Assembly: GCA_958296105.1 (NCBI GenBank)
Contig: OY282441.1
Location: forward strand, 1,275,800-1,339,799
DNA from: an uncultured Dehalococcoidia bacterium
GTDB lineage: Bacteria; Chloroflexota; Dehalococcoidia; Lucifugimonadales; UBA1123
Reading direction: 5' to 3'
DNA length: 64,000 nt
Made by a program: the position numbers and the translations under genes. This document shows positions 1 through 64,000 of this stretch, piece by piece. How positions within the stretch are numbered: the first letter of the stretch is position 1; each line of letters starts with the position of its first letter. The notes under the pieces were generated by a model. It worked only from the letters and a program-made list of their open reading frames with translations, made no database searches and was not told the origin of the DNA.

Positions 1-303
1 GCGCTGCGGAGGGATCATCTTTCGGCCTCCGCTCACCTGCGGGGCCTCCGCCACCTTCATGGCGCGAATGACGTTGGGACAGTCTATGTCCACGTCCAAG
101 ATTCCGACGTTTGCGCCATCGTTCGCCAAGGTTACCGCCAGGTTGACGGCCACGGTGGTCTTGCCAACTCCGCCCTTTCCGCTGTAGACGCCGACCTTGT
201 GTTCGATCTGCGCCAGTGTCTCGGATATGGCGCGCTTCTGCTCGAACTGGCGACGCATCGCCTCGACTTTTGCCCTAGCCTGCGCCTGCTGCTGTGGATT
301 CAT
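1..303 (-). CDS. Mrp/ApbC-type P-loop ATPase, N-terminal part (cut by window edge)
   Basis: The first 101 residues of a ParA/MinD-like ATPase of the Mrp (ApbC/NBP35) family, which carries and transfers Fe-S clusters in the cytosol. A Gln/Arg-rich helical N-terminus is followed by the deviant Walker A motif SGKGGVGKTT near residues 43-52 and by the switch sequence LDVDIDCPN. The rest of the protein lies outside the window. The ATG at 303 is preceded by AGGAGA on the minus strand. It lies 127 bp downstream of a DUF59 gene on the same strand; these two families are often adjacent or fused, which supports a role in Fe-S assembly. The family call is firm; the exact client proteins are unknown. Confidence 0.88.
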   Translation of the reverse strand, partial: MNPQQQAQARAKVEAMRRQFEQKRAISETLAQIEHKVGVYSGKGGVGKTTVAVNLAVTLANDGANVGILDVDIDCPNVIRAMKVAEAPQVSGGRKMIPPQR

Positions 304-430
304 GGAATTCTCCTGTTCGACAGGGTATGCCGCGAAGATCGAGGGCGACCTTCCGGCCGCCCCGATATTGTCGTATCAAGCTCCGACCCGGGTGGAATGG
401 CGCCCGGCGAAGTGGTAATCGCGCAGTCGG

Positions 431-745
431 TCAGTCGAGACCGAGCAGCTTCTTGCCCTCGTCGGTGATCAGGTCGGGTGTCCAAGGCGGATCGAACGTC
501 AGCTCGACGTTCACGTCTTCGACGTTCTCGATCTCTGCGATGCGCCACTCGGCCTGCTGGGCGATGTACGGGCCCATGCCGCAGCCCGCGAACGTCAGCG
601 TCATCGTGACGTCCACGCTGCCCTCGGCGACCTCGACGCCGTATATCAGCCCCAGATCGACCACGTTGACGGGAATCTCGGGGTCGTACACGTCCCTCAG
701 CGCATCGTAAACTTCTTCGGTGGTGAGCGTTTGGGTGGTGGTCAT
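431..745 (-). CDS. DUF59/MIP18-family Fe-S assembly protein (SufT/PaaD-like)
   Basis: A 104-residue protein of the MIP18 (DUF59) family, small factors that help mature Fe-S proteins. It carries the family signatures DPEIPVNVVDLGLIY (about residues 21-35) and TLTFAGCGMG (about 49-58), with the conserved cysteine at about residue 55, and ends in the typical P-P-W-T-P-D segment. It fills the whole domain with no extra parts. It is followed on the same strand by the Mrp-type ATPase, the classical partner. A possible -10 box (TATACT on the minus strand, 953-958) lies about 210 bp upstream; the leader between contains no other gene that I can support. Confidence 0.9.
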   Translation of the reverse strand: MTTTQTLTTEEVYDALRDVYDPEIPVNVVDLGLIYGVEVAEGSVDVTMTLTFAGCGMGPYIAQQAEWRIAEIENVEDVNVELTFDPPWTPDLITDEGKKLLGLD

Positions 746-989
746 TGTCTAGCCTCCTAGAGCGGCGTCTCCGCTAGTCTTTCTGTTCCCGGGTCTGGTA
801 TGGGCAGCGCCAAACAGCCGATTCTTGCGCAATTCGTCCATTACGCGGCGAGTCGGTCTCTCGGACAACTCTTCTCGCCGGAGCTGCGGACGGCATCCGG
901 AGCGGGCATCGCTGCGACAGGCGCGCTGTCTGATTCAACCAAGGTGGTATGGAGTATAGCATATGTTGGCGGGATGGTCTGCCGCCCGC

Positions 990-2012
990 CTACTCCGCCG
1001 CCGCATCCTCCATCATTCGCAGCATGAGCGCCTCGGCGCGGTCGCGGGTGGCGGCCAGGGTGGTGTAGATCAGGCTCCCTCTGTTCTTGATGATCAGATG
1101 GGCGTCGTCCACCTGCTTGTAGCGGGCGTTGGAGCTGCCTAGCGGCATCGTCTCCATGTCCAGCTGGCCAGCGATCGAGCGCACCAAGAAGGAGACGGCC
1201 ACGCCGGGGTAGCTTGCGGCGCTGACCATTACCACGCCTATATCATGCTCGCTGAAGAAAGCGGCGTCCATGGCGTCCGGTATCTCGGCGGGCAGGCTGC
1301 CGTAGATGCCGAAGGCGACCGTCTCCACGCGCACGATGCCGAAGGCGGTTTCGAGTCCTTCGGCTCCGATGCCTACGAGACGCGCAAGCTGCTGAACGAG
1401 ATCGTTGTCGATGGACACGATCCCCGCAGCCAGAGGAGGGTCGTCATCGGATGCTGGCAGGTTGGTCAGCAGGTTCCACGCCTGCGGCCTTCCTTCGCTG
1501 AGGGGGACGAGCGATCCAGACTCGAAGTCTGCCAGCACGCCGTCCGCCCACAGGGAATCGCCGCGGATAACGTGTATGGCGTTGGCGTCGAGCTGAGTCA
1601 GCGTCGGGTCGTCGTCCGCTCGCCGCTGGTACAGGTCGTATGCGGTCTGGGCGTCCAGATCGGCGGGGAAGCCGAGCGTTCCCGCGAAGTCGTCGAAGCT
1701 GGACAGTACGAGCGCGACCTTGGATATGGGGACAACATCGGGCGCGTCCACTGGCACTTCGGCGTCGGACGGCAGGAAGCGTTCGCGCGCCACGTTCAGC
1801 GACGTCTCCGAGTAGAAGTACAGGTAGAGTACGAACTCGGTATCGGGTATGGGCTGGGTTTCCATGCCCTGGGGCAAAGTCGCGCTGCCCGCGCCGACTT
1901 CCGAGGCGCAGGCGACGCCCAGCAGGGCGATGGCGACGGTTACCAATATGGCGCTCAGAGCGCGCACGGACGACCTCCAGGGACGGTGAATGTTCGTGTT
2001 TTCCTCGTTCAT
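990..2012 (-). CDS. Putative lipoprotein of unknown function
   Basis: A 340-residue exported protein that I do not recognise. The N-terminus has a charged stretch (R-P-W-R) and then a hydrophobic segment ending at a cysteine near residue 35 (GVAC), which suggests a lipoprotein anchor, although position -3 is not the usual leucine. The rest is soluble, acidic and rich in Asp, Leu and Ser, with no recognisable catalytic motif. The ATG at 2012 is used; a TTG one codon upstream is possible. It lies 31 bp downstream of uvrB on the same strand and may be read through from it, but nothing in the sequence links it to repair. Confidence 0.7.
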   Translation of the reverse strand: MNEENTNIHRPWRSSVRALSAILVTVAIALLGVACASEVGAGSATLPQGMETQPIPDTEFVLYLYFYSETSLNVARERFLPSDAEVPVDAPDVVPISKVALVLSSFDDFAGTLGFPADLDAQTAYDLYQRRADDDPTLTQLDANAIHVIRGDSLWADGVLADFESGSLVPLSEGRPQAWNLLTNLPASDDDPPLAAGIVSIDNDLVQQLARLVGIGAEGLETAFGIVRVETVAFGIYGSLPAEIPDAMDAAFFSEHDIGVVMVSAASYPGVAVSFLVRSIAGQLDMETMPLGSSNARYKQVDDAHLIIKNRGSLIYTTLAATRDRAEALMLRMMEDAAAE

Positions 2013-2043
2013 CAATACGAATCTGGTCGGCTCTTGGACGCGG

Positions 2044-4041
2044 CTACGCCACGACCACCTTTCTCAGATCGGTGATCTGGTCGCGCAGCAGGGCCGCCTT
2101 CTCGAATTCGAGCGACTTCGCCGCAGTCTTCATCTGGGATTCCAGATCCTTTATGAGTCTTAGTATATCGTCTTTGGGCATGTCAGAGGAATCCACAGTG
2201 TAGCTCTCGCTCGTTTCGGCGACTGCTCTGACGCGCTCTGTTATGTCGTGGATGGTCTTTTGTATGCTCTGAGGGGTGATGCCGTTCTCGCGGTTGTAGA
2301 CCTGCTGAATCTCGCGGCGGCGTTCGGTCTCGTCGATTGCGCGCTTCATGGAGTCTGTGACCCTATCGGCGTACATGATGACGTGGCCTTCCACGTGGCG
2401 CGCGGCGCGGCCAACAGTCTGGACGAGCGAGGTGGTCGATCTCAGGTAGCCCTCCTTGTCGGCGTCCAGTATCGCCACTAGGCTGACTTCGGGCAGGTCA
2501 AGCCCCTCTCTGAGCAGGTTTATGCCCACGATCACATCATAGACGCCCAGACGCAGGTCGCGCAGTATCTCGCTGCGCTCCAGCGTGTCGATCTCGGAGT
2601 GCAGGTAGTGGGTGCGAATGCCCATCTCGCGCAGGTAGTCCGCCAGCTCTTCCGCCATTCGCTTCGTCAGCGTGGTGACGATGCAGCGCTCACCGCGCCC
2701 CACCCTGAGATTGATCTGGTGAAGCAGATCGTCTATCTGGCCGTCGGTGGGCTTGACGTCTATGATCGGATCGGTCAGACCGGTTGGGCGTATGACCTGC
2801 TCCACCATCTGCTGGGAATGCTCGTACTCGTATGGGCCGGGAGTGGCTGAGACGTACACTGCCTGATTGACGAACTGCTCGAACTCGCCGAAGTGGAGCG
2901 GCCTGTTGTCGAGGGCGGAGGGGAGGCGGAAGCCGTACTCTACCAGCACCTCTTTGCGCGCTCGGTCTCCGTTGTACATGCCGCGAATCTGCGGCAGGGT
3001 CATGTGCGACTCGTCTATGAACAGCAGACTGTCTTCTGGGAAGTAGTCCAGCAGGGTGTACGGCGTGCTGCCGGCGGCGCGCGCGCCCAGATGTCGGGAG
3101 TAGTTTTCCACGCCGGCGCAGTATCCGGTCTCTCGCATCATCTCGAGGTCGTAGCGGGTGCGCTGTTCGAGGCGCTGCGCCTCCAGCAGCTTGCCCTCGC
3201 GCTGGAGTACGGCGAGCTGCTGGATCAGCTCCTCCTCGATGCTGCGCAGCGCGTCTTGCATCTTCTCTTGGGAGGTGACGAAGTGCTTGGCGGGATATAT
3301 GTCTACGTCGGAGCGCTCCGCCAGTATCTCGCCTGTGAGCGGGTCGAGCTCTACGATGCGCTCCACCTCGTCGCCCCAGAACTCTATTCGCACGCCAACG
3401 CTCTCGTATGCGGGGAGTATCTCCAGCGTGTCTCCGCGTATGCGGAAGCGGCCGCGAGCCAGATCGAAGTCGTTGCGCTCGTACTGCATGTCTATCAGCT
3501 GGCGTGAGAGACGCGCCGGGCTGCGTATCTCGCCCCTGCGAACGTGCGCCATGAACCCCTGATACTCTTCGGGTGAGCCGAGTCCGAATATGCAGGAGAC
3601 GGAGGCGACTATCAGCACGTCTCGCCGTGTCAGCAGCGCGCGAGTGGCCGCGTGTCTCAGCTTGTCCAGCTCCTCGTTGATGTCGGCGTCTTTCTCGATG
3701 TACAGGTCGGTGCGCGGAATGTAGGCCTCGGGCTGGTAGTAGTCGTAGTAGCTGACGAAGTACTCGACGGCATTATCTGGGAAGAATCCCCTGAACTCGG
3801 TGGCGAGCTGCGCCGCCAGCGTCTTGTTGTGGGCGATTACCAGAGTGGGGCGCTGAACCTCCTCTATGACGTTGGCCATGGTGAAGGTCTTGCCGCTGCC
3901 TGTGACGCCCATCAGCGACTGGTGGATCATGCCCTTTTGGATGCCAGACACGATACGGTCGACGGCCTGCGGCTGGTCTCCGGTGGGCTGGAAGTCTGAG
4001 ACTATCTTGAACTCTGGCAAGTTTTGCTTCCTCCTGCGCAT
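2044..4041 (-). CDS. uvrB: UvrABC excision nuclease subunit B
   Basis: The 665-residue damage-verifying helicase-like subunit of nucleotide excision repair, which receives damaged DNA from UvrA and recruits UvrC. Visible landmarks are Walker [11 protein letters not shown] (about residues 45-54), the beta-hairpin region [10 protein letters not shown], the helicase motif DESHMT, motif VSATPGPYE, motif [11 protein letters not shown], and a C-terminal UVR motif ([22 protein letters not shown]). The length is normal for the family. It is the last repair gene of the minus-strand run yebC-ruvC-ruvA-methyltransferase-uvrB, but a 190-bp upstream gap with repeated TGTACA boxes suggests its own promoter. 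Confidence 0.98.
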
Positions 4042-4185
4042 ACGAGCGTAAAACTCTCGTTTCGGGCCTCCGCCCGGTGGAGCGGGCAGAGAAGCTCACT
4101 CACGGACTCGGAGGAGAGCCTGCCCCCCAGCCCGCTGAGTCCTGCGCTCCGCCGCTTACGTTACACGCCTCGATTCCATACTCTA

Positions 4186-4205
4186 TTGTACACTCATCTG
4201 TACAC
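4186..4205 (-). promoter_or_regulatory. Candidate uvrB promoter/operator with two TGTACA boxes
   Basis: On the minus strand, GTGTACA occurs twice with a 12-bp period, as palindromic TGTACA at 4188-4193 and 4200-4205. One copy overlaps a TACAAT -10-like box at 4186-4191. A related GTGTAAA element lies further upstream and GTGTAAC downstream. The spacing, near one helical turn, and the overlap with the -10 suggest a repressor site for the repair gene, possibly SOS-type. I see no good -35 box. Confidence 0.4.
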
Positions 4206-4231
4206 CTATCTTCGCTTTACACTTCAGGGCT

Positions 4232-5095
4232 TTACACCTTTCGGGCGACCCAGATCATCTGGGTACTGGTCTCGTCGAATTCGGAGCGGTCGAAGTCGCC
4301 GTACAGCGCTTCGATCTCGAACCCGCAGCATCTCAGCAGGTGGTGGATCTCCCAGCGGTGGCAGTAGCGCAGCTGGTAATCGCGGTACATCTTGCGGCAG
4401 ACTGCCCCGCTTCCGTCCAGCTCTTCTATGAGCATCCGCACGCTCACAATCTGGTTGTAGAAGTCGTAGCCGGTCTGCTGGTAGAGGACATAGCTGTCGC
4501 CGGTCTCAGGATCGGTCACGTCTCGGAGGTGGCGAGGGACGTCGCTCTGTTCGAGAGCCATATAAGGGTCGGGGACGAACACGTCGAACGCCAGCCGTCC
4601 GCGCGGCTGAAGGTGTCGGTGGACACTCCTCAGAGCGCGCACCTGATCTTGGACGGTCATAAGCGCCAGAATCCCCCTGAACGGTATCGTCGCCAGCGCG
4701 AACTTTCTCTCCGCCCCGCGTGAATCTCTGAGATCGAAGTCTCGCATGTCCGCCGCGACCAGTTCGAGCGTTCCCAAGCTCGGACCGAGAGCTTCGATCT
4801 TGCGCCGAGCAGCTGACAGCATGGCGGCGGAGCTGTCGATACCAACCACGTCGCCGCCGCGCGCGGCTGTGGGTATAGCCACGCGCCCGGTTCCGACCCC
4901 CAGCTCCAGAGTCGGCCCGGCCGAGTCCAGCGCCTCGCCAACATAGAACGGGATGTCGGCGCGGACGTAGGAGTAGATGGAGTCGTATATGTCTGCCCAA
5001 GAGTCGTATGCGGACTCGGATTCGGGATCCGCTGACGCCGGCGCAAGCCCGGCGGACACGCTCTGAGCGTGGCGATCGTGTGGCGCTCGCCCCAT
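4232..5095 (-). CDS. Class I SAM-dependent methyltransferase
   Basis: A 287-residue Rossmann-fold methyltransferase. Motif I is LELGVGTGRVAIP (about residues 62-74), followed by the acidic end of strand 2 in VVGIDSS and motif IV-like VAADMRDFDLRD, an arrangement typical of the methyltransferase 25/11 families. The substrate cannot be told from the sequence; the C-terminal part (RYCHRWEIHHLLRCCGFEI) resembles small-molecule methyltransferases. The ATG lies 1 bp past the ruvA stop, so it is probably translated from the ruvCA transcript. An alternative start is possible because the first 30 residues look unstructured. Confidence 0.85.
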   Translation of the reverse strand: MGRAPHDRHAQSVSAGLAPASADPESESAYDSWADIYDSIYSYVRADIPFYVGEALDSAGPTLELGVGTGRVAIPTAARGGDVVGIDSSAAMLSAARRKIEALGPSLGTLELVAADMRDFDLRDSRGAERKFALATIPFRGILALMTVQDQVRALRSVHRHLQPRGRLAFDVFVPDPYMALEQSDVPRHLRDVTDPETGDSYVLYQQTGYDFYNQIVSVRMLIEELDGSGAVCRKMYRDYQLRYCHRWEIHHLLRCCGFEIEALYGDFDRSEFDETSTQMIWVARKV

Positions 5096-5096
5096 A

Positions 5097-5678
5097 TCAC
5101 TCGCCTGCCAGATGTTCGAGAGCGGCGCGTATGCGGTCTTCTTCCGACTCGCTCGCGTTCGTTCTGGACAGCGCCTCTCGCGCCTCGCTGTCTCCGTAGC
5201 CCAGTGCGGTGAGCGCGTCCACCAGATCGGAGTCCGGCGCAGCGCCCGGCGCGTCTCCGAAGTCCAGATCGAGCTTGCCCTTCAGCTCCAGCACGATTCG
5301 GCTGGCGGTGCGCCGTCCGACGCCCGGCACGGTGGAGAGAGTGCGCGTGTCGCCAGCCTCCACAGTCTGCGCCAGCGCCTGCGGGCTGAACCGTCCGAGC
5401 ATGGCGAGCGCAAGGCGCGGGCCGATGCCGCTGATGTCGAGCAGCGTCTCGAAGGTCTGGCGCTCGTCTTCAGTGGGGAATCCGAACAGGGTGAGACTGT
5501 CCTCCCTGACCTGAAGGGAGGTGTAGAGCAGCGCGATATCTCCGAGTCTGCCTACGCTGCTCACCGCAGTGTCGGGGACGTTGACCCTCAGCGTGATGCC
5601 GCCGACGGACAGATCGACCCAGTCGGGCCCGGTGGCGGACAGTGCGCCGCTTACCGATGAGATCAGCGATGAGACCAA
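5097..5678 (-). CDS. ruvA: Holliday junction branch-migration protein RuvA
   Basis: A 193-residue RuvA, the tetrameric Holliday-junction binding subunit that loads the RuvB motor. The N-terminal OB fold begins MVSSLISSVSGAL. Two helix-hairpin-helix motifs follow: LLDISGIGPRLALAML near residues 79-94 and LSTVPGVGRRTASRIV near 114-129. A C-terminal domain III (DALTALGYGDSEAREAL) contacts RuvB. The length is usual. It starts 4 bp after the ruvC stop, in the conserved order yebC-ruvC-ruvA. No ruvB is present in the window next to it; the next gene is a methyltransferase. Confidence 0.97.
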   Translation of the reverse strand: MVSSLISSVSGALSATGPDWVDLSVGGITLRVNVPDTAVSSVGRLGDIALLYTSLQVREDSLTLFGFPTEDERQTFETLLDISGIGPRLALAMLGRFSPQALAQTVEAGDTRTLSTVPGVGRRTASRIVLELKGKLDLDFGDAPGAAPDSDLVDALTALGYGDSEAREALSRTNASESEEDRIRAALEHLAGE

Positions 5679-5682
5679 GTGG

Positions 5683-6177
5683 CTACTCCCACATCTCGAT
5701 TTCGGTCATTTGGCTGCTGCTGATGTGGCAGATGGCTACGGCGAGGGCGTCCGCCCTGTCCGGCGGCTCCAACGGCTCGTCGAGACCCAACAGCGATTGG
5801 ACCATCTCCTGCACCTGCGCCTTGGATGCGCCGCCGTAGTCGGTGACGGCCTTCTTGACCTCGCTCGGCGCGTATGACGCCACCGGCACGCCGTTGGACG
5901 CGGCGGCGATCATGGCGGCCGCCTGCGCCTGTCCCACGGCCATGGCAGCCTTGACGTTGCGCGAGACGAACGGGGTCTCTATAGCTACGAAGTCCGGCTT
6001 CAGGTCTCGGACGATCTGATCGAGTCGTCCGTGCAGCCATCTCAGCCGCTCGGCTATCTCCGCTTTGCGCGGCGGGGCAAGGGCTTCGGACAGGGTGAGG
6101 GTGTAATCGTCGCCGCCGTACTCCACCGCGCCTATGCCCATGCTGTAGGTTCCGGGGTCTATTCCAAGCACCAGCAA
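5683..6177 (-). CDS. ruvC: Holliday junction resolvase RuvC
   Basis: A 164-residue RNase H-fold endonuclease that cuts Holliday junctions symmetrically. The first catalytic aspartate sits in LGIDPGTYSMG (residues 4-14), the glutamate in FVAIETPFVSRNVK (about 63-76), and the C-terminal acidic pair in PPDRADALAVAICH (about 138-151). The length is as expected. It lies downstream of yebC on the minus strand with a 183-bp gap, and is immediately followed by ruvA. Confidence 0.97.
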   Translation of the reverse strand: MLVLGIDPGTYSMGIGAVEYGGDDYTLTLSEALAPPRKAEIAERLRWLHGRLDQIVRDLKPDFVAIETPFVSRNVKAAMAVGQAQAAAMIAAASNGVPVASYAPSEVKKAVTDYGGASKAQVQEMVQSLLGLDEPLEPPDRADALAVAICHISSSQMTEIEMWE

Positions 6178-6360
6178 AATCGCGCCCCTGTCACTCGATG
6201 GCTTACTGAGTTATGCAAACGGGAGACCGAACGCGAACCGCGACTGACGGATCCGCTCCGCCCAGATGGGACTGTGCGGCGTTACAGAGTGGGGCGAGGG
6301 GGGATTCTCTGCTCGCCGCAGAGTGGGGCATCCGATCTGGCGAACGCGACGAATCCATAC

Positions 6361-7116
6361 CTACTCCGCCTGATAGCTCGCCAGCGTTTCGTCCGGGAAG
6401 TCGGCATTGGAATAGACTCTCTGCACGTCGTCAAGCTCTTCCAGCTGGTCGAGGAGTCTGAGTATCTGTCCGGCGGACTTGCCGTCCAGCTCTACGGTGT
6501 GGCTTGGGATCATCGAGACTTCGGAGGAGCTTATGGAGGCGTCGCTGGACTCCAGCGCGCTGCGTATCTCTTCGAGCGTGCTTGGCTCGGAGAACACCTG
6601 AAGCGTGGAGTCGAAGGTGTCGAAGTCGTCCGCGCCCGCGTCTATGGCGATCAGGGTAAGGTCTTCGGCTTCGTCCTCGGATGCGTCGACGGTGATGACG
6701 CCTCTCTTTTCGAACTGCCACGAGACGGATCCCGACTCTGCGAGGTTGCCGCCGGCTCGCGTCAGCGTGGTTCGCACGTCCGACACGGTGCGGTTGCGGT
6801 TGTCGGTGAGTGTCTCCAGCATGATGGCGACTCCGCCCGGGCCGTAGGCTTCGTAAACCGCTTCGATCATCTGAACGCCGTCTTCCGCCCCGCCAGCGCC
6901 GCGCTTGATGGCGCGGTCGATATTTTCGCCGGGCATGTTGGCATCCTTGGCGTGCTGGACTGCCATCCGCAGGCGGAAGTTGGCGTCTGGGTCTCCGCCG
7001 CCCTGCTTGGCTGCGACGATGATCTCGCGCGCCAGCTTGGTGAACAGCTTGCCTCGACGCTGGTCAGTAATCGCCTTGGCGTGCTTTATCTGCTTCCACT
7101 TGGAATGTCCAGCCAT
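6361..7116 (-). CDS. YebC/PmpR-family regulatory protein
   Basis: A 251-residue member of the YebC/TACO1 family. The very conserved N-terminus MAGHSKWKQIKHAKAITD is complete, followed by GKLFTKLAREI and NMPGENIDRAIKRG. Members act as transcriptional regulators or as ribosome-associated factors that help translation of proline-rich stretches; which applies here cannot be told. It heads the yebC-ruvC-ruvA run on the minus strand, a classical neighbourhood. The 292 bp upstream hold no clear gene, only a degenerate copy of an intergenic palindromic repeat near 7296-7320. Confidence 0.95.
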   Translation of the reverse strand: MAGHSKWKQIKHAKAITDQRRGKLFTKLAREIIVAAKQGGGDPDANFRLRMAVQHAKDANMPGENIDRAIKRGAGGAEDGVQMIEAVYEAYGPGGVAIMLETLTDNRNRTVSDVRTTLTRAGGNLAESGSVSWQFEKRGVITVDASEDEAEDLTLIAIDAGADDFDTFDSTLQVFSEPSTLEEIRSALESSDASISSSEVSMIPSHTVELDGKSAGQILRLLDQLEELDDVQRVYSNADFPDETLASYQAE

Positions 7117-7377
7117 GTACGAAACTCCGATGGATCCGGCCTTGCGTCCGCTCCTGAATGGAGGGGGCGAGCCGCGTTTAGAAGGTCTTGCCGCGTGATC
7201 GGGGAGCAGATCGGGTTTCGCCAGATTCTAGCACGCGGTACATAGGCGGTCAAAGCGGGGGGCAATCGTCCCGCGCGGTGGGGGAAGCGAGGTTCACCCT
7301 CACGCATCTAGGGAGAGGATGTATCCAGCCCCAAGCGCGTGTGGAGACGCCGCGAATATGGGTGTCGAATTCTTACA

Positions 7378-7397
7378 ATTGTGATATAGTACACAAT
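7378..7397 (+). promoter_or_regulatory. Operator-like dyad over an extended -10 promoter
   Basis: A perfect inverted repeat ATTGTG - 8 bp - CACAAT surrounds an extended -10 sequence (TG-A-TATAGT, 7382-7390). It is nested inside a looser outer dyad GGGTGT...ACACCC (7360-7404 approximately). The layout, a dyad centred on the -10 just upstream of a small acidic protein, is what autoregulated antitoxin genes show. No -35 is obvious, as is common for extended -10 promoters. Confidence 0.55.
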
Positions 7398-7408
7398 AAC
7401 ACCCACAA

Positions 7409-7666
7409 ATGCGCTCAGGATACGACATGGTCATCAAGGATTCTCTCCACCAACTGGTCGATGAGCTGCCCGAGGAGGAGCTTTCCTCGGCGCTGAGGTT
7501 TCTACAGTATCTCAAGGACGTGGGCAACGATCCATTCGATGAGTCCGCCCTGTCGGACGCGGACGATCTGACGCTGCTGGCAGTCGACGCCGACCCCGAG
7601 CAGTCGGTGGCAGACGCTTGGCAGAAGTACCTAGACGCCAGAACTGGGGTCGAAGCCACTTTCTGA
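7409..7666 (+). CDS. Small acidic antitoxin-like protein (DUF2281-like)
   Basis: An 85-residue acidic protein containing LHQLVDELPEEELSSALRFLQYLK, a helical segment seen in antitoxins paired with RelE- or PIN-type toxins, and an acidic tail. A second ATG at 7427 (after six residues) is an equally good start, giving 79 residues. The dyad-bearing promoter directly upstream suggests autoregulation. No toxin gene can be found downstream: the next 330 bp to the tRNA are non-coding, so this is an orphan, or its partner has been lost. The family call is by resemblance only. Confidence 0.65.
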   Translation: MRSGYDMVIKDSLHQLVDELPEEELSSALRFLQYLKDVGNDPFDESALSDADDLTLLAVDADPEQSVADAWQKYLDARTGVEATF

Positions 7667-7997
7667 CTGATTGCGGTCGGCTAAGTCAAGGGTCGCCTAC
7701 CCTCCAAAGGGAGGATCCGAGACTCGATGGGCTGGCACAGTCAAGCCGTCGTCTCCGTCATTCGAGCGGCATTCTCGCTCAGACGGGAATGGATGAGGGC
7801 ATCATCTTCGCGGAAGAATGCCTCCGTCGCGTGATCATACCCCAACAGCTGGGGTATTCGTTCGGTGTGGGAGATGCCGCGCGCCCCTCGTGTCAGAAGG
7901 CGGGATACCGCCTTGTATTCGGTACGGGGACGAAGCAGGCTCTTTCGCGCCGCCATTCGGTACCCCATTGGTACCCTGTTGGCGGGGTGGGAAGTGG
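7667..7997. other. Non-coding stretch with a perfect hairpin
   Basis: Nothing between the antitoxin-like gene and tRNA-Val looks coding. At 7837-7857 there is a perfect 8-bp stem ATACCCCA / TGGGGTAT with a 5-base loop, without a T-tract. A paired GGTACC...GGTACC occurs near 7960-7976. It may be a remnant of a lost toxin gene or of an element inserted next to the tRNA, but I see no integrase and no repeat of the tRNA end. Confidence 0.35.
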
Positions 7998-8071
7998 TGG
8001 GCGGTACTGGATTTGAACCGGTGACCTCTGCGATGTCAACGCAGCGCTCTAAACCACTGAGCTAACCGCCC
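7998..8071 (-). tRNA. tRNA-Val (anticodon GAC)
   Basis: On the minus strand the sequence folds as a standard cloverleaf: acceptor GGGCGGT pairs with ACCGCCC, the D arm contains TAGCTCAGTGGTTTAGAGC, the anticodon arm is CTGCG-TTGACAT-CGCAG with anticodon GAC (valine), and the T arm contains GGTTCAAAT with one mismatch in its stem. The discriminator is A at 7998. CCA is not encoded. Confidence 0.93.
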
Positions 8072-8239
8072 CTGTGACAAGTGTCGACTAAAAGTCTAGC
8101 AAGGACATGGCGCTTGGTCAAGGAGTTTCGTCTCGGGTGAGGCTGGAGGCGATATACTTCTTGGATTTCCACTGTCTGCGGGACGGTCGAGGAAGTCCCG
8201 TCCGTCCTTCGCAAAACCCCTCCAATCCTCACGCGGGAA

Positions 8240-8312
8240 ATTTGCAAAAGCCCCAGTGAGGAGTCAGCCGGGCGGTCTGGCGGGGATGATTTCGCCACCG
8301 CCGCGGCTGACT
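8240..8312 (-). terminator. Probable terminator of rpoBC
   Basis: Just downstream of the rpoC stop, on the minus strand, AGTCAGCCG (8304-8312) pairs with CGGCTGACT (8262-8270). Inside it GGCGG and GGCG pair with CGCC and CCGCC, making a long GC-rich hairpin. A TTTT run follows about 10 bases later and a second T-rich patch after that. The hairpin is strong; the U-tract is not immediately adjacent. Confidence 0.6.
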
Positions 8313-8326
8313 GTCTCGCTGGTCGC

Positions 8327-12439
<4,113 letters not shown>

Positions 12440-12472
12440 GCTCCATATCAGGGGTGTGGGTCTTTGGGGGTT

Positions 12473-16405
<3,933 letters not shown>

Positions 16406-16584
16406 ACGTTCTCACACTCCTGTGCTAAAGAATGCTGGTTGGATGGAGGGGGCGGCTGGAAGAGGCGACTCGAAAGCTCGGTCACGTCTGGTGTGGGTAG
16501 GGGGAAGTGGGCAAGCGTGTAACGGGATGCTGGGGAGGTGGAGTTCTAAGAGGAAGTCAAAAGGCATAGGGCAACTGGTTGACA

Positions 16585-16614
16585 ATCATACCACAGCCTC
16601 TCTATGGAAGTCAA
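16585..16614 (-). promoter_or_regulatory. rpoBC promoter
   Basis: On the minus strand a -35 box TTGACT (16609-16614) and a -10 box TATGAT (16585-16590) are separated by 18 bp. Transcription would begin near 16578 and leave a leader of about 170 bases before rpoB. Between this promoter and the next minus-strand gene there is no other gene. Confidence 0.75.
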
Positions 16615-16682
16615 ACCAAATCTAGCCGCGGACACATGCTCGTCTGCGACTTGGGGCGAGGAACGACCGGGAGCAGAAGGTT

Positions 16683-16922
16683 CTAGTCCTCCGCGGCCAT
16701 TCGGGTCAGGCTGTCAAGATGGGGTTCAATGTAGCAGTGTCCGAAATAGTACACCTCATAATCAGTCTCGTCTCTAGTCTCGCGGTATTGGCGTCTCGGC
16801 TCAAGGCCGCTGCTGGTCAGGTAAGATCGAATTCTATCGTCTGTCGAGGCGCGGCATAGCGGATCGAACATCAGCAGAACGCGCCGCTCACCGGGAGATA
16901 CGGTTATCGTCTCCAGCTTCAT
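16683..16922 (-). CDS. Small hypothetical protein
   Basis: A 79-residue soluble protein that I do not recognise. It starts MKLETITVSPGERRVLLMFDPL and contains RETRDETDYEVYYFGHCYIE, with a mixed alpha/beta look and no membrane segment. A strong ribosome-binding site (GGAGG) stands 8 bases before the ATG at 16922, and a TACAAT -10-like box lies about 25 bp upstream, so it appears to be a real, separately transcribed gene. It precedes rpoB on the same strand. Confidence 0.6.
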   Translation of the reverse strand: MKLETITVSPGERRVLLMFDPLCRASTDDRIRSYLTSSGLEPRRQYRETRDETDYEVYYFGHCYIEPHLDSLTRMAAED

Positions 16923-17099
16923 GGCGCCAACCTCCGAGATTCGTACGCATATTGTAGCACCAACGCGGGAGAATGGAAGTGTTCGGAGTCGGCGCAGCCG
17001 CGCGGCGCGGGGTCGGAAGCGACGTGTCTAGGTTCGCTCTCACCCGCAGCCCGTTCGCACCGAGTGAGGGGAGAGGGGATGGGCTGAATCACCCCAAAA

Positions 17100-17128
17100 T
17101 TGACGCTCTGCGTCATGGTTGTTAGACT
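17100..17128 (+). promoter_or_regulatory. Promoter of the DUF169 gene, probably leaderless
   Basis: A -35 box TTGACG (17100-17105) and a -10 box TAGACT (17123-17128) are separated by 17 bp. The expected start of transcription, near 17135, falls almost on the ATG at 17137, so the message would have little or no 5' leader. No ribosome-binding site is visible before this ATG. Confidence 0.55.
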
Positions 17129-17136
17129 CGGATGCC

Positions 17137-17841
17137 ATGAGTATGGATATGCTTCGTCTCGCGCAGATTCTGGCCGAACGGCTGGGGATAGAGATACCAC
17201 CGGTTGCAATGGCGTTCGTGAGCGAGCGCGCCGATATCGCGCCGCTGTACAGAGATCCTCCGTCGTTCTGCTCACTTTGGCGGATGGCCGAGATAAGGCC
17301 GTTCTACGCCACGGCGGAGCAGCATCTGGGATGCGGGATAGGCGGGGTGGTGTCCGGCTTCATGTCGGAGGAGGGGCGCGAGGAGGAGCTGGCAAGGCTG
17401 CTGACGGACATGTGCGATGCGGAGGTGGGGACCACTGAGGAGATCTCCGAGACCGCGAGGTTCCAAGGCGGTGGGGCGGGAGTAGTGTATGCCCCGCTGT
17501 GGAAGATGCCGCTGGAACCCGATCTTGCGCTGCTGTGGGCGACACTGCCGCAGATGGGCGTGATCCAAGAGATCATCGGCAAGTTCATGTGGCGCGACAA
17601 CCCGCAGGGGGCGGTCTTCACTCGTCCGGCGTGCGCTGTGCTGCCCATAGCCCATCAGAATCAGAAGCCTGCGCTGTCGCTCGGCTGTATCGGGATGCGG
17701 CTGTACACGGGCATTCCATCCCGCCTGTTCCTGCTGGCGATACCGCCCTCGCACCTGCCCAATCTGGAGCGCGGCTTGGCGGGCATGGACGACATAGGCG
17801 AGAGGCTGCGGCGCTACGCGGGGCGCATGGCGCGTAGCTGA
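17137..17841 (+). CDS. DUF169-family protein
   Basis: A 234-residue protein of the DUF169 family, cytosolic and of unknown function. Family features seen are the N-terminal LAERLGIEIPPVAMAF, a cysteine in PSFCSLWRMA, the pattern EQHLGCGIGG, and a C-terminal SLGCIGMRLYTGIP with a conserved cysteine, so three or more conserved cysteines are present. A TTG six codons upstream could also start the frame, but the promoter position favours the ATG at 17137 or the next one at 17143. It is separated from the following dehydrogenase by 129 bp. Confidence 0.85.
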   Translation: MSMDMLRLAQILAERLGIEIPPVAMAFVSERADIAPLYRDPPSFCSLWRMAEIRPFYATAEQHLGCGIGGVVSGFMSEEGREEELARLLTDMCDAEVGTTEEISETARFQGGGAGVVYAPLWKMPLEPDLALLWATLPQMGVIQEIIGKFMWRDNPQGAVFTRPACAVLPIAHQNQKPALSLGCIGMRLYTGIPSRLFLLAIPPSHLPNLERGLAGMDDIGERLRRYAGRMARS

Positions 17842-17970
17842 GTCAGCGAATCCGCTGGGCAAACGCTCCGGGGCGCTCGCCAGCTGCCAAATCGTCTTCC
17901 GCTAAGGGATATTCGCAAAGGCGGGGCATGATACAATTTCCGCACAATTCCAACGTGAGAGACAGCAAAC

Positions 17971-18969
17971 ATGCCAAATTCCCAATTCACCGTTTACTTC
18001 ATAGGCCACAGCCCCAGCCCGCATAACGCGGACATGATCGAGGAGCTGGACAAGGTGGGCGCAAGGCTCGTTCCGCTGCCGCGTCTCGAATCGGAGGGCG
18101 AGATAATCGAGCAGGCTCACGACGCCGACGCGCTGATCGTGAGCGAGGCGCCCATCACTCGCCGCGTGCTTTCGTCATTCGAGAAGTGCAAGGCGGTTCT
18201 CAGAACGGGCGTGGGCTTCGACTGCATAGACGTACCCGCCGCGACGGACAACGGAATCGCCGTGGTCAACGTGCCGGACCTGTGGACGCGGGAGGTGGCG
18301 AATCAAGCCATGATGCTGCTGCTGGCTGCCAACAGGAAGCTGCTGGAGCAGGAGCGCGGCGTGCGCGAGAACCGCTGGACTCCGCGAATCTCCGCGCCCG
18401 TGGGACCACTGCACACGGAGACGGTGGGAATCATCGGACTGGGGCGCATCGGCAGCGCGTTTGCGCGGCGCATCGCCGCTTTCGAGGTGGAGCTGATCGC
18501 GCATGACCCGTTCATCTCGGACGAGGCGTTCGACGCGGTGGGCGCGAAGCCCGTGTCTCTGGACGAGCTTCTGGCGCAGTCGGACTACATATCGGTGCAT
18601 ACTCCGCTCGACGAGGGAACCTTCCACATCATAGACGAGGGAGCGCTGCGCAAGATGAAGCCCAACGCCATTCTGATAAACTCCTCTCGCGGCCCGGTGG
18701 TGGACGAGAAGGCGCTGACGAAGGCGCTTCAGGAGGGCTGGATACTGGGAGCGGGTCTAGACGTGCTGGAGCAAGAGCCGCCGGACGCAGACAATCCGCT
18801 GCTTGCGATGGGCAACGTGGTGCTGACGCCGCACGCCGCGCACTACTCGGAGCTTTCGATGGCGCTGCGCCCACGCCGCTACGGGGTGGAGATAGCCGCC
18901 GTCCTGGACGGGCGCAAGCCGATGAACCTAGTCAACCCGCAGGTGCTAGAGGTGCTTCCGCTGCGCTGA
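17971..18969 (+). CDS. D-isomer-specific 2-hydroxyacid dehydrogenase
   Basis: A 332-residue NAD-dependent dehydrogenase of the D-2-hydroxyacid family (phosphoglycerate dehydrogenase/CtBP-like). The NAD-binding fingerprint GIIGLGRIGSAFA lies near residues 153-165 with an aspartate at the end of strand 2 (AHDPF). Catalytic residues are Arg in NSSRGPVVDE, Glu in DVLEQEPP, and His in LTPHAAHYS. It lacks the C-terminal ACT domain of biosynthetic SerA. The substrate is open: hydroxypyruvate, glycerate or another 2-keto acid are possible. The ATG follows a short AT-richer region with a TACAAT-like box near 17932. Confidence 0.92.
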   Translation: MPNSQFTVYFIGHSPSPHNADMIEELDKVGARLVPLPRLESEGEIIEQAHDADALIVSEAPITRRVLSSFEKCKAVLRTGVGFDCIDVPAATDNGIAVVNVPDLWTREVANQAMMLLLAANRKLLEQERGVRENRWTPRISAPVGPLHTETVGIIGLGRIGSAFARRIAAFEVELIAHDPFISDEAFDAVGAKPVSLDELLAQSDYISVHTPLDEGTFHIIDEGALRKMKPNAILINSSRGPVVDEKALTKALQEGWILGAGLDVLEQEPPDADNPLLAMGNVVLTPHAAHYSELSMALRPRRYGVEIAAVLDGRKPMNLVNPQVLEVLPLR

Positions 18970-19013
18970 GGGGGATTGACGGGGCAGTGGGGTCATGCCC
19001 GCGAGGGGTTGGA

Positions 19014-19385
19014 ATGGGAACTTTCTTCGCAGCTGTACAGATCGGCGATACGAGCGGCAAACGGTTCGAGGCTGTGGAGGCGCTGGTCGATACCGGCGCG
19101 ACTTACACCATGCTTCCCGCGTCGCTGCTGCGCTCGCTCGGAGTGTCGCCAATCGAATCGCAGTCGTTCAGGCTCGCCGATGGCAGCAGGATCGAACTCG
19201 ACGTGGGCGATGCCCTGATTCAGATTGACGGTCGCGTTCGAGGCAGTCCCATCGTGTTCTCCGAAGAGGGGACAAACCCGATTCTGGGCGCGGTGACTCT
19301 CGAGATATTCGGACTTGGCGTAGATCCCATAGGCCAGCGGCTCGTGCCTGTGGACGCACTGGCTTCGTCTGTGGCGAGAGGATAG
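19014..19385 (+). CDS. Retropepsin-like aspartic protease, copy 1
   Basis: A 123-residue single-domain clan AA aspartic protease-like protein. The catalytic motif VDTGATYTMLP (about residues 25-35) corresponds to the D-T/S-G-A of retropepsins, and a hydrophobic NPILGAVTLEIFGL forms the second psi loop. Such proteins act as homodimers. I chose the ATG at 19014 because the next gene starts with the same MGTFFAAVQIGDTSG; a start at 18987 would add nine unconserved residues. It is about 60-65% identical to the next gene by eye and was clearly produced by tandem duplication. Confidence 0.85.
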   Translation: MGTFFAAVQIGDTSGKRFEAVEALVDTGATYTMLPASLLRSLGVSPIESQSFRLADGSRIELDVGDALIQIDGRVRGSPIVFSEEGTNPILGAVTLEIFGLGVDPIGQRLVPVDALASSVARG

Positions 19386-19391
19386 AAGAGG

Positions 19392-19784
19392 ATGGGGACT
19401 TTCTTCGCAGCTGTACAGATCGGCGATACGAGCGGCAGCCGCTTCGAGGCTGTGGAGGCTATGGCGGATACGGGCGCGACTTACACCATGATGCCTGAGA
19501 CGCTGCTGCGCTCGCTCGGAGTGTCGCCAATCGACACCCTGAGTTTCTTGCTCGCCAATGGCGAGAGCGTGCGGCGCGACATCGGCGAGACGACAGTGAG
19601 GATCGGAGATCGCGTGCGAACTACGCTCGTGGTGTTCTCTGGGGACGAATCTCATCCGATCTTGGGAGCGTACACGCTGGAAGCGTTCAGCTTGGCGGTC
19701 GATCCAGTCAACCAACGCCTCATAACCGTCCAGCCCCTGGCTATGACGGCAGCGCGGGCGCCCGACTACCGTCCTCTGACGTGA
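19392..19784 (+). CDS. Retropepsin-like aspartic protease, copy 2
   Basis: A 130-residue paralogue of the preceding gene, 6 bp downstream. The active-site motif is ADTGATYTMMP near residues 25-35, and the C-terminal half has HPILGAYTLEAFSLAVDP. The two copies share their first 15 residues exactly and diverge in the middle flap region (FRLADGSRIELD against FLLANGESVRRD), suggesting that substrate preference or pairing may have changed. They could form homo- or heterodimers. The target is not known. Confidence 0.85.
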   Translation: MGTFFAAVQIGDTSGSRFEAVEAMADTGATYTMMPETLLRSLGVSPIDTLSFLLANGESVRRDIGETTVRIGDRVRTTLVVFSGDESHPILGAYTLEAFSLAVDPVNQRLITVQPLAMTAARAPDYRPLT

Positions 19785-19802
19785 GCCGCAAGGGATAAAG
19801 TC

Positions 19803-19916
19803 ATTGGAACTTTACCCATCGCCGCAGACGCATGGGACGCCGGACGAACAGGTTCGAGGCGTGGAGGCGCTGGCGGATACGGGCGCGACTTACACCACGC
19901 TTCCCGCGCGGCTGAG
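19803..19916 (+). pseudogene. Decayed third copy of the aspartic protease gene
   Basis: Directly after copy 2 there is a remnant: a degraded start (ATTGGAACTTT), then RFEA, a one-base deletion, then VEALADTGATYTTLPARLR read in the shifted frame, after which the similarity ends. The active-site codons are intact but there is no open frame. It shows that the tandem array once had at least three members. Confidence 0.75.
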
Positions 19917-19933
19917 GTGGCGGCAAGTGGTGT

Positions 19934-20422
19934 TTACAAAAAAATCTCCATCTGATCGCCGTCGAATGTGATGGAGCGGTCGCCGTGTCTCAGCGACGCC
20001 TTCCTGAAGTGGCGCAGCTCCACCCGAAGCTCGTCCAGCCTGCGCGCGGACTCGGACTCGAAGGCGCGAGGCGGCGATCTGCGCGCCATACGCCCCCACA
20101 GTCCGCGCTGGGGCATCTTCTTCAGCATCTTGCCGAATTCTGCCATGAACGCCGCGAACGCGCGCGCGGACAGATCCGGCATGGGCGTATCGTCCACCGG
20201 ATCGGCGAAGTACAGGTAGAAAGCCAGCTCCGACGCCGCGGACGTAGTCGCGTCCAGAAGCAGCACGGGCTGGGGCTGTCCGTCGAAAAGCGAGCCGCCT
20301 TCCTCGACGCTGCGCGCAACCTCTCGCAGCGCGGCCTGAATCACGCGCAGCGTGGAGGACACGTAGGATACGGGCAGCGCCCGCGCCTCCACGGTCAGCA
20401 GGAGCTTGCAGCCACAGGTCAT
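19934..20422 (-). CDS. Hypothetical protein downstream of selB
   Basis: A 162-residue protein of unknown function, beginning MTCGCKLLLTVEARALP. It contains a conserved-looking PVLLLDATTSAASELAFYLYFADPV and a basic, Arg-rich second half; no membrane segment or known motif is seen. Its ATG is 10 bp downstream of the selB stop on the same strand, so it is probably on the selB transcript. There is no resemblance to SelA or SelD. It may be a local factor or an unrelated passenger. Confidence 0.6.
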   Translation of the reverse strand: MTCGCKLLLTVEARALPVSYVSSTLRVIQAALREVARSVEEGGSLFDGQPQPVLLLDATTSAASELAFYLYFADPVDDTPMPDLSARAFAAFMAEFGKMLKKMPQRGLWGRMARRSPPRAFESESARRLDELRVELRHFRKASLRHGDRSITFDGDQMEIFL

Positions 20423-20432
20423 CCGCCGCGCC

Positions 20433-22295
20433 TCACCTCTTCGTCCGAACGTCGCCCACCCGACGGGTGACGCGCACGTGATCGAGGTGGTCCATCAGGG
20501 CCAGGGCGTACTTGCGGCTGGTGCGGAGCAGGTCGCGCACGTCCGCCACGCTGATCTCCCCGTTCTCGTCCAGATACGCCGAGATCCTATCGACCATATC
20601 GGCGTATGCCGAGGCGGAGAAGGCGACGGACTCGCTGACCTTGACCACCCTGCCCTCGGAGTCCAGCAGGTTGACGATCTCCGGGTCTATGGCGAAGTCG
20701 GTAGGCGGAGAGAACGGGTTGGAGTCGAGCTGCTCAAGATATTCGTCCGCCGTCCGCCTCTGCGAGTCTGCCAGAGTCGGCGAGTGGTCGGGCAGCCTCA
20801 CAAGCGATCCGCGCTCGACCGTCACGCGCGCTTCATCGAGCAGTGCCAGAACGTCGTTGAACACCTGGGGGGTCATGCGCAGGCGCGAGCGCAGCTCCTC
20901 CTTGGGCGCGCCGGACCTCAGCGGAAACTGCCGGTGGTAGTCTGCCAAGGCGGCGCTGGCGCGACCCTCTACGGCGCGCCAGCCGCTGGCGGTGTAGAAT
21001 CTGGATGTCTGGCGTATGCTCTTGGATCCTAGCAACACCACCTGCGCATCGGCAGCCATGGACTCCAGCTCCGCCCTGGCGGTGTCGGCGTTCATGGTCG
21101 AGCGGTTGACAACGGCGCGGAACTCGGCCGGCTCCATGCCCTCGATGGTCTTGAGCAGCACCTCGCGGTCCGTGCCTGTCTCCATGATCCGCAAGCGCTC
21201 GATGGTCGCCGAGTGGCGGCGGCGCGGACGCGGGGCGTGCGTATCCACGATGTTGCCGCCTCCGAGTGTGGTCATGTTGGAGCGTATGACGAAGTAGTCG
21301 CCCTTGGCGACCGCTATCGGGCTGTCCAGCTTCAGCTGCGCCCACGTCGTATCTCCGGGCAGCGCGCGGTCGTCCTCCAGCAGGCGCAGACGCGCGACCG
21401 CCTCGCTGGAGCCTGTGTGTACGGTCACGTACATGTTGTGGCGCAGGGGGTTCGGGGCATCCTTCAGCACGCGCAGATGGACGTCGAAGGCGGTGGTCGG
21501 CCTCAGCCAGCCGGGAGTGGTCAGCACCTCGCCCCTGAATATCCGACTGTGAGGGACGCCGATGAGGTTCACGGCGGCGCGCGTGCCGGGCTCTGCGCGA
21601 TCCACCCTGCTCTTGTGTGTCTGGAGTCCCCTGATCCGCGTACTCTGGCGCGCGATGGCAAGCTCGACGTCCTGGCCTGTCTCCACGTGGCCATCTATCA
21701 GCGTGCCGGTGACCACCGTGCCGAACCCGGTAATCGTGAACGAGCGGTCGATGGGCAGCCTCGGCCGCGCCAAGTCGCGCTTCGCGGGTATCCCTGCGAT
21801 CATGTTCTCGATTGCGGCCACCAGCTCGGGCAGTCCCTCGCGCGTGTGGGCGGAGACTGGCAGGATCGAAGCACCTTCGAGAACGGTGCCTTCGAGCGTA
21901 TCCTCGATGTCCGCAGTGACCAGCTCCAGCCACTCGTCATCGACGATGTCCTTCTTCGTCAGCGCGACCATGCCCCTGGGAATTCGGAGGAGGTCGAGGA
22001 TGGCGAGGTGTTCTCGCGTCTGGGGCATGACCGATTCGTCTGCTGCCACGACGAGCAGCGCGAGGTCTATCCCGCCAACGCCGGCGAGCATGTTGTTGAC
22101 GAAGCGCTCGTGGCCCGGGACGTCGACTATGCTGACTTCGCCGCCTCCGGGCAGTCCGAGCCATGCGAAGCCGAGGTCGATGGTCAGGCCGCGCTCTTTC
22201 TCTTCGGCGAGCCGATCAGGGTCGATGCCAGTCAGCGCCTCGACGAGGGTGGATTTTCCGTGGTCGACGTGACCTGCTGTTCCTACGACAAACAT
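20433..22295 (-). CDS. selB: Selenocysteine-specific elongation factor SelB
   Basis: A 620-residue specialised elongation factor that brings selenocysteinyl-tRNA to UGA codons followed by a SECIS hairpin. The GTPase domain shows GTAGHVDHGKST (residues 5-16), the SelB-typical EEKERGLTIDLGFA, DVPGHERF and TKKD. Domains II-III follow, then C-terminal winged helices (FPLRSGAPKEELRSRL, ISVADVRDLLRTSRKYALALMDHLD) that bind the SECIS RNA. The GLTIDLGFAW signature separates it from EF-Tu. No selA, selD or tRNA-Sec gene is seen nearby. Its presence implies that the organism makes selenoproteins; a candidate lies at 27314-27958. Confidence 0.95.
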   Translation of the reverse strand: MFVVGTAGHVDHGKSTLVEALTGIDPDRLAEEKERGLTIDLGFAWLGLPGGGEVSIVDVPGHERFVNNMLAGVGGIDLALLVVAADESVMPQTREHLAILDLLRIPRGMVALTKKDIVDDEWLELVTADIEDTLEGTVLEGASILPVSAHTREGLPELVAAIENMIAGIPAKRDLARPRLPIDRSFTITGFGTVVTGTLIDGHVETGQDVELAIARQSTRIRGLQTHKSRVDRAEPGTRAAVNLIGVPHSRIFRGEVLTTPGWLRPTTAFDVHLRVLKDAPNPLRHNMYVTVHTGSSEAVARLRLLEDDRALPGDTTWAQLKLDSPIAVAKGDYFVIRSNMTTLGGGNIVDTHAPRPRRRHSATIERLRIMETGTDREVLLKTIEGMEPAEFRAVVNRSTMNADTARAELESMAADAQVVLLGSKSIRQTSRFYTASGWRAVEGRASAALADYHRQFPLRSGAPKEELRSRLRMTPQVFNDVLALLDEARVTVERGSLVRLPDHSPTLADSQRRTADEYLEQLDSNPFSPPTDFAIDPEIVNLLDSEGRVVKVSESVAFSASAYADMVDRISAYLDENGEISVADVRDLLRTSRKYALALMDHLDHVRVTRRVGDVRTKR

Positions 22296-22490
22296 CTATA
22301 CACTGGGAAACTCGGTTTTCGATCTCCGGCGTAGGGTAGCACAAGAGTGTGAACGATGGCGCTCGGATGGAGTCTGGGGCTATCGAAAGGATGCGGCGAA
22401 TGTCGGTGGGGTTCGGGCAGGCGCGGGTGGAGGTGAGAAGAGGATCTGCACATGGCGGAGGGGCCCCTTCGATTGTGGTCGACGGAGCGA

Positions 22491-22811
22491 TCAGTCGCGG
22501 GCTGAGCCTTCGCCTACGCGCTGGCCAGCCTGTTCCCGCTCGACCGCACGCAGGCGGGAGTCGAGGTCCAGGCGAGACTCCAAGCTCTCGCGGAGATACC
22601 TGAACTCAGCTACGATCTCTGCGTTCTGCGCCCTCATCTCTGCGCCCTGCGCCTCGATCTTGGCTTCGAGCCTGTCGTTCTGCGCCCTCATCTCTGCGCC
22701 CTGCGCCTCGATCTTGCCGCTCTGTGTGTGCATCTGCCACGTAAGTGCGATCACTCCCAGCGAGAACGTAACCACCACAGCTATTACTGCGACCATTTCC
22801 CCTGTTTCCAT
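22491..22811 (-). CDS. Small membrane-anchored coiled-coil protein, copy 1
   Basis: A 106-residue member of a five-gene tandem family. Layout: METGEM, one transmembrane helix (VAVIAVVVTFSLGVIAL, about residues 6-24), a linker with MHTQSG, then repeats of KIEAQGAEMRAQNDRLEA (one full 18-residue unit plus a partial one), and a constant tail FRYLRESLESRLDLDS to the end. Hydrophobic positions are spaced 7, 7 and 4, as in a stuttered coiled coil. The start is set by GGAGG five bases before the ATG, as in all copies. Function unknown. Confidence 0.75.
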   Translation of the reverse strand: METGEMVAVIAVVVTFSLGVIALTWQMHTQSGKIEAQGAEMRAQNDRLEAKIEAQGAEMRAQNAEIVAEFRYLRESLESRLDLDSRLRAVEREQAGQRVGEGSARD

Positions 22812-22969
22812 GAACGCCTCCTTATGGGGGATGAAGCAGCGACAACCGCGGAAGAGACAGATTCGACCCGCAACAGTCCGGCGCGGGGTTCGAGCGAAGC
22901 GCGCCACATGAACCCGCAGGACTTCAATTGTAACATGGGCGGCGATAGGCGATAGAAGAAAGGGAGCGA

Positions 22970-23377
22970 TCAGTCGCCGGCTGAGCCTTCGCCTACGCGC
23001 TGGCCAGCCTGTTCCCGCTCGACCGCGCGCACGCGGGAATCGAGGTCCAGGCGAGACTCCAAGCTCTCGCGGAGATACCTGAACTCAGCTACGATCTCGG
23101 CGTTCTGCGCCCTCATCTCTGCACCCTGCGCCCTCATCTCTGCGCCCTGTGCCTCGATCTTGGCTTCAAGCCTGTCGTTCTGCGCCCTCATCTCTACGCC
23201 CTGCGCCTCGATCTTGGCCTCGATCTTGGCTTCGAGTCTGTCGTTCTGCACCCTCATCTCTACGCCCTGCGCCTCGATCTTGCCGCTCTGTGTGTGCATC
23301 TGCCACATAAGCGCGATCACTCCCAGTGAGAACGTAATAACCACAGCTATTACTGCGACCATTTCCCCTGTTTCCAT
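22970..23377 (-). CDS. Small membrane-anchored coiled-coil protein, copy 2
   Basis: A 135-residue family member with the longest repeat tract of the five. After the same N-terminal membrane helix come three repeat units with the variants GVEMRVQ and GVEMRAQ, two inserted KIEA segments, and a doubled 7-residue piece EMRAQGA. The C-terminal tail is the same as in the other copies. Units have been gained by in-frame duplication in multiples of codons, so the coiled coil changes length while the ends stay constant. The ATG is preceded by GGAGG. Confidence 0.75.
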   Translation of the reverse strand: METGEMVAVIAVVITFSLGVIALMWQMHTQSGKIEAQGVEMRVQNDRLEAKIEAKIEAQGVEMRAQNDRLEAKIEAQGAEMRAQGAEMRAQNAEIVAEFRYLRESLESRLDLDSRVRAVEREQAGQRVGEGSAGD

Positions 23378-23498
23378 GAACGCCTCCTCGTGTGGGATGA
23401 AGCAGTGCCAACTGCCGAGAGACAGATTCGACCCGCAACAGTCTGGCGCGGGGTTCGAGCGAAGCGCGCGCCACGTAAACCCGCAGGGACCCAAGCGA

Positions 23499-23831
23499 TC
23501 AGTCGCGGGCTGAGCCTTCGCCTACGCGCTGACCAGCCTGTTCCCGCTCGACCGCGCGCACGCGGGAGTCGAGGTCCAGGCGAGACTCCAAGCTCTCGCG
23601 GAGATACCTGAACTCAGCCAAGAGCTTGGCCTCGAGTCTGTCGTTCTGCGCCCTCATCTCTGCGCCCTGCGCCTCGATCTTGGCCTCGAGCCTGTTGTTC
23701 TGCGCCCTCATCTCTGCGCCCTGCGCCTCGATCTTGCCGCTCTGTGTGTGCATCTGCCACGTAAGCGCGATCACTCCCAGCGAGAACGTAACCACCACAG
23801 CTATTACTGCGACCATTTCCCCTGTTTCCAT
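23499..23831 (-). CDS. Small membrane-anchored coiled-coil protein, copy 3
   Basis: A 110-residue family member with two repeat units (AQNNRLEA and AQNDRLEA). The junction to the constant tail differs: KLLAEFRYL in place of AEIVAEFRYL, so the last partial unit has been lost. The N-terminal helix and tail are otherwise identical. The GGAGG ribosome-binding site stands just before the ATG. Confidence 0.75.
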   Translation of the reverse strand: METGEMVAVIAVVVTFSLGVIALTWQMHTQSGKIEAQGAEMRAQNNRLEAKIEAQGAEMRAQNDRLEAKLLAEFRYLRESLESRLDLDSRVRAVEREQAGQRVGEGSARD

Positions 23832-23989
23832 GAACGCCTCCTTGTGTGGGATGAAGCAGCGCCAACCGCGGAAGAGACAGATTCGACCCGCAACAGTCCG
23901 GCGCGGGGTTCAAGAGAAGCGCGCCACGTGAACCCGCAGGACTTCAATTGTAACATGGGCGGCGATAGGCGATAGAAGAAAGGGAGCGA

Positions 23990-24355
23990 TCAGTCGCGGG
24001 CTGAGCCTTCGCCTACGCGCTGGCCAGCCTGTTCCCGCTCGACCGCGCGCACTCGGGAGTCAAGGTCCAGGCGAGACTCCAAGCTCTCGCGGAGATACCT
24101 GAACTCAGCTAGGATCTCTGCGTTCTGTGCCCTCATCTCTGCGCCCTGTGCCTCGATCTTGGCCTCGATCTTGGACTCGAGTCTGTCGTTCTGCACCCTC
24201 ATCTCTACGCCCTGCGCCTCGATCTTGGCTTCGAGCCTGTCGTTCTGCGCCTCGATCTTGCCGCTCTGTGTGTGCATCTGCCACGTAAGCGCGATCACTC
24301 CCAATGAGAACGTAATAACCACAGCTATTACTGCGACCATCTCCCCTGTTTCCAT
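23990..24355 (-). CDS. Small membrane-anchored coiled-coil protein, copy 4
   Basis: A 121-residue family member. The repeat tract starts with a shortened unit (KIEAQNDRLEA, 11 residues), then a full unit with GVEMRVQ and RLESKIEA, then the partial last unit AEILAEF. The 11-residue unit equals one hendecad, which keeps the coiled coil in register. Membrane helix, tail and ribosome-binding site are as in the other copies. Confidence 0.75.
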   Translation of the reverse strand: METGEMVAVIAVVITFSLGVIALTWQMHTQSGKIEAQNDRLEAKIEAQGVEMRVQNDRLESKIEAKIEAQGAEMRAQNAEILAEFRYLRESLESRLDLDSRVRAVEREQAGQRVGEGSARD

Positions 24356-24504
24356 GAACGCCTCCTTATGTGGGATGAAGCAGCGCCAACTGCCGAGAGA
24401 CAGATTCGACTCGCAACAGTCCGGCGCGGGGTTCAACGAAGCGCGCCACGTGAACCCGCAGGGCTTCAATTGTAACATGGGCGGCGATAGAAGAAAGGGA
24501 GCGA

Positions 24505-24891
24505 TCAGTCGCGGGCTGAGCCTTCGCTTACACGCTGACCAGCCTGTTCCCGCTCGACCGCGCGCACGCGGGAGTCGAGGTCCAGGCGAGACTCCAAGCT
24601 CTCTCGGAGATACCTGAACTCAGCTACGATCTCTGCGTTCTGCGCCCTCATCTCTGCGCCCTGCGCCTCGATCTTGGCTTCGAGTCTGTCGTTCTGCGCC
24701 CTCATTTCCACGCCCTGCGCCTCGATCTTGGCCTCGATCTTGGCTTCGAGTCTGTCGTTCTGCACCCTCATCTCTACGCCCTGCGCCTCGATCTTGCTGC
24801 TCTGTGTGTGCATCTGCCACATAAGCGCGATCACTCCCAGTGAGAACGTAATAACCACAGCTATTACTGCGACCATTTCCCCTGTTTCCAT
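24505..24891 (-). CDS. Small membrane-anchored coiled-coil protein, copy 5
   Basis: A 128-residue family member, first of the array in the direction of transcription. The repeat tract is close to that of copy 2 (GVEMRVQ, an extra KIEA, GVEMRAQ, then GAEMRAQNAEI) but lacks the doubled 7-residue piece. Near-identity to copy 2 suggests a recent duplication or gene conversion. Function unknown; the type II-like topology would place the coiled coil outside or inside depending on insertion, which the charge pattern does not settle. Confidence 0.75.
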   Translation of the reverse strand: METGEMVAVIAVVITFSLGVIALMWQMHTQSSKIEAQGVEMRVQNDRLEAKIEAKIEAQGVEMRAQNDRLEAKIEAQGAEMRAQNAEIVAEFRYLRESLESRLDLDSRVRAVEREQAGQRVSEGSARD

Positions 24892-25118
24892 GAACGCCTC
24901 CTTGTAGGGGATGAAGCAGCGCCAACTGCCGAGAGACAGATTCGACCCGCAACAGTCCGGCGCGGGGTTCGAGCGAAGCGCGCCACGTGAACCCGCAGGG
25001 ACCCAATTGTAACATAGGCGTGTAACATGGGCGGCGGTAGAAGAGGGGAGCGGAGACGCCGCTTTCCACCCACAGCATCAGTAGCCGTATGGAAGCACGG
25101 CGCCATGTGAGCCTGTGG

Positions 25119-25124
25119 TATAGT
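25119..25124 (+). promoter_or_regulatory. Candidate -10 box of the copper/selenoprotein operon
   Basis: TATAGT stands 9 bases before the ATG at 25134, so the transcript would start within a few bases of the start codon, a second near-leaderless arrangement in this window. No convincing -35 is seen. No ribosome-binding site precedes the ATG. Confidence 0.4.
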
Positions 25125-25133
25125 TCTTGTGCT

Positions 25134-25556
25134 ATGGAACGAGTCTTGGCTAGAGTGTTGCCCGTATTTTTGGCGGTGACAATGGTGGCGCTGCCTTCGC
25201 TGGGTCCGATGGTGGACCACCATTTCGCGGAGCGTCAGCCGTACCACGCCCACTTGGGCGCGGATACGGGACACGTACACGGCTACCGCGCTTTCCATGA
25301 ACATCTTCCGGTCGGGAGCGGCGCGAATGCTCCAATGGGTAACGAGGGCAGCGTCGCCCTTCCGAATCTCGAAGTCGCATCTTCGGCGGCTCCGGCGGCG
25401 ATGCCGGCGGAGACGGACACGATACGCGCGCTCATGGACGCGGCGGATGGCGTGTTCGCCATCGAGGGCGCGGCGGACTCGGTTCTCGGCTCGGTTTACT
25501 GCACTCCTCCGCTCAGACCGCCTCGCTGCGGCGCGTTGGCTTTCGTTTCTCTGTAA
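25134..25556 (+). CDS. Exported His-rich small protein
   Basis: A 140-residue protein starting MERVLARVLPVFLAVTMVALP, a signal or anchor helix, followed by an exported His-rich stretch (DHHFAERQPYHAHL, then HVHGYRAFHEHLP), which is likely to bind metal. A cysteine-containing end (SVYCTPPLRPPRCGALA) closes the protein. I do not recognise a family. It is the first gene of the run leading to CopC/CopD, so copper or another transition metal is a reasonable ligand. An upstream ATG at 25089 is in frame but lies before the promoter. Confidence 0.6.
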   Translation: MERVLARVLPVFLAVTMVALPSLGPMVDHHFAERQPYHAHLGADTGHVHGYRAFHEHLPVGSGANAPMGNEGSVALPNLEVASSAAPAAMPAETDTIRALMDAADGVFAIEGAADSVLGSVYCTPPLRPPRCGALAFVSL

Positions 25557-25581
25557 CCGAGATGCGCTGGGGCGTCTGTCT

Positions 25582-26193
25582 GTGAGTGTTCGGTTGTTCA
25601 TTCGTTCGGTATCGCGGGTGGCCGCTACGTCATTGCGGGACGGTCACGCGCTGGTCGTCCTGTCCGTCGTGACGCTGGCGGCGGTCGGACTGGCGAGCGT
25701 CCAAGCGGCGAGCGCGCACGGGGGCGGATTCAGTCTGGACAGACGGGCGAGCGCGGGGCCCTACGAGCTGCGGCTCGGCACGATTCCCAACCCGCTTACG
25801 GTGGGCGAGGGTATCCTGATCATGGAAGTCCTAGCCTCGCAGACGGGCGAGCGCGTATCGAGCGCCGACGTGGTGATCACGCCGCAGCGACCGGACGGCG
25901 CAGCGGATCCATACGGCGCTCTGGAAACCTGGCCCGACTCCTATGATCCGACTCTGTACGAGTCCCGCGTGGAGCTGGACGCAGAAGGCGCATGGGCGTT
26001 CAGGGTGAGCGTGAGCGGAGACGCGGGGGCGGGAACGGCGCTGTTCGCCTACGAGGTGCGGCGCGTCAGCCCGGTCGGGGGAATCATAACCCTGTTCGTC
26101 TTGCTGGTCTTGCTCACGATACTGGGGCTTTCGATGCGCGCGTTCCTGAATCAGAGAGACAGCGGCCAAAGAGTCAAGCGGCGAAGGGCATAG
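25582..26193 (+). CDS. YtkA/FixH-like membrane-anchored beta-sandwich protein
   Basis: A 203-residue exported protein. A signal helix (VVLSVVTLAAVGLASVQAASA) is followed by a domain with GPYELRLGTIPNPLTVGEGILIM, which looks like the YtkA-like fold found in copper-export and cytochrome oxidase neighbourhoods, and by a C-terminal membrane helix (GGIITLFVLLVLLTILGLSM) with a basic cytosolic end. The frame is open back to 25297, but that part is Arg-rich shadow sequence overlapping the preceding gene, so I use the GTG at 25582. It lies 29 bp before the next gene. Confidence 0.65.
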   Translation: MSVRLFIRSVSRVAATSLRDGHALVVLSVVTLAAVGLASVQAASAHGGGFSLDRRASAGPYELRLGTIPNPLTVGEGILIMEVLASQTGERVSSADVVITPQRPDGAADPYGALETWPDSYDPTLYESRVELDAEGAWAFRVSVSGDAGAGTALFAYEVRRVSPVGGIITLFVLLVLLTILGLSMRAFLNQRDSGQRVKRRRA

Positions 26194-26222
26194 CCCGTAT
26201 GAGAACTCTTTGGAGGTCGGTC

Positions 26223-27317
26223 ATGTCGAAGATTCTAATTGCGATGATCTCAGCGGCGGCGCTGGCATCGACTTCAGCCGCCGCGTTCGCGCACGAAGAT
26301 CGAGAGTATGGAGACTACCAGCTGGTGGTGGGATTCATGCAAGAACCCGCATACGAAGGTGAGAAGAACGCGGTCAGCATCCGCGTCACGAAGGAGAAAG
26401 AAGAGGGGAGCCGCGCGGCGGACATGGGCATGGGAAGCCATGACAGCGCGTCCCACGCGCCAGTCGAGTCCGAGACGCCCGTCAGCGCGCGAATCAGCGC
26501 CGAGCTGGAGACGGGCGGCGGCGTGAACGTCCACATAATGACGGAGGGCTGGAGCTGGTCGCCGCAAGGCGTGAACCTGCCCCACAAGCCCGGAGAAGGA
26601 CACGCTCACATCTACGTGGACGGCGAGAAGGTGGGCAGAGTCTATGCGCCATACTATCATCTGGCGGGGCTTCAGCCGGGCGAGCGACACATCCGAGTGG
26701 CGCTCAACACGAACGACCACAACGAGCTGACGGTGAACGGTGAGATCGTGGAGGCGACGGCAACGGTGAGGATTCCCGACACAGGGGCGGACGATACAGG
26801 GATGGGCGGCATGGAGTCGCGGGCAGAGCCGGAGGCGGTGGGCGTGGAGGGGCTTCAAGATACGCTTCGTGTGGAGGTGACGCACGTTCCATCCGGCGTC
26901 TCGATGGTTATGAACCTGCGGTCGGTGTTCGAGGATCCGGGACACTACGCGGCGGATCTGATTCCGACTTCGCCGGGCCACTATCGTATGCGCGTGTTTG
27001 GGACGGTGGAAGGCGAGGAGATAGACGCGACCTTCGAGTCCAAGGCGGGAGGCGGAGACTTCGACGACGTACAGCCGGCGTCGGCGATTCACTTCCCGGA
27101 CGCGCTCCCGTCCGGCCGCGAGCTGGAGGGCGCGGCGAGGGGGGCGCAAGCCGCCGCCGAGAGCGCGCGGGACGCTGCCATGAGCGCGGAAGAGTCGGTG
27201 AGCGGCGCATCCACTCTGGGGCTGGTCGGGGTCGCGCTGGGCGCGCTCGGCGCGCTCATGGGCGGCGGGGCGCTGCTGATATCCATGCGAAACAGGTCAG
27301 GAGAGAGTACGAGGTGA
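26223..27317 (+). CDS. Exported two-domain protein of the copper operon
   Basis: A 364-residue protein with a cleavable signal (ALASTSAAAFAHEDREYG; the mature protein would start with His-Glu-Asp). Domain one begins YQLVVGFMQEPAYEGEKNAVSI, resembling the YtkA-like domain of the previous gene, and is interrupted by a Met/His stretch (ADMGMGSHDSASHAP). A middle domain with GHAHIYVDGEKVGRVYAPYYHLAGL resembles DUF4399-type modules. A second YtkA-like domain (DTLRVEVTHVPSGVSMVM) and a C-terminal membrane helix (LGLVGVALGALGALMGGGALLI) follow. GGAGG at 26212-26216 supports the ATG at 26223. Its stop overlaps the GTG of the next gene. Confidence 0.7.
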   Translation: MSKILIAMISAAALASTSAAAFAHEDREYGDYQLVVGFMQEPAYEGEKNAVSIRVTKEKEEGSRAADMGMGSHDSASHAPVESETPVSARISAELETGGGVNVHIMTEGWSWSPQGVNLPHKPGEGHAHIYVDGEKVGRVYAPYYHLAGLQPGERHIRVALNTNDHNELTVNGEIVEATATVRIPDTGADDTGMGGMESRAEPEAVGVEGLQDTLRVEVTHVPSGVSMVMNLRSVFEDPGHYAADLIPTSPGHYRMRVFGTVEGEEIDATFESKAGGGDFDDVQPASAIHFPDALPSGRELEGAARGAQAAAESARDAAMSAEESVSGASTLGLVGVALGALGALMGGGALLISMRNRSGESTR

Positions 27318-27958
27318 AGCAGCTTATCTACATGCTCACATCTGCCGCGCTGGTGGCGTTCGCTGGGCTGGCGCTTGGCGGGTGCGGAGGCGGAGGCGGA
27401 GGCGCGCGCGAGCCATCGCCCCCCGCCGCAGCGCCCACGCAGGCCGTGGTCGCGCCCACCCAACTGCCTGCGCCAGAGCCGCCCGCGCCAAGCTCGTCCG
27501 ACACGCTCGCGGCCCCAGATTTCAGCCTGCCGTCTGCGGATGGAAGCGCGGTGTCGCTCGCCGCGCTCATGCAAGGCCGGGCGGCGACGGTCTTGGTGTT
27601 CTATCGGGGCTTCTTCTGAGGCATATGCAGGAACCAGCTCGTGGAGCTGGCAGAGGCATATCCGAAGTTCGTGGAGCGGAACGTGGCGCTCGCCGCGATC
27701 AGCACGGACGGCATCGAAGACGCGCGAGGGATGGCGGAGGTGGCTGGGGCGAAGTTCCCGGTGCTGGCGGATGAGGATGCGAGCGTTTCCAAAGGCTATC
27801 GGATCTTCGACCTGCTGAACGATGGCGTCGCCGCGCCTGCGACGTTCGTCATCGACTCGGACGGCGGGATCGTGTCGTACCACGTCGCCGCTAACATCGG
27901 CGAGAGGCCGTCGCCAGATCAGATACTGGCGGAGATCGACCGCCTGACTCTCCCGTGA
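27314..27958 (+). CDS. Candidate selenoprotein: lipoprotein peroxiredoxin with UGA at the active site
   Basis: A 214-residue thioredoxin-fold peroxiredoxin-like (AhpC/TSA) protein if UGA at 27617-27619 is read as selenocysteine (residue 102). The N-terminus is a lipoprotein signal ending LALGGC (Cys24), then a Pro/Ala linker, then PDFSLPSADGSAVSL. The active site reads VLVFYRGFF-U-GIC-RNQL, matching the family motif FYRGxxCxxC with the first Cys replaced. After UGA the frame runs on with family-typical AAISTDG, FPVLADED, YRIFDL and APATFVIDSDG up to 27958. The GTG start overlaps the previous stop, and its own stop overlaps the next GTG. Without UGA decoding the protein would end just before its catalytic site. 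Confidence 0.85.
27617..27658 (+). promoter_or_regulatory. Candidate bacterial SECIS hairpin
   Basis: Starting 14 bases after the UGA, CCAGCTC (27634-27640) pairs perfectly with GAGCTGG (27644-27650) around a three-base GTG loop; TGC at 27626-27628 can extend the stem by pairing with GCA at 27656-27658 after small bulges. A stem with a short loop beginning with G about 20 bases after UGA is what bacterial SelB recognises. The hairpin lies within the reading frame, as in bacterial selenoprotein genes. Confidence 0.65.
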
Positions 27959-30204
27959 GCGCTCGCGGACTGGGCGGGAGCTTCGGCAAGCTGCCAATCG
28001 CTTGCGCGTGTCTCCTCGCGCTGCTGCTGGCGCTAACACCGCTAACGGCGGAGGCGCACGCCAATCTCGTCGAGTCCGATCCGGCTGCCAGCTCGTCGCT
28101 CGACTCGGCGCCGGACAGGGTGACGATCAGGTTCACGGAGCCGCTGGAAGCCGCGCTCAGCGGGATTCAGGTTCTGGATCGGCAGGGCGAGCGTGTGGAT
28201 GGTGGGGACAGCGCGGTCCACTCCGATGACCCGCTCACGATGTCGGTGTCGCTGGAAGACGTGGAGGACGGCGTTTACACGGTCGTGTGGCGGAACGTCT
28301 CCACAGTGGACGGTCACCGCGTTCGCGGGGCGTTCGTGTTCTCGGTGGGCGAGCCGCTGTCCGATGCCGACCGCCCCGAGATTGCCGACCAGCCGATTCT
28401 ACAGTCATGGGCCGAGCCGTTCGCGCGCTGGCTGACGCTGCTGGGCGGACTCGTCTTGGTGGGATGCCTGAGCTTTCGGATGCTGGTATCGAGGCCGGTC
28501 GTGGAATCGCTGGACGCGCGCGGCGTCTCCAAGTTGAAGGGGACGCTGTGGGGCGCAGACCTCAAGCTGGTGTGGCTTGGGCTGGCGCTGTTCCTCAGCG
28601 CGTCCGCGGCTCATCTGGTGATACAGGCGTCGGTCGTGTTCGATACGTCGATCGTCGGCGCGGTTGGCGGGCCGATCTGGTCGATACTGACCGAAACGGA
28701 TTGGGGACGCGCGTGGATATGGCGCGTCGCGCTCGCTGTCGCTCTGGGCGAGGTGGCGTTCGTGGCGTGGAGACGGGGGGAGAATCTCGGAATTCTCGCG
28801 CTTGGCATCGCGCTCGGCGCGGGGGCGCTGCTCACTGTCAGCCTAACCAGTCACGCCGCGGCGACGCCTGCCGTCAGGGGCGGGGCGCTGGTCAACGACT
28901 TCGTTCACATGATCGCCGCCGCGGTATGGGTGGGCGGACTCTTTAGCCTAGCGGTGGCGATCCGGCTCGTGTTCGCCAACCTGAGCGGCGACGGCAGGCG
29001 AGCGGCGCTGACTGCGCTGGCGGCGCGGTTCTCGGCAGTGGCTGGGGCGAGCGTAGCCGCGCTCGCGCTGACGGGCGCTTACAGCGCATGGGCGCAGGTG
29101 ACGATACCGCAGGCGCTGGTCGTTCCGTATGGCTCCGCTCTCGTCGCCAAGCTGTGCGCGGTGGCGGTGATTCTCGCGCTGGCAGCCGTCAACCTGATCT
29201 GGGTCAGGCCTCGCCTGAAGGGGAGCGGCAGGGCCGCAGCGTGGCTCAGGCGGCTGGTGATCGCGGAGGCGGCGATGGGGACTCTCGTTCTGCTGGCAGT
29301 GGGCTTCCTCACCGCGCTGGAGCCGGCGAGACAGGTGGCGTCTCGGCAGGGTATCGGAACGGAGGACATGCTGATCTTTCAGGACACCGTCGAGGGCGCA
29401 GGCATCACGCTCGAAATAGAGCCGGGCCAGATAGGGATGAACCGTATCGGCGTGTCGCTGCGTGACCGATTCGGCGATCCGATTGCCAACGTCAGCGACG
29501 TGAGGGTGCGGCTGTCGTATCTGGACGAGGATCTGGGCGAGACCGCCGTTTCCGCGCTTCCGTCGGGCGCGGGGGAGTTCGCGCTGGATGGGCAGCCGAT
29601 CAGTCTGTCCGGAGCGTGGCAGGTCGAAGTCGTGGCGCAGCGTTCGGACGCCTTCGACGCTCGCGCCGCGTTCAGGTTCGAGGTGTCCGGATCCGAACGC
29701 GGAAGCCTTGCCATCGCACCGTCCGCGCAGACGGGGCGGATGCTGCTGGGGGTCGAGGCGGGAGTGTTCGGGCTGCTGCTGCTCGGAGTCGGCATTCCTC
29801 TGGGCGGCTGGCAGTCGAGAGCGGGCGCGGCGACGATGTCGCTTGGCGCAGTCACTGTGACAGCCGCCGCCGCGCTCGTATTCAACGCGACGGGGGGCGA
29901 TGGAGGCGTTTCCGCGCGAAACCCGATTCCGCCGACTTCGGAGTCGATAGCCGCCGGAATGGAGATATACGAAGCCAGCTGCCAAGCGTGTCATGGAGTG
30001 TCGGGAAGGGGAGACGGGCCGGCTGGAGTGTCCCTGGATCCGCCGCCCGCCGATCTCGCGCTGCACGTCCCGCTGCACCCGGAGCGCGCGCTGTTCGGGT
30101 TCGTGCGAGACGGCATTCCCGACAGCGCGATGGTCGGGGTGGGTGATAAGCTGTCGGAGGACGAGATATGGCATCTGATCAACTACATCCAGACGTTCGA
30201 GTAG
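27955..30204 (+). CDS. CopC-CopD-cytochrome c fusion protein
   Basis: A 749-residue membrane protein. The signal peptide ends at TAEA and the mature chain would start His-Ala-Asn (His35), the amino-terminal copper ligand of CopC; the CopC domain ends near DGHRVRGAFVFSV. About eight membrane helices with a CopD-like domain follow (residues about 140-470). Then come an extracytoplasmic beta domain (GITLEIEPGQIGMNRIGVSL) resembling YtkA modules, two helices, and a C-terminal cytochrome c domain with CQACHG and a methionine-rich MVGVGDK near the end. CopC/CopD are copper-binding and copper-transport proteins; the fused haem domain suggests redox coupling. The GTG start overlaps the selenoprotein stop. 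Confidence 0.85.
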   Translation: MSARGLGGSFGKLPIACACLLALLLALTPLTAEAHANLVESDPAASSSLDSAPDRVTIRFTEPLEAALSGIQVLDRQGERVDGGDSAVHSDDPLTMSVSLEDVEDGVYTVVWRNVSTVDGHRVRGAFVFSVGEPLSDADRPEIADQPILQSWAEPFARWLTLLGGLVLVGCLSFRMLVSRPVVESLDARGVSKLKGTLWGADLKLVWLGLALFLSASAAHLVIQASVVFDTSIVGAVGGPIWSILTETDWGRAWIWRVALAVALGEVAFVAWRRGENLGILALGIALGAGALLTVSLTSHAAATPAVRGGALVNDFVHMIAAAVWVGGLFSLAVAIRLVFANLSGDGRRAALTALAARFSAVAGASVAALALTGAYSAWAQVTIPQALVVPYGSALVAKLCAVAVILALAAVNLIWVRPRLKGSGRAAAWLRRLVIAEAAMGTLVLLAVGFLTALEPARQVASRQGIGTEDMLIFQDTVEGAGITLEIEPGQIGMNRIGVSLRDRFGDPIANVSDVRVRLSYLDEDLGETAVSALPSGAGEFALDGQPISLSGAWQVEVVAQRSDAFDARAAFRFEVSGSERGSLAIAPSAQTGRMLLGVEAGVFGLLLLGVGIPLGGWQSRAGAATMSLGAVTVTAAAALVFNATGGDGGVSARNPIPPTSESIAAGMEIYEASCQACHGVSGRGDGPAGVSLDPPPADLALHVPLHPERALFGFVRDGIPDSAMVGVGDKLSEDEIWHLINYIQTFE

Positions 30205-30220
30205 GGGCGAGGAGCGAGGG

Positions 30221-31738
30221 TTGAAGCCGATCAGGATGGTTACAGCGGCCGCGCTGGGGGGCGCGCTCGCGCTGTCGGCTTCGCCGCTCTCGGCGCACGC
30301 CTTCGGTCAGCGCTACGACCTTCCGATACCGCTCAACTACTTCCTCGTGGGCGCGGTGGCGACTGTCGCGCTGTCGTTCGCGGTGATTGGAATGTTCGTC
30401 CGACGAGGCGATGGAGAGTTGTCGTATCCGCGCCTCGATCTGCTTCGCGTTCCGGTTATAGGGTCTGCGCTGTCCAGCCGAATTACGTCCGCCACTGTCA
30501 GGACGCTCTCGGTGGCGGTGTTCGTCCTTCTGCTGACTGCCGGATTCTTCGGGACGGACCGCGCCATAGACAACATTTCTCCGACGTTCATCTGGATCAT
30601 CTGGTGGGTCGGGATGGGATACGTCGTGGCGCTGGCGGGCAACCTGTGGTGGCACGTCAACCCGTGGAAGATCGTCTTCGAGTGGGGGCAAAAGCTCTTT
30701 GGGAACGCCGACGAGCCAGAAGACCCGCCATTCCGATACCCTGAAGGGCTGGACATCTGGCCTGCGGCGCTGCTGTTCTTCCTGTTCGCGTGGGCGGAGA
30801 ACGTCTACACGGGCGCGTTCAGACCGTTCACGCTATCTGTGATGATTCTTCTGTACTCCGCCATCATGTGGGCGGGAATGGCGGCGTTCGGGAAGCATAC
30901 ATGGCTCAGGCACGCGGACGCCTTTACCGTGCTGTTCGGGTTCTTCTCCCGCTTCTCCGCCACCGAGCTCAGGGTGACTGACAGGGCCGCGTGCGGCGGG
31001 TGCGGCTCGGATTGCGGCAAGGGGGCCGAGTGCGTGGACTGCTACGACTGTTTCGAGCGCGCGCCGTCTGATGGCAGAGAGCTGAACCTGCGCCCGTTCG
31101 CCGTAGGTCTAGCGTCGCAAAGGCGCATATCCACGGCAACCGCCGCCTTCGTGATTCTGGCTCTGTCCACCGTGACTTTCGACGGGTTTCAGGACACCGA
31201 GACGTGGGCGAACCTGCGAACGAGCCTTCTGAGGCTTGCCAGCGTGGACGTGGTGGATACGCTGGGGCTTGCTGCGGCGCCCTCGATATTCGCGGCGGTC
31301 TATCTGGCTTTCTGCTGGGGGGTGGCGCGCGCGGGCGGGGAGCGGGCGGGCGCGCTTGCGGCGGCGCGGGGGTTCGCCCTGTCACTGGTTCCCATAGCGC
31401 TGGCTTACAACATGGCTCACTTCATAACGCTGCTGCTGATCGAAGGGCAGCTCATCATTCCGCTCGCATCGGATCCGCTGGGGCTGGGCTGGGATCTGTT
31501 CGGCACGGCAGGTTACGCGATAAACCGGTACGTCATCAGCGCGAAGGCGGTGTGGTTCATCAGCCTGACAGCGATAGTTCTCGGTCACGTGATCGCGGTC
31601 TATCTGGCGCACCTGACAGCCCTCAGAAGGGCGCCCGCAGGGTCTGGCGCGCTGAGGGGGCAGCTGCCAATGCTGGCGCTGATGATACTCTACACCGCAT
31701 CCAGCCTGTGGATAATCGCTCAGCCAATTGTGGGGTGA
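30221..31738 (+). CDS. Polytopic membrane protein with Cys-rich loop
   Basis: A 505-residue protein with an N-terminal signal-like helix and about ten membrane segments; I do not recognise a named family. A loop near residues 255-280 contains CGGCGSDCGKGAECVDCYDC, a dense cysteine cluster fit to bind metal or an Fe-S centre. A histidine-bearing loop GNLWWHVNPWKIVF precedes it. The start is TTG at 30221 with GAGG-type ribosome-binding sequence; it lies 16 bp after the CopC-CopD fusion and probably closes the operon. Its position suggests a part in copper or electron handling at the membrane. Confidence 0.7.
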   Translation: MKPIRMVTAAALGGALALSASPLSAHAFGQRYDLPIPLNYFLVGAVATVALSFAVIGMFVRRGDGELSYPRLDLLRVPVIGSALSSRITSATVRTLSVAVFVLLLTAGFFGTDRAIDNISPTFIWIIWWVGMGYVVALAGNLWWHVNPWKIVFEWGQKLFGNADEPEDPPFRYPEGLDIWPAALLFFLFAWAENVYTGAFRPFTLSVMILLYSAIMWAGMAAFGKHTWLRHADAFTVLFGFFSRFSATELRVTDRAACGGCGSDCGKGAECVDCYDCFERAPSDGRELNLRPFAVGLASQRRISTATAAFVILALSTVTFDGFQDTETWANLRTSLLRLASVDVVDTLGLAAAPSIFAAVYLAFCWGVARAGGERAGALAAARGFALSLVPIALAYNMAHFITLLLIEGQLIIPLASDPLGLGWDLFGTAGYAINRYVISAKAVWFISLTAIVLGHVIAVYLAHLTALRRAPAGSGALRGQLPMLALMILYTASSLWIIAQPIVG

Positions 31739-31754
31739 GGGCGTCGAAATCGCG

Positions 31755-31784
31755 TTGACCGGCTGCTGTGGCAGTGCGTATAAT
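31755..31784 (+). promoter_or_regulatory. Promoter of the purine operon
   Basis: TTGACC (31755-31760) and a perfect TATAAT (31779-31784) are 18 bp apart. Transcription would begin near 31791, about 220 bases before the catalytic cysteine codon of PurF. I see no purine riboswitch or PurR-like box in the leader. Confidence 0.75.
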
Positions 31785-31898
31785 CCGAATGCGGTCATTC
31801 CATACCGCGCCCAGCGTTGGGGCTAGCCACTGTGTCCCCCGCGCGAGGACGCGGAGCGAAGCGGAGGTCTCGGCTACGGGACCAAGGAGCGGAGTTCC

Positions 31899-33422
31899 AT
31901 TAGTCCTGAAAGCCATCATCTCCAGCAGACAGCTTTTCACGTCGAGCCAGCAGACAGCCATCCAACACAGACTGGCGCAGCTGTCGAAGTCACGGACAGC
32001 CCGCGCGAAGCCTGTGGCGCGGTGGGAGTCTACAATCGCGGGGAGGACGTTGCCCAAGTCGCCTTCTTTGGGGTGTACGCGCTCCAGCATCGCGGCCAAG
32101 AGAGCGCGGGAATAGCCTCTGCGGACGGCCATCGGATCCGAAATCGCACGGCGATGGGTCTGATCAGCCAAGCGCTGGGGGAGGACGATCTTACCGATCT
32201 GCCGGGACACATCGCCATTGCGCACACGCGCTACTCCACCACCGGATCCAACCGCATCGTGAACGCTCAACCCATCGTCGCCTCCGGCCCGGGCATCGAG
32301 CTTGCGCTTGCCCACAACGGCAACGTGATAAACGCGGCGGAGCTGCGCGCGGAGATGGAGGGGAAAGGGCTGCGCTTCAGCGGTACGAACGACTCCGAGA
32401 TCATCGCCAGTCTACTAGCCAACGCCCCCGCCTCGGACTGGGAAGGGCGCATATCCTACCTGATGCGAAGGCTCAGCGGCGCCTACTCGCTGACGGCGCT
32501 GACGAAAGACCAGCTTCTGGGCATCAGAGACCCGCTTGGGGTGAGGCCGCTTTGCGTTGGCAGGCTGAACGAGGGCGGCTGGGTAATCGCATCCGAGTCT
32601 TGCGCGCTCGACCACGTGGGCGCGGAATACGTCAGGGACATCGAGCCGGGCGAGGCGGTGGCGATAGACGAGCAGGGGCTGCGCACCGTGAAGCGACCAG
32701 TCGAGAACGGCAGGCGCGCCAGCTGCATCTTCGAGAACATCTACTTCGCAAGGCCCGACAGTGTGATCGACGGCCGTCTGATGTACACCAACCGCAAGAG
32801 AATGGGCGCGGAGCTTGCCAAGGAGCATCCCGCGGATGCGGACATGGTCATCGGCGTGCCGGACTCCGCCACCATCGCCGCCGATGGCTACGCGCAGATG
32901 TCGGGAATCCCCTACGGGGAGGGGCTGATGAAGAACCGCTACGTGGGGCGCACGTTCATCGAACCCAATCAGCGCTTCCGAGACCTTGGGGTCAGGCGCA
33001 AGTTCAACCCGCTGACCGAAATCATTCGGGGCAAGCGGCTGGTGGTGGTGGACGACAGCATCGTGCGCGGCACCACCACGCCGCACGTGGTCAAGCTGCT
33101 TCGCAAAGCTGGGGCCAGTGAAGTACATCTGCGGATAACCTCCCCTCCGATCGTGTCCACCTGCCCCTTCGGGGTGGACATGGCGACCAGAGAAGAGCTT
33201 ATCGCCGCGAACATGTCGGTGGAGGAGATTCGGCGGGAGGTGGGAGCGGACTCGCTCGGCTACCTGAGCGTGGAAGGGCTGACGCGCGCGGTCGAAAGGG
33301 CGGAGGACAACTTCTGTCTGGGCTGCTTCACGGGTGAGTACCCGATCCCCGTAGATATAGAGATGGACAAGCTGGTCATGGAGGATCCAGAGCCGGAGGA
33401 TCCAGAGGTCGAGCCGGACTAG
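31899..33422 (+). CDS. purF: Amidophosphoribosyltransferase (start uncertain)
   Basis: First enzyme of purine synthesis, making phosphoribosylamine from PRPP and glutamine. The N-terminal nucleophile is the Cys encoded at 32013-32015 (CGAVGVYN), followed by YALQHRGQESAGIA; the PRPP loop is LVVVDDSIVRGTT; cysteines in CPFGVDM and FCLGCFTGEYP match the Fe-S type of PurF. The frame is open back to 31827 but contains no ATG, GTG or TTG before the Cys; the GTG at 32022 would remove it. The best candidate is ATT at 31899, nine bases after AAGGAG, giving a 38-residue propeptide ending DSPREA. A sequence error upstream is the alternative. Confidence 0.85.
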   Translation: MSPESHHLQQTAFHVEPADSHPTQTGAAVEVTDSPREACGAVGVYNRGEDVAQVAFFGVYALQHRGQESAGIASADGHRIRNRTAMGLISQALGEDDLTDLPGHIAIAHTRYSTTGSNRIVNAQPIVASGPGIELALAHNGNVINAAELRAEMEGKGLRFSGTNDSEIIASLLANAPASDWEGRISYLMRRLSGAYSLTALTKDQLLGIRDPLGVRPLCVGRLNEGGWVIASESCALDHVGAEYVRDIEPGEAVAIDEQGLRTVKRPVENGRRASCIFENIYFARPDSVIDGRLMYTNRKRMGAELAKEHPADADMVIGVPDSATIAADGYAQMSGIPYGEGLMKNRYVGRTFIEPNQRFRDLGVRRKFNPLTEIIRGKRLVVVDDSIVRGTTTPHVVKLLRKAGASEVHLRITSPPIVSTCPFGVDMATREELIAANMSVEEIRREVGADSLGYLSVEGLTRAVERAEDNFCLGCFTGEYPIPVDIEMDKLVMEDPEPEDPEVEPD

Positions 33423-33435
33423 GGAGGCTGTGCCT

Positions 33436-34083
33436 GTGGGAATGCTTCGGCTTGGCGTGCTTGCTTCTCATGGCGGCTCGAACTTGCAGGCAATCATGGA
33501 CGCCAGCCGCGATGGAACACTTCACGCAGAGATTCGGGTGGTGATCTCCAACAACTCTCGCTCCGTCGCCATCGAACGCGCGCGCAGAGCGGGTATACCG
33601 ACAGCGCACCTGAGCGGCGCGACTCATCCCGACCCCGCCGATTTGGACAGCGCGCTCGCAAGCGAGCTGCTGATGCACAGGGTCGAGCTGGTCGCGCTTG
33701 CCGGGTACATGAAGAAGCTGGGGCCTGCCACGCTGTCGGCTTTTCGCAGCCGCATCGTCAACGTGCATCCGTCGCTTCTGCCCAAGTTCGGCGGCGTCGG
33801 AATGTACGGCGAGCGCGTCCATGAGGCTGTGCTGGCGGCTGGCGACGGGGTGTCTGGAGTCACCGTCCACGTGGTGGACGCGGAGTACGATCACGGTCGC
33901 GCAATAGCTCAGCGGAAAGTCTCCGTACTGCGCGAAGACACCCCCGATACGCTCGCGGCGCGGGTGCTGGCGCAGGAACACATCCTGTATCCGCAGACTC
34001 TCCAGCGCATCGCCACAGGCGAGATAGACCTCGACGCGGCTGCCGAAGGCGGTCGCGCGGAATCCCACAGGACCGACCCATGA
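33436..34083 (+). CDS. purN: Phosphoribosylglycinamide formyltransferase
   Basis: A GART enzyme of about 215 residues that transfers a formyl group from 10-formyltetrahydrofolate to GAR in purine synthesis. Seen are the GAR-binding LASHGGSNLQAIMDA, catalytic Asn/His in IVNVHPSLLPKFGG, and the distal Asp in VDAEYDHGRAI. GTG at 33436 is 8 bases after GGAGG and is preferred; GTG at 33430 is too close to it and ATG at 33442 rather far. The stop overlaps the purM ATG (ATGA), so the genes are coupled. Confidence 0.95.
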   Translation: MGMLRLGVLASHGGSNLQAIMDASRDGTLHAEIRVVISNNSRSVAIERARRAGIPTAHLSGATHPDPADLDSALASELLMHRVELVALAGYMKKLGPATLSAFRSRIVNVHPSLLPKFGGVGMYGERVHEAVLAAGDGVSGVTVHVVDAEYDHGRAIAQRKVSVLREDTPDTLAARVLAQEHILYPQTLQRIATGEIDLDAAAEGGRAESHRTDP

Positions 34084-35093
34084 CAGAGCGCACATACAGG
34101 CTGGCGGGGGTCGATCTGGATGCGTCGCAGAAGGTCAAGCGACGCATCAGCGACATCGTGGCAAAGACGCACGGGCCGGAGGTGCTGGCTGGGGTTGGCG
34201 CGTTCGGCGCGCTCTATGCCTTCTCCGGCTATACAGACCCCGTGCTGGTCGCCAGTACGGACCCCGTTGGAACGAAGCTGAAGCTGGCGGTGATGACCGA
34301 CCGATACGAGGGCATAGGCGAGGATCTGGTCAACGCCTGCGTCAATGACGTGATCGTGTGCGGGGCGAAGCCCATGCTGTTCATGGACTACATCAACATG
34401 GGCAGTCTGCGCGCGGACGTGGTGGAGACTCTGGTGGAAGGCATGGCGAGGGCGTGCGAAGATGTCGGCTGCGCGCTGATCGGCGGGGAGACGGCGGAGA
34501 TGCCGGGCGTGTTCGCCGAGGGCAGCTTCGACGTGTCCGGGTTCGCGCTGGGAGCGGTGGAGCGGTCGGAGATTATAGATACCTCGCGGATCGAAGCGGG
34601 AGACGCGCTGATCGGGGTTCCGTCCAACGGGCTGCACACCAACGGGTATTCGCTCGTTCGCCACGTGTACGGGCTGGACGATGACCCGTCTCCCCTGTCC
34701 GAGTACCGCCCCGATCTTGGCGAGACGCTCGGCGAGGCGCTGCTCCGTCCGCATCCTCCATACTACAACCGGCTTCGCCATGTGTTCGGCATCGTGAAGG
34801 GGGTAGCGCACGTCACGGGCGGCGGGCTGATCGAGAACGTGCCGAGAATGCTGCCCGAGGGCGTATCGGCGAAGTTCGATACGCTCTCATGGCCGCTGCC
34901 TCCGATATTCTTTCAGATTCAGGAGGACGGCGGCATCTCCCGCGAGGAGATGTACCGAGTGTTCAACATGGGGCTGGGCATGGTGATCGCCTGCGACAGG
35001 AGCCTGGCGGACGAGGCGCTGGCGCTGATTCCGGGCGCGCTGGAGGTGGGCGAGGTGGTTACAGACAGCGGCGGAGGTCGTGTTATTCTATAA
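34080..35093 (+). CDS. purM: Phosphoribosylformylglycinamidine cyclo-ligase
   Basis: A 337-residue AIR synthetase of the PurM/ThiL superfamily, closing the imidazole ring in purine synthesis with ATP. Markers are the substrate region LVASTDPVGTKLKLA, the conserved DLVNACVNDVIVCGAKPM, IGGETAEMPGVF, and the glycine-rich HVTGGGLIENVPR. The length is normal. It overlaps purN by four bases. The next gene in the operon is not purine-related; a short gap of 38 bp separates them. Confidence 0.96.
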   Translation: MTERTYRLAGVDLDASQKVKRRISDIVAKTHGPEVLAGVGAFGALYAFSGYTDPVLVASTDPVGTKLKLAVMTDRYEGIGEDLVNACVNDVIVCGAKPMLFMDYINMGSLRADVVETLVEGMARACEDVGCALIGGETAEMPGVFAEGSFDVSGFALGAVERSEIIDTSRIEAGDALIGVPSNGLHTNGYSLVRHVYGLDDDPSPLSEYRPDLGETLGEALLRPHPPYYNRLRHVFGIVKGVAHVTGGGLIENVPRMLPEGVSAKFDTLSWPLPPIFFQIQEDGGISREEMYRVFNMGLGMVIACDRSLADEALALIPGALEVGEVVTDSGGGRVIL

Positions 35094-35131
35094 TCCCACT
35101 GAGAACGCAGCAGGACGGAGGGGCGGATACT

Positions 35132-35470
35132 ATGCAGACCATTCAACTGCCAACAGTCGAAGTCGATCCTGCGATTGCTCCGCTGATCACAGAACAGATA
35201 GAGGAAATCCGCGATGTCGTATTGGACAAAGCCTGCAAGGTCGCTCAGAACCTCAACGTAACAGTCAAGCACATCCTGATTCGGGAGTACTTCGAGCCTT
35301 ACGAAGATGATTTCGCGGGGTTCGTCTTCGACGTCAATGTCTCCACCGACGATGATACGGTGCATGAGTACTGGGGGGATCTCCTCGAAGCAGTATGGAA
35401 CGAAAAGGGCAGGCTGTCGAAAGAGAGTCAGTCAGCGCTCGATCATGTATCGGTGTTCGTGAAGTGGTAA
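35132..35470 (+). CDS. Hypothetical partner of a HEPN-type protein
   Basis: A 112-residue protein of unknown function starting MQTIQLPTVEVDPAIAPLI, with an alpha/beta character and acidic middle (EYFEPYEDDFAGFVFDVNVS). The frame is open upstream into purM, but GGAGGGG before the ATG at 35132 fixes the start. Its stop overlaps the GTG of the following HEPN-like gene, so both are translated together. The pair sits between purM and purH, which suggests an inserted two-gene toxin-antitoxin-like module; which member would be toxic cannot be said from this protein. Confidence 0.65.
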   Translation: MQTIQLPTVEVDPAIAPLITEQIEEIRDVVLDKACKVAQNLNVTVKHILIREYFEPYEDDFAGFVFDVNVSTDDDTVHEYWGDLLEAVWNEKGRLSKESQSALDHVSVFVKW

Positions 35471-35829
35471 TCCAAGCGCCCTTCGATCACTTGGAATTCA
35501 TGCGGATTGCGGAGTCGCTTGTACAGAACGATCTATCCGAAGCCAGTCTCAGATGCGCAATTGGCAGAATCTATTATGCAGTGTTCCATGCCGCGCGGCT
35601 GTTTCTCGGAATTCAGGGCGGAGTACAAGGCAGACGAAACATACACAACAGGGTGATCGCCGAACTTACGAAGTACGACAGGCTGGCTGGAATGGAACTC
35701 CGCGCGATAAGAGACCTGCGAAACGCGGCGGATTATCGTTTGGCTAGCGATTCACCGCCGGCTGACTGGCGTCGCAGCTGCCGTGTCGCGCGTCGGTCTG
35801 CCGGGTACATACTCGAAAGGCTCACATGA
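35464..35829 (+). CDS. HEPN-domain-like protein
   Basis: A 121-residue all-helical protein resembling HEPN domains: LRCAIGRIYYAVFHAARLFLG corresponds to the first helix pair and MELRAIRDLRNAADYRLA to the helix with R-x-x-A-D-Y. The RNase motif R-x4-6-H of active HEPN toxins is not clear here. GTG at 35464 overlaps the stop of the previous gene; upstream residues in the frame (from 35395) would come from reading the partner gene in the wrong frame. The stop overlaps the purH ATG (ATGA), so the module is fully woven into the purine operon. Confidence 0.7.
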   Translation: MVIQAPFDHLEFMRIAESLVQNDLSEASLRCAIGRIYYAVFHAARLFLGIQGGVQGRRNIHNRVIAELTKYDRLAGMELRAIRDLRNAADYRLASDSPPADWRRSCRVARRSAGYILERLT

Positions 35830-37349
35830 AGGCTCTACTCAGCGTCTACGACAAGACCGGGCTGGTCGAGCTGGCGCGCGCGCTCAGAGATGCGGGCTGC
35901 GAGCTTGTCAGCACCGGTGGCACTGCACGCGCTATCGCGGACTCGGGAGCGCCGGTTACGCAGGTCGCAGACCTCACAGGCTCGCCGGAGATACTCGATG
36001 GGAGGGTCAAGACCCTGCACCCGACGATCCACGGGGGCATCCTCGCCAGACGAGACCTCGAATCCCACCGCGCCGAGCTGGACAGGCACGGCATCGAAGC
36101 CATCGACGTGGTGGTGGGCAATCTCTACCCGTTCGTTCGGGCGGTGAGCGAGGCCGGAGTTTCAATCGAAACCGCGCTGGAGAACATAGACATCGGCGGG
36201 CCTGCCATGATCCGCGCCGCCGCCAAGAACTTTCCGTCCGTGATCGTCTTGGTATCGCCGTCAGACTATGGCTGGGCGGCCGAGCGCTTTGCGGAAGGCT
36301 CGTTCACGCTCGACGAGAGGCGCGAGCTGGCGAGAAAGGCGTTTCAGCACGTGGCGCTGTACGACAGCGCGGTCGCCGGATATCTGGCGGGCGAGTCGGA
36401 CGGCGCATCCTGGCCGGAGCTGACGTTCGGGTACAGCCGCGTGGCGGATCTTCGGTACGGAGAGAATCCGCATCAGAGGGCGGCGCTGTACTCGGCGGCG
36501 CTGTCTTCCGGCGGCGTGGTGGGCGCGGAGCAGCTGCACGGCATCGACATGTCCTACACGAACTATCTGGACGCGGACGCCGCATGGCGGACGGTCTCGG
36601 ACTTCTCGGAGCAGGCGGTGGCGGTGATCAAGCACACCAACGCCTGCGGGCTTGCGGTACACGAAGATCAGCCAAGCGCGTATCGGCGCGCCTTCGAGGG
36701 CGATTCTGTCTCGGCATACGGCGGCATAGTGGGGTGCAACCGCGCGCTGACAGCCGCCACTGCGGACGCGATGCGCGGCGTTCTGTACGATATAATAGTC
36801 GCACCCGAGTATGAGGAGGATGCGCTCGACATACTCAAGCGCAGGCGACGCACGCGGATACTCAGGATAAGACCGGAGAGGGGGCCTGCGGCGAACCTCG
36901 ACCTCAGACTCGTCAGCGGCGGCGCGCTGGCGCAGACGTCGGACGCCATAGACGAAGCCCCCTCGTCTTGGCAGGTGGTGACCGAGCGGCATCCGACGGG
37001 CGAGCAGCTGCGCGATCTCGCCTTCGCGTGGAAGGCTGCCAAGCACATCAAATCCAACACCATCGCGCTGGCGAAGGATGGGGCGCTCGTGGGCATGGGG
37101 GCCGGACAGCCGAACCGAGTCGTCAGCGTCCACCTCGCGCTGCGCACGGCGGGGGACAGAGCCAGAGGCTCGGTTATGGCGTCTGACGCCTACTTCCCGT
37201 TCGCGGACAGCGTCGAGATGGCAGCAGAGGGCGGAGTGGTCGCCATCGCTCAGCCCGGCGGCTCGATCCGAGATGGCGAGTGCATCGCCGCCGCCAACCG
37301 TCTCGGCATATCCATGGCGCTCACAGGCACGCGCCACTTCAGGCATTGA
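35826..37349 (+). CDS. purH: Bifunctional AICAR transformylase/IMP cyclohydrolase
   Basis: A 507-residue enzyme for the last two steps to IMP. The N-terminal cyclohydrolase domain starts MKALLSVYDKTGLVELARAL and has STGGTA and GRVKTLHPTIHGG; the transformylase domain has RYGENPHQRAALY, KHTNACGLA and the C-terminal GGSIRDGECIAAANR with MALTGTRHFRH at the end. The length is usual. It is translationally coupled to the HEPN-like gene by ATGA. Confidence 0.97.
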   Translation: MKALLSVYDKTGLVELARALRDAGCELVSTGGTARAIADSGAPVTQVADLTGSPEILDGRVKTLHPTIHGGILARRDLESHRAELDRHGIEAIDVVVGNLYPFVRAVSEAGVSIETALENIDIGGPAMIRAAAKNFPSVIVLVSPSDYGWAAERFAEGSFTLDERRELARKAFQHVALYDSAVAGYLAGESDGASWPELTFGYSRVADLRYGENPHQRAALYSAALSSGGVVGAEQLHGIDMSYTNYLDADAAWRTVSDFSEQAVAVIKHTNACGLAVHEDQPSAYRRAFEGDSVSAYGGIVGCNRALTAATADAMRGVLYDIIVAPEYEEDALDILKRRRRTRILRIRPERGPAANLDLRLVSGGALAQTSDAIDEAPSSWQVVTERHPTGEQLRDLAFAWKAAKHIKSNTIALAKDGALVGMGAGQPNRVVSVHLALRTAGDRARGSVMASDAYFPFADSVEMAAEGGVVAIAQPGGSIRDGECIAAANRLGISMALTGTRHFRH

Positions 37350-37426
37350 GAAGATCGCAAAGGCGCAGGTTCAGGGGGGTGAGAAGTGAGATCGTCCAGC
37401 GTCCATGACAGGCTAGGCGAGGGCTC

Positions 37427-38209
37427 TTGCAGCCTTTCGGGCGTAGATCCGCGTTGACTGCTCTGGACATCGTACTGCCCGGACTGAACGAAGAGACGGG
37501 CCTCGCGCGCGCCGTGGGTTCGCTCTCGGAGTTCATGTCCGACTGCATGAACTCCTACGACTGGCGGATAGTGATTGCCGACAACGGATCCACGGACGCC
37601 ACCCCGCACATCGGGCGCGCGCTGGCGGCGGAGAGTGAGCGTGTACAGTACCTGCGTCTGGAGCAGAGGGGGCGCGGGCGCGCGCTGAAACGCGCTTGGA
37701 CGCAGAGCGCCGCCGACGTGATGGCGTACATGGATATGGACCTGTCCACCGACTTGGACGCGCTCCCCGCGCTCGTGGCAGCCATAGAGGACGGCAGCCA
37801 CGAGGTGGCCATCGGCTCGCGGCTCGCGCGCGGCGCGGACGTGGTGGGACGCTCACCCAAGCGCGAGTTCATATCCCGCTGTTACAGCCTCATGTTTCGG
37901 GGCATGTTCCTGACCGGGTTTCGGGATGCGCAGTGTGGGTTCAAGGCTGTCAGCCGCCGCGTGGCAGAACAGGTTCTGCCGCTGGTCGAGGATACGGGCT
38001 GGTTCTTCGACACAGAGCTTCTCATCCTGTGCGAGAAGAGCGGCTACGGCGTGTTCGAGCTTCCGGTCCGGTGGGTGGACGACCCGGACAGCAGGGTTCG
38101 CATAGTCAGCACGGCGTATCACGACATCAGCGGGCTTCTGAGACTGCGCTTCGGCGGACTGCGCCGAGCCAGAGCCGCGCTCGGAAAGCTCAGAGAAGAA
38201 GAGCGCTAG
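37427..38209 (+). CDS. GT2-family glycosyltransferase (dolichol-phosphate mannosyltransferase-like)
   Basis: A 260-residue (or 251-residue) GT2 enzyme. LDIVLPGLNEETGLARAV is the typical N-terminal strand, IADNGSTDATP the nucleotide-binding loop, and YMDMDLSTDLDALP holds the DxD motif; GSRLARGADVVGR and CGFKAVSRRVAEQVL are typical of enzymes charging polyprenyl phosphate with a sugar. No membrane helices. The start is TTG at 37427 or TTG at 37454; no ATG is available before the conserved strand. It is 4 bp before a rhomboid gene, so the two are probably co-transcribed. Confidence 0.88.
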   Translation: MQPFGRRSALTALDIVLPGLNEETGLARAVGSLSEFMSDCMNSYDWRIVIADNGSTDATPHIGRALAAESERVQYLRLEQRGRGRALKRAWTQSAADVMAYMDMDLSTDLDALPALVAAIEDGSHEVAIGSRLARGADVVGRSPKREFISRCYSLMFRGMFLTGFRDAQCGFKAVSRRVAEQVLPLVEDTGWFFDTELLILCEKSGYGVFELPVRWVDDPDSRVRIVSTAYHDISGLLRLRFGGLRRARAALGKLREEER

Positions 38210-38213
38210 CTCG

Positions 38214-38867
38214 ATGCTGCTCGTCTTGGCACTCATCCTGCTTGGCGCGCTTGCGGCGCTGCTGTGGAGCCTTGCGGTCTCCAAGGAGGGCGCCAGCTGG
38301 CAAGTCGTCCTCGGATTCGTCTGGCTGATGGTGTTCGTGACGCTGCTGTGGGCAGTCGTGTTCTCCAACGTAGTGATGAGTTTCTTCGACTTCGACGTTA
38401 GGCGGTTCGGCATCAGGCCGCGCGTGGTCGACGGACTCTGGGGCATTCCGCTGCACGTATTTCTGCACGGCGGCATCGGTCACGCCTTCGGCAACACCAT
38501 CGGGCTGACGGTTCTCGGCGGGCTGGTGGCGTTTCGAGGCAAAGCCGCGCTCATCGGGCTGTCCGTCTTCGTGACGCTGGCGGGCGGGTCGCTCCTGTGG
38601 CTGATCGGCAGGCCGAACACCAATCACATAGGCGCGAGCGGCTTGGTATTTGGCTTCTTCGGCTATCTGGTGGCGCGAGGGTTCTTCCAGCGAGACATCC
38701 TGTCGATACTGACAGCCTTAGTAGCAATCTCAGTGTATGGTTTGTCGATGCTGTTCGGCATTCTGCCGACTGGCGGCTTCATATCATGGGAGGGCCACCT
38801 GTCCGGGCTGCTGGCGGGCATACTCTACGCATATCTGGAAGGCGGCAGGCGGGACGGCGGCGAGTAG
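38214..38867 (+). CDS. Rhomboid-family intramembrane serine protease
   Basis: A 217-residue polytopic membrane protein with six or more helices. The catalytic serine is in NHIGASGLVFGF (G-A-S-G) and the histidine in SWEGHLSGLLAG, the two motifs of rhomboid proteases; HVFLHGGIGHAFGN is the conserved helix-2 region, here with H-x-x-x-x-H, and its asparagine stabilises the oxyanion. Rhomboids cut membrane-anchored substrates. It follows the glycosyltransferase by 4 bp; a functional link, for example anchored glycoproteins, is only a guess. Confidence 0.88.
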   Translation: MLLVLALILLGALAALLWSLAVSKEGASWQVVLGFVWLMVFVTLLWAVVFSNVVMSFFDFDVRRFGIRPRVVDGLWGIPLHVFLHGGIGHAFGNTIGLTVLGGLVAFRGKAALIGLSVFVTLAGGSLLWLIGRPNTNHIGASGLVFGFFGYLVARGFFQRDILSILTALVAISVYGLSMLFGILPTGGFISWEGHLSGLLAGILYAYLEGGRRDGGE

Positions 38868-39032
38868 ACAAGAGAGGGAAACGAGCGCTCCTGCGCGATC
38901 TCGGACATTTCGCCAGCGCTGGCTGACCTCTGGGTTCGGGATATTGTCGGATGGCTGGAACCCGAATTCCCCAAACTTCGAGCGCTGTTGTACAATCGCC
39001 ACTGTTCCACCACTCCAGCGGAGGTTGTCGAG

Positions 39033-40217
39033 ATGACGGATCTCTTACTCAAAGGCGGTCGGGTGATAGACCCGTCGCAGAGCATAGACGCGGTGATGGA
39101 CGTTGCGGTGCAGGACGGCGCGATCTCACAGGTTGCACCCGGCATCAGGCCCGCCGCGCGAACCCGCGTCATAAGGGTAGATGGCAAGCTGGTCACTCCC
39201 GGCCTGATAGACCTGCACACGCACGTCTATCACGGCGTCAATCAGACAGGGGTGGACCCAGACCTAGCCGGCGTCTACGCGGGCGTTACCACAGTGGTGG
39301 ACGCCGGCAGCGCGGGGTGCTACACGTTCGGGGGCTTTCCCCAGCACGTAGTCCCCGCCGCCAAGACGCGCATCGTGTGTATGCTCCACATATCACGCGC
39401 GGGGCTGAACTTCCAGCCGGAGATCTCGGCGCGAGACGACATAGACTTGGACGAGACCATCAGCGTCATCCGCGCGAACAAGCCGCTCGTACAGGGGGTG
39501 AAGGTGCGCGCGGTCGGCCCCGCGGTGCCTGTCTTGGGCGTGGAGATGGTCGCGCTCGCCAAGCGCGCCGCGAACGAGGGCGGCGTGCGCCTGATGGTTC
39601 ACATCGGAGACCGCGCCGTCGGCGACTCCGGCGGCCCGACCATTACGCGCGAGCTGCTGCCGCTGCTGGAAGAGGGCGACATCATCACGCACCTGTTCAG
39701 CGGCAACGCGGGCAGGATCTTGGACGACGGCGGAAAGGTGATCCCGGAGATCATGGAGGCGCAGGAGCGCGGCGTGTTCCTCGACACGGCGCACGGGCGA
39801 CAGAACTTCAGCTTCGACGTGGCGAAGGCGGCGCTCGATCAGGGTGTGGAGCCGCGCTCGATCAGCACCGATCTCACGATTCCCGGACGGCTGAACACGG
39901 TACACAGTCTCGCCGAGATGCTGTCGCGCTTCATGGCGCTCGGCTTCGGACTTCAGGACGTCATCCGAATGGCAACGCTCGAACCGGCCAGCGCGCTCGG
40001 CATGGAAGGGGAGCTTGGCAGTCTGGCCGTGGGCCGCGCGGCCGACATCAGTGTTCTCGATGAACACACCGGCGACTGGCTGTTCCACGATACCGATGGC
40101 GGCATTCTGAACGGAAGCAAGGCGCTGACGCCCGTTCTGGCGGTCAGGTCGGGCGAGGTGTTCACCGCAGAGTGGGGGCCGCGTCCATGGGGCTGGCTGC
40201 CCGATAGCGCGGAGTGA
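39033..40217 (+). CDS. Amidohydrolase/deacetylase-family metallohydrolase
   Basis: A 394-residue cytosolic metal-dependent hydrolase of the amidohydrolase superfamily (dihydroorotase/EF_0837-like). N-terminal LLKGGRVIDPSQSID is the typical small beta domain; metal ligands are in LIDLHTHVYHG (H-x-H), the lysine in GVKVRAVG, histidines in LMVHIGD and ITHLFSGN, and aspartate in ISTDLTIPGR. GGAGG before the ATG at 39033 fixes the start. A TACAAT box at 38991-38996 may be its -10. The exact substrate is open. A 68-bp gap follows, then a broken enoyl-CoA hydratase copy. Confidence 0.9.
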   Translation: MTDLLLKGGRVIDPSQSIDAVMDVAVQDGAISQVAPGIRPAARTRVIRVDGKLVTPGLIDLHTHVYHGVNQTGVDPDLAGVYAGVTTVVDAGSAGCYTFGGFPQHVVPAAKTRIVCMLHISRAGLNFQPEISARDDIDLDETISVIRANKPLVQGVKVRAVGPAVPVLGVEMVALAKRAANEGGVRLMVHIGDRAVGDSGGPTITRELLPLLEEGDIITHLFSGNAGRILDDGGKVIPEIMEAQERGVFLDTAHGRQNFSFDVAKAALDQGVEPRSISTDLTIPGRLNTVHSLAEMLSRFMALGFGLQDVIRMATLEPASALGMEGELGSLAVGRAADISVLDEHTGDWLFHDTDGGILNGSKALTPVLAVRSGEVFTAEWGPRPWGWLPDSAE

Positions 40218-40285
40218 TGAAACGTGCCAACACGACGCTCGCAAGCTAACTTCGCTCAGCAGTATACTTGGAGTCTCCGAACACA

Positions 40286-40482
40286 ATGACAAACGACATT
40301 CTCGTATCGACCCATGACGGCATCGCCACCGTTACCTTCAAGCGGCCCGACAGCGCAACGCCATCAGCTATCACGTCTGGCTGGAGCTGAGGCGCATCGC
40401 CATGGACCTAGATCATGACAGCGGCGTCAAGGTGGTGGTGTTCACGGGCGCGGGCGACGCGGCGTTCTCCGCCGGCGCGGAG
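40286..40482 (+). pseudogene. Truncated 5' copy of the enoyl-CoA hydratase gene
   Basis: About 197 bp that match the beginning of the gene at 41231 (start codon, TNDILVSTHDGIATVTF and on to GDAAFSAGA) with few differences, but with a one-base loss after TVTFKRP that breaks the frame and an abrupt end of similarity at about 40482, where the DUF4160 cassette begins. The sequence just before the ATG is also similar to that before 41231. Confidence 0.85.
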
Positions 40483-40508
40483 TTGGGATCCCAAGAGAGT
40501 AACCGACC

Positions 40509-40745
40509 ATGCCCACGGTGCATCGCAGCGGCCCTTATCGAGTGTTCTTTTATACGGGTGACGGGAACGAGCCTCGTCATGTACATGTCGAACGGGACAA
40601 CCATGTCGCAAAGTTCTGGTTGGATCCGGTTACACTGGAGCGAAGCGGAGGACTGCGCAGGTCGGATATCCGTCGAGTGTGCCGGCTAGTCAAAGACAAC
40701 AGACAGTTTCTTGTGGAGGCTTGGGATGACTGTTTCAACGGTTGA
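40509..40745 (+). CDS. DUF4160-family protein
   Basis: A 78-residue protein with the DUF4160 hallmarks: PTVHRSGPYRVFFYTGDGNEPRHVHVERD near the start (EPxHVHV), then AKFWLDPVTL and a C-terminal helix DIRRVCRLVKDNRQFLVEAW. DUF4160 genes usually sit directly before DUF2442 genes, as here, and the pair is thought to be toxin-antitoxin-like on the basis of gene context. It overlaps the next gene by about 20 bp. The A-G-A-G-A-G region upstream may serve as ribosome-binding site. Confidence 0.85.
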   Translation: MPTVHRSGPYRVFFYTGDGNEPRHVHVERDNHVAKFWLDPVTLERSGGLRRSDIRRVCRLVKDNRQFLVEAWDDCFNG

Positions 40746-41262
40746 AGCGCTGGCGCCAAATGCGGACAGCGTGACAGTCACTGACGATGCGCTGACTGCC
40801 GAATTGAGCGATGGGCGAACGATCTCCGTTCCGCTGGACTGGTTTCCCAGGCTCGTTCACGGGACGCCACTGGAAAGGTCCAACTGGCGGCTGATCGGCG
40901 GAGGGCAAGGCATCCACTGGCCTAATTTGGACGAGGATATTAGCATCGAGGGGCTACTGGCCGGCAGGAAGTCCGGAGAGAGTCAGGCATCGTTCGGACG
41001 CTGGATCGAAGCTAAAATCGAAGGACGCGACCTCACGCGTGGTGAACGCGCTGTCCGATCTGGCGCATCCATGCCAGGGATCAAAGCTAAAAGCGAAGGA
41101 AGCAGCCTCGCGCTGAGCTTACTCAGAAACAAGGCATCACCTCGGAGACTCCCAACATCAGGGCGCAGGCGTCGAACGCGGCGGGGAAATCCACTCAGAA
41201 GCAAGGCATCATCTCGGAGACCCCAACCCAATGACAAACGACATCCTCGTATCGACACATGA
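40726..41262 (+). CDS. DUF2442-family protein with extended tail
   Basis: A 178-residue protein whose first ~85 residues form a DUF2442 domain (VTVTDDALTAELSDGRTISVPLDWFPRL, then GGGQGIHWPNLDEDISIEGLLAG). DUF2442 proteins normally end shortly after this; here an Arg/Ser/Lys-rich tail of about 90 residues is encoded by repeated sequence and runs 32 bp into the enoyl-CoA hydratase gene in another frame. The original stop has probably been lost when repeats were added. The ATG at 40726 is preferred over GTG-type starts further upstream because of the preceding GGAGGCTTGGG. Confidence 0.8.
   Translation: MTVSTVEALAPNADSVTVTDDALTAELSDGRTISVPLDWFPRLVHGTPLERSNWRLIGGGQGIHWPNLDEDISIEGLLAGRKSGESQASFGRWIEAKIEGRDLTRGERAVRSGASMPGIKAKSEGSSLALSLLRNKASPRRLPTSGRRRRTRRGNPLRSKASSRRPQPNDKRHPRIDT
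41121..41229 (+). repeat. Two ~36-bp direct repeats before the enoyl-CoA hydratase gene
   Basis: ACTCAGAA(A/G)CAAGGCATC... occurs at 41121-41156 and at 41193-41229, ending in C-rich sequence next to the start codon. A weaker relative is found before the broken copy at 40255-40285. The repeats look like duplicated leader sequence left by the events that placed the DUF4160/DUF2442 cassette here. Nearby, GATCGAAGCTAAAATCGAAGG and a related segment also repeat. Confidence 0.65.
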
Positions 41263-42019
41263 CGGAATCGCCACCGTCACATTCAATCGGCCGCGACAGC
41301 GCAACGCCATCAGCTATCACGGCTGGCTGGAGCTGAGGCGCATCGCCATGGACCTAGATCACGACGGCGGCGTCAAGGTGGTGGTGTTCACGGGCGCGGG
41401 CGACGCGGCGTTCTCGGCAGGCGCGGACATCAAGGACTTCGAGGACTATCGCAACAACTCGGCCAAGGCGAAGGTGTACGCTGAGGCGTTCGACGGCGCG
41501 ATGGACGCGATAGAGGCGATCTCCAAGCCCACGATCTGCCTGATAAAGGGCTTCTGCGTGGGCGGCGGCTGTGAGCTGTCCATGGCCGCGGACATACGCA
41601 TCGCGGCGGACAACAGCACGTTCGGGATTCCCGTAGCTCGGCTGTCCATACTCGTGGGCTACAAGGAGATGCGCCGTCTCGTCCGTCTGGTCGGGCCGGG
41701 GAACGCATCCTACATACTGCTTTCGGCGCGGCTGATCGACGCCGAGGATGCGCGCAGAATCGGCCTGGTGACGCAGGTCGCGCCGCTGTCCGACGTGGAC
41801 GAGGTCGCCTACGGGCTGGCCAGGGAGATGACGCCGCTCGCGCCGCTCTCCCAGATGCGCCACAAGAAGATACTCCAAACGGTGCTGGACAATCCCAGTC
41901 TGGAGTTCCTGAGCGAGGAGGAGGAGCATCTGCCCTTCGCCAACTTCGACAGCGAGGACTTTCAAGAGGGCCGCTCCGCGTTCGTCGAGCGGCGGCCGCC
42001 TGTGTTCGAGGGACATTAG
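41231..42019 (+). CDS. Enoyl-CoA hydratase/isomerase family protein
   Basis: A 262-residue crotonase-fold protein. Oxyanion-hole segments are AFSAGADIKDF (about residues 61-71) and GFCVGGGCELSMAADIRIAA (about 108-127). The catalytic Glu of hydratases at the second position is replaced in the region FGIPVARLSI, so hydratase activity is not certain; other crotonase reactions are possible. It is 2 bp before a CoA-transferase gene, which suggests one pathway of acyl-CoA breakdown. A broken copy of its 5' end lies about 950 bp upstream. Confidence 0.9.
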   Translation: MTNDILVSTHDGIATVTFNRPRQRNAISYHGWLELRRIAMDLDHDGGVKVVVFTGAGDAAFSAGADIKDFEDYRNNSAKAKVYAEAFDGAMDAIEAISKPTICLIKGFCVGGGCELSMAADIRIAADNSTFGIPVARLSILVGYKEMRRLVRLVGPGNASYILLSARLIDAEDARRIGLVTQVAPLSDVDEVAYGLAREMTPLAPLSQMRHKKILQTVLDNPSLEFLSEEEEHLPFANFDSEDFQEGRSAFVERRPPVFEGH

Positions 42020-42021
42020 AC

Positions 42022-43218
42022 ATGACCAGCGCGCTGCCCCTGGAGGGCGTGAAAGTTCTCGATCTCACCCAGATCATGGCAGGCCCATACTGCGCCATGA
42101 TGCTCGCAGACATGGGGGCGGACGTGGTCAAGGTCGAGAAGCCCAACGGCGGAGACGACACCCGTCGCATGGGGCCTCCATTCATCGAAGGCGAGTCCGC
42201 CGCGTTTCTGGCAATCAACCGAAACAAGCGGAGCATGGTCGTCGATCTGCGAGCGGATCGGGGGAGGGAGATCGTCCACGATATGGCTCGCGAGTCGGAC
42301 ATCCTCATCCAGAACTTCCGCCCCGGTTCGCTCGATCGCATGGGGCTGGGATACGAGCAGACGCGCTCGATCAATCCTGCCATCGTCTACTGCACCATCT
42401 CGGGTTTCGGCATAACCGGGCCATACGCGAAGCGGGGCGGTTTCGATCTGGTGGCGCAGGGCATGAGCGGGCTGATGAGCGTCAACGGCCAGCCGGGGGA
42501 TGCGCCCACCAAGCTGGGCGTGCCGATCTGTGATCTCAACGCGGGCATGTTCGCGGCAATCGGCATCCTGACCGCGTACATCAGCAGGCTCAAGAGCGGG
42601 CAGGGGCAGCACGTGGACACTTCGCTCATGGAGAGTGGAATCGCCTACACCTTCTGGGAGTCGGCGATGTACTTCGCCACCGGCGAGACGCCGGGGCCGA
42701 TGGGCAGCGCGCACAGGCTGACCGCTCCGTATCAAGCGTTCGAGACGGCGGACGGCTACGTGAACATCGGCGCGGCGAACCAAGCGAACTGGGAGCGGCT
42801 ATGCTCTGCCATTGGGCGCGGCGAGCTGCTCTCGGACGCCAGGTTCGCGGAGCCGCGAGACCGTATGAGCAACCTGCCGGAGCTAGTGTCCACGCTGGAA
42901 GATACCTTCTCGCAAGAGACATCCGCCCACTGGCTGAAGGCGCTGGAGGCGGCGAGCGTCCCCGCCGGGCCGATCTACGACCTCGATCAGGTCTACTCCG
43001 ACCCGCAGGCGCGCGCGCGGGACATGCTGGTGGAGACCGAACACCCTGTCGCGGGGCGGATATCGAACATAGGCATACCCATCAAGCTGTCCGAGACGCC
43101 GGGGCAATTCCGCCGTCCCGCGCCGACTCTCGGCCAGCATACGGACGAAGTCCTAGGAGCGCTTGGGCGCTCGGACGCCGAGATCGAGTCGCTGCGGACT
43201 GAGGGGGTGGTGGGGTAG
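42022..43218 (+). CDS. CaiB/BaiF-family (class III) CoA-transferase
   Basis: A 398-residue family III CoA-transferase, which moves CoA between carboxylic acids through an enzyme-bound aspartyl anhydride. Seen are LEGVKVLDLTQIMAGPYCAMMLADMGADVVKVE at the start, NRNKRSMVVDL, and the region HVDTSLMESGIAY that carries the catalytic aspartate in this family. The C-terminal part has GPIYDLDQVYSDPQARARDML. It is transcribed with the enoyl-CoA hydratase. The substrate is not known. Its last 137 bp overlap an oppositely directed gene. Confidence 0.93.
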   Translation: MTSALPLEGVKVLDLTQIMAGPYCAMMLADMGADVVKVEKPNGGDDTRRMGPPFIEGESAAFLAINRNKRSMVVDLRADRGREIVHDMARESDILIQNFRPGSLDRMGLGYEQTRSINPAIVYCTISGFGITGPYAKRGGFDLVAQGMSGLMSVNGQPGDAPTKLGVPICDLNAGMFAAIGILTAYISRLKSGQGQHVDTSLMESGIAYTFWESAMYFATGETPGPMGSAHRLTAPYQAFETADGYVNIGAANQANWERLCSAIGRGELLSDARFAEPRDRMSNLPELVSTLEDTFSQETSAHWLKALEAASVPAGPIYDLDQVYSDPQARARDMLVETEHPVAGRISNIGIPIKLSETPGQFRRPAPTLGQHTDEVLGALGRSDAEIESLRTEGVVG

Positions 43219-43819
43219 CAAAGCGGGCCGATGCCGACGCCGCGCTGGATGCGCCGTTCTCGACCGCATTCAGCAGTCTATGGAAGCTGGGACTGCGCTG
43301 AGCGATGATCCGAGCATCCAGCGCTTCTGCGATCTGTTCGGAGACCCGAGCAGAGTAGAAGCAATCGCCGAGCAAGTGCTTCAGATGCAGCTTCGGGTTC
43401 TGAATCTCGTCAGGCTGGGATGTATCGACACTTCCAAGCGCCTGCCCTCCGAGAAACGCCCTGAGTCCGTCGGCGTCCGCGAAGTACCATGCTTCGAGAT
43501 GCCACTGCGCGTATGCGTACTGGATTCTCGAATTGAGCCAGTCACCTAGGCGTCCCGGAAGGTTCTCTCGAAATGGAGCCAGCTCACGATCCGGGTCTTT
43601 GCCATCGAGATCTATAAGGATGACAAACTTGTCCGGCGGAGGGAAGCTGTACCGAGCGGACTGTATGAGTTTGTATGCCCTCTCGACGTCCAAATCCCGA
43701 TTTCCGCGTGGGATGCTAACGCTCACCTCGATGCCGCAATCCGTTAGATGCGCAAGGAGGCGGGGAAGCGCCCGCCGCTCGGTCTCGCCGGATGCAATGA
43801 CCGCCACGTGCTTCGTCAC
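43082..43819 (-). CDS. DUF4276/TOPRIM-like protein of an ATPase-nuclease pair
   Basis: A 245-residue protein. VAVIASGETERRALPRLLAHL carries the glutamate of a TOPRIM-like fold, FVILIDLDGKD the D-x-D motif, and QWHLEAWYFAD is typical of DUF4276 proteins. TOPRIM-like partners of AAA ATPases act as nucleases in OLD- and PARIS-type phage defence. The last ~65 residues (Ala/Ser/Arg-rich) run back into the CoA-transferase gene on the other strand and look like sequence past a lost stop; the conserved part ends near SFHRLLNAVENG. It starts 5 bp after the ATPase gene. Defence is an inference. Confidence 0.75.
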   Translation of the reverse strand: MTKHVAVIASGETERRALPRLLAHLTDCGIEVSVSIPRGNRDLDVERAYKLIQSARYSFPPPDKFVILIDLDGKDPDRELAPFRENLPGRLGDWLNSRIQYAYAQWHLEAWYFADADGLRAFLGGQALGSVDTSQPDEIQNPKLHLKHLLGDCFYSARVSEQIAEALDARIIAQRSPSFHRLLNAVENGASSAASASARFATPPPPQSAATRSRRPSAQALLGLRPYAGRESARDGGIAPASRTA

Positions 43820-43824
43820 TTGGA

Positions 43825-44955
43825 TCAGCCTCCGAATCCCCTGGTTTCGTAGTACTCTCCGAGTCCAAATCCCGAAGCGTCCAACGCTTTTCGCACACTG
43901 TCAGGATCGTTCTCTTTCGAGACAGTCGTACCCTGCTGGTCATCACGCTTGACGACGCTCACAACGCCGGGCTCATCCAGGAAGTCGAGCAGCAGAGGCG
44001 AGTGTGTGGTCAGAATAAACTGGACACGACCTCTTGCATCCCGCACATGCTCTACAAAAGAAGACAAGGCTGCCGGGTGAATGTAGTTCTCAGGCTCCTC
44101 AATTCCGATCAGGGTCGCCTTCGGATGTCCGTGAAGGGCTGTCATCAGAGCAAGCATACGGAGCGTCCCACTGGATACGCCCATCTGGTTCACCGGGTAC
44201 TGAAGCCCGGGTTCACGCTGCACAAAGTAGAATCGGTCTTCGGACTCTCTGGCCTCGATTTCGTCTGGAAGACCCACGACTGATCTCGTTGCCGAGACGA
44301 CTTTCCGCATCACGTCAGGCGACGATTTCGAGAGAGCGTACAACGTCTCCCCCAGATTGCGCCCGTAGGGATCCAACCTGCCTGAGTCCGCAAGGTTCCA
44401 GTCTCGCCTGAGCAGGAAAGGGCTGGGGTCGAAGAACCCCCACCTCCCAACGAACTCAGCGACCTCACGTGCAGGGAACGAAGCGTCCGCTGACGCGGCG
44501 GCAAGCGCGCAGACGGTTAGCGGCTGCTTCAGCTTCACCCCTTCCTCTTTCTCGCCAGACCACCACCAGCCTTCGCCCATCTCGGCGCTGAGCAGATGGA
44601 GCGGGGGAGATCCGGGAGTCGTTTCATGGACACTCTCATCGACGTAAAAGTCATACGCCTGTCTGGTCAGCCGCACAGACCACTTGAACCGCCGCTTTTG
44701 GTATTCCAGAACCACCTCCAGCTCTATCAGATTCGCCTCCTGACCCTTCCACGCCAAGTTGAGAATCCCGCCGCGAGAAAAGACAGGCGCACGGAAGTCA
44801 CGCGCATGGACAGCTTCGGCCAGAAATCGGAGCGCGTCGAGTATGGCGCTCTTTCCCGATGCGTTGGCCCCAATGAACAGCGTGAGATCATCCAGCGCGA
44901 CGCTCGCATCGCGGATACTGCGGTAATTCTTTGCGGTGAGACTCGATAGCTTCAT
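43825..44955 (-). CDS. AAA-family ATPase of the RecF/OLD type
   Basis: A 376-residue ATPase with the ABC-ATPase core split by an insertion. MKLSSLTAKNYRSIRDASV and Walker A IGANASGKSAIL (about residues 28-39) open the protein; the signature-like GVSSGTLRMLAL and Walker B IGIEEPENYIHP follow near 275-300, and ILTTHSPLLLDFL near 320 is the H-loop. This is the AAA_21 (COG4637) class. With the following DUF4276 gene it makes a two-gene module of a kind often found in defence islands; the restriction-like genes lie a few kb to the right. Confidence 0.88.
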   Translation of the reverse strand: MKLSSLTAKNYRSIRDASVALDDLTLFIGANASGKSAILDALRFLAEAVHARDFRAPVFSRGGILNLAWKGQEANLIELEVVLEYQKRRFKWSVRLTRQAYDFYVDESVHETTPGSPPLHLLSAEMGEGWWWSGEKEEGVKLKQPLTVCALAAASADASFPAREVAEFVGRWGFFDPSPFLLRRDWNLADSGRLDPYGRNLGETLYALSKSSPDVMRKVVSATRSVVGLPDEIEARESEDRFYFVQREPGLQYPVNQMGVSSGTLRMLALMTALHGHPKATLIGIEEPENYIHPAALSSFVEHVRDARGRVQFILTTHSPLLLDFLDEPGVVSVVKRDDQQGTTVSKENDPDSVRKALDASGFGLGEYYETRGFGG

Positions 44956-45065
44956 CTATCCTCAACCCCTTCCCCAAATAGATACTCGGCTCTCCCAAGC
45001 ATCGAAGTCAACAGGTACAGTGTACACAACAGCCTCACCGCCGCCACGTCTGTTACACTTGGGCA

Positions 45066-45593
45066 ATGCCGATCACACCTGTTCACATGGGGCCCGCGCT
45101 TGCGGTGAAGGCGGTTGCTCCGAAGCGATTCAGCCTTCTCGTGTTCGGCGTCACGCAGGTGATTATAGACAGCGAGGCTGCGTTCCACATAGTCAGGGGC
45201 GACTGGCCTATCCACGACTTCCTGCACACGTACCTAGGGGCAACGCTGGTCGCTGCGCTTACGGTTGCAGTCGCGCGCCTAGACGGATATGGATACGCGA
45301 TCAGGCTGTGGAAGCGTGTTGTCGCCAGGACAAGCGGGAGTCTCTTTCGGATCGAGCCGCGCATCCCGCTGTCAGCGGCAGTCTCCGGAGCGCTGATCGG
45401 CGGATACAGCCATGTCCTGCTGGACAGCGTCCTATACTCCGACATGAGACCGTTCGCGCCCCTGTCCGAGAGCAACGCGCTGCTCGGAGTCATGTCAGCA
45501 AGCCAAGTGTATCTGCTGTGCCTGGCTCTTGGCGCGCTCGGCGCAGTCGCGCTTACCGCAACGCATATGCTCGGACGACGAAGCGTTAGCTAG
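45066..45593 (+). CDS. YdjM-like membrane-bound hydrolase family protein
   Basis: A 175-residue membrane protein with four helices. It has the early ITPVHMGPALAVKA, FLHTYLGAT and GGYSHVLLDSVLYSD histidine/aspartate motifs that mark the membrane-bound metal-dependent hydrolase family (YdjM/DUF457-related). The biochemical activity of this family is unproven. It stands alone on the plus strand between two minus-strand defence-like pairs. The C-terminal end is basic. Confidence 0.7.
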   Translation: MPITPVHMGPALAVKAVAPKRFSLLVFGVTQVIIDSEAAFHIVRGDWPIHDFLHTYLGATLVAALTVAVARLDGYGYAIRLWKRVVARTSGSLFRIEPRIPLSAAVSGALIGGYSHVLLDSVLYSDMRPFAPLSESNALLGVMSASQVYLLCLALGALGAVALTATHMLGRRSVS

Positions 45594-45686
45594 AAGGGCA
45601 AGCGGCTACTCCGACAGTACGCTACTATCTCTATCCCTTGTCAGTCCGAACGATCATTGTCTATATTCAAACATAATGGTGTAACT

Positions 45687-45711
45687 CTTAATAGCAGCGT
45701 GCATTATTAAG
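45687..45711. terminator. AT-rich hairpin between convergent genes
   Basis: CTTAATA (45687-45693) pairs with TATTAAG (45705-45711) around an 11-base loop and is followed by TTTT. It lies in an AT-rich 214-bp gap between the plus-strand membrane-protein gene and the minus-strand methylase gene, which converge. A weak terminator is the simplest reading. The gap is clearly poorer in GC than its surroundings. Confidence 0.45.
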
Positions 45712-45807
45712 TTTTACTGAATTCAATTATAAGGAACGGAGACGCTGTAACCTCTCCGCTTCCCGGTTGTTGTCATCAGATCGAATCAATGGGCGGGGCG
45801 TCACCCA

Positions 45808-47979
45808 TCACAGCCGTCGGTTGGACACGACAGGTTCCGAAGCTATCAGGTGGCGCAGCGTGGCGAGATTCGGCACGTCCAGAATCTCGGATATCCCGTC
45901 GTCCAGCGACCGCCTCGCAGGGCATTGCGCCATGCGTGGCAATCTTTCGAATTCGTGTTCGGATACCGCGTCGAACAGGTCGGACAGTCGCCGAAGCTGT
46001 GACGACGACAGGCGGCGCATGTCCAACACCGGCGTCTTTTCAAGATCTCCCTTCTTCATGGCCACCCAGCCGCCCTTCGTACTTGTGCGCTGGGCCAGTA
46101 TGGTCAACAGGCCCAAGCTGGAATTGAGCCAGACGGCCAACGCCTTTTCATGGGAGAGGTCTTCGGTCCTGATCGGCCACCATACGTTGGACAGAACTCG
46201 CGTGTCTGACTGCATGGCAACTACTCTGATGGTATTCAGCCAAATCCTTTCGGAGATCAAAAGCCGTCCAGCTTTCTGCCATATCTGAGCAAGTGGTTTG
46301 AGAAGCCGACCCTGTCGGGGTTTGGTGAGCGGCGCAAGGTACTTGTTCGGCTCGGTAAAGAGACGCCTTCTCTGCTCGGTATCGTGATTTTCGACCATTG
46401 GGTAAGCGGTAACTGCATCTGTGCGTTCGAACCCATCCCATAAATCCCGACGGTCCGGACCGATCTGGCCGAGCTCGCCAAACGCGCACAGCTGGACGCT
46501 GGCTGTCTCACTCTCACCCGGCACCCACACTTCGCCGTCGTCTAGCAGGCGGAGCGCGCTGCGGAGCAAGTCGGCGCGGGCAAACTGTACGCCGGACCAC
46601 TTCTTGCCGACGAATTTCGATTCGGGAATCGACACCATCTCGCCGACGTGCCGCCCGTCCACTTCCAGCAGCGCGCTGCCCGTCCCTGCGAAATTCGCCG
46701 GCGTCGTGGCAACGATCGCCTGAGCGACACGATGAGCGTCCAGTACACCCGTCGGGTTCTGCCAGAGGTTGACGAAAACGGCGTGTTGCTCAGCATCGTC
46801 CTCATCGGAGCGCCGAGTGGCTATCAGCAGAGCCTCCGAAAGGTCTGTGCTGTCAGAAAAATTCCATCGCGTCGGATCATGCGACGCAATTACCATATCG
46901 AGCGCGAAGTCTTGATCTATGAGCCCGCGAGTCTGTCGCCAAGATGAGCCTGTGCATACGGTAAGGGGCAGAACCAGCGCGAGGCGGCCTTCGCCGGGGC
47001 GCAGCTTGGGAGCCGCTGCAAGCACGAAAGCCGCGCCAAGACCAGCGGTTGCGGATGCCTGGCGATGCTGCATCCCACTGGTGCTGCCCCTGCTTGTCAC
47101 TGGTTTCAAGCGGCGCGACAGTTCGGCCTGAAGCTGCCGCCGTTCTACTTGGGGCAGACTGCCGAACAGCAGGTTGCCGCCCACGGAGCGGGTAAAGGGC
47201 GGATTCATAATCGCCAAGTCAAGGCTTGGCAGCTTGGCGATAACGCCTTCCGTCGCGCCCCGTCCCCCGCTGCCGGACACCCTTTCGGCGTCGCTGGTAG
47301 CCGTCGCCATATCATCTGAGGACAGAGCGAACTGCACTGCCGCTTCATGCTCACGCAGAAAGTCCAGAGACCCCAGCGATACATTGTCACCTTCCACCCC
47401 GAGCGGCATGACATACAAGTTCATGCGGTCGAACTGTATGCTCGGGTTGAGCATCGCTAGGCTGGTCGCCGCAAAATGTACGGCTGAAAGCTGCACGTCA
47501 TAGCCGTGAAGCGCCTGCTCGACCATCGCCTTGTGCAACTCGGGCGCGTGGCGTCCGCCTGCGTCAGAATGACGACGTTCTACCTCGGAGGCAACCGCCA
47601 TCAGCAGCGTTCCAGTCCCACAGGCAAGATCAGCCACGTTGAGGGATGCGGGGAACTCGTGATCGCTCCAGTCCACGCCTGCGGGCCATTCGTGGAACAC
47701 CAGCCGCGAAAGCAGCGTGGCAGCCGGCACCGAGGTGTAGTAAGCGCCGGTGAACTTGGCGTCTGTCAGCAGAGTGTGGAACAATCGCCCGGACAGGTCA
47801 TGCCCTTCGAGACGTCGAGTATCCTCCATCGCCTTGACCAGCGGCGCGATTGCCGACTCTTGCAATTCGGCAGGACCATCATCGAGCGTGTCCAAAATGT
47901 TAGCCGCCAACTCGAACACAGGCACGTAATCTATGTTGTCGCAGATGCTTCTCCAATCGTCGCGCAGTCCGTGAAACAC
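45808..47979 (-). CDS. N6-adenine DNA methyltransferase
   Basis: A 723-residue protein with the adenine methylase motifs LNVADLACGTGTLLMAVASE (SAM binding, about residues 115-134) and DLAIMNPPFTRS (N-P-P-F, about 255-266), followed by a long C-terminal part that may recognise the target sequence (VGKKWSGVQFARADLLRS and onward). The start is GTG, inside the end of the nuclease gene in another frame; the overlap is 80 bp. Nuclease and methylase parts are found in one chain in related restriction enzymes, so the pair may be a split or frameshifted gene. Type II/IIG-like restriction-modification is the likely role. Confidence 0.85.
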   Translation of the reverse strand: MFHGLRDDWRSICDNIDYVPVFELAANILDTLDDGPAELQESAIAPLVKAMEDTRRLEGHDLSGRLFHTLLTDAKFTGAYYTSVPAATLLSRLVFHEWPAGVDWSDHEFPASLNVADLACGTGTLLMAVASEVERRHSDAGGRHAPELHKAMVEQALHGYDVQLSAVHFAATSLAMLNPSIQFDRMNLYVMPLGVEGDNVSLGSLDFLREHEAAVQFALSSDDMATATSDAERVSGSGGRGATEGVIAKLPSLDLAIMNPPFTRSVGGNLLFGSLPQVERRQLQAELSRRLKPVTSRGSTSGMQHRQASATAGLGAAFVLAAAPKLRPGEGRLALVLPLTVCTGSSWRQTRGLIDQDFALDMVIASHDPTRWNFSDSTDLSEALLIATRRSDEDDAEQHAVFVNLWQNPTGVLDAHRVAQAIVATTPANFAGTGSALLEVDGRHVGEMVSIPESKFVGKKWSGVQFARADLLRSALRLLDDGEVWVPGESETASVQLCAFGELGQIGPDRRDLWDGFERTDAVTAYPMVENHDTEQRRRLFTEPNKYLAPLTKPRQGRLLKPLAQIWQKAGRLLISERIWLNTIRVVAMQSDTRVLSNVWWPIRTEDLSHEKALAVWLNSSLGLLTILAQRTSTKGGWVAMKKGDLEKTPVLDMRRLSSSQLRRLSDLFDAVSEHEFERLPRMAQCPARRSLDDGISEILDVPNLATLRHLIASEPVVSNRRL

Positions 47980-48667
47980 CCTGCGACCACGATTCAGGGA
48001 TAGTTGGGACGTCGGAGTTCACGGCGGCGAGCCGGTCCTGGAACGCAATTGCGTTGAACAGGACGAGGCATCCGATACGAAGAGCGGCGGCACGGTCTTT
48101 CTCCCGATCAGTTTTGGCAATGATTTCGGCAATTCGTCGGGAGATGCGCTTGTGTTGGGCGAGATCGCCTGCCGCCTGCTCTAGCGCGTATCCAACGACG
48201 GCGGCGGCTGCGACCACACGATCCACGCCCTCGAGATCCAGCGGAAGCGCGCGTATCTGATCTGCAAGATCGGCTGCCGTCCCCCTGCGAACCTGGCGAT
48301 CCGACACTGCCTTTCCGCGGGAGCCGTACAGCCACCATTGGATATCCGTGGCGGCCCCGATCTCAGAGTGAGCGTTCTCCGCGTGTTTAATCCTGTCGGG
48401 ATAGAGAACGCCGAACATGCCGAGAGCTTCCGGGAAGTTTTTCAGGCGATCGTCAAGTTGGCTATTCAGAGCGCTGTCTGATCCAACCCATTTACATTCC
48501 AGCAGAATGGAGTCGCCGTTTCTCAAGTCAACGCGAATATCCGGCGTCCCCCTACGACTGCGCCGTTCGGCCTTTGCAGACACCCCGGATCCGCGCAGAA
48601 GCTGAGCCAACAGCGTGTTGACGGCTTCTTCTCGAATAGATTCGCTGCCGCGCCGTCTAGCCGCCAT
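47900..48667 (-). CDS. PD-(D/E)XK nuclease-like protein with helical domain
   Basis: A 255-residue protein. RRGTPDIRVDLRNGDSILLECKWVGS near residues 40-65 gives the PD...ExK nuclease motif; a helical domain follows (ALEQAAGDLAQHKRISRRIAEII, LVLFNAIAFQDRLAAV). The last 25 residues (Arg/His-rich) lie in the overlap with the methylase frame and may not belong to the fold. The ATG overlaps the stop of the ABC transporter gene (TAATG), so it is translated after the transporter operon, an odd position for a restriction gene and a sign of insertion. Confidence 0.8.
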   Translation of the reverse strand: MAARRRGSESIREEAVNTLLAQLLRGSGVSAKAERRSRRGTPDIRVDLRNGDSILLECKWVGSDSALNSQLDDRLKNFPEALGMFGVLYPDRIKHAENAHSEIGAATDIQWWLYGSRGKAVSDRQVRRGTAADLADQIRALPLDLEGVDRVVAAAAVVGYALEQAAGDLAQHKRISRRIAEIIAKTDREKDRAAALRIGCLVLFNAIAFQDRLAAVNSDVPTIPESWSQGVSRTARRLEKHLRQHRLRACVRVGG

Positions 48668-49425
48668 TACAGTATCTGCGATAGGAACAGCTTGGTTCGG
48701 TCGCTCTGGGGGTCTTCGAAGATCTGCTCGGGGGGGCCTTCCTCGACTATGACGCCCGCGTCGAACATCATCATGCGGTCCGCGACCTCGCGGGCGAAAC
48801 CCATCTCGTGGGAGACGACGATCATCGTCATGCCGGACTCGGCTAGCTCCTGCATGACGTCCAGCACCTCTTTGATCATCTCAGGGTCGAGCGCGGATGT
48901 CGGCTCGTCGAACAGCATGATGTTGGGCTGCATAGCCAAAGCGCGCGCGATAGCCACGCGCTGCTGCTGGCCGCCGGACAGCTGCATCGGGTACTTGTCC
49001 GCCTGTTCGGGGATGCCGACTCGCTCCAGCAGCTCCAGGGCGATCCGCTCGGCCTCGTCGGAGGGCATGTGACGTACCCTGATCGGGGCGAGGGTGATGT
49101 TGCTCATCACGGTCAGGTGCGGAAACAGGTTGAACGACTGGAACACCATGCCAACGTCGCGCCGAATGGCGTCTATGTTGCGAATGTCGTTGGTCAACTC
49201 GATGCCGTCAACGATGATGTCGCCGCGCTGATGCTCTTCGAGCCGGTTGATCGTGCGTATGAAGGTGGACTTTCCTGACCCCGAAGGGCCGAACGCCACA
49301 ACCACCTCGCGCTTCTTCACAGTCGTAGTGATGCCGCGCAGGGCGTGAAATTCGCCGTACCACTTGTGAACGTCTCGGCAGATGATGATGTCTTCCGCCG
49401 CGCCTGTGCTTTCCGCTGAGACCAT
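48667..49425 (-). CDS. Polar amino-acid ABC transporter, ATP-binding subunit
   Basis: A 252-residue ABC ATPase of the GlnQ/AapP class. Walker A is [12 protein letters not shown] (about residues 44-55), the signature [15 protein letters not shown], Walker [15 protein letters not shown], and the H-loop VVSHEMGFA. It energises uptake by the two permeases that precede it on the same strand (15 bp gap). The conserved [18 protein letters not shown] is typical of the polar amino-acid group. Confidence 0.97.
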
Positions 49426-49440
49426 CGAGACTCCCTTCGC

Positions 49441-50691
49441 CTATCGCTCTCCGACTCCCAGATTGCGCTCTACTCTTCTGCTGATGTACGACATGCCGTA
49501 GGTGAATATCCAGAACACTATGGCGATGAATACGAACATCTCCTGAGCCGTTCCCTGATACTCCGGGCGGCCGGTTATGGTCGTTCTGCCGACTTCCACC
49601 ATGTCCAGCATCCCGATGATGTAGACGAGGCTGGTATCCTTGAACAGGCCGATGAACTGCCCGACTATGGCGGGGATGACGTTGCGAATCGCCTGCGGCA
49701 GGGATATGAGAAGCATGGTCTGCCAGCCGGGGAGTCCCAGCGCGCGCGCAGCCTCGGCCTGGCCCGGATGAAGCGCCTGAAGGCCGCCGCGTATGTTCTC
49801 TGCCATGTACGCGGAGCTGAACAGCGTGATTACGATGCCCGCGTTCAGAAGCGAGTTGCGCGGGAACGTATCGGGAAACGCCAGCGGCACGATGTGCTGA
49901 GACATGAACAGCAGCGTGATGAGCGGCACCCCTCGCAGGACTTCGATGAACGTCACGCATACCACCTTCAGCACCGGCAGACGGCTGCGCCGCCCGAGCG
50001 CCAGCGCGATGCCGATGGGCAGGCTGAGGGTTATCCCCGCCACCGCGAGAATCAGATTCAGGGTGAGGCCGCCCCAGTGACGCACGTCCACAGGCTGAAG
50101 CCAGTTCGAGTCGCCTATGCGGAATCCGAGCATGAGGGCGATCGTGAGCGCGAAGAACACGACGCTGGTTATGGCGATGGCGCGCGTGGAGCCGAACGGC
50201 GTGTACCGCCCCAGCGCCCAGCCGGCGCCCAGTGTCAGAAGGTTCGCCGCCAGCAGAAGGCGGACGTCCATGCCCATGCGATCCATGCTGTATGGCAGAA
50301 GCGCGAACAGCGCGGCGACGACCGCCGTCAGAATCGCTATTCGCCTGACTAGCCCCGCGCGCGCGACTCCCCACGCCATGCCCATCAGGAGCGTCACCAG
50401 CAGAAGCGACGCCTGCGGACGCCAGAAGCAGTTGTTGCCCGGACACGCCTGATCGCTGTTGTAGCTGCCTATGACGAAGCGGTGTCCCACGGTGGCGACA
50501 ACGCTCCAGTCCGCCGAGAATACGACCCAGCGCAGCCCGAATACCAGCGCAAACGTCAGCGCGGCGAGCGAAATCCCGGTCAGCGCGCTGTTGAACGGGG
50601 TGCTGAACAGGTTGGCGCGCGCCCAGCCGAGCGCGCCCGTCTCTGAGCGCGGAGGGGGGAGAATCGCAGTCGTGTCGAAGTTGGATGCCAA
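49441..50691 (-). CDS. Amino-acid ABC transporter permease (AapM-like)
   Basis: A 416-residue membrane protein with eight or more helices. The C-terminal half carries the amino-acid permease signature EVLRGVPLITLLF and the EAA loop QAEAARALGLPGWQTMLLISLPQAIRN. The long N-terminal membrane part is typical of the AapM rather than the HisM kind. It begins 1 bp past the stop of the other permease gene, and both are needed for the transmembrane channel. Confidence 0.93.
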   Translation of the reverse strand: MASNFDTTAILPPPRSETGALGWARANLFSTPFNSALTGISLAALTFALVFGLRWVVFSADWSVVATVGHRFVIGSYNSDQACPGNNCFWRPQASLLLVTLLMGMAWGVARAGLVRRIAILTAVVAALFALLPYSMDRMGMDVRLLLAANLLTLGAGWALGRYTPFGSTRAIAITSVVFFALTIALMLGFRIGDSNWLQPVDVRHWGGLTLNLILAVAGITLSLPIGIALALGRRSRLPVLKVVCVTFIEVLRGVPLITLLFMSQHIVPLAFPDTFPRNSLLNAGIVITLFSSAYMAENIRGGLQALHPGQAEAARALGLPGWQTMLLISLPQAIRNVIPAIVGQFIGLFKDTSLVYIIGMLDMVEVGRTTITGRPEYQGTAQEMFVFIAIVFWIFTYGMSYISRRVERNLGVGER

Positions 50692-50692
50692 G

Positions 50693-51898
50693 CTATCTTC
50701 TTTCGAAGCTGATGTATCGGTTGTAGAGGTTGCCTGTGACCGACCACGCCAAGCTCATCGCCAGATACGCGAGCATTATCAGCAAGAAGATCGACACTGC
50801 GGGGGCGGTCTGGGTCATGGTTATGCCCACGTTGGTGAGGTCGGTGTAGCCGACGGCGCCGCCTAGGCTGCTGTTCTTGGTGAGGTTCAGGCACTGGCTG
50901 ATGAGCGGCGGAATGATGACGCGAAGCGCTTGCGGGAAGGTCACGTGCCGCAGCGCCTGCATGGGCGACAGGCCCATGGCGCGCGCCGCCTCGACCTGCC
51001 CGCGCCCGACGGACTGGATGCCGGCGCGCACGATCTCGGCGATGAACGCGGCGGTGTATATGACCAGACCTATCAGCAGAATCAGCAAACCCGCGCGTAT
51101 GGTGACGCCGCCGGCGATGCGTCCGAATCTGCCCGCGGGCTCGGGCGAGGTTACTATCATCGGCGCGTCCCCAACCGCCGCCAGCGCCAGCCAAGACAGC
51201 GCCGCCACGCCCGCCGCCACAGCGAACCCCGCCGCCACCGGGTAGGACGCGCGTCCGCTGACTAGCTCGCGTTTGCTCAGCAGCTTGTGGGCGACGACTC
51301 CGAGCGCGATGCCCAAGGCGATCATGGCGACCCAAATCAGAGTCATGGAGAAGCTGCCGCCGGAGTTTGGGCCCGGAAACGATATGCCGGCGTTGTTGAT
51401 GTATATGGAGTCGGCGATCTCGAATCCCCTGCGCACGGGCGGCAGGGCAAGCACTATGAACAGCCAGAACAGCAGCTGCACCAGCAGCGGCACGTTTCGG
51501 AAGAACTCGATGTAGACGAGCGCGACCTTGGACAGTATCCAGTTGCTCGAAAGGCGCGCCACGCCGATGACGACTCCGAGCGCGGTAGCCGCTATGACGC
51601 CCAAGACTGCGACGAGCAGGGTGTTCGTGACTGCTACGAACATGGCGTATCGGAACGTGTCCGAAGAGTCGTAGGGGATGAAATGCTCGCCGATGGGCGT
51701 CTGATACTCGCGGTCTAGGAAGGTGAACCCGAACGGGATGTCTCTATCCTGCACCGCGTTTCCGATGTTGGTGAAGAACCAAGCCAGCAGCGCCACTATG
51801 ACGATGGCGGAAACGATCTGCAACATCCACTGAATGACGCGGACGTGTCGCCAGATCGGTATGCCTTCGTATGTAAGTAGAGTGTTGACTGTGGACAT
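50693..51898 (-). CDS. Amino-acid ABC transporter permease (AapQ-like)
   Basis: A 401-residue membrane permease. EFFRNVPLLVQLLFWLFIV is the conserved permease signature, interrupted from the EAA loop GQVEAARAMGLSPMQALRHVTFPQALR by a long membrane insertion, as in AapQ proteins. The N-terminus ends in a hydrophobic segment after WRHVRVIQWMLQIV. It heads the permease-permease-ATPase run. The binding-protein gene is 234 bp upstream, separated by a terminator. Confidence 0.93.
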   Translation of the reverse strand: MSTVNTLLTYEGIPIWRHVRVIQWMLQIVSAIVIVALLAWFFTNIGNAVQDRDIPFGFTFLDREYQTPIGEHFIPYDSSDTFRYAMFVAVTNTLLVAVLGVIAATALGVVIGVARLSSNWILSKVALVYIEFFRNVPLLVQLLFWLFIVLALPPVRRGFEIADSIYINNAGISFPGPNSGGSFSMTLIWVAMIALGIALGVVAHKLLSKRELVSGRASYPVAAGFAVAAGVAALSWLALAAVGDAPMIVTSPEPAGRFGRIAGGVTIRAGLLILLIGLVIYTAAFIAEIVRAGIQSVGRGQVEAARAMGLSPMQALRHVTFPQALRVIIPPLISQCLNLTKNSSLGGAVGYTDLTNVGITMTQTAPAVSIFLLIMLAYLAMSLAWSVTGNLYNRYISFERR

Positions 51899-51985
51899 GT
51901 GAATTCGTCTTTCGAGAGCCGCCGCTATTCTAACGCATTTCGAGAAGTTTTGCGCTGCTCCGCGGATTTCAGTTTTGTGGGTGGG

Positions 51986-52045
51986 ATGTCACCCTCACCC
52001 CAGCCCTCTCCCGTCTGGGTAGAAGGAATTTCCGGGCCGCTCTGG
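51986..52045. repeat. Degenerate copy of the intergenic palindromic repeat
   Basis: CACCCTCACCCCAGCCCTCTCCC occurs here in part, with a poor right arm. It is the same element seen in better form at 54793-55200 and 60290-60385. It lies between the permease operon and the binding protein gene. Confidence 0.6.
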
Positions 52046-52056
52046 GGGGCAGACGG

Positions 52057-52092
52057 AAAAGGGGACGGTCGGCTCTCTTGCCAACCGTCCCC
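52057..52092 (-). terminator. Terminator of the first binding-protein gene
   Basis: On the minus strand GGGGACGGT and ACCGTCCCC pair, extended by GGC/GCC, and a TTTT run follows immediately (AAAA at 52057-52060 on the plus strand). It lies about 40 bp after the binding-protein stop, so that gene is mostly transcribed alone, giving more binding protein than permease. Confidence 0.85.
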
Positions 52093-52132
52093 CGATGTTC
52101 GCCTTGTCAGGCGGTCGAGTCGGGCGTGAAGG

Positions 52133-53344
52133 CTACCTCAGCGGAGCTGCGTACACCTGGCCGCCCTTGGGGCAGCTCATGCACGGGGCGCTCACCCAGA
52201 GCGCGTTGCGGCTGCCCTCGCGCTCCAGTCCGAGCGGGGTCAGGTGCCTGTCGTAGATCTCGCCGTAGTTGCCCACTGCCTTGATTACGTCCTGCGCCAC
52301 AGTCTGGCTCAGGCCCATCTCGTCCTGGCCGTAGCCGCCTTCGAGTCCGAGCAGGCGGTCCACAGACTTGTTGCCCATCATGGAGGTGGGAACGTTGTCG
52401 GACGTTATGTCGAACGCCTCGGCGTATATGAGGATGGCCATGACTGTCTTGACGATGTCGTACCACTGCTCGTCGCCGTGCGGCACCACGGGGCCGAGCG
52501 GCTCCTCGGAGATGGTGCCGGGCAGGATGGTGTGGTCGCCAGGGTTGTCGAATCCGACTTTGGTCGCCACCAGCCCGCTTCTGTCGGTGGTGAGCGCGTC
52601 GCACTGTCCGCTGGTGTAGGCGGCGTTGGTGGACACGTTATCCGGGAATGTGACGACGTCTAGGTTCAGGTTGTTCTGCTGGTTGAAGTCTTCGAGGTTT
52701 AGCTCGGTAGTCGTTCCCTGCTGGACGCAGACCTTCGCGCCCTCTAGCTCCATGGCGCTGGAGACGCCGAGGTCCTTCGGCACCATGAAGCCCTGTCCGT
52801 CGTAGAACATGGTCTGGGCGAAGTTGCCCCAAGTGGCGTCGCGCGAGGATGTCCAAGTGGTGTTGCGGGACATGATGTCCACTTCGCCGGACTGCATGGA
52901 CGGGCCGCGCTCGGCGGCGGTGGTCGGGCGAATCTCGACCGCGTTCGCGTCTCCAAGAACGGCGACTGCGACCGCGCGGCACAGGTCTATGTCGAACCCG
53001 ACTACGTTGCCGGCGTCGTCGGTGAAGCCGAAGCCCGCCAGGCTGTTGTTGCCGGCGCAGACTACCCTGCCACGCTCCTTGATAGCCTCGACTCTGCTGC
53101 CTTCCATCATCATGTCGTCCGCCATATTCATGGCGTCCGCTTCGGTCATCATGCCAGCGGTGGCTTCCGCCACCATCGCGTCGGCAGCCTCTTTGGTCAT
53201 CATGCCGGCGGCGGCTTCCGCCACGGCCTCCGCCACCATCGCGTCGGCTTCGTTTTGGGATATGCCCTGCGAACACGCCGCCAGCAGCGCCAGCGAAGCC
53301 AGCAGCCCGGCCAGCGCTATGTATATCTTGCTCTTAGCCATCAT
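52133..53344 (-). CDS. Amino-acid ABC transporter substrate-binding lipoprotein, copy A
   Basis: A 403-residue extracytoplasmic binding protein of the AapJ/family 3 kind. Signal LASLALLAAC gives the lipid-modified Cys; a repeated Ala/Met/Glu/Asp-rich linker (EADAMVAEA, AADAMVAEA, EADAMNMAD) holds it off the membrane; the fold starts at RVEAIKERGRVVCAGN and has GFDIDLCRAVAVAVLGDA and GEVDIMSRNTTWT. A Cys pair in APCMSCPKGG near the end could be disulphide-linked. GGAGG 11 bases before the ATG at 53344 fixes the start; the frame is open 44 codons further upstream. Confidence 0.93.
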   Translation of the reverse strand: MMAKSKIYIALAGLLASLALLAACSQGISQNEADAMVAEAVAEAAAGMMTKEAADAMVAEATAGMMTEADAMNMADDMMMEGSRVEAIKERGRVVCAGNNSLAGFGFTDDAGNVVGFDIDLCRAVAVAVLGDANAVEIRPTTAAERGPSMQSGEVDIMSRNTTWTSSRDATWGNFAQTMFYDGQGFMVPKDLGVSSAMELEGAKVCVQQGTTTELNLEDFNQQNNLNLDVVTFPDNVSTNAAYTSGQCDALTTDRSGLVATKVGFDNPGDHTILPGTISEEPLGPVVPHGDEQWYDIVKTVMAILIYAEAFDITSDNVPTSMMGNKSVDRLLGLEGGYGQDEMGLSQTVAQDVIKAVGNYGEIYDRHLTPLGLEREGSRNALWVSAPCMSCPKGGQVYAAPLR

Positions 53345-53509
53345 AGTAACTGGTACCTCCATTTCCATCCTGTCGGTGTGTCCAACACCGCCCATCTCTG
53401 TAACGCCAAATGCTGACGTTGACAACTCGGAATGATAGCAAGAATCGAAGGCTTGGGAAAAGGGAGTTTGCGGCATTCTCTAGCGGGATTCGGTCCCTGC
53501 GGTCGCCTG

Positions 53510-54682
53510 CTATCTCAGCGGCACGGAGTATATTTGGCCTCCCTTCGGGCAGTCCGCGCACGGCGCGGCCGACCACAGGGCGTTGCGCCCTTCGTCCTCG
53601 CGCGCTATGCCGATGCCGCCGCTTCCCAGATGGCGCTCGTACAGCTCGCCGTAGCTGCCCACCGCGCGGATCACGTCCTGGGCTACGGTCTTGCTCAAGC
53701 CTATGCTCTCCTGCCCGAACGAACCCTCCAATCCAAACATGCGGTCGACCGCCGAGTCGCCTGTCTTGGCGGTGGGTACGGAGTCGGACGTGACGCCGTA
53801 AGCCTCTGCGTAGATGATGATTCCCATGACCGTCTTCACTATGTCGTACCAGCGCTCGTCGCCGTGCGGAACGGCGGGCGCGAGCGGCTCCTCGGAAATC
53901 GTCTCCGGCAGTATGACGTGGTCATCCGGGTCGTCGAAGCCGCTCCGATAGGCGAACAGCCCGGAGTGGTCGGTGGTGAAGGCATCGCACTGTTCGCCGA
54001 GATAGGAGAACACGGCGACGTCCGTATCGTCGAATGTCTTGGCTTGTATATCGAGGTCGTGGAGGTTGGAGAAGTCCTGAAGGTTCAGCTCGGTGGTCGT
54101 TCCCTGCGCCACGCAGACGGACGCGCCTTCCATGTCTAGGGCGCTCGTTATGCCGAGCTCTCTATGTACGATGAAGCCCTGTCCGTCGTAGTACATGGGG
54201 ACGGTGAAGTTGCCCCACTGCGCCTCGCGCGAGGTCGAAGCCGTGACGGTGCGCACGAGCATATCGACTTCGCCGGACTGGATGGTCGCGCCCATCTCCA
54301 TGGGGGATATGACCTGAATCCGAATCGCGTTCGGGTCGCCGAGAACGGCGGCGGCGACTGCGCGGCACAGGTCTATGTCGAAGCCTACGTTGTTGCCGCT
54401 GTCGTCTATGAAGCCGAAGCCGGGGATGCCGTTGTTGCTGGCGCAGAGGACGGCGCCGCGCTCTCGAACCTGCTGAAGGCGCGAGCTTTGGGTTTCCTGG
54501 CTCATGCCTGTGGCGGGAGCGGCGGCCGTCCGCTCGGACTCCGCCGCGCGCATCTCCTCCATCATCTCGCGGGCGCGAAGCTCGGCGCGAGCTTCGACGT
54601 CTTCCTCTGTCAAACCCTGCGAACACGCGGCGAGCGCGGTGAGAGCGAGGAACGCGAACGAAAAGGCGGGAAGACGTGTCAT
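53510..54682 (-). CDS. Amino-acid ABC transporter substrate-binding lipoprotein, copy B
   Basis: A 390-residue paralogue of copy A upstream on the same strand. It has a signal ending LTALAACSQG, an acidic helical linker (AELRAREMMEEMRAAESE), then RLQQVRERGAVLCASN, FDIDLCRAVAAAVLGDP and GEVDMLVRTVTAST; the end APCADCPKGGQIYSVPLR matches copy A. The two differ in the ligand region (FIVHRELGITSALD against FMVPKDLGVSSAME). An ATG five codons upstream (54697) is also possible. It probably feeds the same permease with a different amino acid. Confidence 0.92.
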   Translation of the reverse strand: MTRLPAFSFAFLALTALAACSQGLTEEDVEARAELRAREMMEEMRAAESERTAAAPATGMSQETQSSRLQQVRERGAVLCASNNGIPGFGFIDDSGNNVGFDIDLCRAVAAAVLGDPNAIRIQVISPMEMGATIQSGEVDMLVRTVTASTSREAQWGNFTVPMYYDGQGFIVHRELGITSALDMEGASVCVAQGTTTELNLQDFSNLHDLDIQAKTFDDTDVAVFSYLGEQCDAFTTDHSGLFAYRSGFDDPDDHVILPETISEEPLAPAVPHGDERWYDIVKTVMGIIIYAEAYGVTSDSVPTAKTGDSAVDRMFGLEGSFGQESIGLSKTVAQDVIRAVGSYGELYERHLGSGGIGIAREDEGRNALWSAAPCADCPKGGQIYSVPLR

Positions 54683-54732
54683 AGTGCCTAACCTCATACA
54701 CAGCTTGCGCAGGCGCCGATGGACGCGCGGCG

Positions 54733-54738
54733 ATTATA
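54733..54738 (-). promoter_or_regulatory. Perfect -10 box of binding-protein gene B
   Basis: TATAAT on the minus strand stands about 50 bp before the start codon. The expected -35 position has no good match. Confidence 0.45.
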
Positions 54739-54792
54739 ACAGCAACGGCGCGCGGCGGTGTAGCTGTTCCTGCGAAGGTCGGGGATGATTCT

Positions 54793-55200
54793 TTTCACCC
54801 TCACCCCAACCCTCTCCCTTCTAGGGAGAGGGGGCTGTTGAGTGGGATTCGGGCTTGGCTGCATTTTTGGCTACTACCACTAGGGGGAACTGTTGGCTGG
54901 GATTCAGGATTGTCTACATTTTGCCTAGTTCCTTGTAAAGGGAGAGGGGGCTACACCGACGCAGGACGGGATGATACTTTCTCACCCTCACCCCAACCCT
55001 CTCCCTATACTAGGGAGAGGGGGCTGTTGGCTGGGAATTCAGGCTTGTCTGCATACTTGCCTAACTCCTCTCTAGGGAGGGGGCTGTTGATTGGGATTCG
55101 GGCTTGTCTGCATGTTTGACTACTCCTCCACAGCACAGTCTACAGGGGGAGGGGGTCTGTCGATTGGCATTTAGGCTTGTGTGCATATTTACCTACTCCT
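54793..55200. repeat. Tandem block of palindromic intergenic repeats
   Basis: The 590 bp between the binding-protein gene and the Cache gene are filled by about five related units. A full unit is CACCCTCACCCCAACCCT, a hairpin CTCTCCC-TTCTA-GGGAGAG, then GGGGGCTGTTG(A/G)(C/T)TGGGATTC and GGCTTGTCTGCAT, then a pyrimidine-rich end. Starts of the GGGAG(A)GGGGGCT part are near 54824, 54939, 55013, 55074 and 55145; near 54863 and 55074-55200 units lack their left arm. It looks like local multiplication of a dispersed non-coding element. Confidence 0.8.
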
Positions 55201-55290
55201 CTCAGTCTTGCTATCGTGATCGTAAGAATTCGCGTTCGGCTCACTCGTGTTGAATCGTCGCGCTCATCTTCTTCAAGGAGGCAAACGGAA

Positions 55291-57894
55291 ATGTCGATAC
55301 GGATGTGGAAGACGCTTTCAGCGGGGGTGGCGCTGGCTGCGCTGGCGCTCGTATTCGCCGTAGTGACGGCGCGGGGCGGGGCGGAAGTCAGCGCCCAGAT
55401 TCCCGATGACAGCGAGACGCTGAGCGAGATCAAGGACGAGCTGGCGCTGATGCGCAGCCAAGTCAGCGGCATATCGGACGACGTGAAGCTGGCGCAAGGG
55501 CAGATTGGGGGGGTGCGCGACGAGCTGGCGCTGATGCGAAATCAGGTCGGGCGGCTTGCGCGCTCCATCGCCTCATCGGATTCTGACCCCGCGGTCTACA
55601 CGCGGGCGTTCGTCGAAAAGGCGATAAGCCGGTACGAATCCACCGGGCGCGAGGCGACAGCCGCCTACTACAACACGCCCGAAAGTGTGGACAGAGACTG
55701 GTACGTCTTCATCATTGACGAGAACGACATGTTCCTTTCACACCCCACCGTTCCCGAATACGTGGGAACGGACGTCAAGGACATCAGAGGCTCGGACGAC
55801 AGCTATCCGATCGGCTTGGCCATTTCAGGCGCAGCATCGCAGAGCGGCAGCTGGGTCGATTACACATTCAGAACTCCGTCAGGAGATATGCGCGAGAAGC
55901 ACTCCTGGATAGTGCGCCACGACGGGCTGATATTCGGCTCGGGATGGTACGAGGATGGGCCGAACAGGGTCAGCGAGCCGGGCGAGTTCACCGAGATGTT
56001 CGTCCGCAAAGCGGTTCAGCTGCACGAGACCGCCGGGCGCAATGCCGCGTTCGCTCATTACAACTCGCCGCAGAGCGTGGTCGAAGACTGGTACGTGTTC
56101 GTCATAGAGAACGGCAGGATTCTGGTCCATCCCACGCCGACCACCATAGGCCAGAGCCTGACGGGGCCGCTTGGGACGGACATTCGCGGCAAAGACTTCG
56201 GCGCGCAGATGCTCGCTGCTGACGAGAACGGTATTTGGGTGGATTACGTCTTCCAGAACCCGGCCGACGACAACAAGTACGAGCGCAAGCACTCGTATGT
56301 GGTCGAGCATGACGGGCTGATATACGGATCCGGCTGGTACGAGCGCAACGTAGATCTGCGAACCGACTCAGCCGAGTTCACGAAGGCTTACGTGGAAGAG
56401 GCCATCCGCCGCTACGACGCGGACGGGCGCGAAGCCGCGCTCGCCTACTACAACTCGTCCGAGAGCGTGATCGGCGACTGGTACATGTTCATCATCGACG
56501 AGAACGACTTGACAGTCGCCAACGGCAACGTTCCCGCGCGCGTGGGGATGGACATAAAAGACCGCGTCGATCCGAACGGCTACCCGCACGGGCGCGTCAT
56601 ATCCACCGCAGCCGATGAGGATGGCGCGTGGGTGAGCTACGTTCTGGAATCTCCGACCACGAACGAGGCGCGAGTCAAACATTCCTGGCTAGTGCGCCAC
56701 AACGGGCTGATATTCGGCTCGGGATGGTACGAGGACGGCATATCCAAGAGCGGCGACCCCGCCAAGTACACGCGGGCATACGTGGACATGGCGATTCAGA
56801 TGCACGACACGCTCGGACGCCAAGCGGCAATCGACTACTACAACTCGTCCGAGAGCGTGATCGACGACTGGTACATGTTCATCATCGGCGAGAACGACAG
56901 GATAGTCGCCCACGGCAACGTTCCCGCGCACGTGGGGACAGACCTCGTCGCTCCGAACGGCTACCCGGTCGGGCGCGTCATATCCGCCGCAGCCGATGAG
57001 GATGGCGAGTGGGTGAGCTACGCTTTCGACTCTCCGACCACGAACGAGGCGCGAGTCAAACATTCCTGGACAGTGCGCCACAGCGGGCTGATATTCGCAT
57101 CGGGATGGTACGAGGACGGCACATCCAAGAGCGACGCCCCCGCCGAGTACACGCGGGCATACGTGGACATGGCGATTCAGATGTACGACACGCTCGGACG
57201 CCAAGCGGCAATCGACTACTACAAGACTCAGCAGAGCGTGGACGGGAACTGGTACGCTTCCATCATAGACGAGCGGAACGTCTTGGTTTCGCACCCGGAC
57301 GCCGCCCTAATCGGGACGAACACCTCCGCTCTCATGGACTCGAACGGCTACCCGATTGGGCCGCTGGCTACGTCCGCCAGCGAGGAAGGATCGTGGATCG
57401 ACTACGACTACACGACTCCGGCAGGCGAAGTGCAGTCGAAACATGCTCTGCTGGTTCGCCACGACGGGCTGATCTTCAGCTCGGGCTGGTACGAAGCCGC
57501 GCCCTCCAAGACGGCTGAGCCGGGCGCGTTCACGAAGCGATTCGTGGAAAGGGCTCTCCAGCTGTACGACATCGGCGGGCGCGAACGGGCGTTCAGCTAC
57601 TATAACTCGTCCGAGAGCGTGGATGGCGAGTGGTACCTGTTCGTGATAGATCCGAGCGGGGCGATAGTGGTACAGGGATCGGACCCCAGCGTGCGCGGGC
57701 AGAACGTCAACGGCCCGATTGGAACGGACGTCAGCGGCAAAGACTTCGGCGCGGAGATACTGGCGGCGGACGAGAACGGCGCGTGGGTCGACTACATGTT
57801 CGAGAACCCGACGACCGGCGAGGTCGGACAGAAGCGCTCGTGGGTCGTCAAGCGCGACGGGCTGATCTTCGGAGCGGGCTGGTACGACGACTAG
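55291..57894 (+). CDS. Exported protein with six tandem Cache domains
   Basis: An 867-residue protein. After a membrane or signal helix (residues about 8-28) there is a short coiled coil with repeated RDELALMR (about 44-90), then six copies of a ~127-residue module starting near residues 103, 233, 363, 493, 620 and 747. Each has (F/Y)T-x-x-(F/Y)V, GR-x-A, YYN-(S/T)-P/S-ES, DWY-(V/M)-FIID, a HP or HG turn, WVDY-x-F and the closing GLIFGSGWYED, as in single Cache (sCache_2-like) sensor domains. No kinase, methyl-accepting or cyclase part follows. AAGGAGG before the ATG at 55291 fixes the start. It ends at a strong terminator. Confidence 0.88.
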   Translation: MSIRMWKTLSAGVALAALALVFAVVTARGGAEVSAQIPDDSETLSEIKDELALMRSQVSGISDDVKLAQGQIGGVRDELALMRNQVGRLARSIASSDSDPAVYTRAFVEKAISRYESTGREATAAYYNTPESVDRDWYVFIIDENDMFLSHPTVPEYVGTDVKDIRGSDDSYPIGLAISGAASQSGSWVDYTFRTPSGDMREKHSWIVRHDGLIFGSGWYEDGPNRVSEPGEFTEMFVRKAVQLHETAGRNAAFAHYNSPQSVVEDWYVFVIENGRILVHPTPTTIGQSLTGPLGTDIRGKDFGAQMLAADENGIWVDYVFQNPADDNKYERKHSYVVEHDGLIYGSGWYERNVDLRTDSAEFTKAYVEEAIRRYDADGREAALAYYNSSESVIGDWYMFIIDENDLTVANGNVPARVGMDIKDRVDPNGYPHGRVISTAADEDGAWVSYVLESPTTNEARVKHSWLVRHNGLIFGSGWYEDGISKSGDPAKYTRAYVDMAIQMHDTLGRQAAIDYYNSSESVIDDWYMFIIGENDRIVAHGNVPAHVGTDLVAPNGYPVGRVISAAADEDGEWVSYAFDSPTTNEARVKHSWTVRHSGLIFASGWYEDGTSKSDAPAEYTRAYVDMAIQMYDTLGRQAAIDYYKTQQSVDGNWYASIIDERNVLVSHPDAALIGTNTSALMDSNGYPIGPLATSASEEGSWIDYDYTTPAGEVQSKHALLVRHDGLIFSSGWYEAAPSKTAEPGAFTKRFVERALQLYDIGGRERAFSYYNSSESVDGEWYLFVIDPSGAIVVQGSDPSVRGQNVNGPIGTDVSGKDFGAEILAADENGAWVDYMFENPTTGEVGQKRSWVVKRDGLIFGAGWYDD

Positions 57895-57921
57895 CCGCAA
57901 ACCCGGGGACGACAAGTGAAG

Positions 57922-57957
57922 AGGCGCTCGCCATCATCGCATGGCGAGCGCCTTTCT
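57922..57957. terminator. Bidirectional terminator
   Basis: A perfect 13-bp stem AGGCGCTCGCCAT / ATGGCGAGCGCCT with a 6-base loop lies between the converging Cache-array and aminotransferase genes. TTCTT follows on the plus strand; on the minus strand the following bases are less T-rich (CTTCACTT). Confidence 0.9.
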
Positions 57958-58005
57958 TCGTTCCACGATGGAGGGAGGGCGAGACGCGCGCGCGCTCCCA
58001 AGCCG

Positions 58006-59340
58006 CTACTTCAGCCTCTGGGTCACGCGCCGAGTGGCGTCCACCAGCGCGTCTATCTCGGTCTCTGTGGTCAGCGAGGTCATTGCGCCCGCCGCGCCGG
58101 ACTGGAGAAGGACGCCCTCGTTGAGCAGCCCCATGAACAGCGCGCGGCGCATCGTCTGATCGGCTCTGACTACGTCGCGGTAGTCTCTTATCTCCTCAGA
58201 CGTGAAGTGGATGCCGAACAGCGAGCCGATGCCGGTTATCTGGGTCGGCATCTCGAACTCGTCGAAGACCGCTCTGAGCTTGGCGCGAAGCTCTTCGCCC
58301 AGCGCGTTCATGCGCTCGTAGACGTCTGGCGTCAGGTGGTTCATCACCGCCTCGCCCGCGGCCATGGTGACTGGGTTGGCGTTGAAGGTGCCCGCGTGGG
58401 CGATGGGCGCGCCCTTGGTGGGGTCGAACAGCTCCATCAGCTCGGCGCGTCCGCCGAAGGCGCCTACGGGGGTGCCGCCGCCGATTATCTTGCCGAACGA
58501 TGTCATGTCCGGAATCACGCCCAGCGCCTCCTGCGCGCCGCCCGGCGCTATGCGGAAGCTCTGCACCTCGTCGTAGATCAGCACGATGCCAAGCTCGGCT
58601 GTCAGGTCGCGCAGGCCCTGGAGGAACTCGACGTCTCCGGGCAGGTAGCCGAAGCTGGAGACCACAGGCTCCATGATGAGACATGCCAGCTCGCTCGCGT
58701 TCTCGCGCAGGACGCGCTCGCACCAGTCGAGATCGTTGTACGGCAGCACGATCACCTGATCGAGGATGCTCTGGGGCAGACCGGGATGCTCGGCTATCGG
58801 CGTGGGGCCGGATGGGTCCAGCTTTTCGAGCGGAGGGCGGACGCTGACGGATACGTACTCGTGCGCGCCGTGGTATCCGCCCTCGAACTTGGCTATCTTC
58901 TCCCTGCCGGTGAAGGCGCGCGCGGCGCGAATGGCCATCATCGTGCCTTCGGTGCCCGAGTTGGTGAAGCGGATCAGGTCCACAGAGGGGACGCGCTCGG
59001 TGAGAATCTTCGCCATGCGAACCTGCGCGTCCGTCGGCCCGGTGAACGCAGCGCCTCTGGCTGCCTGCTCCTGAATGGCGCGGGTGACGTCCGGGTGGGC
59101 GTGGCCGAGTATCAGGCTGGTGGCGTTGATCATGAAGTCCAGCAGGCGGCTGCCGTCCGCATCTTGGACGTAGTGGCCTTCGCCTCGCTCTATGAAGTGG
59201 GGATGGGGCGCGAAGAAGGCGGTGCCGCGCGAGCTGCCGCCGGGGAGATAGCGTTCGGCGTCCGCCTGCTTCTGCGCCGATACGGGCGTGCTGGCGGCGA
59301 ACTGGTCTATTTCGTGCTGAAGTTTTTGCTGGGTGGTCAT
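58006..59340 (-). CDS. Class III PLP-dependent aminotransferase (glutamate-1-semialdehyde aminomutase-like)
   Basis: A 444-residue PLP enzyme of fold type I. RYLPGGSSRGTAFFAPHPHF matches the N-terminus of GSA aminomutases; FTNSGTEGTMMAIRAAR binds the cofactor phosphate, IYDEVQSFR holds the aspartate for the pyridine nitrogen, and SFGKIIGGGTPVGAFGG the Schiff-base lysine. The family includes true HemL and many aminotransferases of unrelated pathways; the absence of haem genes nearby makes the latter likely. GAGGAG before the ATG at 59340 decides against the upstream start at 59355. Confidence 0.9.
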   Translation of the reverse strand: MTTQQKLQHEIDQFAASTPVSAQKQADAERYLPGGSSRGTAFFAPHPHFIERGEGHYVQDADGSRLLDFMINATSLILGHAHPDVTRAIQEQAARGAAFTGPTDAQVRMAKILTERVPSVDLIRFTNSGTEGTMMAIRAARAFTGREKIAKFEGGYHGAHEYVSVSVRPPLEKLDPSGPTPIAEHPGLPQSILDQVIVLPYNDLDWCERVLRENASELACLIMEPVVSSFGYLPGDVEFLQGLRDLTAELGIVLIYDEVQSFRIAPGGAQEALGVIPDMTSFGKIIGGGTPVGAFGGRAELMELFDPTKGAPIAHAGTFNANPVTMAAGEAVMNHLTPDVYERMNALGEELRAKLRAVFDEFEMPTQITGIGSLFGIHFTSEEIRDYRDVVRADQTMRRALFMGLLNEGVLLQSGAAGAMTSLTTETEIDALVDATRRVTQRLK

Positions 59341-59432
59341 CGAGCATCTCCTCATGCGAATCGCTGGTCTGGACTGACGCTTCAGGCGCGCGGCAGGGGC
59401 GAGTCTAGTGGAAGCCGCCCGACGCCTGCAAT

Positions 59433-60182
59433 CTACATCGCGGTGTAGCCGCCGTCTATGACCAGCTCGCTGCCGGTTATGTAGGACGCCTCATCGGACG
59501 CGAGGAACAGCACGCCGCGAGCCACGTCTTCCATCTCGCCGAGCCGTCCGAGCGGGATGGCGTCTTGGCGCTGCTGGCGGGTGGAGTCGTCTGGGTAGAC
59601 GTCGTCGAGCATCTGGGTCTGGATGGGGCCGGGGTGGACGGAGTTGCAGCGTATGCCCTCGGCGGCGTACTGGACGGCGGTCGACTTGGTGAGCAGGCGC
59701 ACGGCGCCCTTGGATGCGTTGTAGGCGGTGGACGCGGCGCTGCCGATCAGCCCGGCTACGGAGGATATGTTGACGATGGAGCCGCCGCCCGCCTCGCGCA
59801 TGGCGGAGATGGACGCCTTCGTGCCGAGAAATACGCCCTTGCCGTTGATGTCCATGACGCGGTCCCAGTTCTCTTCGGTCTGCTCCTCTATCATGGCGCG
59901 GTCCCAGATGCCGGCGTTGTTGACGAGTATATCCAGCTTGCCGAAGCGCTGGAGTGCGGTATCGACCGCGCTGAGCCAGTCGGATTCGCTGGTGACGTCC
60001 AGCCTGACGAACACGGCGTCTGCGCCGGATTCGGCTATCTCCGCCTCTACCTGCCTGCCTTCGGCCTCCAGCACGTCGCCGAGTACGACCTTCGCGCCCT
60101 CGGAGGCGAACAGCCTCGCTTCGGCTGCGCCCATACCCCTGGCGCCGCCGCTTATGAGCGCAACCTTGCCTTCTAGTCGCAT
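59433..60182 (-). CDS. Short-chain dehydrogenase/reductase
   Basis: A 249-residue NAD(P)-dependent oxidoreductase of the classical SDR family. The cofactor motif is ISGGARGMGAAEA (about residues 10-22), then NNAGI near 88, catalytic serine in NISSVAG and the YNASKGAVR Tyr-x-x-x-Lys pair near 152-160. The aspartate in LGDVLEAEG at the end of strand 2 favours NAD over NADP. GAGGAATGTC precedes the ATG. It lies 92 bp before the aminotransferase gene and may be co-transcribed with it. Confidence 0.94.
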   Translation of the reverse strand: MRLEGKVALISGGARGMGAAEARLFASEGAKVVLGDVLEAEGRQVEAEIAESGADAVFVRLDVTSESDWLSAVDTALQRFGKLDILVNNAGIWDRAMIEEQTEENWDRVMDINGKGVFLGTKASISAMREAGGGSIVNISSVAGLIGSAASTAYNASKGAVRLLTKSTAVQYAAEGIRCNSVHPGPIQTQMLDDVYPDDSTRQQRQDAIPLGRLGEMEDVARGVLFLASDEASYITGSELVIDGGYTAM

Positions 60183-60289
60183 GACATTCCTCCGTGTGTC
60201 TGGTTTGCGCTGTTCATTCTACGCTACTAGAACATGCTCGGATAGGGAGGGAATCCTGTTGTGGCTGCCACCCGCTGGCAGGCGGGGGC

Positions 60290-60385
60290 GTCACCCTCAC
60301 CCCAGCCCTCCCCCGTCTAGGGAGAGGGGGCAGGCTGGCTGTGATTCGGGCTTGTCTGCGTATTCGACCGCTTCTGTAAGTACAT
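60290..60385. repeat. Palindromic intergenic repeat, full-length copy
   Basis: CACCCTCACCCCAGCCCT, then CCCCC-GTCTA-GGGAG, then GGGGGCAGGCTGG and GATTCGGGCTTGTCTGC, the same element as at 54793-55200 but single. It sits between the SDR gene and the rRNA promoter. Confidence 0.75.
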
Positions 60386-60436
60386 CAGACGTTCCAGGTC
60401 GATTTTTCGGATTTGCCAGAGGGGGTGAAATATCCC

Positions 60437-60466
60437 TTGACACATGCTGATTGGGTGGGCTAGTAT
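60437..60466 (+). promoter_or_regulatory. 16S rRNA promoter
   Basis: A perfect -35 TTGACA (60437-60442), an 18-bp spacer and -10 TAGTAT (60461-60466). The start of transcription would fall near 60473, about 60 bases before mature 16S and just before the left arm of the processing stem. Confidence 0.75.
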
Positions 60467-60491
60467 CTATACATCGTTCGCAAGGGCGACG

Positions 60492-62253
<1,762 letters not shown>

Positions 62254-62312
62254 TTTCTTTGTAACCGCTCGTCAGCCGGCGCGCCACAGCGCCAGCGGCG
62301 AACGGCCCGCGT

Positions 62313-62389
<77 letters not shown>

Positions 62390-62470
62390 CCCCACCCCGC
62401 AAGCTGCGCGAGACCGAGAGCCATCGCGCCGAGCTTCGGAGCGACGCTCCAGCAGGCGATGGCGTATTTC

Positions 62471-62815
62471 CGTCTCTGTACGAAGGTGCTGCCTACGCGC
62501 TGGTGGACTCGTGATATCGCTCCCCATGCGACGAGGAGACAAATTCCGTCTCTGTGCGAAGGGGTTGTCTGCCTGCGCTGGTGGACTCGTGATATCGCCC
62601 CCATGCGACGAGGAGACGCTTTCCGTCTCTGTGCGAAGGGGTTGCCTACGCGCTGGTGGACTTCGTGATGTCGCCCCCGCGCGACGAGGAGACGCTTTCA
62701 ATCTCTGTACGAAGGGGTTGCCTACGGGCTGGTGGACTCGTGATATCGCCCCCCATGCGACGAGGAGACGCTTTCAATCTCTGTACGAAGGGGTTGCCTA
62801 CGCGCTGGATGTCAA
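62471..62815. repeat. Five tandem repeats of 76-77 bp
   Basis: The unit contains TCTCTGT(A/G)CGAAGGGGTTGCC, ACGCGCTGGTGGACTCGTGA, TATCGCCCCC and GCGACGAGGAGACGCTTT. TCTCTG begins at 62473, 62549, 62626, 62702 and 62778. Units differ by a few bases. No open frame runs through them with recognisable protein. The next 250 bp, to about 63080, hold nothing that I can identify. Confidence 0.85.
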
Positions 62816-63082
62816 ATCCTGCGGGCTTCCGCTGGCGGCTTCGGGATACGGAAGTGTTCCAGAAGTACGCGGTCGAGGGACAGCGATCTGTTTCGGCGCG
62901 GTGTCCGTCGAAAGCGCTGCGGATATGTTCTTGGCTCTCCGCGAAAGACATGCAGGGCATTGCGTGAGCGCCCGGTTCAGGCAGGGTGCGGGAATCTGTC
63001 ACGGTCTTCTTGGAAACGGGCGGCGACGGAGGCTCTGACAGCTCTCTGAGCGCTGTCGAACGCAGGGGACAGCCTCGCGTAC

Positions 63083-63240
63083 TGCTTGAAAAACGACTGC
63101 CCTAGCTTCGCGCCCTGCTGGACATCGCAGGAAGTATCGTAGGAATGCTTGAAAAACGACTGCCCTTGTTAGTCTCCCACTTCTCGCCCTGCTGGACATC
63201 GCAGGAAGTATCGCGGTACTGCTTGAAAAACGACTGCCTT
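63083..63240. repeat. Short direct repeats before the glycosyltransferase
   Basis: TGCTTGAAAAACGACTGCC occurs at 63083, 63146 and 63220, and CGCCCTGCTGGACATCGCAG with the following GAAGTATCG occurs at 63111-63139 and 63185-63213. They alternate with a period of 63-74 bp. The stretch from 63241 to 63353 holds no gene that I can support, apart from a run of 14 G at 63334-63347. Confidence 0.75.
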
Positions 63241-63353
63241 AGTTAGTATGATACCGCTGTCCAGCAGATATGCTGCATCTGTGCCGAATCTCGACCACCT
63301 GCCCCACTGGATGGCGAATATCGAGAGACCTACGGGGGGGGGGGGGGTAAAAA

Positions 63354-64000
63354 ATCAAAATCTCCATCGTAACGCCTGTGTTAAACGATGTTCGGGTGGG
63401 CCGCGCTTTGGAATCCATCCTGTCGCAGCGGCACAGGCACGAAATAGAGACTATCGTCGTGGACGCCGGCTCCTCGGGCAGAACTTCGGAAGTCATCGAG
63501 CAGTACCGAGACAGGATTACCAAACTCATCATAGAGTCGGACGATGGCATCTACGACGGCATGAACAAGGGCATCCGCAAAGCCACCGGCGAGGTGGTCG
63601 GAATTCTGAACGCCGATGACCAGTACATCGACCAGCTGGTCATCCGAGACGTGGCGGAGGTTTTCGCAGAGGACGAAGCTGTCGACGCCTGCTACGGAGA
63701 CCAGATATATTCCAACGAAGCCGGCCGGATAGTGCGCTATTGGAAGGCGGGAAAGAGCTCGAGGATCAAGTGGCTGCTCGGCTGGATGCCCCCTCATCCG
63801 ACTTTCTTCGCGCGGCGGCGCATATACGAACGTTACGGTGCATTCGACCTTCAGTATCCTATTGCGGCTGACTACGAGCTGATGATGCGGCTGATGTTCA
63901 AGCATGGAATCAACGTGAAATACTTGGAAAGGGTGATGCTCAACATGGCTACGGGCGGCAACTCCACCAAGAGCGTAATGAATATCCTGAAAGCCAACCT
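63354..64000 (+). CDS. GT2-family glycosyltransferase (3' end beyond window, start irregular)
   Basis: At least 215 residues of a family 2 glycosyltransferase. KISIVTPVLNDVRVGRALESI is the first strand and helix, IVVDAGSSGRTSEVI the nucleotide loop, ESDDGIYDGMNKGIRKATGEVVGILNADDQY the acceptor-to-DxD region, and MPPHPTFFARRRIYERYGAFD the C-terminal part, as in enzymes of polysaccharide or O-antigen synthesis. The frame has a TAA at 63348 and no ATG, GTG or TTG before the first strand: the codon where ATG is expected is ATC (63354), placed 6 bases after a G-rich run. The end lies outside the window. Confidence 0.85.
   Translation, partial: MKISIVTPVLNDVRVGRALESILSQRHRHEIETIVVDAGSSGRTSEVIEQYRDRITKLIIESDDGIYDGMNKGIRKATGEVVGILNADDQYIDQLVIRDVAEVFAEDEAVDACYGDQIYSNEAGRIVRYWKAGKSSRIKWLLGWMPPHPTFFARRRIYERYGAFDLQYPIAADYELMMRLMFKHGINVKYLERVMLNMATGGNSTKSVMNILKAN

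Follow-up and report, generated by a model that had tools for sequence, protein, structure and literature searches.

Genes for CopC/CopD and for PmoD adjoin copper monooxygenase genes, and bacterial copper import is poorly understood. The nearest described relative of the locus reported here is YcnJ of Bacillus subtilis, which is needed under copper limitation and requires a CopC brace and a CopD histidine (PMC13344008, PMC12362106). When copper is limiting, YcnJ supports both heme-copper oxidases of B. subtilis, and its YtkA domain, like CtaK, takes part in CuA assembly (PMC13344008). This 2026 study states that a reductase partner of YcnJ is not known (PMC13344008). The UxxC 'Prx-like thiol:disulfide oxidoreductases', to which one of the genes described below is compared, are a listed selenoprotein family (Table 1 of PMC13188914).

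The window analysed here is a stretch of 64,000 nucleotides (G000:C1:1275800-1339799) from the genome, 3.18 Mb in a single contig, of a marine bacterium of the SAR202 type. ORF calling in the window gives six co-directional genes, A to F, at 25134-31738 on the + strand (Table 1). They had been described as head to tail with overlapping codons; the common direction stands, but overlaps of 4 bases (GTGA both times) occur only at the C/D and D/E junctions, while gaps of 16-29 bases separate A/B, B/C and E/F. It is a real and conserved copper operon. Gene content, metal and haem ligands, selenocysteine coding, linkage and the recurring copper neighbourhoods were all observed directly and are presented in turn. 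Our best reading is an elaborated YcnJ-type system with an unusual haem fusion. Its role is probably the extracytoplasmic acquisition of copper and its delivery to a heme-copper cytochrome oxidase, presumably one of the caa3 type.

Table 1. Features of the operon; positions are those of the window
Feature	Position	Strand	Basis
Gene A: small His-rich protein	25134..25556	+	ORF; same motif in relatives
Gene B: exported YtkA-like protein, C-terminal anchor, GTG start	25582..26193	+	PF13115
Gene C: exported beta-rich protein, C-terminal TM helix	26223..27317	+	ORF
Gene D: selenoprotein, AhpC/TSA fold, lipoprotein-type signal, UGIC active site (Sec102)	27314..27958	+	PF00578
In-frame TGA read as selenocysteine, codon 102 of D	27617..27619	+	conserved in homologues
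SECIS-like hairpin, 7 bp stem, loop GUG	27634..27650	+	pairing and covariation
Gene E: CopC-CopD-YtkA-like-cytochrome c fusion, GTG start	27955..30204	+	Pfam, NCBIfam, alignment, profile comparison
E CopC domain, His35/D119/H121 invariant	28057..28347	+	alignment including YcnJ CopC, PDB 9c14
E CopD membrane domain, H300 and H318 invariant	28420..29328	+	NF033808, alignment
E YtkA-like domain	29350..29694	+	profile-profile match, gene B family
E class I cytochrome c domain, C676-x-x-C679-H680, M726 invariant	29947..30195	+	Pfam, alignment
Gene F: polytopic membrane family, AHAFG (H26) before first membrane helix	30221..31738	+	alignment, AF2
F Cys-rich loop, Chloroflexota-specific	30992..31051	+	homologue comparison

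Gene E is present in 26 of 98 relatives. In 17 of the 21 relatives having both E and a strong F the two genes lie no more than 12 kb apart, and this linkage rules out chance clustering. A genome search for conserved co-occurrence, proposed in the original prediction as a check, thus turned out well for E and F but not for D, which joins them in 6 genomes and is missing from most E-F loci. Four of these 6 belong to the same genus as the window, a fifth to its family and the last to a different family. The module therefore consists of E and F, in most cases accompanied by A, B and C, and D is an accessory. Gene order varies among relatives; at L039 and L053 it begins with F and ends with E. Directly downstream of the operon (32022-35093) are purine synthesis genes, identified by reading as purF-, purN- and purM-like, and seemingly the same cluster follows F on its 3' side in several other SAR202 loci, i.e. 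the synteny is conserved. On the other flank, 22491-24891 on the - strand holds four or five small paralogues in tandem, with METGEMVAVIAVVVTFSLGVIAL ahead of a coiled coil in which the number of KIEAQGAEMRAQNDRLEA units varies. These paralogues contain repeats of 21, 54 and 66 bases and possibly form a variable repeat-protein family.

As predicted, CopC, CopD and cytochrome c domains are joined in the single reading frame of E: PF04234 matches residues 35-131 (E=4e-21), PF05425 residues 355-452 (E=3e-18) and PF13442 residues 665-747 (E=4e-11). The CopD model NF033808 spans residues 156-458 with E=4e-37 and 128 bits, below its cut-off of 195. A YtkA-like domain was missing from the earlier description. 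More specifically, residues 466-580 match the gene B family in profile comparison (probability 96%, E 4.7e-9), a region where Pfam YtkA itself finds no match. Because of this match, the order CopC-CopD-YtkA-like-cytochrome c amounts to YcnJ with an added haem domain. The ligands of the CopC, membrane and haem domains marked in Table 1 are invariant in an alignment of 14 sequences, in which the relatives are 24-58% identical to E. H35 is the first residue past the expected signal cut, and either H300 or H318 may be the counterpart of H295 in YcnJ. The best PDB match to the CopC domain is that of YcnJ (9c14, E 2e-13), aligned end to end. By analogy, E may take up copper as YcnJ does. In the non-subscription literature searched we found no description of a CopC-CopD-cytochrome c fusion. 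One E homologue (G011:C6:48473-50020) contains one in-frame TGA.

The His-rich small protein noted at the start of the operon is gene A. It has an N-terminal hydrophobic segment, a GP..DHHFAERxPxHxH motif and a PPxRPPR-type C-terminal tail, and searches of Pfam and NCBIfam gave no match. The motif recurs in relatives upstream of F, including beside a cox cluster. Two exported YtkA-like proteins had been expected next. Of the two, only B resembles YtkA in the HMM search, by a match to PF13115 of E=1.8e-4 that scores 22.5 bits, under the Pfam cut-off of 25.9; B homologues are found upstream of F in 26 loci. Gene C, on the other hand, has no convincing family in the HMM search (best E 0.008, below cut-off); its core is weakly YtkA-like with an inserted His-rich domain, and its profile similarity to B is weak. 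The AF2 model of C has a pLDDT of 67 and its Foldseek matches are generic Ig/FN3-like sandwiches, hence uninformative. At the expected signal cleavage point of C stands A23-H24, invariant in 8 relatives. An Ala-His at this point is common to the exported proteins C, E and F; in CopC its His is a copper ligand, and cleavage in C and F is predicted.

Gene F represents an undescribed core membrane family. It has no match in Pfam, NCBIfam or PDB sequences, and three of its homologues are likewise without an NCBIfam match. Homologues were found in 76 of the 98 relative genomes, in Beta- and Alphaproteobacteria, and on actinobacterial and haloarchaeal plasmids, where the annotated ones are called 'hypothetical protein'. 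The annotation 'fenitrothion hydrolase FedAB' may also be in use for F-like proteins. The AF2 model is polytopic and confident (pLDDT 87.5, pTM 0.86), and comparison with the PDB gave no clear fold: the best Foldseek E is 0.26, and the best VIA-align Z of 6.5 is under the stated noise level for helical models. CopD (PF05425), CtaG and other named families were considered for F and gave no HMM match; F may nonetheless have a known fold. In a sample of bacterial and archaeal sequences H400, H456, H464, M488 and D321 are conserved in 29/29 and H26 in 28/29. H456 and H464 lie on one predicted helix and M484 and M488 on another. F had been introduced as a Cys-rich polytopic protein. It is indeed a membrane protein with a Cys-rich loop, but the family-wide residues are His and Met and the loop is missing outside Chloroflexota, which rules it out as the functional core. 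We speak of a putative transporter because of the conserved His/Met residues and the gene context, F being without a clear fold match.

In most relatives F is usually found closely 3' of, or overlapping, a gene for a small exported protein with the motif H-x-H-G-Y. All matches of this partner to PF13473 (Cupredoxin_1; E 2e-5 to 0.16) are below the cut-off. The cupredoxin motif occurs at 4 of 15 loci with E versus 39 of 50 others (Fisher p 5e-4, with kinship among the sequences ignored). F and the small partner are near copper membrane monooxygenase genes in Mycobacterium dioxanotrophicus and Mycolicibacterium chubuense, and about 8 kb from such genes in Rhodococcus WAY2. In M. gallinarum the genes next to F encode CopC, a metal-sensing regulator, subunit III of a heme-copper oxidase, TlpA and a factor for cytochrome oxidase assembly, and in Halobaculum multicopper oxidase and plastocyanin genes are near F. 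The other plasmid neighbourhoods of F contain no copper gene, and in several organisms unrelated genes adjoin it. At L113, L118 and L119, on actinobacterial plasmids, the monooxygenase genes near F and its partner are of the hydrocarbon/dioxane type; the pair is a candidate for the copper supply of these monooxygenases. The location of F near genes of copper monooxygenases, multicopper oxidases and cytochrome oxidase in very different organisms makes F a specific candidate for a step of copper transport or insertion that is still missing.

These neighbourhoods, together with the conserved CopC ligands of E, give good support to the surface copper handling that the original prediction put forward. 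They also bear on the metal. That E and F serve haem or a transition metal other than copper is very unlikely. It would fit the lack of a characterised homologue of F and the Dyp peroxidase and iron transporter genes that flank F in haloarchaea, but the copper enzymes that recur near F and the CopC ligands of E speak for copper. Which enzyme receives the copper is a separate question. The monooxygenase genes near F and its partner in actinobacteria, and other copper enzymes elsewhere, would fit a supply mainly to an unrecognised copper oxidase or monooxygenase, the oxidase link being incidental. We regard such a supply as unlikely, given that in SAR202 relatives the genes adjoin Sco, cox and ctaG genes and that COX1 is present in 92/98 relatives.

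The adjacency is clearest in G013, where A, B, the cupredoxin gene, F, Sco, two small genes, coxB, coxA, coxC, coxD, CtaG and CtaA/CtaB follow each other on one strand (coxC and coxD identified by reading). In G049 the set B-cupredoxin-F is about 9 kb past a cox cluster (coxA), and G012 and G083, which belong to the same genus as G049, have a similar distance between F and cox. As three of the four genomes share one genus, the linkage of F to cox counts as about two independent cases. The genome of the window itself has one COX1 and one Sco, and its coxA lies 344 kb from the operon, so the oxidase link is drawn by analogy with relatives. No PCuAC was found in this genome. B. subtilis likewise lacks PCuAC, CtaK/YtkA standing in for it (PMC9145763). 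The COX2 genes of the relatives mentioned have a fused cytochrome c, i.e. they are of the caa3 type. This feature, along with the invariant haem ligands of E, would suit a variant of our best explanation in which the cytochrome c of E is no cupric reductase and docks the importer to bc/ACIII or the caa3 oxidase, so that copper is delivered at the site of oxidase assembly. Such docking is possible but doubtful; the annotated cytochrome c/FTR1 iron permease fusion favours redox-coupled passage of metal instead.

Regarding gene D, PF00578 matches with E=1.7e-27 and the frame is open but for one TGA. Among its homologues in the 98 relatives, nearly all of the best 25 matches have exactly one TGA, and the codon is found at the same place, within the UxxC motif, in 30 distinct sequences. 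The hairpin begins 15 nt past the TGA and has a 7-pair stem with a 3-base loop starting with G. In 28 sequences 94.9% of its cells are paired, with a covariation of 0.36 versus 0.148 when shuffled and at most 0.074 when slid; the stem lies within Gln-Leu-Val/Gly-Glu-Leu codons, and most changes in it compensate each other. The genome encodes tRNA-Sec (66 bits), SelA and SelD, and a SelB-like ORF, recognised by reading, is in the same window (20433-22295, - strand). Judged from its sequence D is a genuine selenoprotein. A real stop codon or a sequencing error was considered for the TGA and is ruled out by the 30 homologues with TGA, most of them with a paired hairpin. No Cys versions of D were found among the loci examined, and in G047 a D homologue without a stop adjoins F. 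The SelD gene (G000:C1:539652-540569) also has an in-frame TGA, and therefore SelD is probably a selenoprotein itself. SAR202 genomes contain several D paralogues with in-frame TGA, their UxxC being found in FYRGFFUGIC and FYRAFWUTYC/UPFC contexts, and two paralogues are side by side at G028:C1:364386-365546.

D had been taken for a candidate selenoperoxiredoxin, of which the selenoprotein part holds and the peroxiredoxin part does not. When D is aligned with mycobacterial AhpE (FTGIC), Sec102 falls on the Thr and C105 on the AhpE Cys; with Sec at the Thr position of TxxC, D is rejected as a classical peroxiredoxin. As Sec replaces this Thr, D belongs with the UxxC Prx-like thiol:disulfide oxidoreductases, and it has the AhpC-TSA domain, the UxxC and the SECIS-like hairpin of this family in a genome with Sec machinery. 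Both the Sec position and the fit to the family point to a disulfide reductase as likelier than a peroxidase. The selenium-based peroxidase of the original prediction is thereby not supported (PMC13188914). D is, in addition, an optional part of the operon.

The same holds for the proposed copper export or detoxification. One could picture exported proteins that sequester copper and a selenoprotein that removes copper-made peroxide: the names CopC/CopD come from copper resistance operons, sequestration of copper is within the reach of His-rich proteins, and D has a Prx-type fold. Such a defence against copper and peroxide is quite unlikely. By ORFs and Pfam the operon encodes neither a P-type ATPase nor a multicopper oxidase, an RND pump or a regulator, and it has no copper efflux component; the nearest fusion, YcnJ, imports copper and is needed under limitation (PMC13344008, PMC12362106); the motif of D is UxxC, not TxxC; and in relatives the genes sit with oxidase assembly genes.

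Returning to copper acquisition and delivery for a cytochrome oxidase, the components could cooperate as follows. Outside the membrane, copper would be gathered, buffered or relayed by the His-rich protein A together with B and C, which are exported. The CopC domain of E, with ligands shown by conservation, would bind Cu(II) through the histidine brace H35/D119/H121 and, as in YcnJ, may hand it to the CopD membrane domain. During uptake the fused cytochrome c might exchange an electron with the copper and so provide the Cu(II)/Cu(I) reductase step missing from YcnJ. The fused haem is an attractive but speculative candidate for this cupric reductase. F would then move copper across or into the membrane, or load the oxidase, by means of its invariant His and Met residues. 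In most relatives F would work with its cupredoxin-like partner and here with E in its place, as their alternation and the neighbourhoods suggest. The Sec lipoprotein D, as an accessory, may hold a copper site, or extracytoplasmic thiols such as the cysteines of CuA or Sco, in the reduced state. We tentatively extend this scheme: F and its cupredoxin-like partner might be a copper transport or insertion pair not described so far, a functional counterpart of CopCD in bacteria and haloarchaea, that in Chloroflexota has merged with a self-contained reductive importer, E, whose cytochrome c would be the cupric reductase, assisted by a Sec thiol reductant. This wider proposal is less probable than the copper delivery itself. 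A natural importer-cytochrome c fusion makes the reductase question of YcnJ directly testable. The copper supply of respiratory enzymes matters in the ocean, and SAR202 bacteria are widespread there.

Comparison with known systems places the individual parts. As for the assembly factors CtaK (YtkA), Sco and CtaG, B and the middle domain of E are YtkA-like and one relative has A-B-cupredoxin-F in an unbroken run with Sco, cox and ctaG genes; B differs by scoring under the Pfam YtkA cut-off, and an assembly role of B, C and F is putative. With the UxxC Prx-like thiol:disulfide oxidoreductases (PF00578) D shares the Prx fold, Sec in UxxC and a SECIS-like hairpin, whereas it differs in having a lipoprotein-type signal and in lying within a copper operon; its activity is predicted. 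F and its small partner hold a position near CuMMO genes comparable to that of CopC/CopD and PmoD beside copper monooxygenases, yet F has no CopD family match detectable at sequence level; kinship in fold is possible. Cytochrome c/FTR1 iron permease fusions, known here from annotation alone, resemble E as metal permeases fused to a c-type cytochrome, but they concern iron and the FTR1 fold and E concerns copper and CopD. A gene so annotated is located at ~14432-14713 of Acidovorax temperans NZ_CP117195.1. The original prediction knew of no described system of this composition, which in the literature searched is true of the full set, but the core is recognisably YcnJ-like. With YcnJ of B. subtilis, E has in common the order CopC-CopD-YtkA in one polypeptide and the conserved Cu(II) ligands of CopC, and service to a heme-copper oxidase is proposed for the E operon too. 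In contrast to ycnKJI, the operon has no gene for YcnI (DUF1775) or YcnK and contains A, B, C, D and F instead, and to the YcnJ architecture E adds a C-terminal cytochrome c.

Follow-up and report, generated by a model that had tools for sequence, protein, structure and literature searches.

The gene at positions 27314-27958 (+) of the window (the whole 64,000-nucleotide stretch of DNA analysed here) almost certainly encodes a selenoprotein, with selenocysteine (Sec) insertion deduced from the machinery of the genome and from the signals in the gene. We propose that the product is a membrane-anchored lipoprotein with a peroxiredoxin (Prx) fold, in which Sec insertion at codon 102 would be directed by a downstream hairpin and the resulting UxxC redox pair would act on a partner from the same operon; the probability of this explanation as a whole is put at roughly 0.87. 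The best label for the protein is a membrane-anchored Prx-like thiol/selenol-disulfide oxidoreductase, which is a predicted activity, with a peroxidase role as a further possibility. The original prediction had been a likely selenoprotein, and it is now strongly supported by a full set of Sec machinery, by exchange of UGA and Cys codons among homologues and by a covarying Sec insertion sequence (SECIS) hairpin.

When UGA is read through, translation of the open reading frame gives a single frame of 214 codons plus a stop, with a GTG start and one internal TGA at 27617-27619 (codon 102, U102, context FYRGFF-U-GIC); the terminal stop is also TGA. Cys105, the second residue of UxxC, is encoded at 27626-27628. 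The frame had been described as family-typical across the single UGA and as overlapping its neighbours at both ends, and both descriptions held. In a Pfam search, the AhpC/TSA domain (PF00578, residues 66-187, E 1.8e-27) runs continuously through codon 102. The GTG start (27314-27316) overlaps the stop (27315-27317) of the upstream gene at 26223-27317 (+), a 4-base overlap; that gene encodes a secreted or anchored protein of no known family, whose start was inferred. The stop of the selenoprotein gene (27956-27958) overlaps the GTG (27955) of a CopC-CopD-cytochrome c fusion gene at 27955-30204 (+) (PF04234, 4e-21; PF05425, 3e-18; PF13442, 4e-11). As read from the sequence, the N-terminus of the selenoprotein consists of a signal sequence and a lipobox-like LGGC with Cys24, and the proteins of relatives show a comparable lipobox or, at the N-terminus, a membrane segment. 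Further members of the region are a YtkA-like protein at 25492-26193 (+) (a weak match below the cut-off, with a provisional start) and a 505-aa membrane protein at 30221-31738 (+). The latter has no Pfam or NCBIfam match, contains a Cys-rich CGGCGSDCGKGAECVDC segment and is kept in the copper neighbourhood described below. It was also observed that five adjacent paralogous small ORFs (METGEMVAVIAVV...) occupy 22491-24891 (-); each encodes a single membrane segment plus a short coiled-coil, the latter built from internal repeats of 54/66 bases whose copy number varies.

The host genome is one contig of 3,184,931 bases (3.18 Mb) containing the window, and its Sec trait is complete. Profile searches identified selA (434 bits) and selD (379 bits), and a tRNA-Sec with anticodon TCA (UCA in the RNA) scored 66 bits, over the cut-off. 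The gene for the Sec-specific elongation factor, selB, is located inside the window at 20433-22295 (-) (TIGR00475, 330 bits, cut-off 242), about 5 kb from the selenoprotein gene as had been noted at the outset. Absence of selA, selD and tRNA-Sec from a complete genome had been named as the main observation that would speak against the prediction; all three are present in this single-contig genome.

Several other candidate selenoprotein genes were observed in the same genome. selD itself has an in-frame TGA in SCAGUASK (L013 1480-1560, G000:C1:539652-540569). A second PF00578 protein (L049, G000:C1:2467528-2467908, -) has an in-frame TGA in FTGGUTHQ, resembling the TxxU of Sec-containing peroxiredoxins, and its best NCBIfam match is PrxU, below the cut-off. 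A lipoprotein-like protein with a thioredoxin fold (L055, G000:C1:1864788-1865096, -) is a further UxxC candidate with TGA in FSMTUSVCR, and a thioredoxin-like protein with a long C-terminal extension (L057, G000:C1:445796-446149, +) has TGA in FWTYCUINC (CUxxC).

Conservation of the UGA was examined in related organisms. In a search of 98 related genomes, most close matches were homologues with exactly one internal TGA, and the UGA fell at the same codon once these loci were translated. After chance matches of the regular expression were discarded, 40 distinct UGA sequences from the same order were obtained, including that of the window; over 20 further homologues, mostly with UGA, came from 400 genomes searched across the phylum. 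With the codon conserved in this way, neither chance nor sequencing error can be its source. Homologues from many phyla have Cys at the position of codon 102, as found by a scan with a Cys-only peptide pattern that could return Cys forms only. Within the phylum, Cys orthologues of about 40% identity (for example, in G252, G422, G360 and G381) contain FYRSAGCG[SA]C or FYRATTCGTC. The proposed U/C exchange is therefore visible as UGA in relatives and Cys in other homologues. Some genomes with a Cys homologue also have selB, so a Cys form is not simply a sign that the Sec trait has been lost. selB was over the cut-off in 86 of the 98 relatives, which is consistent with the presence of UGA homologues but is a weak test; no selB over the cut-off was found in the fragmented, 83% complete genome G006, which carries a homologue. 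We also observed a sister subtype with FYRA[FY]WU[TPG]xC (L033, L035, L036, L037, L044, L169, L171 and L174), which has very long Pro/Thr-rich linkers between anchor and domain and occurs in some genomes as two to four side-by-side copies.

The 7-bp hairpin with a short G-leading loop that had been placed about 20 bases past the UGA proved to be a convincing SECIS element, with compensatory synonymous changes in relatives. It comprises CCAGCUC-GUG-GAGCUGG at 27634-27650 (+), within the region (27617-27660) proposed for a bacterial SECIS check, and the distance from UGA is 14 nt to the stem and 21 nt to the loop. Its minimum free energy (MFE) is -11.1 kcal/mol (z -3.5), and none of 200 shuffles was as good. 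Published rules for bacterial SECIS elements specify a loop of 3-9 nt, G within the first two loop positions, a distance of 16-37 nt from UGA and MFE <= -7.5 (PMC13188914); the hairpin has a 3-nt loop with G first, at 21 nt and -11.1. Pairing was seen in 93.6% of stem cells across the 40 distinct sequences; shuffling the columns gave 83.6% and sliding the partner gave 18-43%. In 39 stem cells both sides had changed, against 15.5 expected from shuffles. The silent third base of a Gln codon and the silent first base of a Leu codon formed G/C 20 times and A/U 16 times (2 x 2 counts 20, 2; 1, 16). This was the strongest association among the columns of the region tested (Fisher p = 6e-8), with other silent sites far weaker (next best 9e-4), and genome GC content and shared ancestry could be a partial source of it. 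The first loop base was G in all 40 sequences, and the paired pattern was absent from most Cys homologues. Relative to synonymous randomisation, the average folding energy was only modestly reduced (mean z -0.77), since the hairpin codons are themselves included in the pooled codon usage; for a SECIS, covariation is the more suitable test. An Rfam search gave no match to the hairpin, which is no argument against a bacterial SECIS element. Given this machinery and these signals, the hairpin would recruit SelB with Sec-tRNA(UCA) and thereby place Sec at codon 102.

A structure model of the product (AlphaFold, 30 sequences) had a pLDDT of 94.7 and a peroxiredoxin fold, with Bcp4, AhpE and typical Prx as the best fold matches (Foldseek TM ~0.8, VIA Z ~23). 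When LVFFPLAFTGIC of AhpE was aligned with LVFYRGFFUGIC, R98, U102 and C105 took the places of the Pro, the Thr and the peroxidatic Cys, respectively, of the PxxxTxxC motif; in the alignment of GIANRGTF with GVAAPATF, P175 fell on the catalytic R116 (structure entry 4xih carries the name R116A mutant). R98 is present in 30/30 aligned proteins and Pro at position 175 in 28/30. This Pro is at the site that we take to correspond to the cis-Pro of thioredoxins. UxxC (or CxxC) is the sole redox pair of the mature domain in 30/30 aligned proteins, 29 of which are UGA-coded. Additional Cys residues are confined to the vicinity of the lipid anchor, and only residues 102 and 105 are Cys or Sec within the domain of every member. 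Since the motif Pro and Thr and the catalytic Arg of Prx are all replaced, what the protein presents is a UxxC of thioredoxin type carried by a Prx scaffold. The UGA had initially been assigned to the catalytic position of a peroxiredoxin; the fold stands, but the codon occupies the Thr rather than the peroxidatic Cys.

The UxxC site is very probably the working unit of the protein. As for its main function, the sequence comparison leads us to favour disulfide exchange over peroxidase activity, with some reservation. U102 and C105 are the only redox residues of the mature protein. The selenol, at a helix start, might attack a partner in its oxidised form, either a protein disulfide or, possibly, a peroxide. 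C105 would then resolve the intermediate into a selenenylsulfide; here, the partner would most likely come from the same extracytoplasmic copper/cytochrome operon.

Other readings of the gene were considered. UGA does serve as a stop in the host genome, even at the end of this very gene, and a true stop at codon 102 would imply two short genes, a pseudogene or a sequencing error. However, more than 60 sequences from across the phylum have UGA at this same codon, the domain model extends through it, and both the complete Sec machinery and a covarying SECIS are present; we rejected all three variants on the basis of the UGA conservation and regard their probability as negligible. The protein could instead be an atypical peroxiredoxin working as a single subunit, with U102 as the peroxide-reducing and C105 as the resolving residue, close to the Sec peroxidase first suggested. 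Selenols reduce peroxides rapidly, and copper gives rise to radicals derived from peroxide, so the copper proteins adjoining the gene, together with whole-fold matches to true peroxiredoxins (best to Bcp4 and AhpE), lend this some appeal. The Prx fold thus agrees with the suggestion, but the residues that bind peroxide in Prx have given way to Arg, Sec or Cys, and Pro, leaving a thioredoxin-like UxxC, and we consider a peroxidase possible but rather improbable. A third reading, a ResA/CcmG-like reductase for cytochrome CxxCH or for copper-site cysteines of the adjacent CopC/CopD-cytochrome c protein, would suit the membrane anchor, the neighbouring cytochrome c domain, the neighbourhood kept in five relatives and the second NCBIfam match, which is ResA (E 8e-12, below the cut-off). 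That shortfall, the lack of CcdA/DsbD in the genome and the different neighbourhoods of most family members make it unlikely. Thioredoxin-like exchange through UxxC remains the preferred function.

The placement beside copper proteins, a feature of the original prediction, holds for this genome and five relatives, whereas most of the family lacks it. In four genomes of the same genus or family (G001, G002, G003 and G006), the gene is flanked by homologues of the CopC-CopD-cytochrome protein, of the 505-aa membrane protein and of the upstream protein. G008 belongs to another family; there, the copper and membrane proteins flank the gene, with a YtkA-like gene nearby, and the upstream protein was not called at the locus. 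G025 has a partial version, and the remaining 14 loci examined have different neighbours. The copper link, whether ancestral or acquired, is confined to part of the family; being so limited, it cannot by itself define the function of the protein. Neither DsbD/CcdA nor VKOR was found in the host genome, so no standard reductant or oxidant is visible for an extracytoplasmic thiol pair. It is conceivable, though doubtful, that the lineage has a Se-dependent extracytoplasmic thiol redox system maintaining copper and cytochrome proteins, with an unnamed electron donor, in an organism where neither DsbD/CcdA nor VKOR is detected. How such a UxxC protein is recharged without a visible DsbD/CcdA or VKOR is a question raised by these results. 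Moreover, nature provides here clean exchanges between Sec and Cys in which the SECIS is gained or lost, and these should be useful for testing why Sec is retained.

Comparison with known systems places the gene among several families. Among solved structures, AhpE of Mycobacterium tuberculosis and archaeal Bcp come closest in both sequence and fold, with FTGIC aligned with FUGIC, but the Prx active-site Pro, Thr and Arg are Arg, Sec and Pro here. ResA/TlpA proteins are likewise extracytoplasmic, membrane-anchored CxxC proteins, but the ResA model (NF002854) gave 45.5 bits against a cut-off of 170 and the whole-fold matches are Prx. The best NCBIfam match is SelL-related (NF040769; 51.3 and 52.8 bits, cut-off 120), which shares a Prx-like fold and Sec as the first residue of the motif; the SelL motif is UxxU, whereas that of the gene here is UxxC. 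No NCBIfam model reached its cut-off on the selenoprotein, so standard annotation probably splits or truncates the gene and thereby hides a redox protein that recurs across the phylum. A literature search for selenoproteins together with SAR202 returned nothing relevant. A Prx-like family with UXXC instead of TXXU was reported in the Sargasso Sea survey (PMC1088965), Prx-like 1 (pfam00578, UxxC) accounted for 225 selenoproteins in the GOS survey (PMC2398784), and a Prx-like thiol:disulfide oxidoreductase has been catalogued (PMC1794560), also with UxxC in a 2026 review (PMC13188914). The gene fits the definition of Prx-like 1, PF00578 with UxxC for TxxU (PMC1088965, PMC2398784), and shares with these selenoproteins UxxC in place of TxxU/TxxC and many Cys homologues; by domain and motif it belongs to this kind, of which WP_010940744.1 is a catalogued member. 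The claim of a new selenoprotein therefore needs to be narrowed: UxxC Prx-like PF00578 selenoproteins have been catalogued since 2005-2008, but the gene lies outside the NCBIfam cut-offs and represents a lineage-wide subfamily. By description, it differs from the catalogued proteins in its membrane anchor, FYR[GA]-U-xxC motif, phylum-wide UGA and, in part, copper operon. This phylum-wide extracytoplasmic subfamily is apparently undescribed, set apart on descriptions, and the catalogued members may include it.
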